Of a stretch of 64,000 bases of DNA, positions 1-64,000 are shown piece after piece (position 1 is the stretch's first letter; each line of letters begins with the position of its first letter). The notes beneath the pieces were generated by a model. The model saw only the letters and a list, made by a program, of their open reading frames with translations. It searched no databases and was not told where the DNA came from. The position numbers and the translations under genes were made by a program. The DNA is from Peptostreptococcus equinus. GTDB lineage: Bacteria; Bacillota; Clostridia; Peptostreptococcales; Peptostreptococcaceae. The stretch spans positions 248,001-312,000 of the forward strand of contig NZ_CP114052.1 of assembly GCF_027125355.1 (NCBI RefSeq). The letters are read 5' to 3'.

Positions 1-2
1 GA

Positions 3-35
3 TCAATCATTGGTATAGGTTGGTGGCTACTATGA
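3..35 (+). CDS. 3' tail of an upstream gene (partial)
   Basis: An open frame enters from the window edge and ends at a TGA at 33-35. Its last residues would be SIIGIGWWLL. The stop overlaps the ATG at 32 in the classic ATGA arrangement, which suggests translational coupling with the following permease gene. Too little is visible to name it; an ABC transporter ATPase or another membrane component would fit the context, but that is inference only. Confidence 0.3.
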   Translation, partial: SIIGIGWWLL

Positions 36-1714
36 AAAAAATATTTAAATCAAATCCTATATCGGAATATCTTTTTAATATAAACCTTATATATGCCAAT
101 ATCACATATGTAAGTGCTATGAGAAAAAAAGAGAAATTTAAAAAAGATCCAGAAATTTTAATAAAATCCTTAAAAAATAGAATTTTATTTTTCATGCCTT
201 TGTTTATGTTTTTTATATACACACTAATATTTTTACCATTTGATTTCTCGAAGTTTCCATATTTATTAGATGTATCTATAGCATTTTTTATTGTATTGAA
301 TTTGCTTCAAACATTTACTTATTTTTATAATGTCTTTTATGAAAGTAAGGATGTAGAAAATTATATGTCTATGCCTATATCTGAAAAAGATGTTTTTAAA
401 TCAAAATTAGTTGTGGTTACAATTTCAACTATACAATTATTAGTTCCAATAATATCTATGTATTTGATTTATTACTTTAGATCAGGATATGGACTGATTG
501 CAATTGTATTTGCGGTTTTTGATTTTCTATTATCTTTAGGAATAGTGATAGCCATAAATATGGTATTTATACAGCTTTTGGCAAAATCAGCTGTTCTTTC
601 AAAAATGAGAAATAAGATAGTAACTATAATAAGTGCAATAGCCATGATAATGAATGTTGCTTTTATATTATTATTTCAGAATTATTCATATGATTTATCG
701 CAAAAAGCTGTAGCTAGTAAGGTGAAAATATATGGACCATTGACAGAAATCTACAAAAGCAATTTAAAGCATTTTTTATTAATAGTTATTTTGTTCGTAA
801 TTTTGTATTTAATATATCAATTTATAATGTCAAATATAAATGGAAAATTTTACTCATATTTACAATCCCTACAAAGTACTGATTTTACAAATAATAAAAA
901 ACATAAGGATTTTAAAAACAGCATACAAGGAAAAAATAAAGATAAAAATATAATGGCAAAGACCAAGGATTTTGATATTAGGGGTTTTATGAAAGCAAGG
1001 TCAAATTTTAAGAATTTATTTGAGTACAATAAGTCTCTAGTATCTGATTCAAAAGTAATTAATCAGTCTATAATAAGTGGAGGTATATTGCCTATAGTTA
1101 TGATAATACCTGTTGTAATAAATCTAAGTAAAATGAAATTAGATTTATTATCTGATATCAATCAGTTGCTTATATCTTTTTCAATAGCATTTGCATTAGG
1201 TATTTTAAATAATATAAACTCTATATCATTACCTGCTATAATGATATCTCTAGATAGAGAAAATTATGATTATATAAAATCATTGCCGGTAGATATGAGA
1301 AAGTATTTATTAAATAAATATATTATTTCATCTACTGTGAGTTTGATTTTTGGGGTAATAGCAATAGTAGGAGCCTTTATGTTTTTAAAAATTAATTCTA
1401 TTTACATCATACTTGCACTATTTATATTTATTATTGTATCTATGTCAATGGCTGGAAATTGGATAATTTATGACTACAAACATACTTGGACTCAGTGGCA
1501 GAATATTAGTGATTTAGCAAGTAGAGTAAATAAATCTATTACAATGTTACTTATGTTTGTGGTGATATTCTTTATTATTATGATGGTAAGTATATTATAC
1601 TTTATTGCAGATTTTGGTTTACAGGGAATAGCCATAGGTATTTTAATAACACTTATACTATTGATTTCCTCAATTTCAGTAATTAGATTTATAAAATTTT
1701 TAAAAAGAATATAA
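32..1714 (+). CDS. ABC-2 type membrane permease (putative exporter subunit)
   Basis: The product is a large integral membrane protein of about 560 residues. Hydrophobic segments cluster at about residues 50-110, 120-270 and 350-560. A Lys/Asp-rich cytosolic linker lies at about 280-340, giving the two-block layout usual in ABC-2 type exporter subunits of Firmicutes. I chose the ATG at 32 because GGTGG precedes it and it overlaps the previous stop (ATGA). The frame is also open upstream, including a TTG at 20, so a longer protein starting outside the window cannot be excluded. No ATPase is visible, so its partner would be the gene cut off at the left edge. The substrate is unknown. A strong hairpin follows the stop. 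Confidence 0.6.
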   Translation: MKKIFKSNPISEYLFNINLIYANITYVSAMRKKEKFKKDPEILIKSLKNRILFFMPLFMFFIYTLIFLPFDFSKFPYLLDVSIAFFIVLNLLQTFTYFYNVFYESKDVENYMSMPISEKDVFKSKLVVVTISTIQLLVPIISMYLIYYFRSGYGLIAIVFAVFDFLLSLGIVIAINMVFIQLLAKSAVLSKMRNKIVTIISAIAMIMNVAFILLFQNYSYDLSQKAVASKVKIYGPLTEIYKSNLKHFLLIVILFVILYLIYQFIMSNINGKFYSYLQSLQSTDFTNNKKHKDFKNSIQGKNKDKNIMAKTKDFDIRGFMKARSNFKNLFEYNKSLVSDSKVINQSIISGGILPIVMIIPVVINLSKMKLDLLSDINQLLISFSIAFALGILNNINSISLPAIMISLDRENYDYIKSLPVDMRKYLLNKYIISSTVSLIFGVIAIVGAFMFLKINSIYIILALFIFIIVSMSMAGNWIIYDYKHTWTQWQNISDLASRVNKSITMLLMFVVIFFIIMMVSILYFIADFGLQGIAIGILITLILLISSISVIRFIKFLKRI

Positions 1715-1732
1715 TAAAAATTAAAAAAAATT

Positions 1733-1754
1733 AAAGCCCATAATTATGGGCTTT
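1733..1754. terminator. Bidirectional Rho-independent terminator
   Basis: AAAGCCCAT / ATGGGCTTT is a perfect stem with a four-base loop, with A-runs on the left and T-runs on the right. It lies between the convergent permease and NfeD-like genes and can serve both. It overlaps the stop codon of the minus-strand gene by a couple of bases. Confidence 0.85.
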
Positions 1755-2286
1755 AAATTTTTTTAACATATATATAAGAAGCTTTTATTTCTTCAACTTT
1801 AATTTTAGAACCATAGAACAGATCTTCTTTACTATAGACCTTGTATTCCTTATTATCAATTTTTGCAGACCCGCTATTGTGAAGATTGCTTATCATTACA
1901 CCTTCTTTTCCAACTAATTCTTTTAGCTTTCCTCTTGATTTTCTGCCAAAGTATCTTACAGTAAATAATAAAGTTGTAATAATAAAATAATGTACTATTG
2001 CAACACGTGACCAGGGAGATAAACAAATGAATAAACACGAAGCACCTGTAAATGAATTATTTATGCCCATTGATTGTGTTTTGCCTGTAATAATTGCATC
2101 GCCATCTTTAGCTTCTAAAAAAGAAAAATAGAGAACAATTAAAAGTATAGCATACCAGATATAAATAAAGGGTGGCTTAAATCTGCCGATGGCAAAACCT
2201 TTAAAAAAATATATAAATACTAGACTTAAAATACTTGCAATTATCCAAAATATCAAATCACTTTTTAAATCATTTTCATCATACAT
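1753..2286 (-). CDS. NfeD-like membrane protein with C-terminal OB-fold domain
   Basis: The protein is about 177 residues. Hydrophobic segments fill roughly residues 10-115. A soluble domain of about 55 residues follows, beginning LVGKEGVMISNL and continuing SGSAKIDNKEYKVYS. This matches the pattern of the NfeD C-terminal OB-fold (GkxGvvxxdLxpsGxvxixGexyxv). NfeD proteins usually partner with flotillin-like or stomatin-like proteins in membrane microdomains, but no such gene is next to it here. The start was moved from the ATG at 2304 to that at 2286, because the first ATG sits inside the sequence that supplies the ribosome site (TTGGAGG). It appears to be a single-gene unit convergent with the permease. 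Confidence 0.7.
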   Translation of the reverse strand: MYDENDLKSDLIFWIIASILSLVFIYFFKGFAIGRFKPPFIYIWYAILLIVLYFSFLEAKDGDAIITGKTQSMGINNSFTGASCLFICLSPWSRVAIVHYFIITTLLFTVRYFGRKSRGKLKELVGKEGVMISNLHNSGSAKIDNKEYKVYSKEDLFYGSKIKVEEIKASYIYVKKI

Positions 2287-2504
2287 AAGAACCTCCAAAT
2301 TCAAAATGAATATTAAAAATATATTTATAAATTAGTATAATTATACAAGATAATAAAAAAATATTGTATAGGATTTTTATGCAATTTAATTAACTACTAT
2401 ATAAATTATATTTAAATTGTAGTAGAATATTATATGAGGAAAATTATTATTATAATCAAGTAGATATAATAATAAAGAAGTGTTTCAATTTTGGAGGGGT
2501 ATAA

Positions 2505-3923
2505 ATGAATAAACTTAATGGACGTTTAAGTAGTCTGTTATCTATAGAATTCGCTGTTTTATGTATGCTATTCTACAATGTCATAGGTAAAATGGTTTGG
2601 ATAGATGGTAATATGTACTTGAGCTTGGCTTTTGTCTTGCTTGCAGTATGTATTTTTTTTGAAGTTAGCAATAAGTATAAAGATACAAATTTTTTAGCTA
2701 TTATAGGAATAATAGCCACTGTAAAGTTCATAATATTAGATGTAGTGTCTGTTTTGGATTTTCAAGTAAAATTGGTAGATCCAAAGACATTTTACTATAA
2801 TGCAAACATAATAGTGATCTTGCTTATATTGAATGCCACGATAATGACTCTTTTATTAATACATATGTACAAGTTTTTCAAAAATATACATATAAAATCA
2901 TATAAAATAAAATATTCATTTGTGGTGTTATCAGTTTTGTTGTCATTTTATTTAGATAGATCTTTGATGGTGGCACTGATATTATATTTTGTATTTACAT
3001 CATATGTAGCTATTCGAATATCACAAGATAATGTGAATATGTTTGCAAGATATTTGTTTAGCAGAATTTGGTATAAAAAATACTTAGTAGCAGCAATGTT
3101 ATTTGGAGCAATAATAGATATAATAGACTACAGCAATGCTAGTATATTAATAGCATTTTTAATTATTATATGTTTGGAGATGAAGTCAATATATATATTA
3201 AATATATCGAATGATTTTGATGGCGAAAGTTCAGCTATAAAGACTATAATAGGTTATAGAAAAATATATAATGATGCTATAGAGAATAAAAAACATGCAG
3301 ATTACTTGCATGATGAAGTATTGCAAAATTTATTTTATTTAAAGAGGAACATAAGTGATATGTATTCACTTGCTTCATCTAGCAGTATGGATAAAGATAT
3401 AGAAAAAAATAAGAAAATAATAGATCAAATGGTAAAATCAATTAGGGATGAGATAGAGAAAATATCACCATATATTTCAAATTCGGTATCTTTAAAGAAA
3501 AATTATCTATCATTGATAAAGAAATTCTATTTGAAATGTAATAGAAAAATACTGATAGATTTTACTTGCAAGGAAGACTTTTTTGTACCATTTCCCTATG
3601 ATGAAATATTGTATAAATTTATAAATGAGTTGGTAACCAATGCGATAAAGCATACACAATCAAATTATATAGAGATTAGGTTAGATATAATAGATAATAT
3701 TATATTCTTAAATGTAATTGATGAGGATAGTAATTTAAATATTGATTTCGAAGATTTATCAAGTCAAAATAGAGGGTTAAAATCTATTAAAAATACGTTA
3801 GATGGATTGAATGGAAAAATAGAAATAGAAAATTTTGAAAATAATAAGGGAAAATCAGTTAATATTAAAATTCCTATTAAGGGGGAAGATATAATTGAGG
3901 ATATTATTAATAGACGATCATAG
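2505..3923 (+). CDS. Sensor histidine kinase (LuxR-type two-component system)
   Basis: A membrane sensor kinase of 472 residues. The first 240 or so residues contain about eight hydrophobic segments and no obvious extracellular domain, so it probably senses a signal in or near the membrane. The dimerisation helix carries the phosphoacceptor His at about residue 269 in ADYLHDEVLQN, like the HDExxQ box of DesK/LiaS-type (HPK7) kinases. The ATPase domain shows the N-box (NELVTNAIKH, around 377-386), but the later G-boxes are degenerate. GGGG at 2493-2496 before the ATG is a good ribosome site. The response regulator gene overlaps its 3' end, so the two form a translationally coupled pair. The stimulus is unknown. 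Confidence 0.85.
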   Translation: MNKLNGRLSSLLSIEFAVLCMLFYNVIGKMVWIDGNMYLSLAFVLLAVCIFFEVSNKYKDTNFLAIIGIIATVKFIILDVVSVLDFQVKLVDPKTFYYNANIIVILLILNATIMTLLLIHMYKFFKNIHIKSYKIKYSFVVLSVLLSFYLDRSLMVALILYFVFTSYVAIRISQDNVNMFARYLFSRIWYKKYLVAAMLFGAIIDIIDYSNASILIAFLIIICLEMKSIYILNISNDFDGESSAIKTIIGYRKIYNDAIENKKHADYLHDEVLQNLFYLKRNISDMYSLASSSSMDKDIEKNKKIIDQMVKSIRDEIEKISPYISNSVSLKKNYLSLIKKFYLKCNRKILIDFTCKEDFFVPFPYDEILYKFINELVTNAIKHTQSNYIEIRLDIIDNIIFLNVIDEDSNLNIDFEDLSSQNRGLKSIKNTLDGLNGKIEIENFENNKGKSVNIKIPIKGEDIIEDIINRRS

Positions 3924-4533
3924 TATTTTTGCATATGGTGTAAAATATAGCCTAGAAATTAATGATATAAATAAAAAAATACATTTTATAGATATACTAT
4001 CGAATAAATTTGAAGTAGAAGATATTTTATCCTTAATAAGTATAAAAGGATATGATACTCTTATGTTAGACATAAATATTAAAAATATTTGTGATTTTGA
4101 TGGACTAGAACTAACGCAAAAATTACTGGATAAATTTTCAAATCTTAAAATAATTGTACTTACAGGTTATGATAAACCAATTTTTGAAAAGCAAGCAAGA
4201 GACATAGGAGCCTATGCATTTATAGATAAGAATAAAAATAGCAAAGATTTATATGAGATACTCTTGAAAGTGAATGAAGGTAAGTTTTATTTTGAAGACT
4301 ACATTATGCAAGAGGATTTACTCACACAAAGAGAAATAGAAATTGTAAAGCTTTATGTTGGAGGGCTTACTAGAGAGCAGATAGCTAAAAAAATTTATGT
4401 ATCGCCTAGAACGCTTGCAAATCATTTAATAAATATATACGAAAAATTAAATGTTAGTAATTATCAAGAAATGACACTAAAGGCAATAGATTTAGGATAT
4501 ATGAAGAATTTTTCTAGAAAAAATTATAGATAA
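3895..4533 (+). CDS. LuxR/NarL-family response regulator
   Basis: A 212-residue response regulator: receiver domain, then a LuxR-type helix-turn-helix. The acidic pocket is DDH at 7-9, the predicted phosphoacceptor is Asp59 (LMLDI), and the conserved Lys lies in AFIDKNK. The C-terminal domain reads LTQREIEIVKLYVGG...KKIYVSPRTLANHL, the NarL/LuxR DNA-binding signature. I take the TTG at 3895 as start because GGGGGAAG lies just upstream at 3881-3888. This makes the gene overlap the kinase by 29 bases. The overlap and the domain pairing identify it as that kinase's partner. Target genes are unknown; the adjacent tpx is a possible but unproven one. Confidence 0.85.
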   Translation: MRILLIDDHSIFAYGVKYSLEINDINKKIHFIDILSNKFEVEDILSLISIKGYDTLMLDINIKNICDFDGLELTQKLLDKFSNLKIIVLTGYDKPIFEKQARDIGAYAFIDKNKNSKDLYEILLKVNEGKFYFEDYIMQEDLLTQREIEIVKLYVGGLTREQIAKKIYVSPRTLANHLINIYEKLNVSNYQEMTLKAIDLGYMKNFSRKNYR

Positions 4534-4550
4534 TAAATAAATTATTAAAT

Positions 4551-4578
4551 AAAGCGGTACTTTACTGCTTTATTTTTT
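4551..4578 (+). terminator. Rho-independent terminator after the first two-component pair
   Basis: AAAGCGGTA pairs with TACTGCTTT (one G-U pair) over a three-base loop, followed by ATTTTTT. It separates the regulator gene from tpx. Confidence 0.8.
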
Positions 4579-4684
4579 AAAGAAAAAATTTATCAAATAA
4601 ATTGAGTAAATAAAATTTTGATGGGTATTTAATATAGCAGATAAAAATAATTAATAATGTTCTAAATTATGGAGGATATATACA

Positions 4685-5194
4685 ATGGAAAAAAGATCAG
4701 TAACAACATTTGCTGGGAATCCAGTAACACTTTTAGGTAAGGAAATCAAAGTAGGAGATAAAGCTCCAGAGTTTGTAGCGGTAAATGGAGATTTAAGCCC
4801 ATTTTCTTTAAAGGATGTTGAAGGTAAGGTAAAATTAATAAGTGCAGTACCATCAGTTGATACAGGTGTTTGTGAGTTACAGACAATCAGATTTAATGAA
4901 GAAGCATCAAAATTAAATGATGTTGCTATCATTACAATAAGTGAAGACCTACCATTCGCACAGGCTAGATTCTGTGGAGCAAAGGGAATAGAAAATGCTG
5001 TAGTAGTTTCTGACTACAAGGATACAGAATTCGGTCTAAACTATGGATTCTTAATGGAAGAATTTAGACTACTAAACAGAGGTATAGTAGTACTAGATAA
5101 GGATAATATGGTAAGATATGTAGAATACGTAAAAGAAAATACAGATCATCCAGATTATGATAAAGCTATAGAAGCTGTTAAAGCTTTAATATAA
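4685..5194 (+). CDS. tpx: Thiol peroxidase (atypical 2-Cys peroxiredoxin)
   Basis: Tpx reduces peroxides in the cytosol, using thioredoxin as electron donor. At 169 residues the length is normal for the family. The peroxidatic Cys63 lies in PSVDTGVCELQT and the resolving Cys97 in ARFCGAKG, the spacing seen in Tpx enzymes. The N-terminus (VTTFAGNPVTLLGKEIKVGD) is the usual Tpx opening. GGAGG lies just upstream of the ATG. It stands as a single gene between two two-component loci. It is part of the oxygen-defence set in this window, together with the flavodiiron protein (28.9 kb) and the thioredoxin reductase-like protein (33.1 kb). Confidence 0.95.
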   Translation: MEKRSVTTFAGNPVTLLGKEIKVGDKAPEFVAVNGDLSPFSLKDVEGKVKLISAVPSVDTGVCELQTIRFNEEASKLNDVAIITISEDLPFAQARFCGAKGIENAVVVSDYKDTEFGLNYGFLMEEFRLLNRGIVVLDKDNMVRYVEYVKENTDHPDYDKAIEAVKALI

Positions 5195-5238
5195 TAGAAA
5201 ATCATTTTTAAGCCAATTTTAAATTTTATACTAAGTTT

Positions 5239-5280
5239 AAGGAGTAGCCTATGAAATCTTCAGTTCATTGACTACTCCTT
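5239..5280. terminator. Convergent hairpin between tpx and the regulator gene
   Basis: AAGGAGTAG (5239-5247) pairs with CTACTCCTT (5272-5280). An inner ATGAA/TTCAT pairing lies at 5251-5255 and 5265-5269. T-runs are weak on both sides, so termination efficiency is uncertain. Its position between convergent genes supports a shared terminator. Confidence 0.55.
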
Positions 5281-5316
5281 TGCGTTATAAAAATTAATAC
5301 TATTCAAACTTGTATT

Positions 5317-5952
5317 TTATATATTCTTTAAATAAAAAATAGCTAGTTGTGTACGATCTCTCAGATCTAATTTTACCAACATGGATGAAATATAATTTCT
5401 TACTGTGCCTTCACTTAAAAATAATTTACTAGAGATTTCTTTATTGTTTAATCCATCAGCGACAGATTTTAAAATATCAATTTCTCTTTGGTTTAGCTTT
5501 TCTTGTAAATCTAGCTTACTATTGTTTTTGTTATTGTACGATTGAGAATTTTTACTTATATTATCTATTACCTTGTTGCCGAATACGTTCTGTCCTGCAC
5601 TTACAGCCCTAATAGAAGGACAAATAGATTCAAATTCATCTTTCAAAAGGTAACCACAGCTACCTAATTTTAAGGCTTGATCGATATAAGATTTATCTAA
5701 AAAAGTAGTAAGAAAAAGTGCTCTTACATTATTATTGCATTCTTTTAATTTTTTAAGTGCATCTAATCCAGTTTTTTTGCCAATTTGTATATCGAACAGA
5801 CATATGTCCGGTTGATGTTCAGTGTATAGATTTATTGCATCATCAAAGTTATGTCCTAGACCAACGACTTCCATATCTTCTTCATTTTCTATTATAGTTT
5901 TTAAGGCAAAGCAAATCATTTTATCATCGTCTATAATTAATACTCTAATCAT
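5317..5952 (-). CDS. LuxR/NarL-family response regulator
   Basis: A 211-residue response regulator. It has acidic residues DDD at 8-10, phosphoacceptor Asp54 (CLFDIQ), and the conserved Lys in GYLLKDE. The C-terminal helix-turn-helix reads LNQREIDILKSVADGLNNKEIS followed by LSEGTVRNYIS. It overlaps the upstream kinase gene by four bases (ATGA), so the two are translationally coupled. The pair is transcribed divergently from an ABC exporter at 7.4-10.5 kb. This is the usual arrangement for a two-component system that controls an antibiotic- or peptide-responsive exporter, so that is the most likely target (inference). Confidence 0.88.
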   Translation of the reverse strand: MIRVLIIDDDKMICFALKTIIENEEDMEVVGLGHNFDDAINLYTEHQPDICLFDIQIGKKTGLDALKKLKECNNNVRALFLTTFLDKSYIDQALKLGSCGYLLKDEFESICPSIRAVSAGQNVFGNKVIDNISKNSQSYNNKNNSKLDLQEKLNQREIDILKSVADGLNNKEISSKLFLSEGTVRNYISSMLVKLDLRDRTQLAIFYLKNI

Positions 5953-7163
5953 TTTTCCTCCTTGTTGAGCGTTATAAATATTCTAAAACCATTATTGGTA
6001 GATATTTCAAGAACTCCATTTAAATCGGCTACTCTTTTTCTTATTGAGAATAGTCCCATACCATCTGCATCAATATTTTCAATACTACCATTATCAAAAA
6101 TTTTTATATATAATTTATCAAAACTCTCCACTATACTAATTTCTGCTTGGTCTGCATTTGAATGTTTGACTATATTAGTTAAAGCTTCTTTTATTATATA
6201 AATTATTGTATATTTTGATTTTAGATTTAAGTCTGTATCTAAAGAATAAGTAAATGAAATAGGACAGAAGTTAAAGTCGATTATCACTTTATCCAACTCA
6301 TTTTTTAGGTTTATAGTTTGGTTTTGAAAATTATGAAGACTTTTTCTAACCTCGTTCATACCTTCTTGAAGAGTTGATTTGAGCATAGATAGTTGCTCAT
6401 GTTTTTGTTTATCTTTTTCAATTACCATAAGAGCACCAATTTGAAGTATACCTCTAGATGTTAGATGACCTAAGGAGTCATGTATATCTCTAGAGATTCT
6501 ATTTCTCTCATTTAAAATAGCATTTTCTATTTTTTTATCTTGCTTGACTATTAAATCCTCATATTTATTTTTTAATATTTTTTCGTGGTCTTTTGAATTA
6601 GAGTAGTAAGAGTAATATTTATCTTTGGTAAAAAGCAAGTCTATCTCTAAGTCGGCTATGTTATATGAGAATAGAGAAAATAGACTTATTAGTATAATTA
6701 ATATAAAATCTAAGGTCATAATAAATGAAAAAAATAAAAATATCATATAATAGACTAGATTTATTTGCTTTATATATTTATTAATACTTATGTCTGAAGT
6801 ATCCTCATTAATCATTTTTTTTATTGATATGTTTGTTTTTTTATTATTTTTATTAAAATTTCTGTGACTGTTTATATAAATAATAAGTGCTGTAAATACA
6901 CCGATATGCTCAATGTGCATAGAAGTATATATATTATTATTTTTAAGATAAAAAGCAAGTATGTATGACAACGAAAAGATACCTAAAGATAAGATATAAA
7001 TATATTTTTTGTTTGAGCAAGTTAAAATAAAAGCTGAAATTGTCCCCAAGCAAAGTGGAATTATCAAATAAGCTTCTTTATTATAGATAATCAAAATGGT
7101 TATAGATATAAACCAAATCAGTATTGCTTTCTTGAAGATTTTATTATTAATAAGTATGTTCAT
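5949..7163 (-). CDS. Sensor histidine kinase (DesK/LiaS-like)
   Basis: A 404-residue membrane kinase. Hydrophobic segments occupy about residues 10-100 and 132-170, and a coiled-coil-like linker (175-220) follows. The phosphoacceptor is His228 in NRISRDIHDSLGH, a textbook HPK7-type H-box. The ATPase domain has EALTNIVKHSNA (N-box), DNGSIE (G1) and DGMGLFSIRKRV (G2). GAGGTG precedes the ATG. The regulator gene starts within its stop codon. It is divergent from the ABC exporter genes, with a 192-base shared control region, consistent with exporter control in response to a membrane-active compound. Confidence 0.88.
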   Translation of the reverse strand: MNILINNKIFKKAILIWFISITILIIYNKEAYLIIPLCLGTISAFILTCSNKKYIYILSLGIFSLSYILAFYLKNNNIYTSMHIEHIGVFTALIIYINSHRNFNKNNKKTNISIKKMINEDTSDISINKYIKQINLVYYMIFLFFSFIMTLDFILIILISLFSLFSYNIADLEIDLLFTKDKYYSYYSNSKDHEKILKNKYEDLIVKQDKKIENAILNERNRISRDIHDSLGHLTSRGILQIGALMVIEKDKQKHEQLSMLKSTLQEGMNEVRKSLHNFQNQTINLKNELDKVIIDFNFCPISFTYSLDTDLNLKSKYTIIYIIKEALTNIVKHSNADQAEISIVESFDKLYIKIFDNGSIENIDADGMGLFSIRKRVADLNGVLEISTNNGFRIFITLNKEEK

Positions 7164-7355
7164 TTTTCACCTCAAATTTTACTTTAGAAAATTTATAAAT
7201 CATATTTTTATAATAGCATAATATGAGAATTAATACATTAAAATATGACATATGTAATACATATAAATGAGTATATACACTAACGCATAAACTTTATATA
7301 AAATATAATAAATATATAAAGAAATAAAAAGTATATTTTATAATAGGAGGTAATT
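7164..7355. promoter_or_regulatory. Divergent control region between the two-component pair and the ABC exporter
   Basis: This 192-base, extremely AT-rich interval must hold promoters for both directions. It contains imperfect CATAT-type inverted repeats around 7248-7268 that could be regulator sites, and a ribosome site (AGGAGG) just before the exporter start at 7356. No single promoter is convincing enough to name. Confidence 0.4.
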
Positions 7356-8285
7356 ATGATAGTAGAATTTAAAGACGTGTTAAAGAGATTTGATTCTTTA
7401 ATTGCATTAGATAATTTTAATATACAGATAAAGGAAGGGGAAGTCTATGGCTTACTTGGGCCAAATGGTTCGGGAAAGACAACCGCAATAAATTGTATGC
7501 TGTCTTTGCTTCATTATGAAAAGGGTCAAGTATATTTATTTGGAGAAAAAATGAGCCAAAATAGATTTGACATAAAGGCTAAAATAGGATATGTACCACA
7601 AGAAATAGCTGTGTTTGAAGAGTTAACTGTATATGAAAATATAGACTTTTTTTGTGGTCTATATGTCAAAGATAATGATACAAGAAAAAAATATGTTGAA
7701 GATGCTATAGAATTTGTAGACTTAAATGACTTTAGAAAATTTTATCCTAAAAAACTTAGTGGTGGATTAAAGAGGAGATTGAATATAGCTTGTGGAATAG
7801 CTCATAAACCACAATTAATAATCTTAGATGAACCAACAGTTGCAGTAGATCCACAAAGTAGAAATTCTATATTAGAAGGAATAAAGAAATTAAATAAAAA
7901 TGGTGCGACAGTTATATATACTACTCACTATATGGAGGAAGTTGAACAAATCTGTACTAGGATTTCAATAATGGATAAGGGCAAGATTTTAATCAGCGGA
8001 GATAAATATGAACTAAAAAAATTGGTAGGATTAAGCGATTCACTTATTTTAAAAGATATAGAAATTGATTCATCAAATATAGAAACTATAAGAAAAATAG
8101 ATGGTGTAGGAAAGGTAGTGAGTCAAAACCGAAATTTAGATGTACAGATAAAAGATAAGATGACAGTTACAAAGATACTTATGTATTTAGAAAAAAATAA
8201 TATTTTCTTCCAATCCATAAATATATTGTCACCTACATTAAATGATGTATTTTTAGAGATAACAGGTAGAGAATTAAGGGATTAA
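7356..8285 (+). CDS. ABC exporter ATPase subunit
   Basis: A 309-residue nucleotide-binding subunit. Walker A is GPNGSGKT (35-42), the Q-loop lies in YVPQEI, the signature is KLSGGLKRR, Walker B is LIILDEPT, and the switch His is in YTTHYMEE. A C-terminal extension of about 90 residues follows the core, as in DrrA/CcmA-type drug or peptide exporters. GGAGG precedes the ATG. The two downstream permease genes follow at 11 bases and with a 14-base overlap, so the exporter is ATPase plus two ABC-2 permeases. It probably exports or detoxifies a hydrophobic compound or peptide under control of the divergent two-component system. Confidence 0.92.
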   Translation: MIVEFKDVLKRFDSLIALDNFNIQIKEGEVYGLLGPNGSGKTTAINCMLSLLHYEKGQVYLFGEKMSQNRFDIKAKIGYVPQEIAVFEELTVYENIDFFCGLYVKDNDTRKKYVEDAIEFVDLNDFRKFYPKKLSGGLKRRLNIACGIAHKPQLIILDEPTVAVDPQSRNSILEGIKKLNKNGATVIYTTHYMEEVEQICTRISIMDKGKILISGDKYELKKLVGLSDSLILKDIEIDSSNIETIRKIDGVGKVVSQNRNLDVQIKDKMTVTKILMYLEKNNIFFQSINILSPTLNDVFLEITGRELRD

Positions 8286-8296
8286 GGAGGTAAAAA

Positions 8297-9436
8297 ATGT
8301 TCGGATTTTTATTTAAATATAACATAAAAGTAATATTGAGAATAAAACAAGTATTATTTTGGACTATAGCCTTTCCCTTTATGTTAGCTACTATAATAGG
8401 GTTTTCTTTAAAGGGTGTAGACAAAGGACTGAATCTAGAACCTATACCAGTAATGACTGATAATATACAGTATGAAAAAATCTTATCAGACATAAAGGTA
8501 GGTAATAAAAAAGTATTTGATATTAGGAAATTAAATAAGCCAGAGAAAGCATTAGAAGATAAAAAAATAGATGCCTATATAAAATCTATTGGAGATTCTA
8601 AAAATGATTTAAGAAAGGTAAAATTAATTATAGGTAAGGATGATTTAAATTCTTCACTTGTATACTCAACTGTAAATTATATTAGTCACTCAAATCTAAC
8701 TGCTAAGCAGATACTGTCAAGTAAAGGAAACTATTCTAAAATTAATCAAGTAGTAGCCGATTTAGGAAAGAATAGTGATAATAAGATTAAAAAGTCAAAA
8801 AATATAAAAGAAGTTAAATCTACTAATGTTTTTATGTACTCTTTGTTAGCAATGGCTTGTCTAGGATCAATAACTTTTGGCGTTTCAATTGTTGAAACTT
8901 ATAATATAAAAGGTGATTTTGCTTATGCATCAAGAATTTCTGTTACACCAATAACTAAAGGAAAACTACTTTTTTCTCAGACTATTGCATATGCATTAAT
9001 AGGAGTAGTTACTTCAGTAGCGCTTTGTTATTATGTAAATACGGTGCTAGGAGTAGATTTTGGTGGTGATAATTTGAAAATTATATCAATATTGATATTG
9101 GGAAATATTATGGGAATATTAATAGGAATAATATTAGGATTAATATTACCGCTAAAGACAGATGCTAAAATATCTTTCGCATCAGCATTTTATGTATTTT
9201 CGAGTTTTTTATCTGGTATGATGATAAGTTCAGTACCAAGTGTAATCAGCAACAATATTCCAATATTAAACTATATAAATCCTGCAACGGTAATATCTAG
9301 AAGTTTTTCTTCATTATATCTGTATAAAGGAAATTCAGAATTCATTATATCAATAATAAATAGTATAGCTTATATATCTATACTGACTATAATTATTTGG
9401 ATTTTATCAAGGAGGAGACAAAATGACAGTATTTAA
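8297..9436 (+). CDS. ABC-2 type permease subunit 1
   Basis: A 379-residue permease with the ABC-2 pattern. There is one N-terminal membrane segment (about 15-40), then an extracytoplasmic domain of about 140 residues (40-180). A block of five to six membrane segments (about 185-375) completes it. AGGAGG lies just upstream of the ATG. It belongs to the exporter operon and overlaps the next permease gene by 14 bases. It resembles the next protein in topology but only weakly in sequence, so the two probably form a heterodimeric channel with the ATPase at 7356. Confidence 0.85.
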   Translation: MFGFLFKYNIKVILRIKQVLFWTIAFPFMLATIIGFSLKGVDKGLNLEPIPVMTDNIQYEKILSDIKVGNKKVFDIRKLNKPEKALEDKKIDAYIKSIGDSKNDLRKVKLIIGKDDLNSSLVYSTVNYISHSNLTAKQILSSKGNYSKINQVVADLGKNSDNKIKKSKNIKEVKSTNVFMYSLLAMACLGSITFGVSIVETYNIKGDFAYASRISVTPITKGKLLFSQTIAYALIGVVTSVALCYYVNTVLGVDFGGDNLKIISILILGNIMGILIGIILGLILPLKTDAKISFASAFYVFSSFLSGMMISSVPSVISNNIPILNYINPATVISRSFSSLYLYKGNSEFIISIINSIAYISILTIIIWILSRRRQNDSI

Positions 9437-10532
9437 ATCATATTTAAAAATAATGAGAAAAAACTCCGTAGGCATAATGATTTATATGGTAATTTTTATA
9501 TCAATATCTGTTATGGTGAGTGTTTCTCTTTCAAATAGCAAACCAGGAAATTATGTTAAAAATCAAAAGACAATTGCAGTAATAAATATGAGTAATGATA
9601 AAACTTCAAAAGAACTAGAAAAGTATTTAAACAAAAATTTTGATGTAAAAAAAATAAGAAATGATGAAAAAACAATTAAAGAAAATCTATTTACTCAATA
9701 TGTATCTTATGTGTTAAAAATAAATAAAGATAATTCTATGGAATACTATATAAATAAAGATATTGGTGTTGCATTTATAGTAAATGGAAAGGTAGAAGAA
9801 TATTTAAAAACAAATAAATTACTAAACAAATATAATATAGAAAATGCAGATTCAAAGACACAAAATATACTTGAAGATAATGTTGAAATATCTTATATAA
9901 AAGATCAAAATACGTTGAAGTCAGAATCATTATATTATTATTACAATAGTCAGTCATTTGTGGTGATGTCAGTAATAATGATAGGAGTATTTATTGGTTA
10001 CAGTAAATATAAGCAAAGAAATGTTAAAGATAGGATAGGATCTTCTGCTATGGCAAGTAAAAAAGTAGAAACAAAAGTTTTACTTAGTTCTCTAATATTT
10101 GTGGCTTTTGTATGGTTAGTGCTTTTGTTTACAACAGTTGTTCTTTTTGATAGACAACTATTATTTTCTTCTATAGGATTAGAATATATATTATCAAGTA
10201 TTATATATCTTGTACCTACTTATGGCTTAGCGTATTTAATAGCTACTATATCAAAAGATACTAATGTTAATACGGCGCTTGTTAATTTTATAGTACTTCC
10301 ATTGTCATTTATATCAGGTGTATTTGTACCATTAGAATTTTTGCCAAAATCTATTGAAAAAATAGCAATAATTTCACCAATGTATTGGAATAATAAATTA
10401 TATAGATTAATAATGGATGGAAGTTTTGGAAATAGTGATACATATATATATATAGGAATACAAATACTATTCTTCATAACTTTTGTCCTATTGGGCTATA
10501 TGTCAAGTAAAAGAAAAACAAGAACTTTATAA
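9423..10532 (+). CDS. ABC-2 type permease subunit 2
   Basis: A 369-residue permease with the same plan as the preceding gene. It has one N-terminal membrane helix (about 15-37), a Lys/Asn/Asp-rich extracytoplasmic domain (about 40-175), then a hydrophobic block (about 175-365). The C-terminal region FVPLEFLPKSIEKIAIISPM is the typical ABC-2 sequence before the last helix. GGAGG (9411-9415) lies inside the end of the previous gene, and the 14-base overlap indicates translational coupling. It is the last gene of the exporter operon. Confidence 0.85.
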   Translation: MTVFKSYLKIMRKNSVGIMIYMVIFISISVMVSVSLSNSKPGNYVKNQKTIAVINMSNDKTSKELEKYLNKNFDVKKIRNDEKTIKENLFTQYVSYVLKINKDNSMEYYINKDIGVAFIVNGKVEEYLKTNKLLNKYNIENADSKTQNILEDNVEISYIKDQNTLKSESLYYYYNSQSFVVMSVIMIGVFIGYSKYKQRNVKDRIGSSAMASKKVETKVLLSSLIFVAFVWLVLLFTTVVLFDRQLLFSSIGLEYILSSIIYLVPTYGLAYLIATISKDTNVNTALVNFIVLPLSFISGVFVPLEFLPKSIEKIAIISPMYWNNKLYRLIMDGSFGNSDTYIYIGIQILFFITFVLLGYMSSKRKTRTL

Positions 10533-10660
10533 ATTAATAGAATATTATAGTATTTTCATTTATAGGAGAACTTAATTATGTTATAATTTAAATATATACT
10601 AGACTATTTATTAACAAAAAATATAGTTATAGAGATTTTAGCAGAGATGGGGTAATATGT

Positions 10661-11521
10661 ATGATTTCACATGATAGATATTCAATTGGAGAAGTTGAAA
10701 AAATTTGTAATATACCTATAAAGACACTGCGTTACTACGATTCGATTAATTTAGTTGTTCCATCCTTTAGAGATTCTGAAAGCAATTACAGATACTATAG
10801 TAAAGAGCAAATGGTTACCATATGCATAGTACGTAAGTTAAGAATGCTTGGTTTTGGATTAAAGGAAATACATAATATAATTCATGATAATAAAGCACAT
10901 ATATTAGAAGAGAGTGTAGATTCGAAATTAGTAGATATTTCAAATGAAATAAAAGCCTTACAGCAAAAATATGAAGAGGGATGCAGATTTTCTCAAAGAT
11001 TAAAAAAGGGTGTAGATATTTTATCTTTGTACGCTAAAGAAGAATTTGAAAAAAAAGGAATAGTAATAGAAGAAATACCTGAATCATATTTATTGTATAC
11101 TAGAAAAGTTATGAAAAATTATTCTAATAGAGATGTGTCATTAGAAAGATGGGTAGAACTCATAAATTTATCAAATAAGACTAATATTGAAAATAAGGGA
11201 TCAATCGTTGTAACTTATTATTCAAATCCTTTAGATCAATTTTTATACAAGGATATAGATATAGAATTTGGTATGTACTTGGATGAACCTGTAAATTTAT
11301 GTGAATGCAAAAAATTTGGGGGATTTACTGCTGCTACCACCATACATGTAGGTGATTATTCTAATATAATAAATACACATATAAAGATGATTCAATATAT
11401 AAATAAGAGTGGATATAGCATTTGCGGAGATATTTCAGAAGAATTTATCATATCACCATTTGATGTTAATAATCCTGAAGAACATGTAACAAAAGTAATA
11501 ATACCCGTAAAAAAAATATAA
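10661..11521 (+). CDS. MerR-family regulator with GyrI-like effector domain
   Basis: A 286-residue transcription regulator. The N-terminus has the MerR winged helix: YSIGEVEKICNIPIKTLRYYD, then YRYYSKEQM and LRMLGFGLKEI. A coiled coil follows at about 80-125. The C-terminal 150 residues look like a GyrI/SOUL-type small-molecule-binding domain, as in BmrR-type multidrug sensors. Such proteins activate exporter promoters by untwisting over-long spacers. It lies on the same strand as the ABC exporter, 128 bases downstream, so it could regulate that operon or itself. GATGGGG precedes the start. The ligand is unknown. Confidence 0.85.
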   Translation: MISHDRYSIGEVEKICNIPIKTLRYYDSINLVVPSFRDSESNYRYYSKEQMVTICIVRKLRMLGFGLKEIHNIIHDNKAHILEESVDSKLVDISNEIKALQQKYEEGCRFSQRLKKGVDILSLYAKEEFEKKGIVIEEIPESYLLYTRKVMKNYSNRDVSLERWVELINLSNKTNIENKGSIVVTYYSNPLDQFLYKDIDIEFGMYLDEPVNLCECKKFGGFTAATTIHVGDYSNIINTHIKMIQYINKSGYSICGDISEEFIISPFDVNNPEEHVTKVIIPVKKI

Positions 11522-11569
11522 AGAAAAAAATATGGTTATGATAAAGTATATATTACAATAAACTTTTAA

Positions 11570-11619
11570 AATACAAAAGAGAAGTATTTACAGATTATGT
11601 AAATCTTCTCTTTTGTATT
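11570..11619. terminator. Long bidirectional terminator hairpin
   Basis: AATACAAAAGAGAAG (11570-11584) pairs perfectly with CTTCTCTTTTGTATT (11605-11619). An inner ATTTAC/GTAAAT pairing sits over a short loop. It lies between the MerR gene and the convergent catabolic operon and can stop transcription from both sides. Confidence 0.85.
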
Positions 11620-11650
11620 TAGTATATTATAAGTTTATATATAGGGTAAA

Positions 11651-12832
11651 CTACATTATTCCTTCTTCTTTTAAAGATTTAATCTCATCTTCACTTAGTC
11701 CAAATATTTCTGCATTATGTTGACCTAAAAGTGGTGCAGGTGTATCTACTGTACCTGGAGTTTCAGAAAGCTTCATTACACAACCTTGGAAATATTGGTC
11801 TCCTGCAGTTGGATGTTCACAGTGAACCATCATTTCACGAGCTTGTATATGTGGATGCTCAATTGCTTCTTTTACATTTAGTATAGGACCACACGGTATT
11901 CCATCCCTATCCATGGCATCTTCAATTTCTTTTTTTGTATAATTTTTACACCAATCAGCAATGATATTTTTTAATTCTGGTTCATAATTGTCGCAACGTA
12001 GAGTATTTGTTTTGTATCTAGGATCATCTAGTAATTCTTCGTGATTTATAGTTTTACAGAATTTAGCAAAAAGTCTATCATTACCTACACCAACTGCGAC
12101 AAATCCATCCTTACATTCGTAAACATCAAATGGTGCTATAGAAGGATCTATGTTACCATTACGTTCTGGTATAAATCCACCAACAGTATAGTTTACTAGT
12201 GCATTTTCAAGTAAACTAAATATTGTATCTACCATTGATACATCTACCAATTGACCTTGACCAGTTTTTTCTCTATTATAAAGAGCCATTAATATACCTA
12301 CAGTCAAGTATATACCAGCTACATGGTCAGCAACTGATGGTCCGACCTTTACAGGATTAGTTTCTTTATAACCTGTAAGATTTATCATACCACCCATGGC
12401 TTGAGCTACTATATCATAGCAAGCTCTATGTGATATAGGGCTGTTTTGACCAAAACCAGAACCAGATCCATAAATTATAGATGGATTTACTTTTTTAACT
12501 GATTCATAGTCTATACCAAGTCTTTTGGTAACTCCTCCCTTGTAGTTTTCGACTACTATATCTGCATCTTTTACCAAATCAAAGAACATTTTTTTACCTT
12601 TTTCAGATTTAAGGTTTAGAGTTACTCCTTTTTTATTACGGTTTACATAGCAGTAAAAGCCACTTTCTCCACTTTTTTCGTCTATAGGTCCCCATTCACG
12701 ACATTGATCACCATTAACAGGTTCTATTTTTATTACATCTGCACCATAATCAGCCAACATCATTGTACAGAATGGTCCATTTAATGCGGAAGTAAGGTCT
12801 ATAACTTTTAATCCTTCTAGCGCTTTTTTCAT
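11651..12832 (-). CDS. Class III (CaiB/BaiF, formyl-CoA transferase family) CoA-transferase
   Basis: The 393-residue enzyme moves CoA between carboxylic acids through aspartyl-CoA intermediates. The family opening (LEGLKVIDLTSALNGPFCTMMLADYGADVIKIE) is present. The catalytic Asp falls at residue 169 (VGPSVADHVAG), the position known for formyl-CoA transferase. The family includes FldA, the phenyllactate CoA-transferase of Stickland fermenters. It is the last gene of a six-gene minus-strand operon, 26 bases after a hotdog-fold gene. I infer that it activates the pathway substrate with CoA taken from the final acyl-CoA product. The exact acid is not readable from sequence. Confidence 0.9.
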   Translation of the reverse strand: MKKALEGLKVIDLTSALNGPFCTMMLADYGADVIKIEPVNGDQCREWGPIDEKSGESGFYCYVNRNKKGVTLNLKSEKGKKMFFDLVKDADIVVENYKGGVTKRLGIDYESVKKVNPSIIYGSGSGFGQNSPISHRACYDIVAQAMGGMINLTGYKETNPVKVGPSVADHVAGIYLTVGILMALYNREKTGQGQLVDVSMVDTIFSLLENALVNYTVGGFIPERNGNIDPSIAPFDVYECKDGFVAVGVGNDRLFAKFCKTINHEELLDDPRYKTNTLRCDNYEPELKNIIADWCKNYTKKEIEDAMDRDGIPCGPILNVKEAIEHPHIQAREMMVHCEHPTAGDQYFQGCVMKLSETPGTVDTPAPLLGQHNAEIFGLSEDEIKSLKEEGIM

Positions 12833-12858
12833 TATTTTTATTCTCCTTTAATTTCTAC

Positions 12859-13236
12859 TTAATAAGCTTCATAAACAAACTGTCCAACTGTAGATAATAC
12901 TGGTTCTGGTAGTACATCTATTGAGCTAGGATATGGAGGATCACTAGGAACTTCTATAACTTTAAATGCTCTGACTTCTATAAGAGCTTTCTTGCCTTCT
13001 ATTTTTTTTGCTCTTGCTACATATTCCATATAATCTCCCGCTTGAGAAGGTGTATATAGACGTATTTTTTTTACTTCTACGCAATGACCAGTATTACCAA
13101 ATACTTTAGCCATTAATCTAACTGCTGTATCACTCATAAGAGTAATGTTTCTTGCACCATTTATTAAACCACCTAGATAAAAAACATCTCTATTTGACAT
13201 TCTATAACGGAATGTTACTGTCTGTTGTTCGTTCAT
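12859..13236 (-). CDS. Hotdog-fold protein, beta-aminoacyl-CoA ammonia-lyase-like (small partner)
   Basis: A 125-residue single-domain protein resembling beta-alanyl-CoA:ammonia lyase and 3-aminobutyryl-CoA ammonia-lyase. It keeps the N-terminal family signature (MSNRDVFYLGGLINGARNITL) and the AGDYMEYVARAKKIEGKKALIEVRAFKV segment. It lacks the DGDxSLxLGY segment, reading FGNTGHCVEVKK there instead. The neighbouring 158-residue gene has the opposite pattern, so the two may form one mixed complex. The ribosome site is AGGAG. It lies between its paralogue and the CoA-transferase in the operon. The function is inferred from fold and context; a thioesterase or hydratase role remains possible. Confidence 0.65.
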   Translation of the reverse strand: MNEQQTVTFRYRMSNRDVFYLGGLINGARNITLMSDTAVRLMAKVFGNTGHCVEVKKIRLYTPSQAGDYMEYVARAKKIEGKKALIEVRAFKVIEVPSDPPYPSSIDVLPEPVLSTVGQFVYEAY

Positions 13237-13279
13237 AATTAGACTCCTTTTAATATTATTTTTTATTTAAATTAAAAAC

Positions 13280-13756
13280 CTATATTTCAACTTCATCTTC
13301 TTCTGGAAAATCATCAAGTGGGAACCATGGATCTGTAACTAGTCCTTCAGGTTGTTCTCCACGTTGTAAGTGTTTTTTAACTACTAAACGTACAAAACCC
13401 TCTGTGCAAAGAACAGGTTCATCAAACCAAATCATTTCACCTTTTTTGCAATCAGATTTTCCTTCACGGAAAGCTGGTGTTGCAAGCTTATAAACTTCAA
13501 TTTTACAATCACGAGAAGAATTACCTATGTTGACTAATGTTGCTTTATAATCAATCATGTCTCCTACATATACATCTTTGAAACATTTTACATCATGATA
13601 TCCTAAGCAAAGTGATTCATCACCATCACATAAAATCATTTCCTCTGTTTCAACGTCACCGATAAAATCGAATTGACGACCGATTGAAATTAATCCATCA
13701 GGGTTAGCTGCATCTGCAGTTGTCATGTTGTAACTTAAATACGATACCTTTCTCAT
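13280..13756 (-). CDS. Hotdog-fold protein, beta-aminoacyl-CoA ammonia-lyase-like (large partner)
   Basis: A 158-residue hotdog-fold protein. The stretch GDVETEEMILCDGDESLCLGY, then VYVGDMIDYKATLVNIGNSS, follows the signature of beta-alanyl-CoA:ammonia lyase as I recall it (GDVGTELM..DGDxSLFLGY..VYVGDFMEY). The part that normally reads LVNGAR is changed to LISIGRQ; that element is retained in the adjacent 125-residue partner. An acidic C-terminal tail (DDFPEEDEVEI) is unusual. The gene lies 33 bases after etfA and 43 before the small partner. By context it would remove ammonia from a beta-aminoacyl-CoA to give the enoyl-CoA that the dehydrogenase/Etf complex reduces. Confidence 0.65.
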   Translation of the reverse strand: MRKVSYLSYNMTTADAANPDGLISIGRQFDFIGDVETEEMILCDGDESLCLGYHDVKCFKDVYVGDMIDYKATLVNIGNSSRDCKIEVYKLATPAFREGKSDCKKGEMIWFDEPVLCTEGFVRLVVKKHLQRGEQPEGLVTDPWFPLDDFPEEDEVEI

Positions 13757-13789
13757 AATTACGCCTCCAAATATATTTTTATAAATTTA

Positions 13790-14896
13790 TTATTTATTGT
13801 TTTTAATTTCTTTTATGTTATCTATCATCATAGGAACTATTTTAAATAAATCTCCACTAATTCCGTAATCAGCACAGTCGAAAATTGGTGCTTTTTCATC
13901 CTTATTTATAGCTATAATAAGGTCTGAATCTTGCATTCCAGCTTTATGCTGTATGGCTCCAGATATTCCTAGAGCGACATACACTTTTGGATGAACTGTT
14001 TTCCCAGTTTGTCCTACTTGATGATCTGCTGATAACCAACCAGAATCTATTACCGCACGGCTACCACCGATTACACCACCGCCAAAAGCATTTGCTAATT
14101 CTTTTGCTAGCTCTATACCTTTTTCTATATCTTTTCCAATACCACGACCTACAGATACTATTATTTCAGCACCTATTAAATCAACCATTTGTTTTGCTTC
14201 TTTTATTGTTTCTAGAACTTTTGTCTGTAAGTCATCACTAGATAAATTTACAGGGTATTTTTCTATTTGGCATGCATCGGCTTTTTCTTTTATAAATTCG
14301 CCTTTTTTCATTACTCCAGGTCTAACAGTTGACATACAAGGTCTAAATCTTGGACAGATTATTGTTGCCATTAGGTGACCGCCAAATGCTGGTCTTGTCA
14401 TTTTTAAATTTATATCATCCATTTTAAAAGAAGTTTTTGAAAGATCTAAGGTAGATGAAGTCTCTATAAAATCTACATAATTATTCATATCTATATCTAG
14501 ATGTGTACAGTCAGCTGTAAGTCCAGTATGCAGTCTAGCTGCACATCTTGGTGCTAAATCTCTACCTATAAAAGAAGCTCCAATCAGTACTACTTCAGGT
14601 TTTTTATCCATTACTAAATCACAAAAAACTTTTGTATAGGCATCAGTTGTATAATCTTGTAATTCTTCACTATCACATACAATTACCTTATCAGCGCCAT
14701 AGCCACCTAATTCTTTTGCAAGATGTTCAATATTATGGCCAAGAATTACACCTATAAGGTTTGAACCTCTTTCATCAGCTAATTTACGACCTTCAGAAAT
14801 TAATTCAAAATTTGTGTTCATCATTTTTCCGTGACGCTGTTCACAGAAGACCCATATATCTTTAAATTCTTCTATTAAAGAACTATTAAATTCCAT
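13790..14896 (-). CDS. etfA: Electron transfer flavoprotein alpha subunit
   Basis: EtfA, 368 residues, binds FAD in its C-terminal domain. The FAD-binding signature is present: GGGVIGGSRAVIDSGWL, then HQVGQTGKTVHPKVYVALGISGAIQH, then DLIIAINKDEKAPIF. The N-terminal half carries the usual Etf fold (VIVCDSEELQ...IGASFIGRDLAPRCAARL). There is no N-terminal ferredoxin domain. It follows etfB by 22 bases and serves the acyl-CoA dehydrogenase two genes upstream. Whether this Etf is electron-bifurcating, as in some clostridial acryloyl-CoA or caffeyl-CoA reductases, cannot be settled by eye. Confidence 0.95.
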   Translation of the reverse strand: MEFNSSLIEEFKDIWVFCEQRHGKMMNTNFELISEGRKLADERGSNLIGVILGHNIEHLAKELGGYGADKVIVCDSEELQDYTTDAYTKVFCDLVMDKKPEVVLIGASFIGRDLAPRCAARLHTGLTADCTHLDIDMNNYVDFIETSSTLDLSKTSFKMDDINLKMTRPAFGGHLMATIICPRFRPCMSTVRPGVMKKGEFIKEKADACQIEKYPVNLSSDDLQTKVLETIKEAKQMVDLIGAEIIVSVGRGIGKDIEKGIELAKELANAFGGGVIGGSRAVIDSGWLSADHQVGQTGKTVHPKVYVALGISGAIQHKAGMQDSDLIIAINKDEKAPIFDCADYGISGDLFKIVPMMIDNIKEIKNNK

Positions 14897-14918
14897 ATTT
14901 TATTGTCTCCTTTCATAA

Positions 14919-15722
14919 TTAAATAACATGTAGTTGTTCTAATTTATTAGTTAATTGTGCAACTGACTCTTTTTCATCGCCAGTAAATAATATGCCTGTA
15001 CCTTTTTGTGGTGGTGTAAATGATTTGAAAATATTAGTTGGAGATCCTTTTAAACCAATAGTATCAGGGTTAATTAAAGGTTCATCTTTTAAATCTTCAA
15101 AAGTTAGAACAGTAATATCTTTGCTATAGCAATTCATAATTCCATCAATTGTCATATAGCGAGGGAATATATCATCATCTTTTACACATGTTATTAGGCA
15201 AGGAGTTTTAGTTTCTATATTCATATAACCATCTTCAAGCATTCTTTTTACAACTAATTTATCATCATATTTATTGATTTTTCCAGCATAAGTAACTTGC
15301 GGTATAGATAGTTTTTCAGCAATTTGTGGTCCTACTTGTGCAGTATCTCCATCAATTGCTTGGCGTCCACAAAGTATTAAATCTTCTTTATTTAAACCTA
15401 GATTAGAAATTGCAGCAGCAATAATTTGTGATGTTGCATATGTATCAGAACCCCCAAACTCTCTAGATGATATTAGCACACCATCATCTGCACCTATTGC
15501 TAAGATTTCTCTAAGCATAGATTCAGCTTGGGGTGGACCCATAGTTAGGGCAGTTACTTGGCAATTTAACTTATCTTTTAATTTTAGAGCTTGTTCTAAG
15601 GCAATCATATCATCAGGATTTACAATGGCCGCCATAGAATTACGATTAAGAGTTCCATCAGGATTTACTGCGACCTTACCAGATGTATCCGGAACTTGCT
15701 TTACACAAACAAAAATTCTCAT
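14919..15722 (-). CDS. etfB: Electron transfer flavoprotein beta subunit
   Basis: EtfB, 267 residues. It opens MRIFVCVKQVPDTSG, the standard EtfB start. The family signature follows in NPDDMIALEQALKLKD and in DLILCGRQAIDGDTAQVGPQIAEKL. Together with EtfA it passes electrons between NADH and the acyl-CoA dehydrogenase. The extra C-terminal stretch (SPTNIFKSFTPPQKGTG) is typical of anaerobe Etf proteins. It lies 19 bases after the dehydrogenase gene, which fits a stable Acd-EtfBA reductase complex like those reducing enoyl-CoA in Stickland fermentations. Confidence 0.95.
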   Translation of the reverse strand: MRIFVCVKQVPDTSGKVAVNPDGTLNRNSMAAIVNPDDMIALEQALKLKDKLNCQVTALTMGPPQAESMLREILAIGADDGVLISSREFGGSDTYATSQIIAAAISNLGLNKEDLILCGRQAIDGDTAQVGPQIAEKLSIPQVTYAGKINKYDDKLVVKRMLEDGYMNIETKTPCLITCVKDDDIFPRYMTIDGIMNCYSKDITVLTFEDLKDEPLINPDTIGLKGSPTNIFKSFTPPQKGTGILFTGDEKESVAQLTNKLEQLHVI

Positions 15723-15741
15723 AGTTCATATACTCCTTTTC

Positions 15742-16884
15742 CTATTTCATAACTTCTCTTGCTATAACTACTTTGTGAATTTCAGAAGTACCTTCATATA
15801 TCTCAGTAATTTTAGCATCGCGATACATTCTTTCAAGTGGATAGTCCTTCATATATCCGTAACCACCGTGAATTTGTAGAGCCATATTTGTGACATGGCG
15901 TGCATTTTCTGAAGCATTTAACTTACACATTGCTGATTCCTTTGTATGTGCTTTACCAGCATCTTTTAAATATGCGGCATAATAAACTAGCATTTTAGCA
16001 GATTCTGTTTTTGTAGCCATATCTGCTATGTACCACTGTATTCCCTGTAAAGTACCTATTGGTTTTCCAAATTGTACACGTTCCTTTGCATATTTTACAG
16101 ATAGATCTAAAGCTCCTTCAGCAACCCCAACCGCTTGAGCACCTGTACCAATACGAGCACCATCCAGAGCCTGCATTGCAATTTTAAATCCCTGACCTTC
16201 TTTTCCTAATAGGTTAGATGCTGGAACCCTGCAATCTTCAAAAATTAATTCTGCTGTTTCAGAACCTGCAAGCCCCATTTTTGATTCTATCTTACCTATG
16301 CTAAATCCAGGAGTACCTTTTTCAATTATTATTGCTGACATACCCTTTAGACCTTTTTCAGGTTGTGTAAGAGCAAATAGTGTTAAAATATCAGCACGGC
16401 TACCACCTGATATAAAACATTTAGTGCCATTAATTACATATTCGTTTGTATCCTCATCTAGTATAGCGACAGTTTTTACAGCACCAGCATCTGATCCGGC
16501 ATTAGGTTCAGTAAGAGCAAATGCGCCTAATTCTCCGCCCTTTGTCAATCTAGGAAGATATTTTTGCTTTTGTTCTTCATTACCAAATTTATTTATCGCA
16601 TGAGGTGCAATCAAATGAATTGATAGAATAGCTGAAGAAGACATGCATTTTTTAGCAAATTCGTTAACTGCTATAACTTCTTCAATAGCACCACCGCCAG
16701 TTCCACCGTATTCACGAGGGACACCAATACCAGTAAATCCTAAAGCTGCCATTTTCTTGAAATTTTCAATAGGAAATGTGTGACTTTCATCTAATTCAGC
16801 TGCTACAGTTTCTAGTACTTCTAGTGCAAATTGTCCAGCTAATTTTTTTATCATTTCCTGTTCTTTAGTTAATGAAAAATCCAT
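15742..16884 (-). CDS. Acyl-CoA dehydrogenase / enoyl-CoA reductase
   Basis: A 380-residue flavoprotein of the acyl-CoA dehydrogenase family. Signatures are FALTEPNAGSDAGA (flavin and substrate binding), CFISGGSRADILTLFA, and QIHGGYGYMKDYPLERMYRDA. The catalytic Glu lies in ITEIYEGTSEIH near the C-terminus, as in short-chain acyl-CoA dehydrogenases. It is the first gene of the operon, followed by etfB and etfA. In anaerobes this trio usually reduces an enoyl-CoA with NADH. The presence of the ammonia-lyase-like pair and a CoA-transferase suggests the enoyl-CoA comes from an amino acid. Acryloyl-, crotonyl- and branched or aromatic enoyl-CoA are all possible. Confidence 0.93.
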   Translation of the reverse strand: MDFSLTKEQEMIKKLAGQFALEVLETVAAELDESHTFPIENFKKMAALGFTGIGVPREYGGTGGGAIEEVIAVNEFAKKCMSSSAILSIHLIAPHAINKFGNEEQKQKYLPRLTKGGELGAFALTEPNAGSDAGAVKTVAILDEDTNEYVINGTKCFISGGSRADILTLFALTQPEKGLKGMSAIIIEKGTPGFSIGKIESKMGLAGSETAELIFEDCRVPASNLLGKEGQGFKIAMQALDGARIGTGAQAVGVAEGALDLSVKYAKERVQFGKPIGTLQGIQWYIADMATKTESAKMLVYYAAYLKDAGKAHTKESAMCKLNASENARHVTNMALQIHGGYGYMKDYPLERMYRDAKITEIYEGTSEIHKVVIAREVMK

Positions 16885-16965
16885 ATATTATTTCATCCTT
16901 TCTTTTAATTACTTACTATATATACATTTTAATTTTGACTTGCTGAAAAATATCTCATAATTGAG

Positions 16966-16995
16966 TTATATCTTATATAGCAACTGTATTGTCAA
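16966..16995 (-). promoter_or_regulatory. Candidate promoter of the acyl-CoA dehydrogenase operon
   Basis: On the minus strand a perfect TTGACA (16995-16990) is followed after 17 bases by GATATA (or after 18 bases by ATATAA). The start of transcription would leave a leader of about 75 bases before the ATG at 16884. Confidence 0.55.
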
Positions 16996-17092
16996 CAAAA
17001 TAACAGTAATAAATTTTAGGTGTTTAGTGTTAATAAAAAATAAAGTCTCCACTAACTGTACCTATATAAAATATTAGAAAATTTATTATATT

Positions 17093-17122
17093 TTGACAAA
17101 GTGAGTAAGTTAGACTTATAGT
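17093..17122 (+). promoter_or_regulatory. Orphan plus-strand promoter-like sequence
   Basis: TTGACA (17093-17098) and TATAGT (17117-17122) are 18 bases apart. No open frame follows; the next feature is the terminator at 17165-17197. A transcript of about 70 bases could result. Chance occurrence in AT-rich DNA is possible. Confidence 0.35.
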
Positions 17123-17164
17123 TTTACAAATGAGCAAGATTTTTTGGTAGACTTTTTATTAATA

Positions 17165-17197
17165 AAAAACACAGCAGAATTAATCTGCTGTGTTTTT
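17165..17197. terminator. Terminator of the nad operon (symmetrical)
   Basis: AAAAACACAGCAGA pairs perfectly with TCTGCTGTGTTTTT over a five-base loop. It lies just after the nadC stop on the minus strand and has a U-tract in both directions. Confidence 0.9.
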
Positions 17198-17201
17198 GTA
17201 A

Positions 17202-18059
17202 TTATATAATTTTTAAATTTTTCATAGAGATATCTAAAATTTTTGAGGAGTGGGTTATGTACCCACTCGAGATATAGTTTATATCAAGGCCCTTAAATCT
17301 TGAAATATTATTTATATCTACATTACCGGAACATTCAATTATTGCTTTTTTATCAATTATCTTAATTGCTTTTTTTATATCGTCTATGGACATATTATCT
17401 AGCATTATTATGTCTACATTATTTTCTATGGCTTCTTTTACCATATCAAGAGTTTCTGTTTCAATTTCTATTTTCTTTATAAAAGGAGAGTAGTCACGAG
17501 CTCTTTTTATAGCTTCTTTTATTGAACCAGCGGCAGCTATATGATTATCTTTGAGCATAATCATATCTGATAAATTGTATCTATGATTATATCCACCGCC
17601 AATTTTTACAGCGTATTTTTCAAAAATTCTCATACTGGGAGTAGTTTTTCTTGTATCTAGTATTTTTATATTAGGGTCATTTAATTTTTTTATTATATTA
17701 TTTGTAGTAGTAGCTATACCACTTAAATGTTGAAGATAATTTAGTGCGACTCTTTCTCCCATCAATATAGTTTTGACGTCACCAGTGATAGTTAAAATAA
17801 GATCTGATTTTTTAACTGAGTCTCCGTCAAATTTTTTTATATTAAAGGATATATTCGAATCAATTATTTCAAATACTCTTTTAAATATATCAATTCCAGC
17901 TATTATACCATTGTCTTTAGCTATAAGGTCTATCGTAGCATTTTCTCCATTTTTATATATAGAGTTTGTAGAGATATCCTCATTTGTTATGTCTTCTGCC
18001 AAAGATTTTTTTATGTGCTTATCAATTAAAAAATTATTAGGCATGCAATAATCTATCAT
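17202..18059 (-). CDS. nadC: Nicotinate-nucleotide pyrophosphorylase (quinolinate phosphoribosyltransferase)
   Basis: NadC converts quinolinate and PRPP to nicotinate mononucleotide, the third step of de novo NAD synthesis. It has 285 residues. The signatures are LNYLQHLSGIATTTNNI, ILDTRKTTPSMR and MLKDNHIAAAG (substrate and PRPP site). IMLDNMSIDDIKKAI and IECSGNVDINNI follow in the barrel. It is the last gene of nadA-nadB-nadC and overlaps nadB by 23 bases, which implies coupled translation. A strong terminator follows. Confidence 0.95.
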   Translation of the reverse strand: MIDYCMPNNFLIDKHIKKSLAEDITNEDISTNSIYKNGENATIDLIAKDNGIIAGIDIFKRVFEIIDSNISFNIKKFDGDSVKKSDLILTITGDVKTILMGERVALNYLQHLSGIATTTNNIIKKLNDPNIKILDTRKTTPSMRIFEKYAVKIGGGYNHRYNLSDMIMLKDNHIAAAGSIKEAIKRARDYSPFIKKIEIETETLDMVKEAIENNVDIIMLDNMSIDDIKKAIKIIDKKAIIECSGNVDINNISRFKGLDINYISSGYITHSSKILDISMKNLKII

Positions 18060-19311
18060 TTTTTATAGTCTCCTTAATGTATTTGCTGGAAATATCATAA
18101 TTTAATTTCTCTTTTTTGAATTTATTTAAATTTAGATAATATTTCTCTAATACAGATTTATTGATATCTAGGGCAACTCTTTTTCCATATACTACACTTT
18201 CAAGTAGAGAATTACTAGCGAGCCTATTTTTTCCGTGTACACCTGTACAAGCTGTTTCACCAACAGCATATAAATTTTTCATAGAAGTTTTTCCATATAA
18301 ATCAACATCTATACCACCCATTGTATAGTGTTGGGCTGGTACAATAGGGACTAAGTCTTTTTTAGGATCAATACCAGTATTTTTTACATAGTTATATATA
18401 TTGGGAAACCTTACTTTTATATCTTGTTCTACATAAGTCATATCAAGCCATTCATAACCAACTTTTTCACTATCCATTTGATTTAGTATTGCTTTTGATA
18501 CTATGTCTCTTGGCTGAAGCTCATCAATAAATCTTTTTTTATTATGATTAAATAATAGAGCACCTTCACCTCTTACAGATTCAGAAATCAAAAATCTTCT
18601 GTCGTCATTGTCTTCATAAAAAGCTGTTGGATGAATTTGTATATAAGAAATATCCTTTAGTTTTATATTATTTTTTAGAGCTATAGCTATGGAATCTCCT
18701 TGTATATGTTTGAAGTTAGTAGTGTTTTTATATACACCGCCCAAACCACCAGTTGCCAATATTGTTTTTGAACTTATAAAAGCTAAATCTTCTAAATGTA
18801 AAGTACAGTAAGCGCCTATGCACTTTGAATCTTGAACAATAATGTCATGACATGTACATTGTTCATATATATGAATATTTTCTCTTTCAGCTAATCTTTG
18901 AATTAGTGATTCCATAATCCATTTGCCAGTTTGATCTTGGCAAAAAGCAATTCTTGCCTTATTGTGACCACCTTCTTTTGTATAAGCCAAGTGTCCATTT
19001 TCTTCTTTATTGAAATCTACACCATAATTTATTAGGCTATTTATGGCGTCTCTTGATTCCTCAACCATAACTTTTACGGCTTCTAATTTATTTTTATTAT
19101 GTCCAGCTTTTAGGGTGTCATTTATAAAATCATCTTTGTCATAGTCATCTCGCATTGTACAAATGCCACCTTGTGCTAAATATGAATTGCAGTCTTTGAG
19201 TTTCTTTTTTGTGATTAGTGCTACTTTTTTATTTCCGTCTAGCTCTAAGGCACTTATGCTTCCAGCAACTCCAGAGCCTATTACTACTACATCATATTCC
19301 AATATTTTCAA
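18037..19311 (-). CDS. nadB: L-aspartate oxidase
   Basis: NadB is an FAD enzyme that oxidises L-aspartate to iminoaspartate; in anaerobes fumarate is the likely electron acceptor. The FAD motif GSGVAGSISALEL is at the N-terminus, with SYLAQGGI nearby. HPTAFYE, SESVRGEGALL, HYTMGGIDVDLYGKTS and GENRLASNSLLE-type GKNRLASNSLLESVVYGKR are all typical. At 424 residues it lacks most of the C-terminal helical domain of the roughly 540-residue proteobacterial enzyme, which is usual for clostridial NadB. It lies two bases from nadA and overlaps nadC. Confidence 0.95.
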   Translation of the reverse strand: MKILEYDVVVIGSGVAGSISALELDGNKKVALITKKKLKDCNSYLAQGGICTMRDDYDKDDFINDTLKAGHNKNKLEAVKVMVEESRDAINSLINYGVDFNKEENGHLAYTKEGGHNKARIAFCQDQTGKWIMESLIQRLAERENIHIYEQCTCHDIIVQDSKCIGAYCTLHLEDLAFISSKTILATGGLGGVYKNTTNFKHIQGDSIAIALKNNIKLKDISYIQIHPTAFYEDNDDRRFLISESVRGEGALLFNHNKKRFIDELQPRDIVSKAILNQMDSEKVGYEWLDMTYVEQDIKVRFPNIYNYVKNTGIDPKKDLVPIVPAQHYTMGGIDVDLYGKTSMKNLYAVGETACTGVHGKNRLASNSLLESVVYGKRVALDINKSVLEKYYLNLNKFKKEKLNYDISSKYIKETIKNDRLLHA

Positions 19312-19313
19312 TT

Positions 19314-20213
19314 TTATTCACCTAGTTTCATCATCATATTGAGTGGTTTAATTGCCAACTTAGCAATTTTTTCATCTACAAATACTTCATTATTATCTTT
19401 TTCTATACAGTCTATTAATTTTTCAACTGTTAGCATTTTCATATCTTTACATGTAAAATCCTCTAAGAAATGGAATTTTTTATCAGGGTATCTTTTCTTC
19501 AATTCAGACTTGATACCTTCTTCAGTGACAATAAGAAAATCTTTTGAGTCAAGTTCGTTTACTTTTTCTATAATTCCTTTTGTACTACCAATATAATCTG
19601 CTAAGTCAAGAACAGATTTTTGACATTCAGGATGAGCGAGAACATATATATCTTTGTATTTTTTTCTGTATTCCCATATTTGCTGAGGACTTATTTTATT
19701 GTGAACAGGGCAGTATCCATCATTTAAAATTATATTTTTTTCAGGTACAAATTCTGCTATATATGCACCTAAGTTTTTATCAGGTAAGAAGAATATATTC
19801 TTTTCTTTTAGCTTTTTCACAATATTTACTGCATTTGAAGAGGTTACACAAACATCGCAGTGTGCCTTTATCTCAGCAGTAGAATTAATATATGAAACAA
19901 TAGCTATATCATCATATTCTTTTCTTATATTTTCTATAGCCTTTATATCTGCCATTCTAGCCATAGGACAATCAGCTTTTGGATCTACTAGGTAAACTTT
20001 TTTATCTGGATTCAGTATTTTGATACTTTCGCCCATAAAGTTTACACCAGCCATTACAATAATGGGATTTTCTAATTTTGTAGCTAATTGGGCCAAAAAA
20101 AATGAGTCACCCACATAATCTGATAGTTTTTGAATTTCTTCATCAACATAGTAATGTGCTAAAATGACTGCATCCTTTTCTTTTTTCAAAGTTTGTAAAT
20201 AATCGTATTTCAA
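19314..20213 (-). CDS. nadA: Quinolinate synthase
   Basis: NadA condenses iminoaspartate with dihydroxyacetone phosphate to quinolinate, using a [4Fe-4S] cluster. It has 299 residues. Three conserved cysteines that could be cluster ligands are in ADCPMARM, AHCDVCVTSSNA and HPECQKSVLDLAD, and the family motif VMAGVNFMGES is present. The start codon is TTG, with AAGGAG nine to ten bases upstream. It is the first gene of the nad operon. A near-consensus promoter with an overlapping palindrome lies at 20244-20278, so control by a niacin-responsive repressor is plausible. Confidence 0.95.
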   Translation of the reverse strand: MKYDYLQTLKKEKDAVILAHYYVDEEIQKLSDYVGDSFFLAQLATKLENPIIVMAGVNFMGESIKILNPDKKVYLVDPKADCPMARMADIKAIENIRKEYDDIAIVSYINSTAEIKAHCDVCVTSSNAVNIVKKLKEKNIFFLPDKNLGAYIAEFVPEKNIILNDGYCPVHNKISPQQIWEYRKKYKDIYVLAHPECQKSVLDLADYIGSTKGIIEKVNELDSKDFLIVTEEGIKSELKKRYPDKKFHFLEDFTCKDMKMLTVEKLIDCIEKDNNEVFVDEKIAKLAIKPLNMMMKLGE

Positions 20214-20243
20214 CGTTCTTTTCTCCTTTGCTTATTTTACTAG

Positions 20244-20278
20244 AGTATAACATATGTTTTTAATTAGTGTCAAGACAC
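20244..20278 (-). promoter_or_regulatory. nadA promoter with overlapping palindromic operator (NiaR-like?)
   Basis: On the minus strand TTGACA (20273-20268) and TATACT (20249-20244) are 18 bases apart. The perfect palindrome GTGTC-TT-GACAC (20278-20267, minus-strand reading) covers the -35 box. NiaR (YrxA) is the usual repressor of nad genes in Firmicutes and binds short TGTC/GACA palindromes, so this could be its operator. That assignment is inference; the palindrome and promoter are seen directly. Confidence 0.6.
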
Positions 20279-20337
20279 ATAAATATACAATAAAATGTAG
20301 AATTTTATATTGTGTAAATTAAAATAAAAACAATTTA

Positions 20338-20366
20338 TTGACAACGTTTTTTTGCTATGCTAAAAT
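20338..20366 (+). promoter_or_regulatory. Promoter of the riboflavin operon
   Basis: TTGACA (20338-20343) and TAAAAT (20361-20366) are separated by exactly 17 bases, just upstream of the FMN riboswitch. It drives the rib leader and operon. Confidence 0.8.
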
Positions 20367-20384
20367 GAACTTAATTTAATAGAT

Positions 20385-20490
20385 TATTCTTCAGGGCAGG
20401 GTGAAATTCCCTACCGGCGGTAAAGCCCGCGAGCGAAAGCAGATTTGGTTAGATTCCAAAGCCGACAGTAAAGTCTGGATGAAAGAAGAA
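20385..20490 (+). ncRNA. FMN riboswitch (RFN element) aptamer
   Basis: The highly conserved RFN core is easily recognised: CTTCAGGGCAGGGTGAAATT, then CCCTACCGGCGGTAAAGCCC, GCGAGCGAAAGCAG, GATTCC-AAGCCGACAGT and AAAGTCTGGATG-AAGAAG. It precedes ribD and controls the riboflavin genes in response to FMN. Two terminator-like hairpins lie between it and ribD. The 5' strand TTCAGGGC (20390-20397) can pair either within the aptamer or with the terminator's 5' arm (20581-20588). Confidence 0.97.
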
Positions 20491-20514
20491 GTAGTATTAT
20501 ATAGTTTATTTGCT

Positions 20515-20545
20515 CTGAAATGTTTTATACATTTCAGTTTTTATT
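20515..20545 (+). terminator. First hairpin in the rib expression platform
   Basis: CTGAAATG (20515-20522) pairs with CATTTCAG (20530-20537) over a seven-base loop, followed by TTTTTATTTTA. It could act as an extra terminator in the leader or as a spacer hairpin. Confidence 0.6.
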
Positions 20546-20580
20546 TTACTATATTTATTTGAGAAATTTCGCATTATCAA

Positions 20581-20607
20581 GCCCTGAATTTAATTCAGGG
20601 CTTTTTT
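20581..20607 (+). terminator. FMN riboswitch terminator before ribD
   Basis: GCCCTGAATT (20581-20590) pairs with AATTCAGGGC (20592-20601), followed by six T residues. The ribD ribosome site GGAGGT begins at 20612. The 3' arm repeats the aptamer sequence TTCAGGGC, so the aptamer's 5' strand can compete for the 5' arm and prevent termination when FMN is absent. Confidence 0.85.
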
Positions 20608-20624
20608 ATATGGAGGTGTAAATA

Positions 20625-21722
20625 TTGGACGAATATTATATGAATATGGCTATAGACTTAGCAAAAAAAGGAATAGGAAAGGTAAATCCAAATCCTTTAG
20701 TAGGTGCTGTAATAGTTAGAGATTCAGAAATATTATCTTGTGGGTACCATAAAGGATTTGGTGAATATCATGCGGAGAGAGAAGCTATAAATAGTGCCAA
20801 AGTATCTTTAGAAGGAGCAACTATTTACGTAAATTTAGAACCTTGTTGCCATCATGGAAAAACACCGCCATGTACTGATGTAATAATTGAAAGTGGAATA
20901 AAAAAAGTGGTAATAGGGTCATTGGATCCTAATTTACTAGTAGCAGGTAAAGGAGTTAAACTTTTAGAAAATGCTGGTATAGAAGTGGTATGTGGTGTGT
21001 TGGAAGATGAATGCAATAAATTAAATCAAGTATTTTTTAATTATATAAATAAGGAAAAGCCATATATTATTTTAAAGTATGCTATGACTATGGATGGTAA
21101 AATCGCTTGTTATAGTGGAAAATCTCAGTGGATAACAGGTAAAATAGCAAGAAATAAAGTACATGAAGATAGGAAAAAGTATATGGCCATAATGGTTGGA
21201 ATTGGAACAGTTTTGTCAGATGATCCCACTCTTAACTGCAGATGCGAAGATCCTGTACATCCTATTAGAATAATTTGTGATTCTAATTTAAGGATTCCAA
21301 TAAAATCAAATATAGTTAAAACGTCCAATGATTACAAGACAATTATAGTCACAAAATCTAAGGATGTTAAAAAAATAAAGGAATTAGAAGAGTATGGATG
21401 CCAAATATTACAACAAACAAATGATGGAGATTCAATAAATTTAAAATCTCTAATTGTCGAACTAGGCAAGATGGGAATAGATTCTATTGTGATAGAGGGT
21501 GGTTCAGGATTAAATTGGTCTGCTCTAAATTCTAATATAGTAGATAAAGTTCAAATATATATAGGAAATAAAATTTTTGGAGGTTTAAATGCTAAGAGTC
21601 CAGTTGGAGGAAGTGGTATAGAAAATCCAAATAAAGCATTTAATTTATCTAGACCTGAAATTACTATTTTAGGTGATGATATATTGTTAGAAAGCGAGGT
21701 TTTTGGATGTTTACAGGAATAA
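20625..21722 (+). CDS. ribD: Bifunctional riboflavin deaminase/reductase
   Basis: RibD carries out deamination and reduction of the pyrimidine intermediate in riboflavin synthesis. Residues 1-145 are the cytidine-deaminase-like domain: HAEREAI, then EPCCHHGKTPPCTD supply the zinc site. Residues 146-365 are the reductase domain, with AMTMDGKIACYSGKSQWI, VGIGTVLSDDP and IEGGSGLNWSAL. The start is TTG at 20625, with GGAGGT at 20612-20617. It is the first gene of ribD-ribE-ribBA-ribH and is controlled by the FMN riboswitch. It overlaps ribE by 16 bases. Confidence 0.96.
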   Translation: MDEYYMNMAIDLAKKGIGKVNPNPLVGAVIVRDSEILSCGYHKGFGEYHAEREAINSAKVSLEGATIYVNLEPCCHHGKTPPCTDVIIESGIKKVVIGSLDPNLLVAGKGVKLLENAGIEVVCGVLEDECNKLNQVFFNYINKEKPYIILKYAMTMDGKIACYSGKSQWITGKIARNKVHEDRKKYMAIMVGIGTVLSDDPTLNCRCEDPVHPIRIICDSNLRIPIKSNIVKTSNDYKTIIVTKSKDVKKIKELEEYGCQILQQTNDGDSINLKSLIVELGKMGIDSIVIEGGSGLNWSALNSNIVDKVQIYIGNKIFGGLNAKSPVGGSGIENPNKAFNLSRPEITILGDDILLESEVFGCLQE

Positions 21723-22381
21723 TTGAGGAAATAGGAACTATTAGAAATATACAAAAAGGACCTAAATCACAGATTTTATACATAGGAGCAAAAACAGTGT
21801 TAGAAGATGTAAAATTAGGTGACTCTATAGCAGTAAATGGTGTATGTTTAACAGTTACAAAATTTATAAAAGATGAATTTCAAGTCGATATAATGCATGA
21901 AACAATGGATAGATCATCCTTGGCTAATATATCTATAGGTTCAAAAGTAAATCTAGAAAGGGCTATGCAATTAGGAGGAAGATTTGGAGGACACATTGTA
22001 TCCGGTCATATAGATGGATTAGGAATAATAAAATCTATAAAAAAAGACGATAATGCAATATGGTATCAGATAGAAACTCAAAAGCAGATAATGAAGTATA
22101 TTATCTTAAAAGGGTCAATCACTATAGATGGTATAAGCCTTACTGTAGCAAAGCTTGAAGAGGATAATTTTAGCGTTTCTATTATACCTCATACATCTAC
22201 ATATACTACTTTAAACCATAGAAAAGTAGGAGATAAGGTAAATTTGGAAAATGACTCAATAGGAAAATATATAGAAAAATTATTAAATTTTCAAGTAGAT
22301 GCAATGGAGAGTATAAAAAATCAAAACTTAAATAATAAATCAAATATAAATATGGAATTTTTACTAAAAAATGGTTTTTAA
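21707..22381 (+). CDS. ribE: Riboflavin synthase, alpha subunit
   Basis: Riboflavin synthase dismutates two lumazine molecules to riboflavin. The protein consists of two homologous lumazine-binding repeats, each opening like MFTGIIEEIGTI. Key segments are DSIAVNGVCLTV and GGHIVSGHIDG in the first repeat and SITIDGISLTVAKLE with VSIIPHTSTYTTL in the second. At 224 residues it is slightly longer than usual because of an Asn/Lys-rich tail of about 25 residues. The start lies inside ribD (16-base overlap), so translation is coupled. Confidence 0.95.
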   Translation: MFTGIIEEIGTIRNIQKGPKSQILYIGAKTVLEDVKLGDSIAVNGVCLTVTKFIKDEFQVDIMHETMDRSSLANISIGSKVNLERAMQLGGRFGGHIVSGHIDGLGIIKSIKKDDNAIWYQIETQKQIMKYIILKGSITIDGISLTVAKLEEDNFSVSIIPHTSTYTTLNHRKVGDKVNLENDSIGKYIEKLLNFQVDAMESIKNQNLNNKSNINMEFLLKNGF

Positions 22382-22393
22382 TAGGAGGAAAAA

Positions 22394-23593
22394 ATGTTTG
22401 AATTTAACAGTGTAAAAGAAGTTTTAGAAGATTTAAAAGCAGGTAGGTGTGTGTTGGTAACGGATGATGAGGATAGAGAAAATGAAGGCGATTTTATATG
22501 TGCTGCTGAGTTTGCCACTACTGAAAATGTGACATTGATGGCAGTAGAAGGAAGAGGTCTTATATGTATGCCTATGAGTGCAGAATATTGTCAAAAATTA
22601 GGATTACAGCAGATGGTAACTACCAATACAGATAATCATGAGACAGCATTTACAGTTTCTATTGACCATGTAAACACTACTACAGGTATATCTGCTGAGG
22701 AGAGGGGATATACTGCTAGAGCTTGTGTAGATGAAAATGCAAAAGCACAGGATTTTCGTAGACCAGGACATATGTTTCCACTTAAAGCTAAAAAAAATGG
22801 AGTATTAGAAAGAAATGGTCATACTGAAGCTACAGTTGATTTGCTGAGATTAGCTGGACTAAAGGAAGTTGGACTTTGTTGTGAAATAATGAGAGAAGAT
22901 GGAACAATGATGAGAACGCCAGAGCTTATAGAATTATCAAAGAAATTTGGTTTAAAATTTACAACTATAAAAAAATTACAAGAATATAGAAAAAAGAATG
23001 AAAAACATGTAGAAAGTTCAAGTGTGGTAAATATGCCTACTAAATATGGAGATTTTAAGGCTCATGTGTACATAAATAAAATAAATGGAGAACATCATAT
23101 TGCACTCGTAAAAGGGGATATAGGTGATGGTAAAAACCTACTTTGTAGAGTTCATTCAGAGTGCTTGACAGGAGATGTATTTGGCTCTTGTAGATGTGAT
23201 TGTGGAGAACAATTTGCAGCTGCTATGAAACAAATACAGAAAGAAGGAAGAGGAATATTATTATATATGCGTCAAGAGGGAAGGGGAATAGGTCTAGTTA
23301 ATAAATTAAAGGCATATGCCCTACAAGATCAAGGAATGGATACATTAGAAGCAAATCATGCTCTAGGATTTGCTGGTGATTTAAGAGAATATTTTATAGG
23401 GGCTCAGATTTTGGAAGATTTGGGAGCAAAAACACTTAGGCTTCTTACAAATAATCCAGATAAGGTATATCAACTATCTGACTACGGTATGGAAATTATT
23501 GAAAGAGTACCAATTGAAATACAGGCAAATGAGCATGATGAATTTTATCTACATACTAAAAAAGAAAAAATGGGTCATATACTGGCTCTATAA
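22394..23593 (+). CDS. ribBA: Bifunctional 3,4-dihydroxy-2-butanone-4-phosphate synthase / GTP cyclohydrolase II
   Basis: A two-domain protein that provides both precursors of lumazine. Residues 1-205 are the RibB part: [32 protein letters not shown] and [11 protein letters not shown]. Residues 206-399 are the RibA part. Its zinc cysteines are in [20 protein letters not shown], with [17 protein letters not shown] and [23 protein letters not shown] precedes the ATG, 12 bases after ribE. Its length (399) is normal for the fused enzyme. Confidence 0.97.
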
Positions 23594-23643
23594 TTGAAAG
23601 TTTGACATAATATAATATTTGAAAAATAAATGGAGGAATTAAA

Positions 23644-24105
23644 ATGAAAGTATTTGAAGGTAATTTAGTTGCAAAAGAAGCCAAAATTGGTATTGTAGCA
23701 GGAAGATTTAATGAGTTTATTACATCAAAGTTGATAGATGGATCATTAGATGCACTAAGAAGACATGATGTAGCAGATGAGAATATAGATTTAGCTTGGG
23801 TACCAGGTGCATTTGAAATACCACTTGTAGCCTCAAAAATGGCGAAAAGCGGAAAATATGATGCTGTGATTTGCTTAGGTGCTGTAATACGTGGAAATAC
23901 TTCACATTATGACTATGTTTGTAGTGAAGTTTCAAAGGGAATTGCTCATGTATCTTTGGATACAGGTATACCAGTAATGTTTGGCGTTGTAACTACTGAA
24001 AATATTGAACAGGCTATAGAAAGAGCGGGCACAAAAGCTGGAAATAAAGGATATGATGTAGCTGTAGGGGCTATAGAAATGATTAATCTAATAAATAACA
24101 TATAG
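23644..24105 (+). CDS. ribH: 6,7-dimethyl-8-ribityllumazine synthase
   Basis: RibH joins the butanone phosphate and the pyrimidine to form lumazine, and assembles into large hollow or pentameric particles. It has 153 residues, the usual length. Signatures are [46 protein letters not shown], and [28 protein letters not shown] lies a few bases before the ATG. It is the last gene of the riboflavin operon. An IS relic lies just beyond, apparently within the terminator that follows. Confidence 0.97.
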
Positions 24106-24130
24106 TAAATAAAATCAAATTCCCCTAGGT

Positions 24131-24335
24131 TGATGTGTATCCAATAAACTGGACACAATATTTAATTAGTTAGAAACATTGGATGCTTCCTATATTTTGT
24201 AGGGGGTATCCATTTTGTTTTGTATTGAATTCGCTCATTATTGTAATAATATATGTACTCATTTTTTGAATTCATAATTATATTTCATAAAAATACCCTC
24301 CTTACAGGTTTGTCCAGTAAAAAGGGTAGATATCA
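24131..24335 (-). mobile_element. Internally deleted IS3-family (IS150-like) element
   Basis: About 205 bases are bounded by imperfect inverted repeats of 25 bases. The left end (24131-24155) opens TGATGTGTATCC and the right end (24335-24311, minus strand) opens TGATATCTACCC. Both repeats end with ACTGGACA. Reading on the minus strand, a ribosome site (GGAGGG) and the start of an OrfA-like frame (MKYNYEFK) follow the first repeat. The sequence then jumps directly to the C-terminus of an IS3-type OrfB transposase ending at 24162. Almost the entire transposase has been lost, leaving a MITE-like remnant that cannot move on its own. No target duplication is evident. Confidence 0.8.
24162..24288 (-). 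pseudogene. Fused remnant of IS3-family transposase genes orfA/orfB
   Basis: The minus-strand ATG at 24288 opens MKYNYEFKK, a typical IS3-family OrfA start, and stops after nine residues. An overlapping frame from 24275 reads MNSKNEYIYYYNNERI, then QYKTKWIPPTKYRKHPMFLT, and ends at 24162. The YYNNERIQ..L.W.PP..YR pattern is the well-known end of IS3-type OrfB integrases. The central roughly one kilobase, including the DDE catalytic residues, is missing. Confidence 0.8.
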
Positions 24336-24357
24336 GAATTGGGGATTTTTATTTTAT

Positions 24358-24888
24358 TTATTCTTTTTCTTCAAAATCCTTGTACATAAGTGAAGGTTGT
24401 ATACCCTTGTTATGCTGGTATTTTCCACTTGAATAAAGATCGTATTCACCAAGTATATCATGATAATATATTTGGCAAATTTGTACATTTGGATAGATTC
24501 TTATAGGCTGAACGCAGAATATCTCAAGCGTCCAATAGCCAGCAAAGCCTATATCTCCAAATCCTGCCGTAACATGTATAAATAAACCTAGTCTACCCGT
24601 TGAAGATCTACCTTCTAACATAGGTACGAATTTATTTGTACTAGTAAATTCATTAGTCCTACCTAAATATAATTTATTTGGTTCTAATAGAAGACCTTCT
24701 TTAGGAATGACGATTTTTTTAGTTTTATTTAGAATTTTCATGTCTAACTCGTCATTTTCATAGACTAATAATTCGTTTCCTAGTGTCAGATTGTAGCTAT
24801 TAGGATTTATATTTTTTTTATCAAAAGGCTCTATGATAATATTTTTATTTTCTATATTTTTTAGGATTTCCTTTCCTGATAAAATCAT
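24358..24888 (-). CDS. dcd: dCTP deaminase
   Basis: Dcd converts dCTP to dUTP (or dUMP in bifunctional forms), supplying dTMP synthesis. It has 176 residues. The family signature is EGRSSTGRLGLFIHVTAGFGDIGFAGYWTLEI, containing the conserved RSS and the catalytic Glu. YNLTLGNELLVY and LEPNKLYLGRT are also typical. The ribosome site is GGAGG on the minus strand. It is convergent with the rib operon, and the IS relic lies immediately after its stop codon. A dUTPase gene lies about 5 kb away, so both dUTP-handling steps are present. Confidence 0.93.
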   Translation of the reverse strand: MILSGKEILKNIENKNIIIEPFDKKNINPNSYNLTLGNELLVYENDELDMKILNKTKKIVIPKEGLLLEPNKLYLGRTNEFTSTNKFVPMLEGRSSTGRLGLFIHVTAGFGDIGFAGYWTLEIFCVQPIRIYPNVQICQIYYHDILGEYDLYSSGKYQHNKGIQPSLMYKDFEEKE

Positions 24889-25068
24889 TTTCTGACCTCC
24901 ATATAATTATCTTTATTTTATGTTTTTATTTTATCACAAGTGGGACTATAAGTAACCTCCTATTTATCATTTACATTAAATAGTATTTGGGGTAAACTTA
25001 TGATTAAGAGATTGATAATTGTTTGTAAAATAATAGTAAAAAATATATAACATATGAGGAGGAATAAA

Positions 25069-25470
25069 ATGTTAGAAGTAGGCATAAAACACGAAGAAAA
25101 ATCAAAGGTAGATAATACAAATACAGCAGCTGCAGTAGGTAGTGGTGGATTAGATGTATATTCGACTCCATCTATGATTGGACTTATGGAAATGACTTGT
25201 AAATTCTGTGCACAGAAACATTTAGAAGATGGACTAGGAACTGTTGGAATTTCCGTAAATATTAAGCATAAGGCAGCTACACCAATAGGTATGAATGTAA
25301 GATGTGAGTGTGAATTAGTAGAAATAGATAGATCCAGATTGGTCTTCAAGGTTACATGCTATGACGAGCTAGATTTGATTGGTGAAGGAACTCATGAAAG
25401 ATTTATTATAGAAAATGATAAATTTCTTGCTAATGTAAATGCTAAAATTGAAAAAGCAAAAAATAAATAA
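25069..25470 (+). CDS. Hotdog-fold thioesterase (FlK-like)
   Basis: A 133-residue single-domain protein resembling the fluoroacetyl-CoA-thioesterase-like (FlK) family. It has the pattern STPSMIGLMEMTCKFCAQKHL, with TVGISVNIKHKAATPIGMNV and GEGTHERFII. These are the usual hotdog segments, including the His of the family's GxHxR motif. I place the start at the ATG at 25069 because AGGAGG (25057-25062) lies between it and the in-frame ATG at 25054. It probably hydrolyses a small acyl-CoA in the cytosol, but the substrate is not readable. A terminator follows directly. Confidence 0.75.
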   Translation: MLEVGIKHEEKSKVDNTNTAAAVGSGGLDVYSTPSMIGLMEMTCKFCAQKHLEDGLGTVGISVNIKHKAATPIGMNVRCECELVEIDRSRLVFKVTCYDELDLIGEGTHERFIIENDKFLANVNAKIEKAKNK

Positions 25471-25482
25471 AAATTTATTTTG

Positions 25483-25511
25483 AAAGACGGATTAAATTCC
25501 GTCTTTTTCTT
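25483..25511 (+). terminator. Rho-independent terminator after the thioesterase gene
   Basis: AAAGACGGA (25483-25491) pairs with TCCGTCTTT (25498-25506), followed by a T-rich run. Confidence 0.85.
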
Positions 25512-25709
25512 TTTTTGTTGCATTTGCAATTTATTTTTTCATCTTTAGATTATAATATATATTATATAAAGCAAAATTAAAAAATTATAATATCAAGATA
25601 TATAAATTTTATATAAAGAATATAATTAAAAAAAAACATTAAAATTAAAAGTTAAAAAATAAAATCACAAATTTAAATAATATATTAAATTAATAAAGAG
25701 GAGCAAAAG

Positions 25710-25775
25710 ATGAATAAATATTTTTCAATAAATGACAAAATAGCAGATATAATAGAAAAAATCCTAAAGCATTAG
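25710..25775 (+). pseudogene. 5' fragment of the frameshifted binding-protein gene
   Basis: An ATG at 25710 with a good ribosome site (AGAGGAG, 25697-25703) opens the frame MNKYFSINDKIADIIEKILKH and stops at 25773. Restoring one A to the six-A run at 25756-25761 changes the end to IIEKNPKALDFLISNGFENL. This joins it smoothly to the long frame downstream. The repaired start matches a DUF1858-like domain. I therefore read 25710-26935 as one gene with a one-base deletion in a homopolymer. Confidence 0.75.
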
Positions 25776-25831
25776 ATTTTCTAATCTCAAATGGTTTTGA
25801 AAATCTAAAAGATAGAAAGTCTTTTGAAATA

Positions 25832-26935
25832 ATGGCTAATAAAGTCAATCTTTCTACGGCACTCAAGATGAAAAAAATGAATGTTGAATTGTATGAAAAA
25901 AGATTTCTAACATTTTTAGAAAGTCAAAGCAATAGTGTGGATAATCTATTAATAGAGGATAATAAAAATAAAAAAGCAGATATAAATGTTGAAGGAGTTC
26001 TACCTTGTCCAATTAGAATACCTCTTCTAGAAAGTTTTGAATTTTGGTTAGAAGATAATAAATCCAAATTTGACTATTCTATAGGATATGAACTCCAATC
26101 AGCAAATTTAGGTCTAGATTGGATAAAAGATCAAGTAAAAACTGGAAATCCTAATATGATACCAGATGTTTTGATGTCAGCAGGCTTTGATTTATTCTTT
26201 GATAAAGAGTTAATGGGTCAGTATATGGAGAATGATATATTTGAAGCGGCCACAAATGAGTTTAATAAGGATTTTTCTAATGAATATCTAGATCTTAGAG
26301 ATCCACAGAAAAAATATCTAATTACAGGTGTTGTGCCAGCTGTTTTTTTAGTAAACAAAAAAGAGTTAGGAAATAGAAAGTTTCCAAAAAACTGGACAGA
26401 TATACTTAGTCCAGAATTTGAAGATTCAGTTGCCATACCTATGGGAGACCTGGATTTATTTAATGCATTAGTAGTAAGTTTGTATAAAGAATATGGTATG
26501 GAGGGAATTTCGAATCTTGCAAGATCATATATGAAGAGTCTTCATCCAGCACAAATGGTAAAAGCAAAAAGTACAGGTAAACACAAAGAACCAGCTGTAA
26601 GTATAATACCGTATTTCTTTACTCAGATGATACAAGGAACAGACACTGTAGCTGTATGGCCAGAAGATGGGGCAGTAATTAGTCCAATATTTATGATGTC
26701 AAAGAAATCAAATAAAGAAAAGGCACAACCGATAATAGACTTTTTTATGTCAAAAGAAGTCGGAAAAATATTTTCAGCAAATGGAAAATTCCCTTCAACT
26801 AACAAATATGTAGATAATGGTTTAGAAAAGGAAAAAAAATTTAAATGGGTAGGTTGGGACTTTATTCATTCAACTGATATAGGAGCTCTAATTAGAGAAA
26901 TTGAGAATAAATTTAATAGAGAAATAGCACAATAA
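25832..26935 (+). CDS. Cytosolic solute-binding-protein-like protein (main frame of a frameshifted gene)
   Basis: The in-frame open region encodes 367 residues, but the gene most likely begins at 25710 (see the 5' fragment). The repaired protein of about 408 residues has an N-terminal DUF1858-like domain (about 1-70). An ABC-transporter-type substrate-binding fold follows (about 95-400), with segments such as LPCPIRIPLLESFEFWL, MSAGFDLFFDKELMGQY and GVVPAVFLVNKKELG. There is no signal peptide or lipobox, so it should stay in the cytosol, which is unusual for this fold. No ribosome site precedes 25832, supporting the frameshift reading. It is the first gene of a set with a P-loop GTPase-like gene and an ABC ATPase gene. 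Confidence 0.7.
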   Translation: MANKVNLSTALKMKKMNVELYEKRFLTFLESQSNSVDNLLIEDNKNKKADINVEGVLPCPIRIPLLESFEFWLEDNKSKFDYSIGYELQSANLGLDWIKDQVKTGNPNMIPDVLMSAGFDLFFDKELMGQYMENDIFEAATNEFNKDFSNEYLDLRDPQKKYLITGVVPAVFLVNKKELGNRKFPKNWTDILSPEFEDSVAIPMGDLDLFNALVVSLYKEYGMEGISNLARSYMKSLHPAQMVKAKSTGKHKEPAVSIIPYFFTQMIQGTDTVAVWPEDGAVISPIFMMSKKSNKEKAQPIIDFFMSKEVGKIFSANGKFPSTNKYVDNGLEKEKKFKWVGWDFIHSTDIGALIREIENKFNREIAQ

Positions 26936-26960
26936 CATATGAATATAGAAAGGGATAAAT

Positions 26961-27656
26961 ATGAATCTTATAGTATTTTCTGGACCGCCTTCATCAGGAA
27001 AGACAAGTGTAATATTAAAAACAATAGAAGCTTTAAAAGGGCAAGATATAAAAGTAGGAGTAGTAAAATTTGATTGTCTTTATACAGATGATGATATACT
27101 TTATGAAAAGGCTGGAATACCAGTAAGAAAGGGTTTATCTGGAGCACTTTGTCCAGATCATTTTTTTGTTTCTAATATCGAAGAAGTAGTTAAATGGGGT
27201 ATTGATAATAAATTAGACTTATTGATAACAGAATCGGCGGGTTTATGCAATAGATGTTCTCCTTATATAAAGGAAATAAAAGGAGTTTGTGTAATAGATA
27301 ATCTATCAGGGATTAATACACCCAAAAAAATAGGTCCTATGCTAAAGGCTGCAGATATTGTGGTGATTACAAAGGGAGATATTGTATCTCAAGCTGAAAG
27401 AGAAGTATTTTCTTCAAAGGTAAACTCTGTCAATCCTACAGCAATAACGATGCATGTAAATGGGCTTACAGGACAAGGCACTTATGAACTAAGTACACTT
27501 TTAATGGACGAAGAAAAGGAAATTGATAGTGTAAAGGGTATGAAATTAAGATTCCCTATGCCATCGGCTTTATGTTCTTACTGTCTAGGAGAAACTAGAA
27601 TAGGAGAACAATTTCAAATGGGAAATGTTAGAAAAATGGATTTGGAGGATAGATAA
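26961..27656 (+). CDS. P-loop GTPase-like protein of HypB/UreG/CobW type with CxxC motifs
   Basis: A 231-residue SIMIBI-class P-loop protein. Walker A is SGPPSSGKTS at about 6-15. A switch-like segment reads VGVVKFDCLYTDDD. A DLLITESAGLCNRCSP motif follows at about 77-91, and the base-recognition loop is ITKGDIV. Two cysteine pairs (CNRC near 87 and CSYC near 207) could bind a metal or iron-sulphur cluster. HypB, UreG and CobW proteins use GTP to deliver metals or assemble metal cofactors, so a metallocentre role is likely, though unproven. It is 25 bases after the binding-protein gene and shares a base with the ABC gene. Confidence 0.75.
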   Translation: MNLIVFSGPPSSGKTSVILKTIEALKGQDIKVGVVKFDCLYTDDDILYEKAGIPVRKGLSGALCPDHFFVSNIEEVVKWGIDNKLDLLITESAGLCNRCSPYIKEIKGVCVIDNLSGINTPKKIGPMLKAADIVVITKGDIVSQAEREVFSSKVNSVNPTAITMHVNGLTGQGTYELSTLLMDEEKEIDSVKGMKLRFPMPSALCSYCLGETRIGEQFQMGNVRKMDLEDR

Positions 27657-28651
27657 TGAAAGAAGTTGAAATACTAAAAATTAATGAGCTTTTAGAAAAG
27701 TATCCTTTTGTGGAATCGTATTTTGAAGAAAACAAATTAGATATTAGTGGATACGAAAATAAAACTTTTATTGAATTTTTAGATCATTTTACCTTGGAAG
27801 AGGTTGAAGATATGGCTCTGGATTTAAATAAAAATTTAATAGATTTGCAAGAGTATATTAGACAAATGAAATCGTTTTTAGGTATAGAAGTTTCAAACTC
27901 TGTAGATGTACTGACAATACTTCCTGGACAAGATAAATTGGGGAATCCAGAAGGTTTTGAAAGGTTAGACATAAAAAAATCCGAAATGATAGCTATAGTA
28001 GGACCGACAGGGTCAGGAAAATCTAGACTACTAGCAGATATTGAATGGACCGCACAAAATGATACACCCACTAAAAGAACAATACTTATTAACGACCAAT
28101 ATCCAGATAAAAAATGGAGATTTTCATCTAATAATAAGTTAGTAGCCCAATTATCTCAAAATATGAATTTTGTCATGGATTTATCAGTAAAAGAATTTTT
28201 AGAATTACATGCAAGAAGTAGAATGGTAGAAGACATAGAAGAGACCGTAGAAAAAATATTAGAAGAAGCAAATAAATTAGCTGGTGAAAAGTTTAGAATA
28301 GATACACAAATTACAGCTCTTAGTGGAGGTCAGTCTAGAGCTTTGATGATTGCTGATACTGCAATACTTTCATCTTCACCAATAGTTTTAATAGATGAAA
28401 TAGAAAATGCAGGAATTGATAGAAAAAAAGCCTTAGATTTACTCATTTCATCAGATAAAATAGTTCTAATAGCTACTCATGATCCCAATCTTGCACTATT
28501 AGCAGATAAGAGAATAGTAATTAATAATGGTGCAATCATAAATATTATAAATACTTCGGTAAATGAAAAAAATAAATTAATAGAATTAGAAGATATGGAT
28601 AGAAAAATACAAGAATTAAGAAGAGCTTTAAGATATGGTGAAAGTTTATAG
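27656..28651 (+). CDS. Soluble ABC ATPase with DUF1858-like N-terminal domain
   Basis: A 331-residue protein. Residues 1-75 (INELLEKYPFVESYFEENKL...) resemble the DUF1858-like start of the binding-protein gene two positions upstream. Residues about 80-300 are an ABC ATPase: GPTGSGKS, ALSGGQSRAL, PIVLIDEIENAG and ATHDPNL. The usual Asp-Glu-Pro after Walker B reads DEIE, an atypical variant. No permease gene accompanies it, so it is not a standard transporter. Its ATG overlaps the stop of the previous gene (ATGA-type), showing coupled translation. It is the last gene of the set. Confidence 0.8.
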   Translation: MKEVEILKINELLEKYPFVESYFEENKLDISGYENKTFIEFLDHFTLEEVEDMALDLNKNLIDLQEYIRQMKSFLGIEVSNSVDVLTILPGQDKLGNPEGFERLDIKKSEMIAIVGPTGSGKSRLLADIEWTAQNDTPTKRTILINDQYPDKKWRFSSNNKLVAQLSQNMNFVMDLSVKEFLELHARSRMVEDIEETVEKILEEANKLAGEKFRIDTQITALSGGQSRALMIADTAILSSSPIVLIDEIENAGIDRKKALDLLISSDKIVLIATHDPNLALLADKRIVINNGAIINIINTSVNEKNKLIELEDMDRKIQELRRALRYGESL

Positions 28652-28771
28652 TTTAATTAGATAAAATGGATACACTTTATTAAATATTAATAATTATCAT
28701 ATAAATAAATGGGTATAAAAAATAAGATGACATTTTGTTTAAATTATATAAAATAATTGTAAATACTATTG

Positions 28772-28800
28772 TAGACACTAGATTGCAATTATTGTATAAT
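28772..28800 (+). promoter_or_regulatory. Candidate promoter of the flavodiiron gene
   Basis: TAGACA (28772-28777) and a perfect TATAAT (28795-28800) are 17 bases apart. The leader to the ATG at 28879 would be about 72 bases. The rest of the 227-base gap after the ABC gene holds nothing I recognise. Confidence 0.6.
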
Positions 28801-28878
28801 ATTTAATAGGAATTTTATGAATTTGTTTATAAAGGATAAAATGATTTAAATCAAAGCTAACAATGAAGGGAGAATTTT

Positions 28879-30081
28879 ATGAATACAGTTTCTGTAGAGA
28901 TATTAGAAGATTTATACTATATGGGTGTAAATGACAGAGATACTAATTTATTTGAAAATATGTGGCCATTACCAGAGGGAGTTGCGTATAATTCATATTT
29001 AATAACTGATGAAAAAACAGCGCTTTTAGATACAGTAAAAATAACTAAGGTGGACGGATTTCTTGAAACTTTAAGAAATAATTTAGGAGAAAGAGACCTT
29101 GATTATTTAGTAGTTCATCATATGGAGCCAGATCATTCAGGCTGCTTCAAGACAATAATGGATATATATCCAAATGTTACAGTTGTAGCCAACAAGAAGG
29201 CTAGAGCAATGATGAATGATTTCTTTGGTTTTGAACCAAAGAATTTTTTAGAAGTAAAAGATGGAGATACTTTAGAATTAGGTAAGAAGACACTTACATT
29301 TGTGAATACTCCTATGGTACATTGGCCAGAATCAATGGTTTCTTATGAAACTTCAGAAAAAGTATTATTCTCACAAGATATATTTGGTGGATTTGGTGCT
29401 TTAAATGGTACAGTATTTGATGATGAAATGAATTTTGAATTTTTTGAAGATGAGTTTAGAAGATATTATTCAAATATAGTAGGAAAATATTCTAAGCAAG
29501 CTGCTAGAGCACTAGAAAAAGTGAAAGCTTTAGATATAAAGGTTATTTGCCCAGTACATGGTGTAGTATGGAGAAAAAATCCACAGAGAATAATTGATGA
29601 ATATGTTAAATATGCTAACCAAGTTAATGAAGAGGGTGTAGTAATAGCATATGGAACAATGTATGGAAATACAGAAAAGATGGCAGATCAATTAGCAAGA
29701 TTTATAGCAGAAGAAGGAATAAAAAATGTAAGAGTATTTGATGTGTCTAAAACTAATGTATCTTATATATTAAGTGAAGCATGGAAGTACAAAGGACTTA
29801 TATTAGGAAGTTGTACTTATAATAATGATGTATATCCGACTATGAATCAGTTATTGTATACATTTGAAATGAACAAGATGAAAAATCATGCATTAGGTAT
29901 ATTTGGATCACATGGATGGAGTGGCGGTGCAATAAAAGAATTAACTCGTTTCGCTTCAGAGGGTGGAGATTTCCAAGTAATGCCAACTGTGGTAGATGTA
30001 AAAGGAACTATGGAAGATAATGATATAGAATCATTGAGACAATTAGCCAAGGAAATAGCTGAAGCTGTAAAGGAAGCTTAA
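28879..30081 (+). CDS. Flavodiiron protein (FprA-type oxygen or nitric oxide reductase)
   Basis: A 400-residue two-domain enzyme that reduces oxygen to water (or NO to N2O) in anaerobes. Residues 1-250 are a beta-lactamase-like diiron domain. Its iron ligands include the HxExDH motif (His81, Glu83, Asp85, His86) and later His residues in MVHWPESM and CPVHGVVW. Residues 255-400 are a flavodoxin domain with the FMN loop YGTMYGNTEKMADQLA and GSCTYNNDVYPTM. GGGAG lies upstream of the ATG. There is no rubredoxin domain. Four bases separate it from the dUTPase gene, so the two may be cotranscribed. Confidence 0.95.
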   Translation: MNTVSVEILEDLYYMGVNDRDTNLFENMWPLPEGVAYNSYLITDEKTALLDTVKITKVDGFLETLRNNLGERDLDYLVVHHMEPDHSGCFKTIMDIYPNVTVVANKKARAMMNDFFGFEPKNFLEVKDGDTLELGKKTLTFVNTPMVHWPESMVSYETSEKVLFSQDIFGGFGALNGTVFDDEMNFEFFEDEFRRYYSNIVGKYSKQAARALEKVKALDIKVICPVHGVVWRKNPQRIIDEYVKYANQVNEEGVVIAYGTMYGNTEKMADQLARFIAEEGIKNVRVFDVSKTNVSYILSEAWKYKGLILGSCTYNNDVYPTMNQLLYTFEMNKMKNHALGIFGSHGWSGGAIKELTRFASEGGDFQVMPTVVDVKGTMEDNDIESLRQLAKEIAEAVKEA

Positions 30082-30085
30082 CATT

Positions 30086-30553
30086 ATGAAGATAAGAGGT
30101 TTTGAATTAGTTTCAGAAGAACATAGAAAGCATCCAAATTTACAAATAAATTTACCTCAAAGAGGAACGGCAAAATCCGCAGGATATGATATTTGTACGC
30201 CAGTAGATATAAAAATAGGTCCAAGAGAATGTTCTGATGTGATTTTTACGGATATAAAATCTTATATGCAAGAAGATGAAGTTTTGTGTACACATGTAAG
30301 AAGTTCGATTGGTATGAAAAAAGGATTAGCACTTGCAAATATCACTGGAATAATAGATTCAGACTATTATTCAAATCCAGGTAATGATGGTAATATTGGT
30401 TTTAAACTTAGAAATTTAACTGACCAAGAAGTAGTAATTCAGGCGGGAGAAAGAGTAATACAAGCGATATTTACTAAATACCTTATAAGTGATGATGATT
30501 GTCCAAAGTCACAGGAAAGATTAGGTGGTGTAGGCTCTACGGGAAAAAAATAA
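30086..30553 (+). CDS. dut: dUTP diphosphatase
   Basis: A 155-residue trimeric-type dUTPase that removes dUTP and yields dUMP. The five conserved motifs can be traced: SAGYDICTP (motif 1), HVRSSIGMKKGLAL (motif 2), GIIDSDYYSNPGNDGNIGFKL (motif 3), AGERVIQAIF (motif 4) and RLGGVGSTG (motif 5). Motif 3 has insertions relative to typical Dut, as seen in some Firmicutes. It starts four bases after the flavodiiron gene. It complements dcd at 24.4 kb. Confidence 0.9.
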   Translation: MKIRGFELVSEEHRKHPNLQINLPQRGTAKSAGYDICTPVDIKIGPRECSDVIFTDIKSYMQEDEVLCTHVRSSIGMKKGLALANITGIIDSDYYSNPGNDGNIGFKLRNLTDQEVVIQAGERVIQAIFTKYLISDDDCPKSQERLGGVGSTGKK

Positions 30554-30588
30554 ATCTTTTTAGACTTTAAAAAAAAGCTATAAAATGA

Positions 30589-30669
30589 TATAATATAGTA
30601 GTATTGTTGCGAAAGAGCAAGAGTCTAAAAACAAAAAAGATGATCTAGTTTAACTAGGTCGTTTTTTTT
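30589..30669 (+). ncRNA. Candidate small RNA with its own promoter and terminator
   Basis: A promoter-like TTTAAA (30566-30571) and perfect TATAAT (30589-30594) are 17 bases apart. A transcript starting near 30601 would contain the small hairpin TTGC-GAAAGA-GCAA (30607-30620). A clear terminator follows: GATCTAG (30642-30648) with CTAGGTC (30654-30660), then eight T residues. There is no open frame of note in this stretch. The RNA would be about 65-70 bases. The alternative is that it is only the terminator of fprA-dut plus chance promoter similarity. Confidence 0.45.
30642..30669 (+). terminator. Rho-independent terminator downstream of dut
   Basis: GATCTAG pairs with CTAGGTC over a five-base loop and is followed by eight T residues (30662-30669). 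Confidence 0.85.
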
Positions 30670-30780
30670 GTTTAAAAACCTTGGAGCAAATCGATTGCTT
30701 TAATAATGTATTTTTTGAGTCATATATATGGTATAATAAAATTTAGTTAATAATTTTATTATTGAATAGGAAAAATAAAA

Positions 30781-31581
30781 ATGAAAAAAGTAATAATTCT
30801 GATGACTACTTTAGTGATTACAGTATCATCAATATTTACGGTAAAGGCTATTGTAAATAATAACTTTGCAAAAATGATGAAGTATCAAATAAGTGAGCAA
30901 TCAAAGAAAGAAAAGTATCCTTTTAAATCAATTGAGAGGGAGCTGTATGGTAATGTAATAATAGATAAAGATCTAAGAGATGACTCTAAAAATTTAATAT
31001 ATAATAATACATATAAAATAAATTATAAAGGAAGATACTATGATAAACTTTATTCATCGAATAATATAGAAGTTAATAAATTAAATGATGGCAAAATATC
31101 AAACAATACTCCTTTAAATTATGGTGATACTAATTTTAGTGATGAAAAATTTATTATGCCAGAAGATAATGACTTTATTATTAAAAATCCAAGTATTGAA
31201 ATTCTATTAAATGAAGATGACTATAAAATAGTCAGAGTTATTCTGGAAGATTTTGAATACTTTGAAGGCAGTAATGATGATGTGGAAATAATGGGACAAT
31301 ATGAAGAGCAATCAGAAACTGTAAATACAGATTTAAATAATATGGAATCGGAAAGGTTAGAAGTAGAAAAACCATTATACAATAAACCTGAATCTGAAGC
31401 TTATAGCTATATTAGAGAAAACATTAGTAAAGAAAATACTGACAATATAATAATCAGAGGTAAAGGAGATCTAAGAACAAATATAGAGAGGTATTATATT
31501 GATGATTTTGAAAGTGGAAATTGGAATATTGAAAATATGAAGTGGAATAATGGAAAGCATTATGGTAATAAGCATAAATAA
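30781..31581 (+). CDS. Secreted or membrane-anchored protein of unknown function
   Basis: A 266-residue protein with an N-terminal signal-like segment (MKKVIILMTTLVITVSSIFT, then VKA). The remainder is hydrophilic, rich in Asn, Asp, Glu, Lys and Tyr, and probably lies outside the membrane. I see no catalytic or binding motif and do not recognise a family. It is a single-gene unit: the terminator after dut lies upstream and a strong hairpin follows. An A-rich GGAAAA sequence precedes the ATG and makes a weak ribosome site. Confidence 0.6.
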   Translation: MKKVIILMTTLVITVSSIFTVKAIVNNNFAKMMKYQISEQSKKEKYPFKSIERELYGNVIIDKDLRDDSKNLIYNNTYKINYKGRYYDKLYSSNNIEVNKLNDGKISNNTPLNYGDTNFSDEKFIMPEDNDFIIKNPSIEILLNEDDYKIVRVILEDFEYFEGSNDDVEIMGQYEEQSETVNTDLNNMESERLEVEKPLYNKPESEAYSYIRENISKENTDNIIIRGKGDLRTNIERYYIDDFESGNWNIENMKWNNGKHYGNKHK

Positions 31582-31590
31582 AAATAATAA

Positions 31591-31620
31591 AAGAGGAAGA
31601 ACAAATTTGTTCTTCCTCTT
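31591..31620. terminator. Strong symmetrical terminator
   Basis: AAGAGGAAGAACAAA pairs perfectly with TTTGTTCTTCCTCTT and is followed by a T-rich run. It separates the secreted-protein gene from dinB. Confidence 0.9.
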
Positions 31621-31699
31621 TTATTTATAAATAAATTGATTAAAAGATTAATATATGATAGAATAAAAAACAAACATATGTTCGAAAAAGGAGGGTTTT

Positions 31700-32962
31700 A
31701 TGATCAATAAAGTATTTTTTCATATAGATGTTAATTCAGCATATCTTAGCTGGGAAGCAGCTAGAAGATTAAGAAGTGATAAAAAAGCATTAGATATAAG
31801 AAAAGTAGCATCTGTTATATCTGGAAATCCGGATAAAAGGAGTGGAATTGTATTAGCAAAGAGTGAAGTGGCCAAAATTTTTGGTATAAAAACAGGTGAA
31901 TCTATAAAAACAGCTAGGGAAAAATGTCCTAATATATATGTAATAGCTGCTGATTTTGACTTATATATAGAATCCTCAAAAAAATTGATGCAATTGTTAA
32001 GAACATACTCTCCTAATGTATATCAATATTCTATAGATGAAGCTTTTATTGATATGACAGGTACTGGAAGATTGTTTGGCGATCCTGTAATATGTGCTGA
32101 TAATATGAGAAAGAAGGTATATGAAGAATTAGGATTCACTATAAATATTGGTATATCTGAAAATATGGTACTAGCGAAAATGGCAGGCGATTTTTCTAAA
32201 CCTAATAAAACACACACTTTATTTAAAAATGAAATAGAAAAAAAACTATGGCCTTTACCCATAGAAGATTTATTTTTTGTAGGCAGGAAAACCTCAAAGA
32301 AATTGAGAAATATAGGAATAACAAATATAGGAGAATTGGCTAATATGAACATATCTGTTTTACGAAAATACTTTAATAAACATGGAGAAATTATATACAA
32401 TCATGCAAATGGTTTAGACGGTTATGATTTTTTGAAAAAAGGGTCAAAAGAAAAATCTATAGGTAATTCTACGACTACAGCATTTGATATAGAAGATAGA
32501 AAAACAGCAAAACATTTAATATTATCCTTGGCAGAAACTGTCTGCGCTAGACTAAGGCACAAAGATATGAAAGCAAAAGTGGTGAGCTTAGAATTTTTAA
32601 ACACAGATTTTAAAAGATATAGTATGCAGAAAAAAATGGAGTTTGGAACTAATTCAATAACTATTATTTATGAATGTGCATGCTCTATATTTGATAATTT
32701 ATGGGATGGAAGACCAATAAGACATATAGGTGTATCTACTAGTAAAATTTTTGATAAACAAATAGATCAGATAAATTTTTTAGACATTATAAGTAATGAA
32801 AAACTTAATCAAAAAGAATTAAAGCTATATAGTGCTATTGATTCTATTAGAGATAAATATGGAACGGAATCTATACAAAGAGCAAGTTTTGTTAATGGAT
32901 CGTTTAAACATATGGAAGGTGGTACAAGTAAAAATAAAAAAGATGGATTAGTTTACCTCTAA
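31700..32962 (+). CDS. Y-family DNA polymerase (DinB/UmuC-like)
   Basis: A 420-residue translesion polymerase. The first metal site lies in FHIDVNSAYLSWEA and the second in YSIDEAFIDMTGTG, the usual Y-family motifs. The helix-hairpin-helix region follows (LFFVGRKTSKKLRNIGITNIGELANM), then the little-finger domain at about 240-350. The N-terminal motif (DVNSAYLSW) differs from DinB proper (DMDAFFAS). It matches the clostridial subgroup that is often annotated as DNA polymerase IV or UmuC. It is a single gene with GGAGGG upstream. I see no LexA-type box. Confidence 0.88.
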   Translation: MINKVFFHIDVNSAYLSWEAARRLRSDKKALDIRKVASVISGNPDKRSGIVLAKSEVAKIFGIKTGESIKTAREKCPNIYVIAADFDLYIESSKKLMQLLRTYSPNVYQYSIDEAFIDMTGTGRLFGDPVICADNMRKKVYEELGFTINIGISENMVLAKMAGDFSKPNKTHTLFKNEIEKKLWPLPIEDLFFVGRKTSKKLRNIGITNIGELANMNISVLRKYFNKHGEIIYNHANGLDGYDFLKKGSKEKSIGNSTTTAFDIEDRKTAKHLILSLAETVCARLRHKDMKAKVVSLEFLNTDFKRYSMQKKMEFGTNSITIIYECACSIFDNLWDGRPIRHIGVSTSKIFDKQIDQINFLDIISNEKLNQKELKLYSAIDSIRDKYGTESIQRASFVNGSFKHMEGGTSKNKKDGLVYL

Positions 32963-33108
32963 GAAAATTGCATATTTTAAAGTCTATGAAAATTAATATT
33001 GTGCTGTTATAATAACTATAGATAGTACAATATTATATGAGTAATATAAGTAAAATGTGGTATATATAACTACATAGATATAATATGTAAATATATGAGG
33101 AGGAAGTT

Positions 33109-34035
33109 ATGAGCGAAAAATTAATACATGATATAGTAATAATCGGTGGTGGTCCAGGAGGGATGACTGCAGCTTTATATGGTGGTAGAGCTGAGCTAGA
33201 CACACTTATATTAGAAAAAAATTTCCATGGAGGGCAGATGGTATCTACAAATGAAATAGAGAATTATCCTGCACTTCCTGATACTAATGGAATTGAACTA
33301 TCTAATACCATGTTGGAACATGCAAAAAAGTTTGGTGCAAAGATAGATTACAAGGGAGTAGATTCAATAGAAATAATGGAAGACGGAGTAAAGAAACTTA
33401 TATGTGGAAGTGATGAAATTTTTACAAAAACTGTTATTTTATCTATGGGATCTACACCTAGAAAATTAAATTTAGATAAAGAAGATAAACTTGCAGGTAG
33501 AGGTATAGGATACTGTGCAATTTGTGATGGTGGATTTTATAAGAATAAGGTAGTAGCTGTAAATGGTGGTGGAGATACAGCTGTTGAAGATGCTTTATAT
33601 TTGTCAAGATTAGCTTCAAAGGTTTATCTAATACATAGAAGAGATGAATTAAGAGCAAATAAGACTCTCCAGACTAGACTTTTTGATTCTGGTGTCGAAG
33701 TAGTCTGGAATAGCACAATCAAAGAGATAAAAGGTGAGGATAAAGTTCAGTCTATTATTACCGTAGATAAGACTGATAATTCAGAGAGAGAAATAGAAAT
33801 AGATGGATTATTTATTGCTATAGGTGGTATACCACAGTCAGATTTAGTAAATGATCTTGTAGAATTAAATAAGCAAGGATATATAGTAACTGACGAAGAC
33901 TGTAAAACAAATATACCAGGAATATATGCAGTAGGAGATATAAGAGTTAAATCTTTGAGACAGGTAATAACAGCAGCAGCGGATGGAGCTATAGCAGTTC
34001 ATGCGGCAGAAAAATATATATTAGAGAATCATTAA
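33109..34035 (+). CDS. Thioredoxin reductase-like flavoprotein
   Basis: A 308-residue FAD/NAD(P)-binding protein with TrxB architecture. The FAD motif is GGGPGGMTAALYGGRAELD, the redox site CAICDGG lies near residue 142, and the NADPH motif is NGGGDTAVEDALYLSRLA. A second FAD segment reads IPGIYAVGDIR. The active-site CAIC replaces the common CATC, a variant also found in clostridial homologues. It probably reduces thioredoxin or a related thiol carrier, and so supports Tpx. No trxA gene is adjacent. GAGGAGG lies just upstream of the ATG. Confidence 0.9.
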   Translation: MSEKLIHDIVIIGGGPGGMTAALYGGRAELDTLILEKNFHGGQMVSTNEIENYPALPDTNGIELSNTMLEHAKKFGAKIDYKGVDSIEIMEDGVKKLICGSDEIFTKTVILSMGSTPRKLNLDKEDKLAGRGIGYCAICDGGFYKNKVVAVNGGGDTAVEDALYLSRLASKVYLIHRRDELRANKTLQTRLFDSGVEVVWNSTIKEIKGEDKVQSIITVDKTDNSEREIEIDGLFIAIGGIPQSDLVNDLVELNKQGYIVTDEDCKTNIPGIYAVGDIRVKSLRQVITAAADGAIAVHAAEKYILENH

Positions 34036-34057
34036 TAAAAAATATAATAATACATAT

Positions 34058-34094
34058 AAAAGTGAGCTACTAAAATTTTTAGTAGCTCACTTTT
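34058..34094. terminator. Bidirectional terminator between trxB-like gene and mntP
   Basis: AAAAGTGAGCTACTAAAA pairs with TTTTAGTAGCTCACTTTT, a near-perfect long stem serving the two convergent genes. Confidence 0.9.
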
Positions 34095-34101
34095 ATATAA
34101 T

Positions 34102-34683
34102 TTATAAAACTCTTATTCCTTCTAATAAAATTTTTAAACCTATTAGAATTAATATTGTACCGCCTATTATTTCAGATTTACTTTTATATTTTGTACCGAA
34201 TCTAAATCCGACATAGACAGCCAAAGTTGATAAAGTAAGAGTTATTAAACCGATAATTGAACAGGCAAATAAAATATTGATTTTTAATAAGGCAAAAGAG
34301 AATCCTATAGCCAAAGCATCTATACTAGTAGCTATAGATAGCGTTAACAGCTCTTTATAGTCAATTTTTAAATCTCCACTTGCATCACATAATATCTCTT
34401 CTTCGGTTTTGACCTCTCTAGATTCTCTAATCATATTAAAACCTATTAGTGCCAATAAAATAAAGGCAACCCAGTGATCAATGGAAGCAATAAAGTTTGC
34501 GAATTTAGATCCGAGGAAATATCCTATAAAAGGCATAAAAGCTTGGAAAAATCCAAAGAATAAGGCTATAATGCCAGCTTTTTTCCAGTTCATTTCTCTC
34601 TGGCACATACCTTTACAAATTGCTACTGCAAAAGCATCCATACTTAGACCAGTGCCTATCAAAACAATATCAAACAATCTCAT
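34102..34683 (-). CDS. mntP: Manganese efflux pump MntP
   Basis: A 193-residue membrane protein with six predicted helices in two inverted repeats. The paired transport motifs are SMDAFAVAICKGM (repeat 1) and SIDALAIGFSFAL (repeat 2), each with the conserved Asp of the MntP family. It exports Mn2+ to avoid toxicity. It lies six bases downstream of a lipoprotein gene, so the two are probably cotranscribed. I searched by eye for the manganese (yybP-ykoY) riboswitch upstream and found none. Confidence 0.9.
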   Translation of the reverse strand: MRLFDIVLIGTGLSMDAFAVAICKGMCQREMNWKKAGIIALFFGFFQAFMPFIGYFLGSKFANFIASIDHWVAFILLALIGFNMIRESREVKTEEEILCDASGDLKIDYKELLTLSIATSIDALAIGFSFALLKINILFACSIIGLITLTLSTLAVYVGFRFGTKYKSKSEIIGGTILILIGLKILLEGIRVL

Positions 34684-34689
34684 AAATAA

Positions 34690-35391
34690 TTATTCTCCTG
34701 TAGGTGTACTTTTTTTTGATTTAGTATCTTCAGTATCAGTGTTATTAGATTCTTTTGAATTTTTATTATCCTTACTTTCTATATATTCTTTTCCAGTTTC
34801 AGCATCTATTATTATAGTCTTTTTTATTAATTCCTTTTCATTTTCTGCAGCATTGGTAAAATTAAACTTATATAAGTTTTTTCCGTCCTTATTGTAGAAT
34901 GAATAAGATTCTACAATATTTACATTAGCATCTTTAGTGTAAGGTGTAGCTTTTTCAATTGCATCTTTAAGATCTAATGTAGTCGCAAAATCAATAAATT
35001 TATTATTACCTTTGCCTAATGGACCTTTATTTTCTGTTTTAATTATATTTCCATTGCTAGCATCTATTGTAAGTATTTGATTTTCCTTAGTCTTAGTAAC
35101 ACCATCTAAAAAGTATAAGAACTTGTTATTTACTTTTTTAAGCTCTAAAGAAATAATGCTACTAGCTTTATTGGCTGTAGTAAATTTTAATATTGCTTGT
35201 TGTGGACCTATAATTTTTGCCATTCTAACATCAGAAAAATCTTCTGTTCTTTCAACTGTAGCTTTTCCGACCTGCGAATCCTTTTTCTTATTGTCTGTAC
35301 AAGCTACGCTTGAAATACATATAAGAGCAGACAAAGAAATCATAATTACTTTCTTATTTACAATACATATATTTTTTTTTGTATATTTCAT
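34690..35391 (-). CDS. Putative lipoprotein with PepSY-like repeats
   Basis: A 233-residue protein. A hydrophobic segment ends in the lipobox-like SSVAC near residue 31, so it is probably lipid-anchored on the outer face of the membrane. The rest contains two segments of PepSY-like pattern: LTIDASNGNIIKTE, and ...KKTIIIDAETGKEYIES. The tail is Ser/Asn/Asp/Lys-rich. The ATG at 35391 has GGGAGG upstream, supporting this start. It forms an apparent operon with mntP; whether it takes part in metal handling is unknown. Confidence 0.65.
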   Translation of the reverse strand: MKYTKKNICIVNKKVIMISLSALICISSVACTDNKKKDSQVGKATVERTEDFSDVRMAKIIGPQQAILKFTTANKASSIISLELKKVNNKFLYFLDGVTKTKENQILTIDASNGNIIKTENKGPLGKGNNKFIDFATTLDLKDAIEKATPYTKDANVNIVESYSFYNKDGKNLYKFNFTNAAENEKELIKKTIIIDAETGKEYIESKDNKNSKESNNTDTEDTKSKKSTPTGE

Positions 35392-35578
35392 TTCAATCCT
35401 CCCAGTTCAATTTTATAATATTATTATACAGTAAATGATATTATAAATGAATGCTTATAACTAATATAAGTTTCAAAAAAATAGTTTAAGAAAATATAAA
35501 GATATATAAAGAAAAGCTATAACAAGTAAGTTTGTAGTATGTTATAATGATTGAACATGGATTAAAGGAGGTGCTGTT

Positions 35579-36934
35579 TTGAAAATCATAATAATCGGTG
35601 GCGGTAAGGTAGGAACAAAAATATCTGAAAAACTTTCACTGGAAGAACATGATGTAACAGTAATAGAAAAAAATACTGATGTAATAAATAAAATAAAAGT
35701 ACATCAAGATATAGCTTGTATTAATGGAAATGGTATAAATTATGAAGTATTGGAAGAAGCTGGAGCAAGTAATGCCGATTTATTAATAGGATGTACTTCA
35801 TCTGATGAAATAAATATGTTTTCATGTCTTTTAGCAAAAAAAATAGGTGCAAAGAAAACGGTGGCAAGAGTTAGAAATCCAGAACTTCACAATCAATTAA
35901 ACTATATAAAAGATGATTTAGGACTAGATATGGTAATTAATCCAGAACTAGTAGCAGCTAGAGAAATGTCTAGAATACTTAGGTTTCCATCTGCAATAAA
36001 AGTAGAACCTTTTGCCAAGGGGAAGGTAGAATTAGTTGAATTTAAAATATATAAAGAATCTCCTTTAGCTGGAATGGCAATGAATCAGATAGCAAAAAAA
36101 TTTAGAATAAATGTTTTAATTTGTGCAGTTCAAAGAGGAGAAAAGGTATTTATTCCAAATGGAAAGACTGTAATAGAAGAAAAAGATAAGCTAAGCATAG
36201 TAGCTTCTCATGAGGAGCTAGAATACTTCTTAAAAGAGATTGGTGGATTTAGAAAAGTAATTAGAACAGTAATGATAGTAGGTGGAGGAAAAATATCTTA
36301 CTATTTATGTAAAACCTTAGAAAAAAATAATATTAACATAAAGATAATTGAGAAAGATCTTAATACATGTAAAAATCTATCACAATCTCTTCCTAAAGTA
36401 GAAGTAATATATGGTGATGGTACTGATCAACAATTACTAGAAGAAGAAGGTTTAGAAGAAGCAGAGGCATTTGTATCTCTTACAGGTATAGATGAAGAAA
36501 ACATACTCTTATCTATGTATGCAAATACAAAAAATATATCTAAGGTAATTACAAAAGTAAGTCAATCAACATTTCAAAATATGGTATATAACTTTGATTT
36601 AGATACAGTTATTTCTCCTAAAGATATAACAGCCACTATCATTGTAAGATATGTCAGATCTATGAATAATTCATATGCCAGTAAATTAAATAGTATGTAT
36701 AAAATTGTAGATGAAAAGATTGAAGTATTGGAATTCACTGTTAATGGAGCATGCCAAATTGTGGGAAAAAAATTAAAAGACCTATCTATAAAAAAAGATT
36801 TACTTATAGGTTGTATAGTTAGAAAAGGAAAGATAATTATTCCAAATGGTAACTCTACAATAGAAAACGGGGACGATGTGATTATAGTTACTTCTTATTT
36901 AGATATATTAGATATAGATGATATAATAGAATAG
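35579..36934 (+). CDS. trkA: Potassium uptake regulator TrkA
   Basis: A 451-residue cytosolic regulator of the Trk potassium transporter. It has two tandem RCK units. The first has the nucleotide-binding motif GGGKVGTKISEKL (about 6-18) and a TrkA_C domain. The second has GGGKISYYLCKTLE (about 238-251) with its own TrkA_C domain near 370-451. The start is TTG at 35579, preceded by AGGAGGTG. It is 12 bases upstream of trkH, so the pair is an operon. Binding of NAD(H) or ATP gates the channel-like partner. Confidence 0.94.
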   Translation: MKIIIIGGGKVGTKISEKLSLEEHDVTVIEKNTDVINKIKVHQDIACINGNGINYEVLEEAGASNADLLIGCTSSDEINMFSCLLAKKIGAKKTVARVRNPELHNQLNYIKDDLGLDMVINPELVAAREMSRILRFPSAIKVEPFAKGKVELVEFKIYKESPLAGMAMNQIAKKFRINVLICAVQRGEKVFIPNGKTVIEEKDKLSIVASHEELEYFLKEIGGFRKVIRTVMIVGGGKISYYLCKTLEKNNINIKIIEKDLNTCKNLSQSLPKVEVIYGDGTDQQLLEEEGLEEAEAFVSLTGIDEENILLSMYANTKNISKVITKVSQSTFQNMVYNFDLDTVISPKDITATIIVRYVRSMNNSYASKLNSMYKIVDEKIEVLEFTVNGACQIVGKKLKDLSIKKDLLIGCIVRKGKIIIPNGNSTIENGDDVIIVTSYLDILDIDDIIE

Positions 36935-36946
36935 AGGTTATAAAAG

Positions 36947-38398
36947 ATGAATTATGAAATGATGATTTATGTAATAATGAGTATAGCAAAGATAGAAGGT
37001 TTGCTATTATTTGTACCATCCTTGGTATCTCTAGTATATGGAGAATACAAGACATCTATGCAAATTGCAATAATTGCAATTGTATTTACAATCATAGGAT
37101 TTATTACAACTATAAAGAAACCGAGGAAATCGGACTTATTTACTAAAGATGGAATATTAATAGTAGGTATGGCTTGGATTTGTTTTTCTATAATAGGTTC
37201 ATTACCATTTATAATTACAGGATCTATACCTAGTGTAATTGATGCTCTATTCGAGACAGTATCAGGATTTACAACGACCGGTTCTTCTATACTCACAAAC
37301 ATAGAGGATTTACCACAAGGTGTTGTATTTTGGAGGTCGTTTACTCACTGGATTGGTGGAATGGGAGTATTAGTATTTGTGATGGCTATTACACCTTTAG
37401 TTGGTAGTAGTACTATGAATATAATGCAAGCAGAAGTACCTGGTCCATCAGTTGATAAGTTAGTTCCTAAAACAAAGCAAACAGCTAAGATATTATATAC
37501 TATATACATTGTAATGACTCTTTTAGAAGTAGTATTCTTAATGTTTGGTAATATGTCATTTTTTGATAGTTTGATGCATGCATTTTCAACAGCAGGTACG
37601 GGAGGATTTTCTAATAAGTCAAATAGTGTGAAATATTTTGATAGTGCATATATAGATGGTGTGATTACAGTATTTACTATATTTTTTGGAATAAATTTCA
37701 ATATATTTTATTTACTATTACTTAGAAAATTCAGCAGAGCATTTAAGAGTGAAGAATTAAGATGGTATTTAATAATAATAATTATAGCCACAACTATGAT
37801 AACAATTAATACATACAGTGTATATGGATCAGTGTTAAAGGCGTTTAGATATGCGTCTTTCCAAGTAGTGACGGTTATTTCAACTACTGGATTTATGACT
37901 GCTGACTTTAATCTATGGCCTAGCTTTTCTCAAGCAATATTAATATTGCTTATGATAATAGGTGCATGTGCAGGTTCTACTGGAGGAGGCTTAAAAGTTT
38001 CAAGGGTATTGATAATATTTAGGTATATGAAAAGTGAAATAAAGAAAATTATACACCCTAGATCAGTTAATAATATAAGCTTTGAGGGGAAAGTTATTGA
38101 TGATAGTACATTAAGAAGTATATCTGCATATTTAATACTTTATAGTTTTATAATACTATTTTCTTTTTTATTGATATCTATTAATAATTTTGATTTTCAA
38201 ACAAATATGAGTTCAGTAATAACTTGTATAAATAATGTAGGACCAGGTTTAGGAAAAATATGTGGGCCTGTAGGAAATTTTTCTTCATTTTCAGATTTTT
38301 CGAAGATAATATTAATATTTGATATGTTAATAGGTAGATTGGAAATTTTCCCAATTATCTTGCTATTCAGTCCTAGGATATTAAAAAGAAGATTTTAA
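36947..38398 (+). CDS. trkH: Potassium transporter TrkH
   Basis: A 483-residue integral membrane protein of the Trk/Ktr/HKT family. It contains four pore-loop repeats. The clearest are SGFTTTGSSIL, STAGTGGFSNK and STTGFMTADF. The fourth, NNVGPGLGKIC, is the usual weaker one. A TGGGLKVSRVLI segment lies near the third pore. It takes up K+ together with TrkA, encoded 12 bases upstream. There is no obvious c-di-AMP riboswitch or other leader before the operon. No clear terminator follows. Confidence 0.94.
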   Translation: MNYEMMIYVIMSIAKIEGLLLFVPSLVSLVYGEYKTSMQIAIIAIVFTIIGFITTIKKPRKSDLFTKDGILIVGMAWICFSIIGSLPFIITGSIPSVIDALFETVSGFTTTGSSILTNIEDLPQGVVFWRSFTHWIGGMGVLVFVMAITPLVGSSTMNIMQAEVPGPSVDKLVPKTKQTAKILYTIYIVMTLLEVVFLMFGNMSFFDSLMHAFSTAGTGGFSNKSNSVKYFDSAYIDGVITVFTIFFGINFNIFYLLLLRKFSRAFKSEELRWYLIIIIIATTMITINTYSVYGSVLKAFRYASFQVVTVISTTGFMTADFNLWPSFSQAILILLMIIGACAGSTGGGLKVSRVLIIFRYMKSEIKKIIHPRSVNNISFEGKVIDDSTLRSISAYLILYSFIILFSFLLISINNFDFQTNMSSVITCINNVGPGLGKICGPVGNFSSFSDFSKIILIFDMLIGRLEIFPIILLFSPRILKRRF

Positions 38399-38730
38399 AT
38401 AAAATAAATTAAATTTATTGGTATTTACATCATTATATTATGGTACAAATAAAGATAACTAACTGAAAATTTAAGAAAACTAGGTATAAAAAAAAAGATT
38501 AGATAAAATTAGTTCAGTTTTTACAGAACTAAAAATGGAAAAAGGTAGAAATAATTCATATTTTTGTCTTTTTATCCTTTACGTCATAATTATTAGTGTG
38601 GTATACTTTATAAGTAATAGACGTGTTCATTGGTAGATTGAGTTTATTACGTAATACTTATTACCATTAGGACACTTTTTTTGATTAAATTGTTTATTAA
38701 AATAAACTTATATATGGAAAGGATGTTTGT
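38399..38730 (+). promoter_or_regulatory. Leader and intergenic region upstream of purA
   Basis: The first 180 bases are AT-rich; the only structure seen there is a short TTAGTTC/GAACTAA hairpin near 38510-38532. A promoter follows, with TTTACG (38578-38583), 18 bases, and TATACT (38602-38607). The leader then forms a terminator at 38623-38682. No gene is present. Confidence 0.6.
38623..38682 (+). terminator. Leader terminator (candidate attenuator) before purA
   Basis: GTGTTC (38623-38628) pairs with GGACAC (38670-38675). The inner TTGGTAG (38630-38636 region) pairs with TTACCA (38661-38666 region), and seven T residues follow at 38676-38682. Upstream GTAATA (38614-38619) can pair perfectly with TATTAC at 38645-38650 or 38659-38664. 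The second of these would break the inner terminator stem. This suggests conditional termination ahead of purA. It does not match the purine riboswitch consensus. Confidence 0.65.
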
Positions 38731-40008
38731 ATGTTAACAGCAATAACAGGAATAAACTGGGGCGATGAAGGTAAAGGAAGAATGGTAGACTTACTATCTG
38801 AAGATTATGATATAGTAGTTAGATATCAAGGTGGAAATAATGCAGGTCACACAGTAGTAAATGAAAGAGGAAAGTTTATACTAAACTTATTGCCATCAGG
38901 CATACTGAGAACAGACGTTGTAAATATAATAGGAAATGGTGTAGTAGTTGATATAAAACATCTTTGTGAAGAAATGGGCAAGTTAATTAGTGCGGGTATT
39001 GAAATTACACCTGATAATTTGAAAATAAGCGATAGGGCTATAATAGTAATGCCATATCATGTAAAGCAAGATTGTCTAGAAGAAGAAAGATTGTCAGATG
39101 CAAAATATGGATCAACTAAAAGAGGGATAGCTCCAGTATACGGAGACAAGTACATGAAAAAAGGCCTTAGAATGGGAGAACTATTAGATAGTGAAGAATC
39201 TTTAAAAGAAAGGCTAAAAGGAATTATTGAATGGAAGAATCTTATGCTAGCTGATGGTTATGGAGATAGTCCAATAGAGTTTGATCAAATGTGGTCATAT
39301 TTAAAAGAATATGGTGATGTTGCAAAGAAATTTGTATGTGATACTGGTCTATACTTAAATCAAGCAAATAAAGAAGGAAAGAATATTATGTTTGAAGCAC
39401 AATTAGGTGCTTTAAGAGATATAGATTTTGGTATATATCCATTTACATCATCATCATCTTCAATAGCAGCTTATGCTCCAATTGGTGCAGGGGTTCCAAA
39501 CTTGAAGGTTGAAAGATCAATAGGTATAATGAAGGCTTATTCAACTTGTGTAGGTGAAGGACCATTTACAGCTGAAATGTTCGGAGATGAAGCAGAGCAA
39601 CTGAGAAAAGCTGGTAATGAATATGGTGCAGCTACTGGTAGACCAAGAAGAGTAGGAGGGTTTGATGTACTTGCTTCTAGATATGGTGTAAGATGTCAAG
39701 GAGCAGACGAAATAGCTTTGACAAAATTAGATGTACTTTCATACTTTGAAGAAATACCAGTATGTGTAGGATATAAATTTGATGATACAGTCCTTGATGA
39801 ATTCCCAATAGGAGAAAAACTATTCAAGGCTCAACCCGTATATGAATATAAAAAGGGATGGATGAAAGATATTTCCAACTGCAAGACATTGGAAGAACTT
39901 CCAAAAGAGGCTATAGATTACATAAAATATATAGAAAAAGTAGTAGATTGTAAAATAACTTACGTTTCTGTAGGTGCTGAAAGAGAACAATATATAGTAA
40001 TGCCATAG
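38731..40008 (+). CDS. purA: Adenylosuccinate synthetase
   Basis: PurA joins IMP and aspartate using GTP, the first committed step to AMP. The protein has 425 residues. GDEGKGRMVDLL and GGNNAGHTV form the active site near the N-terminus, and GTTKRG-type GSTKRGIAPVYGDK follows. GPFTAEMFGD and GRPRRVGGFD are also typical. GGAAAGGA lies upstream of the ATG. The gene is 27 bases from purB, which catalyses the next step, so the two form an operon. A terminator-containing leader precedes it. Confidence 0.96.
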   Translation: MLTAITGINWGDEGKGRMVDLLSEDYDIVVRYQGGNNAGHTVVNERGKFILNLLPSGILRTDVVNIIGNGVVVDIKHLCEEMGKLISAGIEITPDNLKISDRAIIVMPYHVKQDCLEEERLSDAKYGSTKRGIAPVYGDKYMKKGLRMGELLDSEESLKERLKGIIEWKNLMLADGYGDSPIEFDQMWSYLKEYGDVAKKFVCDTGLYLNQANKEGKNIMFEAQLGALRDIDFGIYPFTSSSSSIAAYAPIGAGVPNLKVERSIGIMKAYSTCVGEGPFTAEMFGDEAEQLRKAGNEYGAATGRPRRVGGFDVLASRYGVRCQGADEIALTKLDVLSYFEEIPVCVGYKFDDTVLDEFPIGEKLFKAQPVYEYKKGWMKDISNCKTLEELPKEAIDYIKYIEKVVDCKITYVSVGAEREQYIVMP

Positions 40009-40035
40009 TGGCTCTAATTTTAAGGAGGAAAAATA

Positions 40036-41460
40036 ATGAATAATACATATCAATCACCCCTTACATCTAGATACGCAAGTAAGGAAATGCAGGAATTATT
40101 TTCTCCAGATAAAAAGTTTACTACTTGGAGAAAGCTGTGGATAGCCTTGGCTGAAACAGAAAAAGAACTAGGTTTAGACATTAGCCAAGAACAAATAGAT
40201 GAATTAAAAAAATTCCAAAATGATATTAATTATGATGTTGCAAAGCAGAGAGAGAAAGAAGTTAGACATGATGTTATGAGTCATGTATATGCATATGGAG
40301 TTCAGTGCCCAAAGGCTGCAGGTATAATACATTTGGGTGCTACATCCTGTTTTGTTGGAGATAATACAGACTTAATAGTAATGTATGAAGCCTTGGAAAT
40401 GATAAAGAAGAGGCTAATAAAGGTTATTCAGGTCCTAGCTAAATTTGCTGATGAGTATAAAGAATTGCCAACGTTAGGATTTACACATTTTCAGCCAGCT
40501 CAACCGACTACAGTAGGCAAAAGAGCAACATTATGGATAGAAGATTTTCTATTGGATTTGGAAACATTAGAAGATTTTTTACAGAGAAAAAGATTGAGAG
40601 GAGCAAAAGGTACGACAGGTACTCAAGCCTCTTTTATGGAACTATTTGATGGCAATTTTGAAAAAGTTAAGCAAGTAGATAAGATGATTGCAAATAAAAT
40701 GGGGTATGATGATGTATTTCCAGTGACTGGACAGACATATTCAAGAAAGATAGACAGTCAGGTAATTAATATACTTTCTGGCATAGCACAGTCAGCCACA
40801 AAGTTTTCTAATGATATAAGGCTTTTACAACACTTAAAAGAAGTTGAAGAACCATTTGAAAAGAATCAAATAGGATCTTCAGCTATGGCATACAAGAGAA
40901 ATCCTATGAGAAGTGAGAGAATAGCATCTTTATCAAGATATGTGATTTCAGATATGCTCAATCCAGCTATGACAGTAGCAGGGCAGTGGTTTGAAAGAAC
41001 CTTGGATGACTCTGCAAATAAAAGAATATCAGTTCCAGAGGCATTTTTAGCAACTGATGCAGTATTGAATTTATGTGCAAACGTAAGTGATGGATTGGTT
41101 GTATATCCAAAAGTCATTGAACAGAGATTAATGAAAGAACTACCTTTTATGGCAACAGAAAATATAATGATGGATGCCGTAAAAAGAGGTGGAAATAGAC
41201 AAGAACTTCATGAAAAGATAAGAGTACATTCTTTAGAAGCTGCAAGAATGGTAAAATCAGAAGGAATGGAAAATGATTTAGTGGATAGAATTGCTGGTGA
41301 CTCTGATTTTGGTATTACAAAAGAAGAAATACTTGAAGTCTTAAAACCAGAATTATATGTTGGAGCAGCTCCACTACAGGTTGAAGAATTTTTGAATAAT
41401 GTGGTAGGTCCGATACTATATAAAGAAGAAACTATAGAAACAGCAGAAATAACAGTATAA
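40036..41460 (+). CDS. purB: Adenylosuccinate lyase
   Basis: PurB cleaves adenylosuccinate to AMP and fumarate, and also acts in the main purine pathway. It has 474 residues. The fumarase/aspartase-superfamily signature is SSAMAYKRNPMRSE around residue 286, and the conserved His elements are in DVMSHVYAYG and LGFTHFQPAQPTT. The enzyme is similar to the longer eukaryote-like PurB form rather than the 430-residue B. subtilis type. AGGAGG precedes the ATG. It is the second gene of purA-purB. Confidence 0.95.
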   Translation: MNNTYQSPLTSRYASKEMQELFSPDKKFTTWRKLWIALAETEKELGLDISQEQIDELKKFQNDINYDVAKQREKEVRHDVMSHVYAYGVQCPKAAGIIHLGATSCFVGDNTDLIVMYEALEMIKKRLIKVIQVLAKFADEYKELPTLGFTHFQPAQPTTVGKRATLWIEDFLLDLETLEDFLQRKRLRGAKGTTGTQASFMELFDGNFEKVKQVDKMIANKMGYDDVFPVTGQTYSRKIDSQVINILSGIAQSATKFSNDIRLLQHLKEVEEPFEKNQIGSSAMAYKRNPMRSERIASLSRYVISDMLNPAMTVAGQWFERTLDDSANKRISVPEAFLATDAVLNLCANVSDGLVVYPKVIEQRLMKELPFMATENIMMDAVKRGGNRQELHEKIRVHSLEAARMVKSEGMENDLVDRIAGDSDFGITKEEILEVLKPELYVGAAPLQVEEFLNNVVGPILYKEETIETAEITV

Positions 41461-41513
41461 TGTTGTTTAATTATATATAAATGTAATATAAAAAGAAAAT
41501 AAATATGAATTTC

Positions 41514-41547
41514 AAATAGCTAAAGCGTATTCGGTTTAGCTATTTTT
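41514..41547 (+). terminator. Terminator after purB, overlapping a second hairpin
   Basis: AAATAGCTAAA (41514-41524) pairs with TTTAGCTATTT (41535-41545), continuing into a T-rich run. The same right arm is the left half of a perfect 18-base inverted repeat (41537-41554 with 41559-41576), so two hairpins compete for it. Confidence 0.8.
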
Positions 41548-41576
41548 ATATATTGATTAATATATAAAAATAGCTA
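41537..41576. repeat. Perfect 18-base inverted repeat
   Basis: TAGCTATTTTTATATATT (41537-41554) is followed by GATT and then its exact reverse complement (41559-41576). It shares its left arm with the purB terminator. Confidence 0.85.
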
Positions 41577-41792
41577 TTATAAAAAAGTTTTAGATTGGCG
41601 TAAGAATATAAAGGGATAGTTATTATATTGAAATGTTTTATGATAAAGTATTAGGTTATGACTTATGATTTGCTAAGATTATAAAATATATAAATTTTAA
41701 ATAGTAAAGATATTATTTGTTTGATATAATAACTTAAACAAGTAAACTTTTGAAGTAAGAAAAATATATAACTGCTTAATAAGGAGAATATT

Positions 41793-41915
41793 ATGAATCA
41801 AAAAGAAATTATTTATAATCAGCTAAATCAACCTATAGGTAAAGAACTAATAGATTTTCATGAAGGAAATATGCCAGTGATAGACATATATAAGAGGGAA
41901 TTTAGTAAGCATTGA
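41793..41915 (+). pseudogene. 5' fragment of the frameshifted GNAT acetyltransferase gene
   Basis: An ATG at 41793 with AAGGAG upstream opens a 40-codon frame ending IDIYKREFSKH at 41915. Its text (NQPIGKELIDFHEGNMPVID) is the usual N-terminal extension of a clostridial/bacillar GNAT group. In the +1 frame the following sequence reads RGNLVSIEKMSYKHF, continuing into the acetyltransferase. The switch occurs between about 41885 and 41900, near AGAGGG. The intact gene would span 41793-42501. Confidence 0.65.
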
Positions 41916-41919
41916 GAAA

Positions 41920-42501
41920 ATGTCATATAAGCATTTCGACGATTTATTTTCTGTATATAGCTCTTTAACTTCAGATGATTCTTTTACATATATGGTATTT
42001 GATAAATTTGAAAAAGTAGAGTGTTTTAAGCTATTTTTTGAGAACATGATAAAATCAATAGATCCATATTATTTAGCAATAATAGATAATAAATCAAAAA
42101 AAGCTATTGGTAGTTTTGCTTTAATGAGGATTGATAAAAATAATAGAGTTATAGAGATTGGCAGTATATTATATTCAGATATTCTCAAAAAAAGTAAAAT
42201 GGCAACTGAAGCTCAATATTTAATAATGAAATATGTATTTGAAGATATTAAATATAGAAGATATGAGTGGAAATGTGATAACTACAATGAGCCATCTAAA
42301 AGGGCCGCAAAAAGACTTGGCTTTAAATATGAAGGACTTTTTAGAAAAGCTATGGTATATAAAGGTCGAAATCGAGATACTGCTTGGTTTTCTATAATTG
42401 ATGATGAATGGAAGTTACTAAAAAATAAATTTGAAGCTTGGTTAGAAGATTCAAATTTTGATAAAGAAGGTAAACAGATAAAAGCATTGAATGAATTATA
42501 A
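41920..42501 (+). CDS. GNAT-family N-acetyltransferase (main frame; likely frameshifted at the 5' end)
   Basis: The open frame of 193 residues has a RimJ/RimL-like acetyltransferase fold. Its features are KKAIGSFALMRID (beta-strand before the acetyl-CoA site), EIGSILYSDILKKSKMATEAQYLIMKYVFE, and CDNYNEPSKRAAKRLGFKYEGLFRKAMVYKGRNRDTAWFS. The usual start region (GxxVxLExL) lies upstream in the same frame but without a start codon, and the true start at 41793 is in another frame. The ATG at 41920 has no ribosome site. Function is probably impaired unless the frameshift is a sequencing error. The substrate is unknown. Confidence 0.75.
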   Translation: MSYKHFDDLFSVYSSLTSDDSFTYMVFDKFEKVECFKLFFENMIKSIDPYYLAIIDNKSKKAIGSFALMRIDKNNRVIEIGSILYSDILKKSKMATEAQYLIMKYVFEDIKYRRYEWKCDNYNEPSKRAAKRLGFKYEGLFRKAMVYKGRNRDTAWFSIIDDEWKLLKNKFEAWLEDSNFDKEGKQIKALNEL

Positions 42502-42513
42502 AAGAGGTGCATG

Positions 42514-43341
42514 ATGAATACATTTAGAATTGCTGTGTGTCAATTAAAGGTAGGCGAGAGTAAGGAAGAAAATATTAAGAATGCTGTCCAAAAAATTGAA
42601 GAAGCTTCTCAAAATGGAGCTGATTTGGTAGTATTACCAGAGATTTTTAATGGACCATATAGTACAAAATCTTTTTATAATTATGCAGAGGAATATCCAG
42701 GAAAAACTTCTGTGGCAATGATGGATGTCGCAAAAAGATGTAAGATACATCTAGTTGCAGGTTCAATATCTGAAAAAGAAAATGAAAAATTATATAATAC
42801 TTCATATTTTTTTAATGATAAAGGTGAATTAATAGGAAAACATAGAAAAATGCATCTTTTTGATATTGATATAGAAGATGGCCAATATTTTAAGGAAAGC
42901 GATAGCTTAACTCCAGGAGAAGAATTTTCGGTATTTGATACTAAATTTGGTAAAGTAGGTTTAGGTATTTGTTTTGATATAAGGTTTCCAGAATATTTCA
43001 GATTATTATCTAATATGGGTTCAAAATTAATAATATTACCAGCAGCATTTAATATGACGACAGGACCAGCTCATTGGGAAATATCTGTCAGAATGAGAGC
43101 AATAGACAATCAAGTATATTTTGTTGGAGCTTGTCCTGCTAGGAATGAAGATGCTGAATACATTTCATATGCAAATTCTAGAATTTCAGATCCATGGGGA
43201 AACATTATTGCAAAAGCTGGTAATAATGAGGAAATAATCTATGCTGATATTGATTTAAACAAGGTAGATTCATTAAGAAAGCAATTGCCACTAACAAGCA
43301 ACCTTAGAAAAGATTTATATGAAGTGAAGAATAAAAAATAA
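42514..43341 (+). CDS. Nitrilase-superfamily amidase (omega-amidase-like)
   Basis: A carbon-nitrogen hydrolase of about 275 residues. The catalytic triad is visible: Glu in LVVLPEIFNGPY (near 43), Lys in KHRKMHLFD (near 112) and Cys in GLGICFDIRFPE (near 154). The sequence best fits the Nit2/omega-amidase group, which hydrolyses alpha-ketoglutaramate or similar amides. Two adjacent ATG codons (42511 and 42514) follow AGAGGTGC. I prefer the second for spacing, but either is possible. It lies ten bases after the acetyltransferase gene. Confidence 0.88.
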   Translation: MNTFRIAVCQLKVGESKEENIKNAVQKIEEASQNGADLVVLPEIFNGPYSTKSFYNYAEEYPGKTSVAMMDVAKRCKIHLVAGSISEKENEKLYNTSYFFNDKGELIGKHRKMHLFDIDIEDGQYFKESDSLTPGEEFSVFDTKFGKVGLGICFDIRFPEYFRLLSNMGSKLIILPAAFNMTTGPAHWEISVRMRAIDNQVYFVGACPARNEDAEYISYANSRISDPWGNIIAKAGNNEEIIYADIDLNKVDSLRKQLPLTSNLRKDLYEVKNKK

Positions 43342-43476
43342 ATATTTATTAAAGAAAAAATAAATAAAAAATAAAAAAATATATACTGATTAAAAATGTA
43401 TTACAAAGAATCAGAATATATAATAAAATAGTATTGTAAGACTTATATTTTAATATATTTTATTAGAGGAGGAATT

Positions 43477-44403
43477 ATGTTAAAAAATTCGGAAATAAGA
43501 AAATTGAGTAGAGCTCAATTAAGCGGTAAATGGGGAAAAATGGCTATAATTAATTTACTAGTTATAGCAGCTATAGCTTTAATGTATACTATAATGATAA
43601 AGGCAGAGCTAAACTCAATATCTATTGTGTTTTCATTGCTTACTGAATTGTTGACATTTGGCCTATATAAGTTGGGACTTGATATAGCAAATGGAAAAGA
43701 AGTAGATGCATCACGATTTGTATTAAATAAGAGACAGTATCTAAGAGCTCTATTATATTCTATACTAATGAATGTAATAATATTTGCATTAGAGATTATA
43801 TTAGGTATTATATTATTTATAGTGGGTGCAGCATCTATTATGGGTCTAGGTGTGGGTTCAATGGCTGATCCCAGTAATATAAACGAATTGTTAGGAAATC
43901 TTGGAGCGGGTACAATAATAATATTGCTAGTTATTATAATAGTATTTATAGCTATTATGTTGTTCTTTAGCTTGGCATTTGCACAGTCAATTTATATTAT
44001 ATTAAGAGATCATGATGACATAGGAGCAATTGATGCGATGAAACTTTCTTTTTCTATAATGAAGGGATATAAGTGGAGATTATTTTGCTTGAATTTATCA
44101 TTTATAGGTTGGGCTATTTTATCTGTACTTACTTTGGGAATAGGATTCTTATTCTTGATGTCATACTCATATGTTGCAAATGCTAATTTCTATCTTGAAT
44201 TATTGAAAGAAAACGAAGAAGAAGCAAGACAATCGGGAGTAGTGGATAGAGAATATGAGCAAGAATATAGAACTATGAGAGAAGAACATAATTATTCAAG
44301 AGATATTAATGATTCTTATTCAGAAGAAAAAGTTACTTTTGAAAGTATAGACCTTGAAAAAGATGATACAAAAACAGCTGACAAAAATGACCCTATATTA
44401 TAG
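43477..44403 (+). CDS. DUF975 family membrane protein, paralogue 1
   Basis: A 308-residue membrane protein. It starts with the family motif SEIRKLSRAQLSGKWG. Several membrane segments follow (about 22-45, 85-130, 150-190, 215-250), with the conserved DAMKLSFSIMKGYKWRLF and LGIGFLFLMSYSYVANANFY. The last 60 residues are acidic and hydrophilic (Glu/Asp/Tyr/Arg-rich), unlike the two paralogues that follow. AGAGGAGG precedes the ATG. The function of DUF975 proteins is not known. Confidence 0.8.
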   Translation: MLKNSEIRKLSRAQLSGKWGKMAIINLLVIAAIALMYTIMIKAELNSISIVFSLLTELLTFGLYKLGLDIANGKEVDASRFVLNKRQYLRALLYSILMNVIIFALEIILGIILFIVGAASIMGLGVGSMADPSNINELLGNLGAGTIIILLVIIIVFIAIMLFFSLAFAQSIYIILRDHDDIGAIDAMKLSFSIMKGYKWRLFCLNLSFIGWAILSVLTLGIGFLFLMSYSYVANANFYLELLKENEEEARQSGVVDREYEQEYRTMREEHNYSRDINDSYSEEKVTFESIDLEKDDTKTADKNDPIL

Positions 44404-44458
44404 TTAAAAATGATATTAAAATATATTTAATAGTAAAAAATTGTAATGTTTTTAAGAT

Positions 44459-44496
44459 AAAACCTCAAGTATTTTTGTAATATTTGAGGTTTTTTA
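44459..44496 (+). terminator. Rho-independent terminator after DUF975 paralogue 1
   Basis: AAAACCTCAA (44459-44468) pairs with TTGAGGTTTT (44484-44493), continuing into T residues. Confidence 0.85.
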
Positions 44497-44645
44497 TTTA
44501 CTTTTTAGAACAATACTAATTCAATAATTACAAAAAATTACACTTAATTGGATTTCGTTGAAGTATATTTATAGCGGTGCTATAATGACGTGTAATTTTA
44601 TGGAAAAGCTTTGCAAATTTGTAATTATTGAAGGGGGAATAAATA

Positions 44646-45413
44646 TTGATTGGTTTAAAAAGTATCAAAAGTAAATCGATAAAGCAATTATCTGGTAAAT
44701 GGAATACGCTAGTAATAATAAATTTTATGTGCTTGATTTCTATATATTTTATTTCATTTTCTAGTGTCAAAACAACAAATAGATTAATTAATTTCATATT
44801 GGAAATTTTATCAATATTTATCATATGCATAACCACAAAGTTGGGTTATAAAATTTCAAGAGATGCAAAAAAACCATTTAATTATAAAATTTTCAAAAAA
44901 AAAGAATTAATCAATTTGTTTATATACATATTGATTAATCTTGTACTTATTCATATAATAAACATAATTTTTATACTCATTGAAAGTACAATATGGGAAG
45001 TAGATATAAGCTCGAGAGGATTTGATATACTTACTGTACTTTCTATTACACTAATTAAAAAGACACTGTTTAATTTTATAATACTTTCTATATACCTATT
45101 TTCTATTATATATGTATGCTTGGGGTTTATATTTGGTTATTATATAATATTTAGAAATAATAAAAAAATTAATATTATAAAAATTGTTAATTTATCTTTT
45201 AATATTATCAAAGGACATAGAATAGAATTTTTATATTTTATTTTGCCATTTACTATATTGGCTTTTATGTCTATATTTACTTTCGGAATTGGATTTTTGT
45301 GGCTAAATTCTTACTATCAAGTATCAAAAGCAAATTATTATAAAAGTTTGCTAAGCTATAAAAAAGAAATACTTGAGAAGAAAAATAGAATAATTAGAAC
45401 AATAGAAAAATAG
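44646..45413 (+). CDS. DUF975 family membrane protein, paralogue 2
   Basis: A 255-residue diverged copy of the preceding family. The N-terminal signature becomes KSIKSKSIKQLSGKWNTL. The conserved later segment reads NLSFNIIKGHRIEFLYF, and FTFGIGFLWLNSYYQVSKANYY ends the membrane part. It is richer in Ile, Lys and Asn than the other two and lacks the acidic tail. The start is TTG at 44646, with GGGGGA upstream. A terminator separates it from paralogue 1. Confidence 0.75.
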   Translation: MIGLKSIKSKSIKQLSGKWNTLVIINFMCLISIYFISFSSVKTTNRLINFILEILSIFIICITTKLGYKISRDAKKPFNYKIFKKKELINLFIYILINLVLIHIINIIFILIESTIWEVDISSRGFDILTVLSITLIKKTLFNFIILSIYLFSIIYVCLGFIFGYYIIFRNNKKINIIKIVNLSFNIIKGHRIEFLYFILPFTILAFMSIFTFGIGFLWLNSYYQVSKANYYKSLLSYKKEILEKKNRIIRTIEK

Positions 45414-45509
45414 CCTTTCCATTGAATAGAATATTCTATAATGTTATAATTATAAGATAAATAGTCATTAATTAGCTAAATTGGTGACTAAAAAATTATG
45501 GAGGTGTTT

Positions 45510-46271
45510 ATGCTTTCTAATAGAAAAATAAAGTTACAGGCTAGGAGTAGATTAAGTAGTCACTGGCCTTTATTCGCAATTATAACATTGATAGTCTTTG
45601 TTTTAACTTTTATAATAAATTATATATTTGCTAGAAAAAATATTATTATTACCAATATAATAGCTTTTTTTGCGATAATATTGATGAATTTTTTATCAAA
45701 AATAGCTTTTAACCTAAGCATAGAGGAAGAAATAACTTTAGAAAACTCTATATTTGATTTGAGATCTTTTGTAAAAATGTGCAATTATTCAATAATGATT
45801 ATACTTCTATATAATATATTGAATTTCATGGTGGGTATAGCTGCCAAAGGATCAGATTTTGCTGGTTTTATATCATCAAACCACTTTGTTCATGAGGGTA
45901 TTTTATATATAATAGCAAAGACTGGAGGTATACCGGATATTCTATTTAATATATTTTTATTAATTATATATTTTATAATGGCTTCGTATATATTTTGTAG
46001 TATAGTGTTATATAAATATGTAGTATTTAGTCAGTATGATCAGATTGGTCCGACAAATACTATAAGATTCACCTTGAAATTAGTCAAAGATTATAAATGG
46101 AGATTGTTTTCTTTAATAATCTCTTTTACAGGTTGGTTTATTTTATCTATATTTACATTCGGTATCGGACTAGTGCTCTTGGTACCCTATATTAAAGTTT
46201 CAATTGCAGTATTTTATAGCCAATTGCTGAAAGAGAAAAAAGATCTTTTAGCTAAATTAGTACACAAATAA
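45510..46271 (+). CDS. DUF975 family membrane protein, paralogue 3
   Basis: A membrane protein of about 253 residues with the same plan. It opens SNRKIKLQARSRLSSHWPLF, has RFTLKLVKDYKWRLFSLIISFTGW, and ends FTFGIGLVLLVPYIKVSIAVFY. I put the start at the ATG at 45510, because the ATG at 45498 overlaps the GGAGG ribosome site. It follows paralogue 2 by under 100 bases and may be cotranscribed with it. The three genes are clear tandem duplicates, but no function is known. Confidence 0.75.
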   Translation: MLSNRKIKLQARSRLSSHWPLFAIITLIVFVLTFIINYIFARKNIIITNIIAFFAIILMNFLSKIAFNLSIEEEITLENSIFDLRSFVKMCNYSIMIILLYNILNFMVGIAAKGSDFAGFISSNHFVHEGILYIIAKTGGIPDILFNIFLLIIYFIMASYIFCSIVLYKYVVFSQYDQIGPTNTIRFTLKLVKDYKWRLFSLIISFTGWFILSIFTFGIGLVLLVPYIKVSIAVFYSQLLKEKKDLLAKLVHK

Positions 46272-46336
46272 AAATTTATATAAATAAAAGATATCATGAT
46301 ATTTTTATATAAAAATAAAATTAATATTCATATACT

Positions 46337-46362
46337 AAACTCCATAAAATATGGAGTTTTTT
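46337..46362 (+). terminator. Rho-independent terminator after DUF975 paralogue 3
   Basis: AAACTCCAT (46337-46345) pairs with ATGGAGTTT (46351-46359), followed by T residues. Confidence 0.85.
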
Positions 46363-46472
46363 CATTTGTATAAAAAGGAATTTTAATGTATATAAAAAAA
46401 TATTTTTATTATGTATAAATTGAGTTTACTATGATAAAATAATTTATATAATTGTAGACTGGAGGTTTTAAA

Positions 46473-47102
46473 ATGTCAGATGATAAAATAATTGATTTTA
46501 ATGAATTAAAAGAAAAAGTAAAAGAATCGGATATAAATAAGTTTGAGCAATATGTACAAGATTTATATATGCAAATAAACACAGGTCAAATGACTATGTT
46601 TCAATTTTCAAAAAAAATGTCGGAATATATGCAAGAAAATAATATATCAGAAGAGAAATTAGTTAATATACAAATGAAAATGATGGAAAGATATGGTATA
46701 GATCCCAAGATGTTAGAGGATGAAATGAAAAAAATGGGAATGGATCCTAACCAAATGAATTTTTCTAAATCTGATGAAGATAAGTATAAATCAGAGAAGT
46801 CAATAAATGATTTTGATATAGATGAATTAGTAAATAATGACAAGGGAGCTATAAAGCTAGGTTTTTTTGAAAAATATAAGAGTCAGCTAGAAGAAAAGAC
46901 TATCTTAGAATATAGGATACAAAATGACAAAAATGATATTAAAATATTGATGAATGGAAATGAATTAGTTGTTATAAGCGAAAAGAAATTAGATTTGAGT
47001 GACGATACTATAAATAAATTTATAGCTAACTATAGATCAACTATAGACACTCCATTGAAAGTTATTATATGTGAGGCAACAAATACATATGAATATAAAT
47101 AA
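46473..47102 (+). CDS. Clostridial hypothetical protein (DUF3867-like?)
   Basis: A 209-residue soluble, acidic, helix-rich protein. It opens KIIDFNELKEKVKESDINKFEQYVQDLYMQ, which resembles my recollection of the clostridial DUF3867 family. A Met-rich helical stretch follows at about 55-95. The C-terminal 70 residues alternate hydrophobic and charged residues like a small beta-rich domain. There is no signal peptide or catalytic motif. GGAGG lies just upstream of the ATG. Its end overlaps the following methyltransferase gene, so the two are coupled. No function can be assigned. Confidence 0.6.
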   Translation: MSDDKIIDFNELKEKVKESDINKFEQYVQDLYMQINTGQMTMFQFSKKMSEYMQENNISEEKLVNIQMKMMERYGIDPKMLEDEMKKMGMDPNQMNFSKSDEDKYKSEKSINDFDIDELVNNDKGAIKLGFFEKYKSQLEEKTILEYRIQNDKNDIKILMNGNELVVISEKKLDLSDDTINKFIANYRSTIDTPLKVIICEATNTYEYK

Positions 47103-48480
47103 AGAAGTAAAGTTTAAAGAAGAAATAGATATAATAGATAAGTTGCCTAGTAAATTCAAAGAAGATATGAGAGATTTACTAGGCAGTGAATACGATGATT
47201 TTATAGATAGTTATAATGATGAAAAAACAAGTTCAATAAGACTTAATACTTTAAAAATGAATCAAGATGACTTTGAAAAATTAAATCTTTTTGAAATTAA
47301 CTTAGCTGAGGATAAGATAAAGTGGGCAAATGAAGGTTACTATATCTCTTTGGATAAAAGACCTAGTATGAACCCACTTTTTGATGCGGGATTGTATTAT
47401 ATACAAGAGCCTTCAGCAATGAGTGTAGTAGGTCAAAGTGAAATTGATATGGGAGATTATATTTTAGATATGTGTGCATCTCCGGGTGGAAAATCTACTT
47501 ATATATTGTCTAAATTAAATAACAGTGGTTTTTTAGTATCTAATGAATTTAATAAGTCTAGGCTAAAAGCTCTAGGAGAAAATTTAGAAAAGTTTGGAGC
47601 TATAAATTCTTTAATTACCAATATGAGTTCTAAAGAATTATTAAAGTTTTTTAAAGGTTATTTTGATAAGATATTTATAGATGCACCATGTTCTGGTCAG
47701 GGTATGTTTAGAAAAGATGAATACGCAATAGAAGATTGGTCTGAGGATAAAGTTGATCAATGTTGCTCTATACAAGAAGAATTAATGACTGATGCTTATT
47801 ATATGCTGAAAGATCAGGGGACTATAATATATTCTACATGCACATTTACTAAAAGTGAAAATGAAGAGATAGTCAATAATTTTTTATGTAAATTTAAAAA
47901 TACCGAGTTAATTTCTATGGATAGAATTTGGCCTCATAAAGAAAAAGGAGAAGGACACTTCTGTGCAAAAATTAAAAAGCTAAATACCAATGACAATATG
48001 GATGAAGAGTTTATGAATAAAAATAATAAAAAAAAGAATAAGCCATGTGATTATAAATGTAAAGAATTTGAAGAATTTTCTTCTAAGTTTTTAAAAGATG
48101 ACTATAGCAAATTTATCAAAAAAAAATATAAATTTATTGATAGGAGTGGGCTTTTGTATATTTTTCCTAAGGAAATTGAAGTAGAGGATATGCCCAAGAC
48201 ACTTAGAAAAGGTTTGTTATTAGGTAAAATATTGAAAAATAGATTTGAACCAGCACATTCATTTGCTATGATTTTAAATAAAAATAAAGTCAAAAATTAT
48301 ATTGATTTTAAATATGATGATGAAAACATAAGTAGGTATTTAAGCGGTCAAAGCATAGCTACAAATGCATCTAGATCTTGGACTTTGGTATGTGTAAATG
48401 GAATTGGTTTGGGATGGGCAAAGGAATCAAATGGACAATTAAAAAATAAATATCCCAAGGGTTTAAGAAAAAACATTTAA
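47089..48480 (+). CDS. RsmF/RsmB-type 16S rRNA m5C methyltransferase
   Basis: A SAM-dependent RNA cytosine-5 methyltransferase of the NOL1/NOP2/Sun family, about 463 residues. The SAM motif is DMCASPGGKSTYIL. The catalytic cysteines are in DAPCSGQGMFRKDE (motif IV) and IYSTCTFTKSENEEIV (motif VI). The C-terminal part (320-463) contains the RsmF-type extra domain, so RsmF is more likely than RsmB. The ATG at 47089 lies inside the upstream gene (14-base overlap). A GTG at 47071 is an alternative, but the GTGAGG there looks more like the ribosome site. Confidence 0.88.
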   Translation: MNINKEVKFKEEIDIIDKLPSKFKEDMRDLLGSEYDDFIDSYNDEKTSSIRLNTLKMNQDDFEKLNLFEINLAEDKIKWANEGYYISLDKRPSMNPLFDAGLYYIQEPSAMSVVGQSEIDMGDYILDMCASPGGKSTYILSKLNNSGFLVSNEFNKSRLKALGENLEKFGAINSLITNMSSKELLKFFKGYFDKIFIDAPCSGQGMFRKDEYAIEDWSEDKVDQCCSIQEELMTDAYYMLKDQGTIIYSTCTFTKSENEEIVNNFLCKFKNTELISMDRIWPHKEKGEGHFCAKIKKLNTNDNMDEEFMNKNNKKKNKPCDYKCKEFEEFSSKFLKDDYSKFIKKKYKFIDRSGLLYIFPKEIEVEDMPKTLRKGLLLGKILKNRFEPAHSFAMILNKNKVKNYIDFKYDDENISRYLSGQSIATNASRSWTLVCVNGIGLGWAKESNGQLKNKYPKGLRKNI

Positions 48481-48509
48481 TATTACATTGTGCTGGAAAG
48501 GAGAAAAAA

Positions 48510-49112
48510 GTGAGCCGAAAAGAAAATAAAGGTTGCATAGGTGAGATATGGGAAATAATAAAGGTATTTTCAATGGCAATTATTTTGGCTATAGTAATTG
48601 TACAATTTGTAAGACCTACTAGAGTGGATGGAATATCCATGTATCCTACCTTAGATAATAATGACTATTTGATAATTAATAGAGTCAGTAGATATACAGG
48701 CGTGGATAGAGGAGACATAGTAGTTTTCGATAGCGATATGCCAATAGGAACAAAAACAAGCGAAAAAAATGCTCTAAGACAAGCTATGGATTTTGTACTG
48801 CAAGATGACAGTCAGACTAAGGATTTAGTAAAAAGAGTTATTGCTGTTGGGGGAGATAAAATACAAATAAAGGATGGTATTGTAAAAGTAAATGGACAGC
48901 AAGTAAAAGAAGACTATATATCAATAGGCAATTTTACAGATGGTAATATAGACACAACAGTACCACAAGGAAAATTGTTCTGTATGGGCGACAATAGATC
49001 TAGGAGCTTAGATAGTAGATATCCAGAGGTTGGTTTCGTACCAGAAAAAAAATTGGTTGGAAATATTCTGGTTAGGTTATTACCAATAAACAGTTTGGGG
49101 CCTGTGGAATAA
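48510..49112 (+). CDS. lepB: Signal peptidase I
   Basis: A type I signal peptidase that removes signal peptides from exported proteins. It has 200 residues. One N-terminal membrane segment lies at about 15-33. The catalytic Ser43 is in VDGISMYPTL and Lys108 in LVKRVIAVGGD. Box E follows: MGDNRSRSLDSRYPEVG. The start is GTG at 48510 with AAAGGAG upstream. It follows the methyltransferase gene by 29 bases. Confidence 0.93.
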   Translation: MSRKENKGCIGEIWEIIKVFSMAIILAIVIVQFVRPTRVDGISMYPTLDNNDYLIINRVSRYTGVDRGDIVVFDSDMPIGTKTSEKNALRQAMDFVLQDDSQTKDLVKRVIAVGGDKIQIKDGIVKVNGQQVKEDYISIGNFTDGNIDTTVPQGKLFCMGDNRSRSLDSRYPEVGFVPEKKLVGNILVRLLPINSLGPVE

Positions 49113-49206
49113 TAATATATATAAAAAGATATAGAGATAAATTTTATTTTAATTTATATAGAGCATTGTAATTTATTTTGTTTGAAAATGAATTGGAGTC
49201 GACACT

Positions 49207-49866
49207 ATGCCTAGAAAAAAAACAAAAAAAGAAGTAATTGAAATATTAGATTTATTGACTGAATTGCACCCTGATGCACATTGTGAACTAGTGCATCAGA
49301 ATGCTTTTGAATTATTAATCGCAACTATATTATCAGCCCAGTGCACTGATGTAAGAGTTAATATAGTTACGGAAGAAATGTTTAAAAAGTACAATACTCC
49401 ATATGATTTTAATGAATTATCTATAAAAGAAATAGAAAATATGATTAGAACTTGTGGATTATATAAAAGCAAGGCACAAAAAATAAAAGATAGCTCAAGA
49501 ATTTTGATAGAAGATTTTGAGGGGCAAGTTCCACAGAATTTAGATGATTTAATAAAATTACCCGGAGTTGGCAGAAAGACTGCTGGAGTTGTACTGAGTA
49601 ATGCATTTGGTATACCAGCTATTGCTGTCGATACACATGTATTTAGGGTAAGTAATAGAATTGGAATAATAAAAGAAAATACAGTAGAAAAAACAGAGTT
49701 TGCTTTGATGAAGGCAATACCAATAGATAGATGGACACATTCTCACCACTTATTGATATTTCAAGGTAGAAGAGTTTGTAAAGCCAGAAAGCCAGAGTGT
49801 GATAAATGTAATATAAGAGATTATTGCAATTATTATGCTGTGGAAAATAAAAAAAAGGAGAAGTAA
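49207..49866 (+). CDS. nth: Endonuclease III
   Basis: A base-excision glycosylase/AP lyase for oxidised pyrimidines. It has 219 residues. The helix-hairpin-helix and catalytic Lys lie in LIKLPGVGRKTAGVVLSNA, and the catalytic Asp is in AIAVDTHVFRVSNR. The [4Fe-4S] cysteines are CKARKPECDKCNIRDYC at the C-terminus. A TGGAG ribosome site precedes the ATG at 49207. It overlaps no gene but ends two bases before trmL. Confidence 0.95.
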   Translation: MPRKKTKKEVIEILDLLTELHPDAHCELVHQNAFELLIATILSAQCTDVRVNIVTEEMFKKYNTPYDFNELSIKEIENMIRTCGLYKSKAQKIKDSSRILIEDFEGQVPQNLDDLIKLPGVGRKTAGVVLSNAFGIPAIAVDTHVFRVSNRIGIIKENTVEKTEFALMKAIPIDRWTHSHHLLIFQGRRVCKARKPECDKCNIRDYCNYYAVENKKKEK

Positions 49867-49867
49867 G

Positions 49868-50338
49868 ATGGCAATAAATATAGTATTAGTTGAGCCAGAA
49901 ATACCACATAATACGGGAAATATTATTAGAACGTGTGCAGCTACAGGTGCAGTGCTTCATTTGATAAAGCCATTAGGTTTTTCATTGGATGATAAGCATT
50001 TAAAAAGATGTGGATTAGATTATTGGGATATAGCGAATATACAATATTACGATTCATTTGATGAATTGCAAAAAAAATTTCCAGAATCTGATTATTTTTA
50101 TGCTACAACTAAAGGTCTAAATAGACATTCAGATGTTGAATATAAAGATGGATGTTTTATTGTGTTTGGAAAAGAAACTAAGGGGCTTCCTAAAGATTTG
50201 ATAGAAGCTAATATTGATAATACAATTAGAATACCGATGAGAATGATAGAAGGAGCTAGATGTTTAAATTTATCAAACTCAGTCGCAATAGCTGTCTATG
50301 AAGCTTTAAGGCAAATGGATTATGGCGAATTGGAGTAA
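49868..50338 (+). CDS. trmL: tRNA (cytidine(34)-2'-O)-methyltransferase
   Basis: A small SPOUT (alpha/beta knot) methyltransferase that modifies the wobble base of leucine tRNAs. It has 156 residues. It opens NIVLVEPEIPHNTGNIIRTCAATGAVLHLI and continues with FGKETKGLPKDL and IPMRMIEGARCLNLSNSVAIAVYEALRQ, all typical of TrmL. I chose the ATG at 49868 because AAAGGAG lies just upstream. The longer frame from 49835 only reads through the end of nth. Confidence 0.93.
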   Translation: MAINIVLVEPEIPHNTGNIIRTCAATGAVLHLIKPLGFSLDDKHLKRCGLDYWDIANIQYYDSFDELQKKFPESDYFYATTKGLNRHSDVEYKDGCFIVFGKETKGLPKDLIEANIDNTIRIPMRMIEGARCLNLSNSVAIAVYEALRQMDYGELE

Positions 50339-50351
50339 ATGGGAGGTTTAA

Positions 50352-51203
50352 ATGAATGAAATAAAAATCATATGTGATAGCTTATCAGATATTCCAGATT
50401 CTTATCTGGAAAAATATGATATAGACATGCTACCACTTTACATCTATATGAATGGAGAAGAGTATAGGGATAGGGTGACAATAAGTTTAGACGAATTTTA
50501 TAAAAGAATAAGAGAAGAAAAAATAGTGCCAAAGACTTCACAGATAACATATGGTGACTTTTATGAGTGTTTTGATAAATATACTAAGCAAGGAAAGTCA
50601 ATACTTTATATATCAGTTGCATCTCAAGCTACAGGAACTTATGAGAGAGCTATAATGGCAAAAAATGATATTGTTGGTGGTAATATAAGAGTTATAGATT
50701 CTGGAACTTTATGTTTTGCTGTGGGTTTACTAATATTAAAGGCTGCTGAGTTTAGGGAATTAGGAATGAGTTTGGATCAAATTGTAGATGAAATAGAGAT
50801 ATTAAAGAACAATGTATATGGAACTTTTTCATGTGATGATTTAGAATATTTATCACAAGGAGGAAGAATATCTTCAAGAAGAGCTGTAATAGGTACAGTC
50901 CTCGGTATAAAACCTTTATGTGTCATAAAAGACGGTATTGTTGATAATCAAGGTATGGCAAGAGGTAAAAGGAATGTTGCGGTAAAGTTAGTAGAGCTTG
51001 CTCAAGAAAATGGAGTAAGAGATTTATCTAATCAGACAGTATTTCTAGGTACTACTGATGACTTTGCAGAAAGAGACCGATTAGAAAAAGAGATTATAAA
51101 AACTCTAAAACCTAAAAACATAGAGTATTTTAGGATAGGATGTGGAATAGGTACGCATGGTGGTCCAGGAACAACTGGTTTTATATGTTTTAAAAGTGAA
51201 TAA
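50352..51203 (+). CDS. DegV family fatty-acid-binding protein
   Basis: A 283-residue DegV protein. These proteins bind fatty acids and can present them to a fatty acid kinase (FakB role in Firmicutes). The family pattern is visible: IICDSLSDIPDSYLEKYDI, PKTSQITYGDFYECF, ILYISVASQATGTYERA, VIDSGTLCFAVGLLILKAAE and LSQGGRISSRRAVIGTVLGIKPL. No fakA-like gene is next to it. GGGAGG precedes the ATG, 13 bases after trmL. Confidence 0.92.
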   Translation: MNEIKIICDSLSDIPDSYLEKYDIDMLPLYIYMNGEEYRDRVTISLDEFYKRIREEKIVPKTSQITYGDFYECFDKYTKQGKSILYISVASQATGTYERAIMAKNDIVGGNIRVIDSGTLCFAVGLLILKAAEFRELGMSLDQIVDEIEILKNNVYGTFSCDDLEYLSQGGRISSRRAVIGTVLGIKPLCVIKDGIVDNQGMARGKRNVAVKLVELAQENGVRDLSNQTVFLGTTDDFAERDRLEKEIIKTLKPKNIEYFRIGCGIGTHGGPGTTGFICFKSE

Positions 51204-51225
51204 TTATAATTAATTTGGAATAATT

Positions 51226-51255
51226 GTAACCCCTAGATATTTATCTAGGGGTTAC
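51226..51255. terminator. Bidirectional hairpin between degV and pepD
   Basis: GTAACCCCTAGATA pairs perfectly with TATCTAGGGGTTAC. It lies between the convergent genes. No strong T-run follows, so efficiency is uncertain. Confidence 0.65.
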
Positions 51256-51291
51256 TTACATTAATTTTTCTGAATCAATCAAGTATTCTAA

Positions 51292-52740
51292 TTATAGTTG
51301 TTTCAAAAGCTCAAGTAAATATTTGTATATTTTTTCTACGGAATCAATTTCAACATATTCGTGTGGTGTATGTACATCGTACATATTTGGTCCTATTGAT
51401 ATAGCATCAGCTTCTCTCGTCAACTTGTCCAAAAGAATTCCACATTCCAAACCACAGTGCATTACTACTATATCCGGGTCTACTTCAAATACTTCATTGT
51501 ATATTTTTTTTGCTTTCTTTTCTAAAAAAGAATTTGGAGCATGCTCCCAAGCTGGATATTCGGCTTCAAATATAACCTTTCCTCCTACTAGTTCAGCAAG
51601 AGAAGAAAATTTTGACTTTAGAAAGTCTTTTCTACTTTGAAGTGAACTTCTAGATAGATTTTTAAATCTAATATGGCTTGAAGATTCTACAACAATTGCA
51701 AAATTAGTAGATGTCTCTACCATATTTTCAAGATTTGTATCCATTGATATTACTCCGTTAGGCATTAATAATAATAGATTAATTATATCTCTTTTGCATT
51801 TGTCAGAGTAAACTTTAAAGTCGGTTGGTGCGGTACGTCTTAATTTTATATTTAAATTTGGCTCAAGTGGATAAAATTCTTTTTGAATTTTTGATCTAAA
51901 TTTGTGTATATCGTGAGCTATTGCTTCTAAATTGTCATATGATATGGAAATTACAGCCTCGCTATTTCTAGGTATGGCATTTCTTTTTGAACCGCCATTT
52001 ATATAGAATAAATCATATGGATATTTAATAGAATTCAAAACTCTACCAAGTATTACATTCGCATTAGCCCTATGCTTGTCTATATCCATACCAGAGTGCC
52101 CACCAAGAAGTCCTTGAATATTTATTTCTAAGGCTATATTCCTAGGTTTAGCAGGTTTGTACTCTTTTCTAATAGATAGGATTGAGTCTACACCTCCCGC
52201 GCAACCAACAAGTATATTATATTCTTCTTCAGAATCCAAGTTTATCACATAGTCAGCTTTTGATTTTGATAAGTCCATATTGCTTACACCAATCAAACCC
52301 ACTTCCTCATCAGCTGTAAATACACACTCTAAGTTAGGATGTTGAATTTTATCGTCTTCTAATATTGACATCATATAAGCTATACCTATACCATTGTCAG
52401 CACCAAGGGTAGTATCAGTCGCCCTAAGTTTGTTATCTTCAACCACTAACTTTAATGGATCTTTATTGAAATCATGGTTTGATTTATCACCTTTTTCTGT
52501 AACCATGTCAATATGCGCTTGTAACATAATAGTTGTTTTTGAATTGGAATTGCTGGCAGGTTTTTTAACCATTAAATTATTGTATTGGTCCTGAAAAGTT
52601 TCTAATCCAAGATTTTCAGCAAATTTTTTTATATAATCGCTAATTTCTTTTTCATTCCCTGATGATCTAGGTATTTTGGAAATATTTTCAAAGTTCCTAA
52701 AAACGGATTTGGGTCTTAGGTCTTTTGTTACATAAGTCAT
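51292..52740 (-). CDS. pepD: Aminoacyl-histidine dipeptidase (M20 family)
   Basis: A cytosolic metallopeptidase for dipeptides, such as carnosine-type Xaa-His substrates, of about 482 residues. Metal ligands are in MLQAHIDMV, ATDTTLGADNGIGIAYM, FTADEEVGLIG and near the C-terminus in DVHTPHEYVEID. GGLLGGHSGMDID-like LLGGHSGMDIDKHRANA is the dimerisation and substrate segment. The start was moved to 52740 because the ATG at 52755 overlaps the GGAGGTG ribosome site. Peptide use fits an amino-acid-fermenting anaerobe. Confidence 0.93.
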   Translation of the reverse strand: MTYVTKDLRPKSVFRNFENISKIPRSSGNEKEISDYIKKFAENLGLETFQDQYNNLMVKKPASNSNSKTTIMLQAHIDMVTEKGDKSNHDFNKDPLKLVVEDNKLRATDTTLGADNGIGIAYMMSILEDDKIQHPNLECVFTADEEVGLIGVSNMDLSKSKADYVINLDSEEEYNILVGCAGGVDSILSIRKEYKPAKPRNIALEINIQGLLGGHSGMDIDKHRANANVILGRVLNSIKYPYDLFYINGGSKRNAIPRNSEAVISISYDNLEAIAHDIHKFRSKIQKEFYPLEPNLNIKLRRTAPTDFKVYSDKCKRDIINLLLLMPNGVISMDTNLENMVETSTNFAIVVESSSHIRFKNLSRSSLQSRKDFLKSKFSSLAELVGGKVIFEAEYPAWEHAPNSFLEKKAKKIYNEVFEVDPDIVVMHCGLECGILLDKLTREADAISIGPNMYDVHTPHEYVEIDSVEKIYKYLLELLKQL

Positions 52741-52952
52741 ATATATCACCTCCATATTTGAGTATTTAATTGCAATAATTAAATAATATACTAAAAATAT
52801 TAATAAGACTAAGATATCAAATTAACAAAAAAGTATATTCATTTACATTATAACATGTTATGAGTATATAAGTATAAAAAAATTTATGTATATAGCTACA
52901 TTAATGGTATAATTATAAGAGTGAAATGAATAGAAATGAATGGATGGTGATT

Positions 52953-55376
52953 ATGGATAATAAATATTTTAATGTGTTGGAACTAGAGAAAATAATAGAT
53001 TTACTTTCACAAAAAGCATCTTCAGAATTAGGTAGAAACATAATAAAAAATCTTGAACCTATGAGTGATTATTATAAGGTAAAAAACTCATTGGAAGAGA
53101 CTAGTGAAGCACAATCAATTTTAATAAAGAGAGGACATATACCACTTGCAGGAATAAATGATATAGCAAATTATACAAAAAGAGCTGAATTAGGAGCAGT
53201 ATTAGATGCGGCCAGTCTTTTAAAAGTTTGCGATACAATGCGTGCAAGTAGGCTTATTTCAAATATATTAAGTAAAAATATAAAAGTTGAAACTTTTGGT
53301 AATGAAGAAACATCAGTTTGGCAAAATGATGATACTATTAATTATCCTATAATCCAGTCACTGGCTTCAAGCCTATATATACATAAAGACATAGAAGAGG
53401 ATATAGGAAATGCTATTGTTAGTGAAATTGAAATATCAGACTCTGCATCCTCTGAACTTAGGAATATTAGAAGAAAAATAATTCAAAAGAATCAATCTAT
53501 AAGGTCTAGGTTAAATACTATAATTTCGTCTACTACTTATCAGAAATATTTGCAAGATGCAATTATTTCTATGAGGGGAGATAGATTTGTAGTTCCAGTT
53601 AAGTCTGAGTATAGGTCTGTAGTAAATGGTATAGTACACGATCAGTCATCATCAGGTGCTACACTTTTTATTGAACCCATGTCTATAGTTGATATGAACA
53701 ACGATTTAAGGCAATTAAAATTAAGAGAAAGAGAAGAGATAGATAGAATACTGGCAGATTTATCTGATAAAGTTGGTTCAGTGTGTAGAGAACTAATATC
53801 TAATCAGGAAATACTTGCTAGGATTGATTTCGCATTTTCAAAAGCAAAGTTATCAATTTCAATGAGAGCGATTGAACCAGTATTAAACTCAAACAATAAA
53901 TTTAAAATAATAAAAGGCAGGCATCCTCTATTAGAAAAGGATAAAGTAGTTGCAAATACAGTATATTTAGGAGATGAATTTTCAACTTTATTAATTACTG
54001 GTCCAAATACAGGTGGTAAAACGGTAACAATAAAAATGGTTGGACTATTTGCTTTGATGACACAATGTGGTTTACACATTCCAGCTGACTATGGTTCTTC
54101 AATGTGTGTGTTTGATAATATTTTTGCTGATATTGGAGATGCACAAAGTATAGAGCAGAATCTCTCAACATTTTCATCTCATATGACTAGAATAGTAGAT
54201 ATTACACAACAAGTAAGCAAAAAATCTTTAGTAATATTTGATGAATTAGGAGCAGGTACAGATCCAGAAGAGGGTGAAGCATTAGCTATTGCTATACTTG
54301 AAGATATAAAGAGGGCAGGTGCATTATGTATAGCGACAACTCACTATAGTGCACTCAAAAAATATGCATTAGCTAAAAAAGATGTAGAAAATGCAGCAGT
54401 AGAATTTGATATGGATACACTTTCGCCAACTTATAGATTGATGATTGGTGTTCCTGGAAAATCAAATGCTTTTGAAATATCAAAAAAAATCGGTCTAAAA
54501 ACTTATATAATAGAAGAAGCAAAAGAATTTTTATCTAGTGATGATATTGAGTTAGAAGAAGTTTTACAAGGTATTGAAAAAAATAGAATTAAAATAGATG
54601 AAGAGTTAGAAAATATAGAGCTCCTAAAGAAAGAAATAGAATTTAATAAAGAACAATATGAAAGAAAGATAAATAAATTCCAGGCATCTAAGGATAAAAT
54701 GTTAGAAGATGCTAGAAGTCAAGCTTTTTCAATAGTAAGAGATACAAAAGAATCTTCTGAAAAAATAATTAAAGAATTGAAAGAACTTGAAAAAATAAAT
54801 GAAGCTAAGGATAGAGATAGAAGAATAGAATCTATAAGAAAAGAAATTTCTCAGAATATGGGTTCACTTCAGCCATCCTTAGAATCAATAGTAGTTCCAA
54901 AATATTCTTCAAAAGAAATTAAGAGCTTAAAGCCAGGACAAAATGTAGATATAGTTACCTTAAGGCAAGAAGGGGTAATAATTTCATCTGATGACAAGAA
55001 AAAAGAAGCATTAGTGCAAGTTGGTATTATGAAAATGATGTTGCCATATAAATCGCTAAAGGTATCAGACAAAAAGGCTAAATCTAACGTAAGTAAGTCA
55101 ACTAGAAAAATAATAAGATCAAAATCAGGTAATATTAAAAGAGAAGTTGACTTAAGAGGTATGAATTTAGAGGAAGCCATAATGGAAGTTGAAAAGTATT
55201 TAGATGATGCTAGTATGGCTGGTCATGAAGAAGTTACTATAATTCATGGAATGGGAACTGGAGTATTGAAAAAGGGAATAAACGAGTGGCTAAAGAAAAA
55301 TGTACATGCTAAATCATTTAGACCAGGCCAGTATGGAGAAGGTGGACCAGGAGTTACAATAGTAAAAATAAAATAA
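52953..55376 (+). CDS. mutS2: DNA mismatch-repair-like protein MutS2 (RqcU)
   Basis: MutS2 acts on branched DNA, and in Firmicutes also on collided ribosomes. The protein is about 807 residues. The ATPase has Walker A GPNTGGKT at about 350-357, followed by DIGDAQSIEQNLSTFSSHM, DELGAGTDPEEG and TTHYSALK. A long coiled coil lies at about 520-640. The C-terminal Smr domain (EVDLRGMNLEEA, then TIIHGMGTGVLKKGI) is intact. The ATG at 52953 is preferred (GGTG upstream); one at 52926 is an alternative. It lacks the MutS mismatch-recognition domain, as expected. Confidence 0.94.
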   Translation: MDNKYFNVLELEKIIDLLSQKASSELGRNIIKNLEPMSDYYKVKNSLEETSEAQSILIKRGHIPLAGINDIANYTKRAELGAVLDAASLLKVCDTMRASRLISNILSKNIKVETFGNEETSVWQNDDTINYPIIQSLASSLYIHKDIEEDIGNAIVSEIEISDSASSELRNIRRKIIQKNQSIRSRLNTIISSTTYQKYLQDAIISMRGDRFVVPVKSEYRSVVNGIVHDQSSSGATLFIEPMSIVDMNNDLRQLKLREREEIDRILADLSDKVGSVCRELISNQEILARIDFAFSKAKLSISMRAIEPVLNSNNKFKIIKGRHPLLEKDKVVANTVYLGDEFSTLLITGPNTGGKTVTIKMVGLFALMTQCGLHIPADYGSSMCVFDNIFADIGDAQSIEQNLSTFSSHMTRIVDITQQVSKKSLVIFDELGAGTDPEEGEALAIAILEDIKRAGALCIATTHYSALKKYALAKKDVENAAVEFDMDTLSPTYRLMIGVPGKSNAFEISKKIGLKTYIIEEAKEFLSSDDIELEEVLQGIEKNRIKIDEELENIELLKKEIEFNKEQYERKINKFQASKDKMLEDARSQAFSIVRDTKESSEKIIKELKELEKINEAKDRDRRIESIRKEISQNMGSLQPSLESIVVPKYSSKEIKSLKPGQNVDIVTLRQEGVIISSDDKKKEALVQVGIMKMMLPYKSLKVSDKKAKSNVSKSTRKIIRSKSGNIKREVDLRGMNLEEAIMEVEKYLDDASMAGHEEVTIIHGMGTGVLKKGINEWLKKNVHAKSFRPGQYGEGGPGVTIVKIK

Positions 55377-55420
55377 TATACAGATAAAGAGCCAAAATAA
55401 TAAAATTATGGAGGTATGAT

Positions 55421-56293
55421 ATGAAAAAAGTAATGGTTATTATCAATCCAACAGCTGGATCGACAAAGGGACCTAAGTATATAGAAAAGATACAGAAAAA
55501 ATTTTCAACATTTTTTGATGAGATAGATATTAGAATCACTAAAAAATCTAAAGATGCCTCTGAATTTTCAGGTCAAGCATGTGATTTAGGATATCATAGC
55601 ATATTCGCACTTGGTGGTGATGGTACTGTAAATGAAGTAATATCAGGTATGGCTTTAAAAGAATACAGACCAAAATTTGGTATTCTACCAGGGGGTACTG
55701 TAAATATGTTGGCTAGAATGTTAAATATACCTATGAGAGTAGATTGGGCAATTAAACGATTGGACTTCAATAGATATACTCCACTAGATATAGGAAAAGC
55801 TAATGACAAATATTTTGCATATATATTTAGTATTGGAGTAGTAGCTGAAGCTATTCATAATGTTGGCATTGATGAAAAAACAAGGTATGGACCTATGGCT
55901 TATGCCTTTAGCACAATAAAAAATATAAGAGATGACAAAGTAAAACAAGTGTCAATAGAAACAGAAAAAGATAAATACTATGGGCCTGCAAGTCATGTAT
56001 TAATATTGCTTAGAGATACATTTGGCCATATGAGATTAGTAGAAGATGAAGATGAGTATGGGTATGCAAATATATTAATCTTGAAAAATAGTGACTTTCT
56101 TACAAAAATGAGACTAATTCCGAGTGTTATGGAAGGGGCTGTTGAGAAAAATAAAGATGTAGTTTTTTTAAAAGCTAGTAATATAAAAATATGCTCTACA
56201 GAAGATATTGAGACAGATTTAGATGGAGATAAGGGAGATAATCTTCCAGTTGAAATTGAAGTATTAAAAAAACATATAGAAGTTTATTATTAA
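55421..56293 (+). CDS. Diacylglycerol kinase-like lipid kinase (DagK/YegS family)
   Basis: A 290-residue lipid kinase. It starts KKVMVIINPTAGSTKG (the family NPxaG motif). The catalytic glycine-rich loop is ALGGDGTVNEVISGM, then LPGGTVNMLARMLNIP. The C-terminal part contains DIGKANDKYFAYIFSIGVVAE and TDLDGDKGD, which supply the phosphate- and metal-binding residues. It probably phosphorylates diacylglycerol or a related lipid at the membrane. GGAGG precedes the ATG. The neighbours (mutS2, argS) give no hint of substrate. Confidence 0.9.
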   Translation: MKKVMVIINPTAGSTKGPKYIEKIQKKFSTFFDEIDIRITKKSKDASEFSGQACDLGYHSIFALGGDGTVNEVISGMALKEYRPKFGILPGGTVNMLARMLNIPMRVDWAIKRLDFNRYTPLDIGKANDKYFAYIFSIGVVAEAIHNVGIDEKTRYGPMAYAFSTIKNIRDDKVKQVSIETEKDKYYGPASHVLILLRDTFGHMRLVEDEDEYGYANILILKNSDFLTKMRLIPSVMEGAVEKNKDVVFLKASNIKICSTEDIETDLDGDKGDNLPVEIEVLKKHIEVYY

Positions 56294-56437
56294 AATATTA
56301 GGACTTTAATATTAAGTAAATAATCAAGTAAAATAGACTAAGATATTGATATATTAAAAAATCTAGGTTAATATATAATATTGTAGACTAAAATATAGAA
56401 TAATTATATAAATATAAATGGTAATGGAGGATTATTA

Positions 56438-58138
56438 ATGGCAGATTATAAAATTGTTGTATCTGAAAAATTAAAAAGCCAAATAGAAGATATGACGTTG
56501 GAAGAAATACAAGCATTGATTGAAATTCCACCTAATAAAGAAATGGGTGATTATGCTTTTCCATGCTTTAAATTAGCTAAATTATTTAGAAAAGCTCCGA
56601 ATATGATAGCACAGGACATAGCAGAAAAAATAGAAGTTGGCGATGGAATAGATAAAGTTGTAAATCTAGGAGCATATGTAAATTTCTTCGTGAGCAAGGG
56701 TGAATTAGCAGAAAAAGTAATAAAGCAGATTTTTGATGAGAAGGAAAACTATGGTAAGAGTGATATCGGGAAAGGAAAAAATATTACAATAGATTTCTCA
56801 TCACCTAATATAGCAAAGCCATTCCATATAGGTCATATTAGAACAACAGTAATAGGTAATGCACTTTATAAAATATATAATTCTCAAGGCTTTAATGTAA
56901 TTAGAATAAATCATTTAGGAGATTATGGTACTCAGTTTGGTAAGTTGATAGTAGCTTACAAGCTATGGGGAAATAAAGAAGCAGTTGAAAAAGAACCAAT
57001 AAAAGAGTTGTTAAAGTTATATGTAAAATTCCATGATGAAGCAGAGCAAAAACCAGAAATGGAAGATGAAGCTAGGGCATGGTTTACTAAGCTTGAAAAT
57101 GGAGATCCAGAAGCAAAAGAATTATGGCAGTGGTTTAGAGATGAAAGTTTGAAGGAATTTCAAAGAGTATATGACTTATTAGAAATTGACTTTGATTCAC
57201 TGGCAGGAGAAAGTTTCTATTCTGATAAGATGCCAGCTATAATTGATGAATTAAATAGCAAAAATTTAATGATTGAATCAAAGGGAACAAATATAGTTGA
57301 TTTAGAAGATGTAAATCTTCCTCCAGCTTTGATTCAGAAAAATGATGGTTCTTCATTATATTTGACTAGAGATTTGGCAGCAGCCGAATATAGAAAAAAA
57401 ACATACGATTTTTATAAAGCAATTTATGTTGTAGGATCACAGCAGGAATTGCATTTCAAACAATTGTTCAATGTTCTTAGAAAAATGGGATATGAATGGT
57501 ATAAGGATATGATACATGTTCAATTTGGTATGGTTGCTCTTGAAGAGGGAACAATGTCAACTAGAAAAGGTAGAGTGGTGTTTCTCGAAGATGTATTAAA
57601 ACAGGCTATAGATAAGACTAGGGAGATAGTTAAAGAAAAGAATCCTGATGCAGAAAATATAGATAAGATAGCTAGAGAAGTCGGTGTAGGAGCTGTTGTA
57701 TTCCAAGAATTATCTAATAGTAGAATAAAGGATTATACTTTCTCTTGGGAAAGGACTCTTAGTTTTGAGGGTGAAACTGGACCATATGTACAGTATACTC
57801 ATGCTAGATGTTGTGCCGTAAAGAGAAAGGCCAATGTGTATATAAGCTCTGATATAGATTTTAACTTACTTACAGATGAAGACTCAACAGATGTAATAAA
57901 GGTGTTAGAATCGTTTAATAAGTCAATAGTACATGCTATGAATAAAAATGAACCACACATTGTGACTAGATTTGTACTAGATTTAGCTCAAGCCTTTAAT
58001 AAATTCTATCACAATAATATTATTATTAGCGATGATATAGAACTAAGAAATGCTAGGCTTGCATTAGTAGAAGCAACTAGACAAACTATAGAGAATTCAT
58101 TAGCTATACTAGGAATGAAGTCTCCAGAAAAAATGTAA
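56438..58138 (+). CDS. argS: Arginyl-tRNA synthetase
   Basis: Class I synthetase of 566 residues, the usual length. The HIGH motif lies at 130-133 (PFHIGHIRTT). The KMSKS equivalent is MSTRKGRVVFLEDV. The C-terminal DALR anticodon-binding domain ends the protein (FNKFYHNNIII, RLALVEATRQTIENSLAILGM). GGAGG lies just upstream of the ATG. The 144-base interval before it shows no T-box, so I see no tRNA-dependent control. It appears to be monocistronic. Confidence 0.97.
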   Translation: MADYKIVVSEKLKSQIEDMTLEEIQALIEIPPNKEMGDYAFPCFKLAKLFRKAPNMIAQDIAEKIEVGDGIDKVVNLGAYVNFFVSKGELAEKVIKQIFDEKENYGKSDIGKGKNITIDFSSPNIAKPFHIGHIRTTVIGNALYKIYNSQGFNVIRINHLGDYGTQFGKLIVAYKLWGNKEAVEKEPIKELLKLYVKFHDEAEQKPEMEDEARAWFTKLENGDPEAKELWQWFRDESLKEFQRVYDLLEIDFDSLAGESFYSDKMPAIIDELNSKNLMIESKGTNIVDLEDVNLPPALIQKNDGSSLYLTRDLAAAEYRKKTYDFYKAIYVVGSQQELHFKQLFNVLRKMGYEWYKDMIHVQFGMVALEEGTMSTRKGRVVFLEDVLKQAIDKTREIVKEKNPDAENIDKIAREVGVGAVVFQELSNSRIKDYTFSWERTLSFEGETGPYVQYTHARCCAVKRKANVYISSDIDFNLLTDEDSTDVIKVLESFNKSIVHAMNKNEPHIVTRFVLDLAQAFNKFYHNNIIISDDIELRNARLALVEATRQTIENSLAILGMKSPEKM

Positions 58139-58228
58139 AAGTTTTTGTTGGTAAAATATTTTTATGTGAAATAAATGTGAATTTATTAAAAAAAATTAAC
58201 GTTATATTAACTTTAAATTCATATTGTA

Positions 58229-58290
58229 TTGAAATTAATTTCATAGAGTTGTATAATCTAGAGGGGACTATATTTTGCCCCTCTTAAATT
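58229..58290 (+). promoter_or_regulatory. cstA promoter with hairpin at the transcription start
   Basis: TTGAAA (58229-58234) and a perfect TATAAT (58252-58257) are 17 bases apart. The predicted start (about 58264) falls inside an inverted repeat, AGAGGGG (58260-58266) with CCCCTCT (58278-58284). This may be an operator or a 5' structure of the mRNA. Confidence 0.75.
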
Positions 58291-58308
58291 TTATATGGAG
58301 GTATTTTT

Positions 58309-59763
58309 ATGATTACATTTATTATTGGTTTAGTAATACTAATCGTAGGTGGAATGGCTTATGGTAAATTCGTTGAAAACGTATTTGAACCAGATGATAG
58401 ACCAACTCCAGCTACAAGTATCAACGATGGTGTTGATTACGTTCCTATGGATAAGAAGAAGAATGCTTTAATAGAATTGCTTAATATAGCTGGAACGGGT
58501 CCCATATTAGGACCAATTCAGGGTATATTATTTGGACCTATAGCATTTATATTAATTCCAATAGGCTGTGTTCTTGGAGGAGCAATGCATGACTATTTCT
58601 GTGGTATGATATCAATCAGAAGCAAAGGTATGCAGATGCCAGCATTAATAAAAGAACATCTTGGAAATAAGGTGTACAAGATATATAATATCTTTGTTAT
58701 TTTCCTAATGATATTAGTTGGAGCTGTATTTATTTATACTCCAGGAGATCTTATCATTGTAAACTTATTAAAACAAAAGTCTATTATAGGAAATCCAATA
58801 GTTTGGGTAGTGTATGGTTGTATATTCTTATATTATTTAGCGGCTACACTTTTCCCAATAGATAAAATTATAGGTAAAGTGTATCCGATATTTGGTGCTA
58901 TACTATTATTGTCAGCAATTGGTATATTCTTTGGTCTATTCTTTAAAGGTTACAAGTTAGATAACTTATCTATGGCGAATTGGATGGGATCACATCCACA
59001 GGGAGTACCTCTACTACCGGTATTCTTTGTAACAGTAGCATGTGGTATAGTTTCTGGATTCCACTCAACTCAGGCAACTTTGATAGGTAGATCAGTTAAA
59101 GATGAAAGAGAAGGAAAACATACTTTCTATGACATGATGATACTTGAAGGTTTCATAGCGATGATATGGGCAGCAGCAGCTATGGGTATATACAATTATG
59201 GTGTACCTGCAGAATTAGTTGGTAAGCCAGCAATAATAGGTTTAGTTGCCAATGATATGTTAGGTAAAATCGGTGGATTAGTAGCTATTATAGGTGTCAT
59301 AGTACTTCCAATCACATCAGGAGATACTTCACTAAGAGCTGCTAGACTTATGATAGCAGACGCCATAGGTTATGATCAGTCTAAACCATTAAATAGAGTT
59401 ATACTAAGTGCATTTATATTTACTCCAGTTATAGCTATATTAATATTTGCAAAGATTGATGCTAAGGGATTCAATATATTATGGCAATATTTTGCATGGG
59501 CAAACCAGACAATAGCTGTTTTTGCTTTTGCAATGATTTCATTATATTTATATAAATTAAAGAAGCCATACATAATTTCTTTAATACCAGGTATGTTCTA
59601 TACATTCATTATTTCATCTTATTTATTAGGTGCTAAAATTGGATTTAATGTACCTCAGAATATAGCAAATATAGTGGGTGTAGTACTTGCTATAATATAT
59701 GCTTATTTAATTGTAAAAGCAGGCAAGAAATCTTTACAAAATAGTGAAAGATTGGCAGCATAA
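58309..59763 (+). CDS. Carbon starvation protein A (CstA-type peptide/pyruvate transporter)
   Basis: A 484-residue membrane protein of the CstA/BtsT family, which takes up peptides or pyruvate. It is the short form, lacking the C-terminal extension of the E. coli protein (about 700 residues). Signatures are GTGPILGPIQGILFGPIAF near 65-85, HDYFCGMISIRSKG, GFHSTQATLIGRSV and ITSGDTSLRAARLM. About 13 hydrophobic segments are visible. GGAGG precedes the ATG. It is codon-rich in Gly and Ile like its neighbours. A strong terminator follows. Confidence 0.92.
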   Translation: MITFIIGLVILIVGGMAYGKFVENVFEPDDRPTPATSINDGVDYVPMDKKKNALIELLNIAGTGPILGPIQGILFGPIAFILIPIGCVLGGAMHDYFCGMISIRSKGMQMPALIKEHLGNKVYKIYNIFVIFLMILVGAVFIYTPGDLIIVNLLKQKSIIGNPIVWVVYGCIFLYYLAATLFPIDKIIGKVYPIFGAILLLSAIGIFFGLFFKGYKLDNLSMANWMGSHPQGVPLLPVFFVTVACGIVSGFHSTQATLIGRSVKDEREGKHTFYDMMILEGFIAMIWAAAAMGIYNYGVPAELVGKPAIIGLVANDMLGKIGGLVAIIGVIVLPITSGDTSLRAARLMIADAIGYDQSKPLNRVILSAFIFTPVIAILIFAKIDAKGFNILWQYFAWANQTIAVFAFAMISLYLYKLKKPYIISLIPGMFYTFIISSYLLGAKIGFNVPQNIANIVGVVLAIIYAYLIVKAGKKSLQNSERLAA

Positions 59764-59780
59764 TAATACTTATAATCTTA

Positions 59781-59808
59781 AAAACCTCCAGTTATCTGGG
59801 GGTTTTTT
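59781..59808 (+). terminator. Rho-independent terminator after cstA
   Basis: AAAACCTCCAG (59781-59791) pairs with CTGGGGGTTTT (59796-59806, one G-U pair), followed by T residues. Confidence 0.9.
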
Positions 59809-59892
59809 CTTGAATTAAATAGACTTGTTTACATATTTAAGCATTAAAGTTAAAATATAAGCTAGAGGTAAAATATTTAGAAGGAGTTTGGC

Positions 59893-60888
59893 ATGAAAAA
59901 ATTAGAAGAAAATATAGAAAAATTATATAAGGATTTATTTTTGTGTGAATCTCAATCTATGCAGTATTTGATATTAATAGGAAGTAAGGTTATAGAATTA
60001 AATCAAAATAATAATATTATAGTAAATATAGACAGACTATATGATGAATTTGTGTATTTTAAATATTACCATAGAGAAAAAGTTAACTATGGAATAAAAT
60101 TTTTTATTCCTTTAATGTTAGTTTCAAGAAATTTCCAAGCTTATGAATATACACTAATTGATTATTTAGACAAGTATACTAGATTTTTCTTTATTGAAGA
60201 TAAAAAAAACACTTATTTTTTAGATATTATGACTTTAGATATTTTAATTAGATCCCTAATTATAGATAGAAATTTTATGAAAAATAGTGATAAATATGAA
60301 GAATTTATTTCAAAATTACTGGATAAGGTTAAGGAATATAATCCACAAGGTATTAGTAAAAAAGATATGATACATTTTCAGCTTGAAAAAATAAAATATA
60401 TAGAAGATATACATAAAATTGAATGGAATGAGTTTTATTCTAGATTCAAAGTATTAGAAATTATAAATAGATTGAAGAACACAGAAGAAAGAAAAGTAGA
60501 CAAAGATGTTTTCAAGTTAAGAGAACAAACTATATTATTTTATTATTTTATCAATTTTATAGACAATCAAAATATATCAAAAAATGAAAATACAAACTTG
60601 TGTATGGAAAATAGTAGCAATACATTCACAAAGGACTTTATAGAATCTATGGGCAAATATATCATAAAACTAAGAAATAAAGCTGTGAGTAAAAATAAAT
60701 ATGAAAGAATTGGACAAAAGCCTAATCCTAGAAATTTTGTGTCTTATAGGGTGGGTAAAGAATTTACAGATCCCATATTAAATAATTCTAAAATTATAGA
60801 AAAAGAAATTGAAAATGATGAATGCAAAATGAAATTGAGTACTAAGACAGGTATTTATGAATTTATTTTGCCAATTAAAACAAAATAG
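59893..60888 (+). CDS. Unknown protein paired with a radical SAM gene
   Basis: A 331-residue soluble, Lys/Asn/Ile-rich protein. It is mostly predicted helical. The C-terminal 60 residues read KPNPRNFVSYRVGKEFTDPIL, which looks more ordered. I see no signal peptide, membrane helix or catalytic motif, and do not recognise the family. AGGAG lies upstream of the ATG. It is 12 bases before a cobalamin-binding radical SAM gene, so the two are probably cotranscribed. It may be a partner or substrate of that enzyme, but this is only positional inference. Confidence 0.6.
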   Translation: MKKLEENIEKLYKDLFLCESQSMQYLILIGSKVIELNQNNNIIVNIDRLYDEFVYFKYYHREKVNYGIKFFIPLMLVSRNFQAYEYTLIDYLDKYTRFFFIEDKKNTYFLDIMTLDILIRSLIIDRNFMKNSDKYEEFISKLLDKVKEYNPQGISKKDMIHFQLEKIKYIEDIHKIEWNEFYSRFKVLEIINRLKNTEERKVDKDVFKLREQTILFYYFINFIDNQNISKNENTNLCMENSSNTFTKDFIESMGKYIIKLRNKAVSKNKYERIGQKPNPRNFVSYRVGKEFTDPILNNSKIIEKEIENDECKMKLSTKTGIYEFILPIKTK

Positions 60889-60899
60889 GTGGTGATTAG

Positions 60900-62684
60900 G
60901 TGAAAGTATTGTTGAGCACCTTAAATTCCAAATTCATACATACCAATCTGGCTATTAGGTATATTAGAGAATACTCAAGAGATTTGGAAGGTAAGGAATA
61001 TAAGGTTGATTTAAAAGAATATACCATAAATAATTCTATAGATTATATAATAAAAGATATATATAAAAGAAAAATTGATATTTTAGCCATGTCAACATAT
61101 ATATGGAACATAGAAGATACTATTAGATTATGTGAAAACCTAAAAAAAATAAATCCTGATTTAATAATAATATTGGGTGGTCCGGAAGTTTCATATGATT
61201 ATATTGATTCAATAAATAAGTATAAATGTATAGATTATATATTATATGGAGAAGGCGAAAGAATTTATAGAGAGTTGATTGAGAATTTGCTAGGAAAAAT
61301 TGATATAAGTAAGGTTCGAGGTATTGCATATAGAAAAGGGGGCTATGCAGTAGAGAACCCTCCTATGCCTTTGATAGAAAATTTAAATGATATACCAAGT
61401 CCTTACGAAAATATAGATGTACGCGAGTATGAAAATAAAATAGTATATTTTGAATCATCTAGAGGATGTCCTTTTAATTGTCAATATTGTTTGTCATCAG
61501 CTATTAAAGGACTTAGGTACTTCTCTACTGATAGGATAAAAAGAGATTTAAAAAATTTAATAGATGCAAGGGTATCTCAAATAAAATTTATAGATAGAAC
61601 TTTTAATGCAAATAGAGAGATTGCAAAAAATATAATGAGATTTTTGATGGAAAACGACAATGGAATTACGACTTATCATTTTGAAGTCACAGCTCATTTG
61701 ATTGATGATGATATGTTGCATTTTTTAAAAAATTGTAAACCAGGTCTATTCCAGTTTGAAATAGGTGTACAATCTACAAATCTACAAACATTAAAAGCAG
61801 TTGGAAGATATGATGATTTCAAAAGATTAACAAAGGTAGTAAACACAATTAGTTCATATAGGAATATTCATCAACACTTGGATCTTATAGCCGGGCTGCC
61901 ATATGAAGATTTTGACAGATTTTCACAGTCTTTTGATGATGTATTCAGCTTAAAGTCTCAATGCTTACAGCTTGGTTTTTTAAAAATGATAAAGGGAACA
62001 GGGATTAGAGAGCGGTCAGATGAATTTGATTATGTGTATAAGGACTATCCTCCATATGAGATATTATCTAATAAATTTATGACATATGAACAAATTTTAG
62101 AATTAAAGGATATAGAAGAAATATTGGAAATTTATTATAATTCGAGGAATTTTTCTTTATCTATAGAATACTTACTAGAGAGATATTATGATAGTCCATT
62201 TAAATTTTTTAGGGAAATGGCTTCATATTTTAATGAAAATGGATACTTTGATTTAGCTAATGCAAAAAATAAATTATATGAAATTTTACTAGATTTTGCT
62301 AAAGAAAGAGTATTTAAATCTAAAAATAAATTAATAGAAAATGATATTTTTAATGAAGTAGTAAAGTTTGACTATATATCTATTGGAAAGGTAACTAGTC
62401 TGCCAGTGTTTTTAAATAGGATAGATGTAAATGATTATAAAAACAAAGGACATAAATTCTTGCAAATAGAGGAGAATCAAGTAAAGTATACACCTAATAA
62501 TGAATTTCAAGCAGCTAAAAATATAATAAGGCATGTTCACTTTGAAGAATTTAAGTACAATATTATGGATATTAAAAAGGATTTAAAATGTAAAATTGAA
62601 CAAAGGCAAAATACAATTTTATTCTATTACAATATAGATAAAATATTTGAAAAATCATATGCTTATGAGGTAATTCTACCTTAA
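60900..62684 (+). CDS. B12-binding radical SAM protein (DUF4080-type)
   Basis: A 594-residue enzyme. Residues 1-140 form a cobalamin-binding-like Rossmann domain (LAMSTYIWNIEDTIRL, LIIILGGPEVSYDY). The radical SAM core (about 175-390) has CPFNCQYC as the [4Fe-4S] motif, with RTFNANREIAKNIM and FQFEIGVQSTNLQTL. The C-terminal 200 residues resemble the DUF4080 family, widespread in Clostridia and of unknown substrate. The start is GTG at 60900 with GGTGGTG upstream. It could be a methyltransferase or a tRNA/peptide-modifying enzyme. Confidence 0.85.
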   Translation: MKVLLSTLNSKFIHTNLAIRYIREYSRDLEGKEYKVDLKEYTINNSIDYIIKDIYKRKIDILAMSTYIWNIEDTIRLCENLKKINPDLIIILGGPEVSYDYIDSINKYKCIDYILYGEGERIYRELIENLLGKIDISKVRGIAYRKGGYAVENPPMPLIENLNDIPSPYENIDVREYENKIVYFESSRGCPFNCQYCLSSAIKGLRYFSTDRIKRDLKNLIDARVSQIKFIDRTFNANREIAKNIMRFLMENDNGITTYHFEVTAHLIDDDMLHFLKNCKPGLFQFEIGVQSTNLQTLKAVGRYDDFKRLTKVVNTISSYRNIHQHLDLIAGLPYEDFDRFSQSFDDVFSLKSQCLQLGFLKMIKGTGIRERSDEFDYVYKDYPPYEILSNKFMTYEQILELKDIEEILEIYYNSRNFSLSIEYLLERYYDSPFKFFREMASYFNENGYFDLANAKNKLYEILLDFAKERVFKSKNKLIENDIFNEVVKFDYISIGKVTSLPVFLNRIDVNDYKNKGHKFLQIEENQVKYTPNNEFQAAKNIIRHVHFEEFKYNIMDIKKDLKCKIEQRQNTILFYYNIDKIFEKSYAYEVILP

Positions 62685-62736
62685 AATAAATTACTGTGTT
62701 ATAATAGGGTGTTATAGTTTTGAAAAGAGGTAAATT

Positions 62737-63870
62737 ATGAAAAATAGAATAGAAAAATACATATTAGAAAAGTCTGAGGAATTGGTCTTTATTACAATAA
62801 ATGAATCAAGCGAATTGAATTTGCCAGGCTATGAAATACCCGAAGAAGGATTAAAACTTCCTATAAAAAGTTCTGTATTAGTAAACTCAATAAAAGATAA
62901 TAAGGCACAGGAAGAATTAAATTTAGTGTCAATAGTAGATGCTGTCCTATTTTTACAGGGCATAGATAGCGGTTTTTTATACAATGATGAATATGATAAA
63001 TTTATTCAAGCTTTTTCCCAAAGAATGAATTTCAAGCCTTTAGAATATTTGGGGTATATGTCTCAAGAAGCATATAATAGAGGAGAAGTAAGTGATGCAC
63101 TAGTATACATAAAATCATATCTAAGAAGAGATGATAAGGACACGATGGCACTTTATCAGTATGCTATTATTTGTCAAGAATTAAGTATGAGATACCAAAA
63201 AGACGAGGATATAAAAGCTATGAATGATTTTTTGATAGAGGCATCTACTGCCCTTGAAAAAATAATAGACGTAAATCCGGAATTTGCTTTAGCATACTAT
63301 CAGTTAGGTTTTCACTATTCAAATCAAAAACAATATGTGAAATCAAAATTAACATGGCAAAAAGCCATCGAATTGGGTTTAGAAGAGGAACTAAACTCTG
63401 AACTAATAGAAAATTTGGATAGGATGGAATTTAAAGTTCAGTATGAAGAGGGATACAATCTAGTATTCCAAGGTAATGCTGAAGAAGGGCTTGAGAAGTT
63501 ACGTCCCTTAGAAGACGAAAATCCGGATTGGTGGAATTTATTATTTGTAATAAGCCTTGCATACAAATCTCTTGGAGAGAATACAAAGGCAAAATCTTAT
63601 TTGGAAAAGATATTAATTATAAGACCAACTCAGGTAGATACATTAGTAGAACTAGCTTTATCTTATGCAGAGGAAGGTAATCTAAATCAGTCAATTGAGT
63701 TATTGGCAAAGGCAAGTAAAATTAAAAAAGATAATCCAGAAATATTATGTAACTTAGGAATGGCATATTTACATAATGGAGATTATGATAATGCAAAATA
63801 CTATATAGAAAGAGCTTATGAAATTGATCCAACTGATCAAGTTACAATTGCTTGTATGAGTCAGATATAA
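62737..63870 (+). CDS. TPR repeat protein
   Basis: A 377-residue soluble protein made mostly of tetratricopeptide-like helical repeats from about residue 110 to the end. The best repeats are ALAYYQLGFHYSNQKQYVKSKLTWQKAIELG, LLFVISLAYKSLGENTKAKSYLEKIL and ILCNLGMAYLHNGDYDNAKYYIERAYEIDP. The first 100 residues form a separate domain without recognised motifs. TPR proteins scaffold protein-protein contacts. AGAGG precedes the ATG. It may belong with the radical SAM gene upstream (52-base gap). Confidence 0.85.
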   Translation: MKNRIEKYILEKSEELVFITINESSELNLPGYEIPEEGLKLPIKSSVLVNSIKDNKAQEELNLVSIVDAVLFLQGIDSGFLYNDEYDKFIQAFSQRMNFKPLEYLGYMSQEAYNRGEVSDALVYIKSYLRRDDKDTMALYQYAIICQELSMRYQKDEDIKAMNDFLIEASTALEKIIDVNPEFALAYYQLGFHYSNQKQYVKSKLTWQKAIELGLEEELNSELIENLDRMEFKVQYEEGYNLVFQGNAEEGLEKLRPLEDENPDWWNLLFVISLAYKSLGENTKAKSYLEKILIIRPTQVDTLVELALSYAEEGNLNQSIELLAKASKIKKDNPEILCNLGMAYLHNGDYDNAKYYIERAYEIDPTDQVTIACMSQI

Positions 63871-63990
63871 TTTTGCGTGGATATGTGTATTATTAAATTT
63901 GACTAAGGATATTTATAAATAGACTTATTACAGTTTTAATATTTAAATTATGTTATAATTATTTTAAAACAAAATGAGGGGGGTAAGTCT

Positions 63991-64000
63991 ATGAAAATTA
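63991..64000 (+). CDS. Start of a gene cut by the window edge
   Basis: ATGAAAATTA follows a strong ribosome site (GAGGGGGG near 63976-63983). Only three codons (MKI) are visible, so no identity can be given. Confidence 0.5.

Follow-up and report, generated by a model that had tools for sequence, protein, structure and literature searches.

A permease-free bacterial gene trio that appears to be controlled together with the NO-fighting iron enzyme Hcp

In the SUF system iron-sulfur clusters are served by an ABC ATPase that is soluble and has no permease, and RIC/ScdA/YtfE acts in Fe-S repair following nitrosative stress. Solved structures in the SBP_bac_6 domain family include those of putative aminoethylphosphonate-, PLP- and iron-binding proteins. 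Nickel delivery by HypB and HypA relies on a G3E NTPase metallochaperone with Cys/His residues near its switch region, and the motif of COG0523 is CxCC (both from a part of PMC9164220). An operon survey covering 1476 HCP genes grouped their neighbours coarsely, and such a trio is unmentioned in its section 6 (PMC13056359).

Composition and layout of the trio

Three tightly packed genes on one strand occupied positions 25710-28651 of the window, that is the whole stretch of 64,000 nucleotides that was analysed, and encoded a binding protein, a P-loop NTPase and an ABC ATPase, the layout given by an earlier sequence-only reading. The features were as follows.

25517..25530, no strand: palindrome GTTGCATTTGCAAT, a candidate trio operator 180 bases 5' of the first ATG
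25710..25775, plus strand: start of the binding-protein gene with its DUF1858 part (first-ATG frame stops after 21 codons; relatives uninterrupted)
25832..26935, plus strand: open part of the binding-protein gene, SBP_bac_6, 367 aa, without signal peptide (ORF and profile match)
26961..27656, plus strand: HypB-like G3E NTPase with six invariant Cys/His (ORF, profile matches, alignment)
27656..28651, plus strand: soluble ABC ATPase, its N-terminal domain helical in appearance and weakly resembling DUF1858 (ORF, profile match, alignment)

In nearly all of the eighty loci fetched, which were the best 80 of 407 so that close relatives are over-represented, the Cys-rich G3E (HypB-like) NTPase and the ABC ATPase were grouped with a binding protein that combines DUF1858 and SBP_bac_6; the neighbourhood survey proposed in the sequence-only reading thereby found the trio conserved. 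The gene set was widespread, and the names among the listed entries were only those of scattered 'ABC transporter' parts. No description of a system of such composition was found in the open-access PubMed Central literature (main texts, without supplements), in line with the earlier impression that none had been described. Nor was any membrane protein common to 78 loci, matching the lack of a permease noted earlier; a protein with at least four hydrophobic stretches was located in the same-strand run in 16 of the 78, the kinds differing. In the window a flavodiiron-type gene was located 3' of the trio, and such a gene was present in only 3 of 59 loci.

The binding-protein ORF (25832-26935) matched SBP_bac_6 with an E of 6e-82 and was analysed as given, without base repair. 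Its N-terminal frame is interrupted in the window, where the frame from the ATG at 25710 ends at 25775 and the long ORF begins at 25832. Of 2064 homologues found, 120 were listed, and 118 of these carried both DUF1858 and SBP_bac_6; the two lacking DUF1858 were the form seen in the window and a protein of 372 aa. The interrupted form is entered as P0121, for which the longest contig listed has 7,405 bases and differs from the one of 1.995 Mb, a hint that the form is also present in a second assembly. No signal peptide was detected in seventy-five binding proteins by hydropathy alone, without a trained predictor, the highest 15-residue value in the first 45 aa being 0.82 compared with 2.77 for a lipoprotein control; further inside, a 19-residue window of at least 1.6 occurred in 17 of the 75. 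The binding-like protein lacked a signal peptide as initially described, and neither signal peptides nor a common linked permease, the two observations that the sequence-only reading had named as evidence against itself, turned up in the homologues. In contrast to the SBP_bac_6 proteins of iron, phosphonate or PLP type, the trio member is cytosolic by its sequence, carries an N-terminal DUF1858 and is without a permease.

DUF1858 (PF08984) was matched at the N-terminus in 26 of 26 binding proteins (best E 1e-19), with 57.9-59.8 bits at locus L001 against a gathering score of 32.2. The ABC N-terminus gave only sub-cut-off matches in 11 of 25 members (best E 0.0018), among which the window protein scored 13.1 bits against the same 32.2, and hhalign returned probabilities of 16% and 50%. 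Of the proposed DUF1858-like domain at both N-termini, the profile matches thus make the link to the binding protein look solid and that to the ABC protein weak, which leaves the docking of the two proteins through such domains, as put forward in the sequence-only reading, a conjecture. The ScdA_N domain of the RIC group faintly matched the DUF1858 part of the binding protein (8 of 26 members, best E 0.03), whereas the hemerythrin-like domain was not found in the trio proteins by profile search.

The P-loop protein matched cobW above the cut-off and contained both CNRC and CSYC, in keeping with its description as HypB/UreG/CobW-like. Residues C64, H67, C96, C99, C205 and C208 were invariant in eighteen of eighteen aligned NTPases (relatives 38-87% identical), as were E91, K138 and D140 among the G3E hallmarks, which include a GPPSSGK P-loop, E91-S-A-G with Glu in the G3 motif, and TKGD as the KxD base motif. 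The CxCC motif of COG0523 was absent from all eighteen, and the NTPase stayed below the HypB equivalog cut-off of NCBIfam (50.3 bits versus 121.2). A HypA-like small zinc-ribbon protein adjoins the NTPase in many loci, recalling HypB/HypA; unlike that system, the trio NTPase has more Cys/His invariants and is accompanied by a binding protein and an ABC ATPase, and nickel enzymes were mostly not found.

The residues of Walker A, Q-loop, LSGGQ, DE and H-loop were invariant or almost so in thirty-three aligned ABC proteins, so that the motifs noted earlier as intact are kept, and in 'DEIE' the usual Walker-B/catalytic DE pair proved to run on into an unusual 'IENAGID'. SufB, SufD and SufC were not matched among the listed profile matches of the trio proteins, and the ABC protein had 147 NCBIfam matches, the best 25 of which did not include sufC. 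The trio thus resembles SUF in its permease-free soluble ABC ATPase and differs in having no SufB/SufD. Judged from these sequences the trio is conserved, permease-free and cytosolic, and the earlier picture of a cytosolic set with a P-loop member rich in metal ligands is borne out at that level.

Neighbouring genes, operators and co-occurrence with Hcp

Since longest-ORF calls missed some of the small genes, neighbour counts were taken from tblastn. The small zinc-ribbon gene aside, the commonest identified neighbour was hcp (hybrid cluster protein), which was encoded at most 5 kb downstream of the trio, on its strand, in 23 of the 59 loci whose flank was long enough. Linkage changed state at least five and up to ten times on the ABC tree, a quick build with long-branch warnings, and of the 75 tree rows that could be counted 40 had an unlinked hcp, among them that of the window's genome, whose own hcp is distant from the trio. 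SufC, SufB, SufD, SufS and SufU were encoded directly downstream of the trio in L032 as a separate set, and SUF genes adjoined the trio without hcp in both L032 and L079. A FetB-like iron-export gene was near the trio in four loci, and the HypA-like zinc-ribbon gene (80 aa, HypA match below cut-off) was present in 42 of 80. These SUF, FetB-like and zinc-ribbon neighbours belong to lineages other than the window's, in whose genome the 80-aa protein was not found by a search run without a positive control. Crp/Fnr or Rrf2 regulator genes were near the trio in several loci, the Crp/Fnr genes being putative HcpR.

Exact copies of the published HcpR2 operator GTAACnnnnGTTAC occurred fifty-five times in 1.07 Mb of loci chosen for the trio compared with 1.0 in shuffles, which for the operator and palindrome counts preserved base composition only; twenty-eight of these stood before the trio and twenty-two before hcp. 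With at most one mismatch the operator was present in 38 of 79 trio upstream regions, and exact copies also stood before the trio in 5 of 12 loci taken from further genomes, of which L095 had already been counted. Among 81 regions scanned for control motifs, HcpR1 occurred in 0, CRP in 2 and FNR in 4, versus 0.45, 0.95 and 3.15 in shuffles. The HcpR2 site was absent from Peptostreptococcus, Lacrimispora and Rrf2-linked loci. In the window no HcpR2 operator was found before the trio, and a different palindrome was common to trio and hcp: the sequence at 25517..25530 was the sole match to GTTGCANNTGCAAC (at most one mismatch) in the 64 kb, with 0.02 expected, and an exact copy precedes the genome's own hcp. 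Within the genus, the regions upstream of 6 of 7 trios and of 4 of 4 hcp genes fitted GTTGYNNNNRCAAC with at most one mismatch, a consensus derived from the same regions in which it was counted. The likeness to the HcpR regulon lies in the published operator standing before both trio and hcp, and the parts of the main texts of PMC1274295 and PMC12915319 consulted do not name the trio as a regulon member. These operators make the regulon link between trio and hcp look strong, and the trio appears to be controlled together with Hcp, an NO-fighting iron enzyme. This NO, Hcp and iron-sulfur context, which was absent from the sequence-only reading, is the main clue to function.

With kinship ignored, Hcp was encoded in 9 of 9 genomes carrying type A of the 'G3E + soluble ABC' family (types A to D, see below) versus 80 of 146 in a class sample (P 0.0036), and in 7 of 7 versus 147 of 199 in a phylum sample (P 0.12, not significant alone); a third sample was uninformative (6 of 6 versus 171 of 200). 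Type A was present in 9 of the 146 class genomes and Hcp in 80, so that most Hcp-bearing genomes sampled were without the trio and Hcp is not generally dependent on it. RIC was matched in 2 of 15 type-A genomes, a count that covers type-A genomes alone, and a partnership with RIC was put aside.

Candidate functions and their meaning

The hcp linkage, the shared operators, the palindrome, the co-occurrence with Hcp, the SUF and zinc-ribbon neighbours and the invariant metal ligands are together best explained by an NO-responsive cytosolic machine that would make, load or repair a complex Fe-S centre, with the Hcp hybrid Fe-S-O cluster as the leading client, to which we give a probability of roughly 0.55. 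A shared regulon is no proof of shared chemistry. Counted against Hcp maturation were the trio-less Hcp genomes, the non-significant phylum sample, the unlinked hcp genes, the HcpR2-free loci and the zinc-ribbon protein not found in the window's genome.

Some of the same observations would also fit a general machine for NO-damage repair or iron salvage, which would strip or rebuild damaged clusters in many proteins and share a regulon with Hcp without serving it. The SUF genes that adjoin the trio without hcp, the FetB-like genes, the few RIC matches among type-A genomes and the many unlinked hcp genes speak for such a role, which we hold to be rather unlikely given that hcp is the commonest identified neighbour bar the zinc-ribbon gene and that, of the 27 exact operators located elsewhere than ahead of the trio, 22 stand before hcp, a figure that partly reflects linkage because the loci were chosen by the trio. 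A cytosolic sensing module, in which a small molecule detected by the binding protein would set off a relay through the two NTPases, would suit the unassigned ligand and the nearby Crp/Fnr or Rrf2 genes; the invariant metal-ligand set of the NTPase and the SUF and zinc-ribbon neighbours make it improbable.

Insertion of nickel or another metal ion in the manner of HypAB or CooC, for CODH or [NiFe]-hydrogenase, is suggested by the HypB-like NTPase and the HypA-like small protein, both below cut-off. CODH was nevertheless encoded in 1 of 9 type-A genomes versus 27 of 146, [NiFe]-hydrogenase families were matched in 3 of 15 (one match short and weak), and neither was found in the window's genome at the thresholds used, so that such a client is very improbable and was put aside. 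A plain importer with its permease encoded elsewhere or lost would account for two protein families typical of importers and for type-C relatives that adjoin importer genes; the lack of signal peptides and of a common permease, with DUF1858 occupying the N-terminal place of a signal peptide, leaves it hardly credible, and it too was put aside.

If the trio does serve a complex Fe-S centre, the cleft of the binding protein would hold a small ligand, iron complex or cluster fragment, and the invariant Cys/His of the G3E NTPase would bind iron or a small cluster, which the NTPase would pass on while hydrolysing nucleotide, in the way that HypB delivers nickel. The soluble ABC ATPase would perform mechanical work on the acceptor, as SufC on SufB, and the 80-aa zinc-ribbon protein, where present, may have a HypA-like hand-over role. 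All of these biochemical steps are ones that we infer. More tentatively, the trio may be a dedicated, NO-induced machine for hybrid-cluster maturation and repair, built from a cytosolic binding protein of periplasmic ancestry as cluster or iron carrier, a G3E metallochaperone rich in Cys/His and an ABC motor that lacks a permease, and would then be the best-marked of a wider undescribed 'G3E + soluble ABC' family of types A to D.

In the parts of the literature examined no maturation factor for the Hcp hybrid cluster is named, and little is known of how strict anaerobes rebuild Fe-S centres after NO attack. The sequence-level link of a widespread gene set to an NO regulon and to Hcp makes this question testable. 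If the proposal is true, the known ways of metal-cluster handling would gain a binding protein that works in the cytosol and an ABC motor that is soluble.

Trio genes and their products

The host genome of the window is one contig of 1,995,029 bases, of which the window takes up bases 248001-312000. Among the matches listed, the closest relatives with a name belong to Peptostreptococcus. The sequence bore out the stretch, 25710-28651, that the sequence-only reading had assigned to the three genes:

25710-26935, binding-protein gene (ATG at 25710 in a frame ending at 25775; long ORF at 25832-26935)
26961-27656, P-loop (G3E NTPase) gene
27656-28651, ABC gene

The N-terminal frame of the binding-protein gene is broken within 25710-25832, and its product may begin at 25832 and lack the greater part of DUF1858. 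A 7,405-base contig (homologue P0121) is also listed with this 367-aa form, so the break is possibly not the error of one assembly.

The binding protein was assigned to SBP_bac_6 (E 6e-82), the P-loop protein to cobW (E 5e-12) and the ABC protein to ABC_tran (E 2e-17) in Pfam. No NCBIfam equivalog was found for the trio proteins, and the P-loop protein scored 50.3 bits with HypB, for which the NCBIfam cut-off is 121.2. DUF1858 formed the N-terminus of the relatives' binding proteins in 26 of 26 tested and in 118 of 120 among the matches listed. The proposal that binding and ABC proteins share this domain was half shown, as the ABC N-terminus resembled it only faintly (11 of 25 members, best E 0.0018); hhalign gave 16% for this pair, rising to 50% with broader profiles, and four type-B/C-like ABC proteins had no DUF1858 match.

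The NTPase carries the G3E signature (E91-S-A-G, TKGD) and six Cys/His positions invariant in 18 aligned proteins with identity down to 38%: C64 and H67 (CPDH), C96 and C99 (LCxRCSP), and C205 and C208. Catalytic motifs were retained in the ABC protein, whose Walker B reads DEIENAGID. One Cys (C105 in 'LPCP' of the protein from trio locus L001) was invariant in 30 binding proteins of type A, defined by NTPase identity of 75% or more in the phylum sample below, and may sit in the ligand cleft. Structures have been solved for relatives of the binding protein, among them proteins with putative aminoethylphosphonate, PLP or iron binding.

Conservation and neighbouring genes

An NTPase scan of species genomes returned 407 relatives; the best 80 (NTPase identity 79-93%) were retained as loci. 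A gene-neighbourhood survey of these loci showed the trio to be conserved, with a binding-protein match in 78 and an ABC match in 79 of these best 80, order and strand being kept. The three missing members were all at contig ends and the ABC gene of locus L038 was in two pieces. Record titles included Bacillota groups, Treponema/Spirochaeta, Cloacimonadota, Fermentibacteria/Sabulitectum and Leptotrichiaceae, many of them MAGs. The lack of signal peptide and permease also held in the relatives, where no hydrophobic N-terminus was found on binding proteins of the trio loci and no permease was common to these loci.

The commonest additional genes at these 80 loci encoded an 80-aa CxxC/CxxC protein and the hybrid cluster protein (hcp). 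Of the 59 loci whose downstream flank measured 4 kb or more, tblastn placed hcp no further than 5 kb downstream on the trio's strand in 23 and found the small-protein gene in 32; all 80 loci gave hcp in 28, the small protein in 42 and either in 44. The HypA match of the 80-aa protein was below cut-off (E 0.0019). Mapped on a quick tree with 88 ABC proteins (35 rows hcp-linked, 40 unlinked, 13 not judgeable), hcp linkage switched state 10 times, at least five via well-supported branches.

Other genes were located somewhere in fewer loci, including Rrf2 (6 loci), Crp/Fnr (8 genes in 7 loci), DUF2249 (9 loci) and cupin (4 loci); the Pfam check covered one Rrf2, one DUF2249 and one cupin gene, and the Crp/Fnr genes checked came from other loci. 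At locus L032 the genes for SufC, SufB, SufD-like, SufS and SufU directly followed the trio (NCBIfam; SufD below its cut-off), and locus L079 shared the clusters of the first four of these. The SufC cluster occurred in 10 loci, in eight of which, besides L032 and L079, it was beyond opposite-strand riboflavin-type genes. In the window (20625-24105), genes that we take to be riboflavin-type are near the trio, as they are in Lacrimispora-type loci (e.g. L021:9778-13213), there on the opposite strand; riboflavin-type clusters 5-8 occur in 10-11 loci. This nearness may be due to chance or to flavin supply. FetA/FetB-like iron-export genes and a HAD hydrolase were downstream of the trio and the accompanying zinc-ribbon gene at L052, L066, L076 and L078; the FetB-like permease was tested in L066 (PF03649; TIGR00245 below its cut-off) and its cluster occurs in four loci. 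Six Tissierellia-type loci (L013, L016, L025, L042, L047, L053) carry what is presumably a chromate-transporter-like membrane protein upstream of their trio. Around the trio in the window are:

24358-24888 and 30086-30553, two flanking dUTPase/dCTP-deaminase superfamily genes
25084-25470, FlK-type thioesterase gene just upstream (PF22636, E 8e-38), with FlK-type-like genes upstream in five Peptostreptococcus loci (L001, L003, L004, L006, L012)
28879-30081, flavodiiron-type gene (ODP and flavodoxin domains) after the trio, in just 3 of 59 loci; the family is known for NO or O2 reduction

Regulatory motifs and co-occurrence with Hcp

The finding of hcp beside the trio prompted a search for the motif GTAACnnnnGTTAC of HcpR2, a predicted hcp regulator (PMC1274295). 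The search covered 81 upstream regions, 79 of them pre-trio and the other two belonging to hcp and the flavodiiron gene of the window's genome. The motif was present with at most one mismatch in 38, every one pre-trio, against 0.9 in shuffles; the control motifs HcpR1, CRP and FNR were in 0, 2 and 4 regions (shuffles 0.45, 0.95 and 3.15). Across the 80 loci (1,066,109 bases in all) there were 55 exact sites against 1.0 in shuffles; 28 of them preceded the first gene of the trio and 22 preceded hcp, and one of the other 5 was just ahead of a truncated hcp (L017). Five of 12 type-A loci of other genomes had an exact site before the binding-protein gene (L095 previously counted) and three of the 12 had one before hcp as well.

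The HcpR2 motif was not found in the upstream regions of Peptostreptococcus, Lacrimispora and Rrf2-linked loci. Within the window's genus the palindrome GTTGYNNNNRCAAC, at one mismatch or fewer, preceded 6 of 7 trios and 4 of 4 hcp genes, and the L001 trio region had two mismatches to it (shuffle share 0.14). In all 64 kb only the window copy at 25517-25530 matched GTTGCANNTGCAAC at one mismatch or fewer (0.02 matches expected), and the genome's own hcp (C1:367526-369133), approximately 91 kb off, is preceded by an exact palindrome copy. Other motifs have been noted before hcp in some clostridia (PMC1274295), and we infer that this palindrome may be a local HcpR site.

The phylum sample of 199 genomes contained the NTPase family in 30, seven of these with type A; Hcp was present in 29 of the 30 and all seven versus 147 of 199 overall (family P 0.0007, type A P 0.12). 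Type A occurred in nine of 146 genomes in a class sample, where Hcp was found in 9/9 versus 80/146 (P 0.0036) and CODH in 1/9 versus 27/146. A third sample of 200 genomes gave six NTPase matches, three type A and three at 65-66% identity, and its Hcp count (6/6) adds nothing because 171 of the 200 have Hcp. Linked hcp was seen in 5/7 phylum, 2/9 class and 2/6 third-sample genomes, the latter being G158 again and G492. The phylum and class samples together had 15 type-A genomes, with [NiFe]-hydrogenase family matches in three and the Fe-S repair protein RIC in two. Hcp goes with the trio; the converse is far from true.

Role of the trio and the wider family

These results strongly support assigning type A to the nitric-oxide/Hcp response, and they suggest a part in iron-sulfur handling. 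The trio most likely serves to mature or repair the hybrid cluster (probability approximately 0.55); general repair or iron salvage ranks next and is considered less likely. The data speak against a nickel role and against transport. An NnrR regulon reportedly includes DUF1858 proteins, and these are also reported, as DrpB with DUF2249, next to nitrate reductase (PMC6710368, PMC6282519), which fits the trio's context.

No description of the trio was found in the open-access papers searched, in agreement with the sequence-only reading, which knew of no such system. Its parts are known families. We know of no counterpart to its composition, location and regulon.

More distant relatives were divided by NTPase identity.

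Types of the wider family
Type B: identity 60-68%
Type C: identity 52-58%; ABC gene mostly followed by a shorter binding protein
Type D: identity 38-43%; PF04060-type Fe-S protein in 6/6

At L106, L107 and L108, type C adjoins importer genes that include two permease-like ones, as well as a Crp/Fnr gene in divergent orientation. The type-D module comprised ABC, G3E NTPase and PF04060 Fe-S protein genes in 6/6 loci (L105, L109-L113), with what are presumably corrinoid-type genes near one copy (L109). The ABC gene adjoined the NTPase gene on the same strand in 30 of 30 placements examined and the types differ in the third protein, so the NTPase-ABC pair looks like the core of the family, and the choice of cofactor or client may rest with the third protein.
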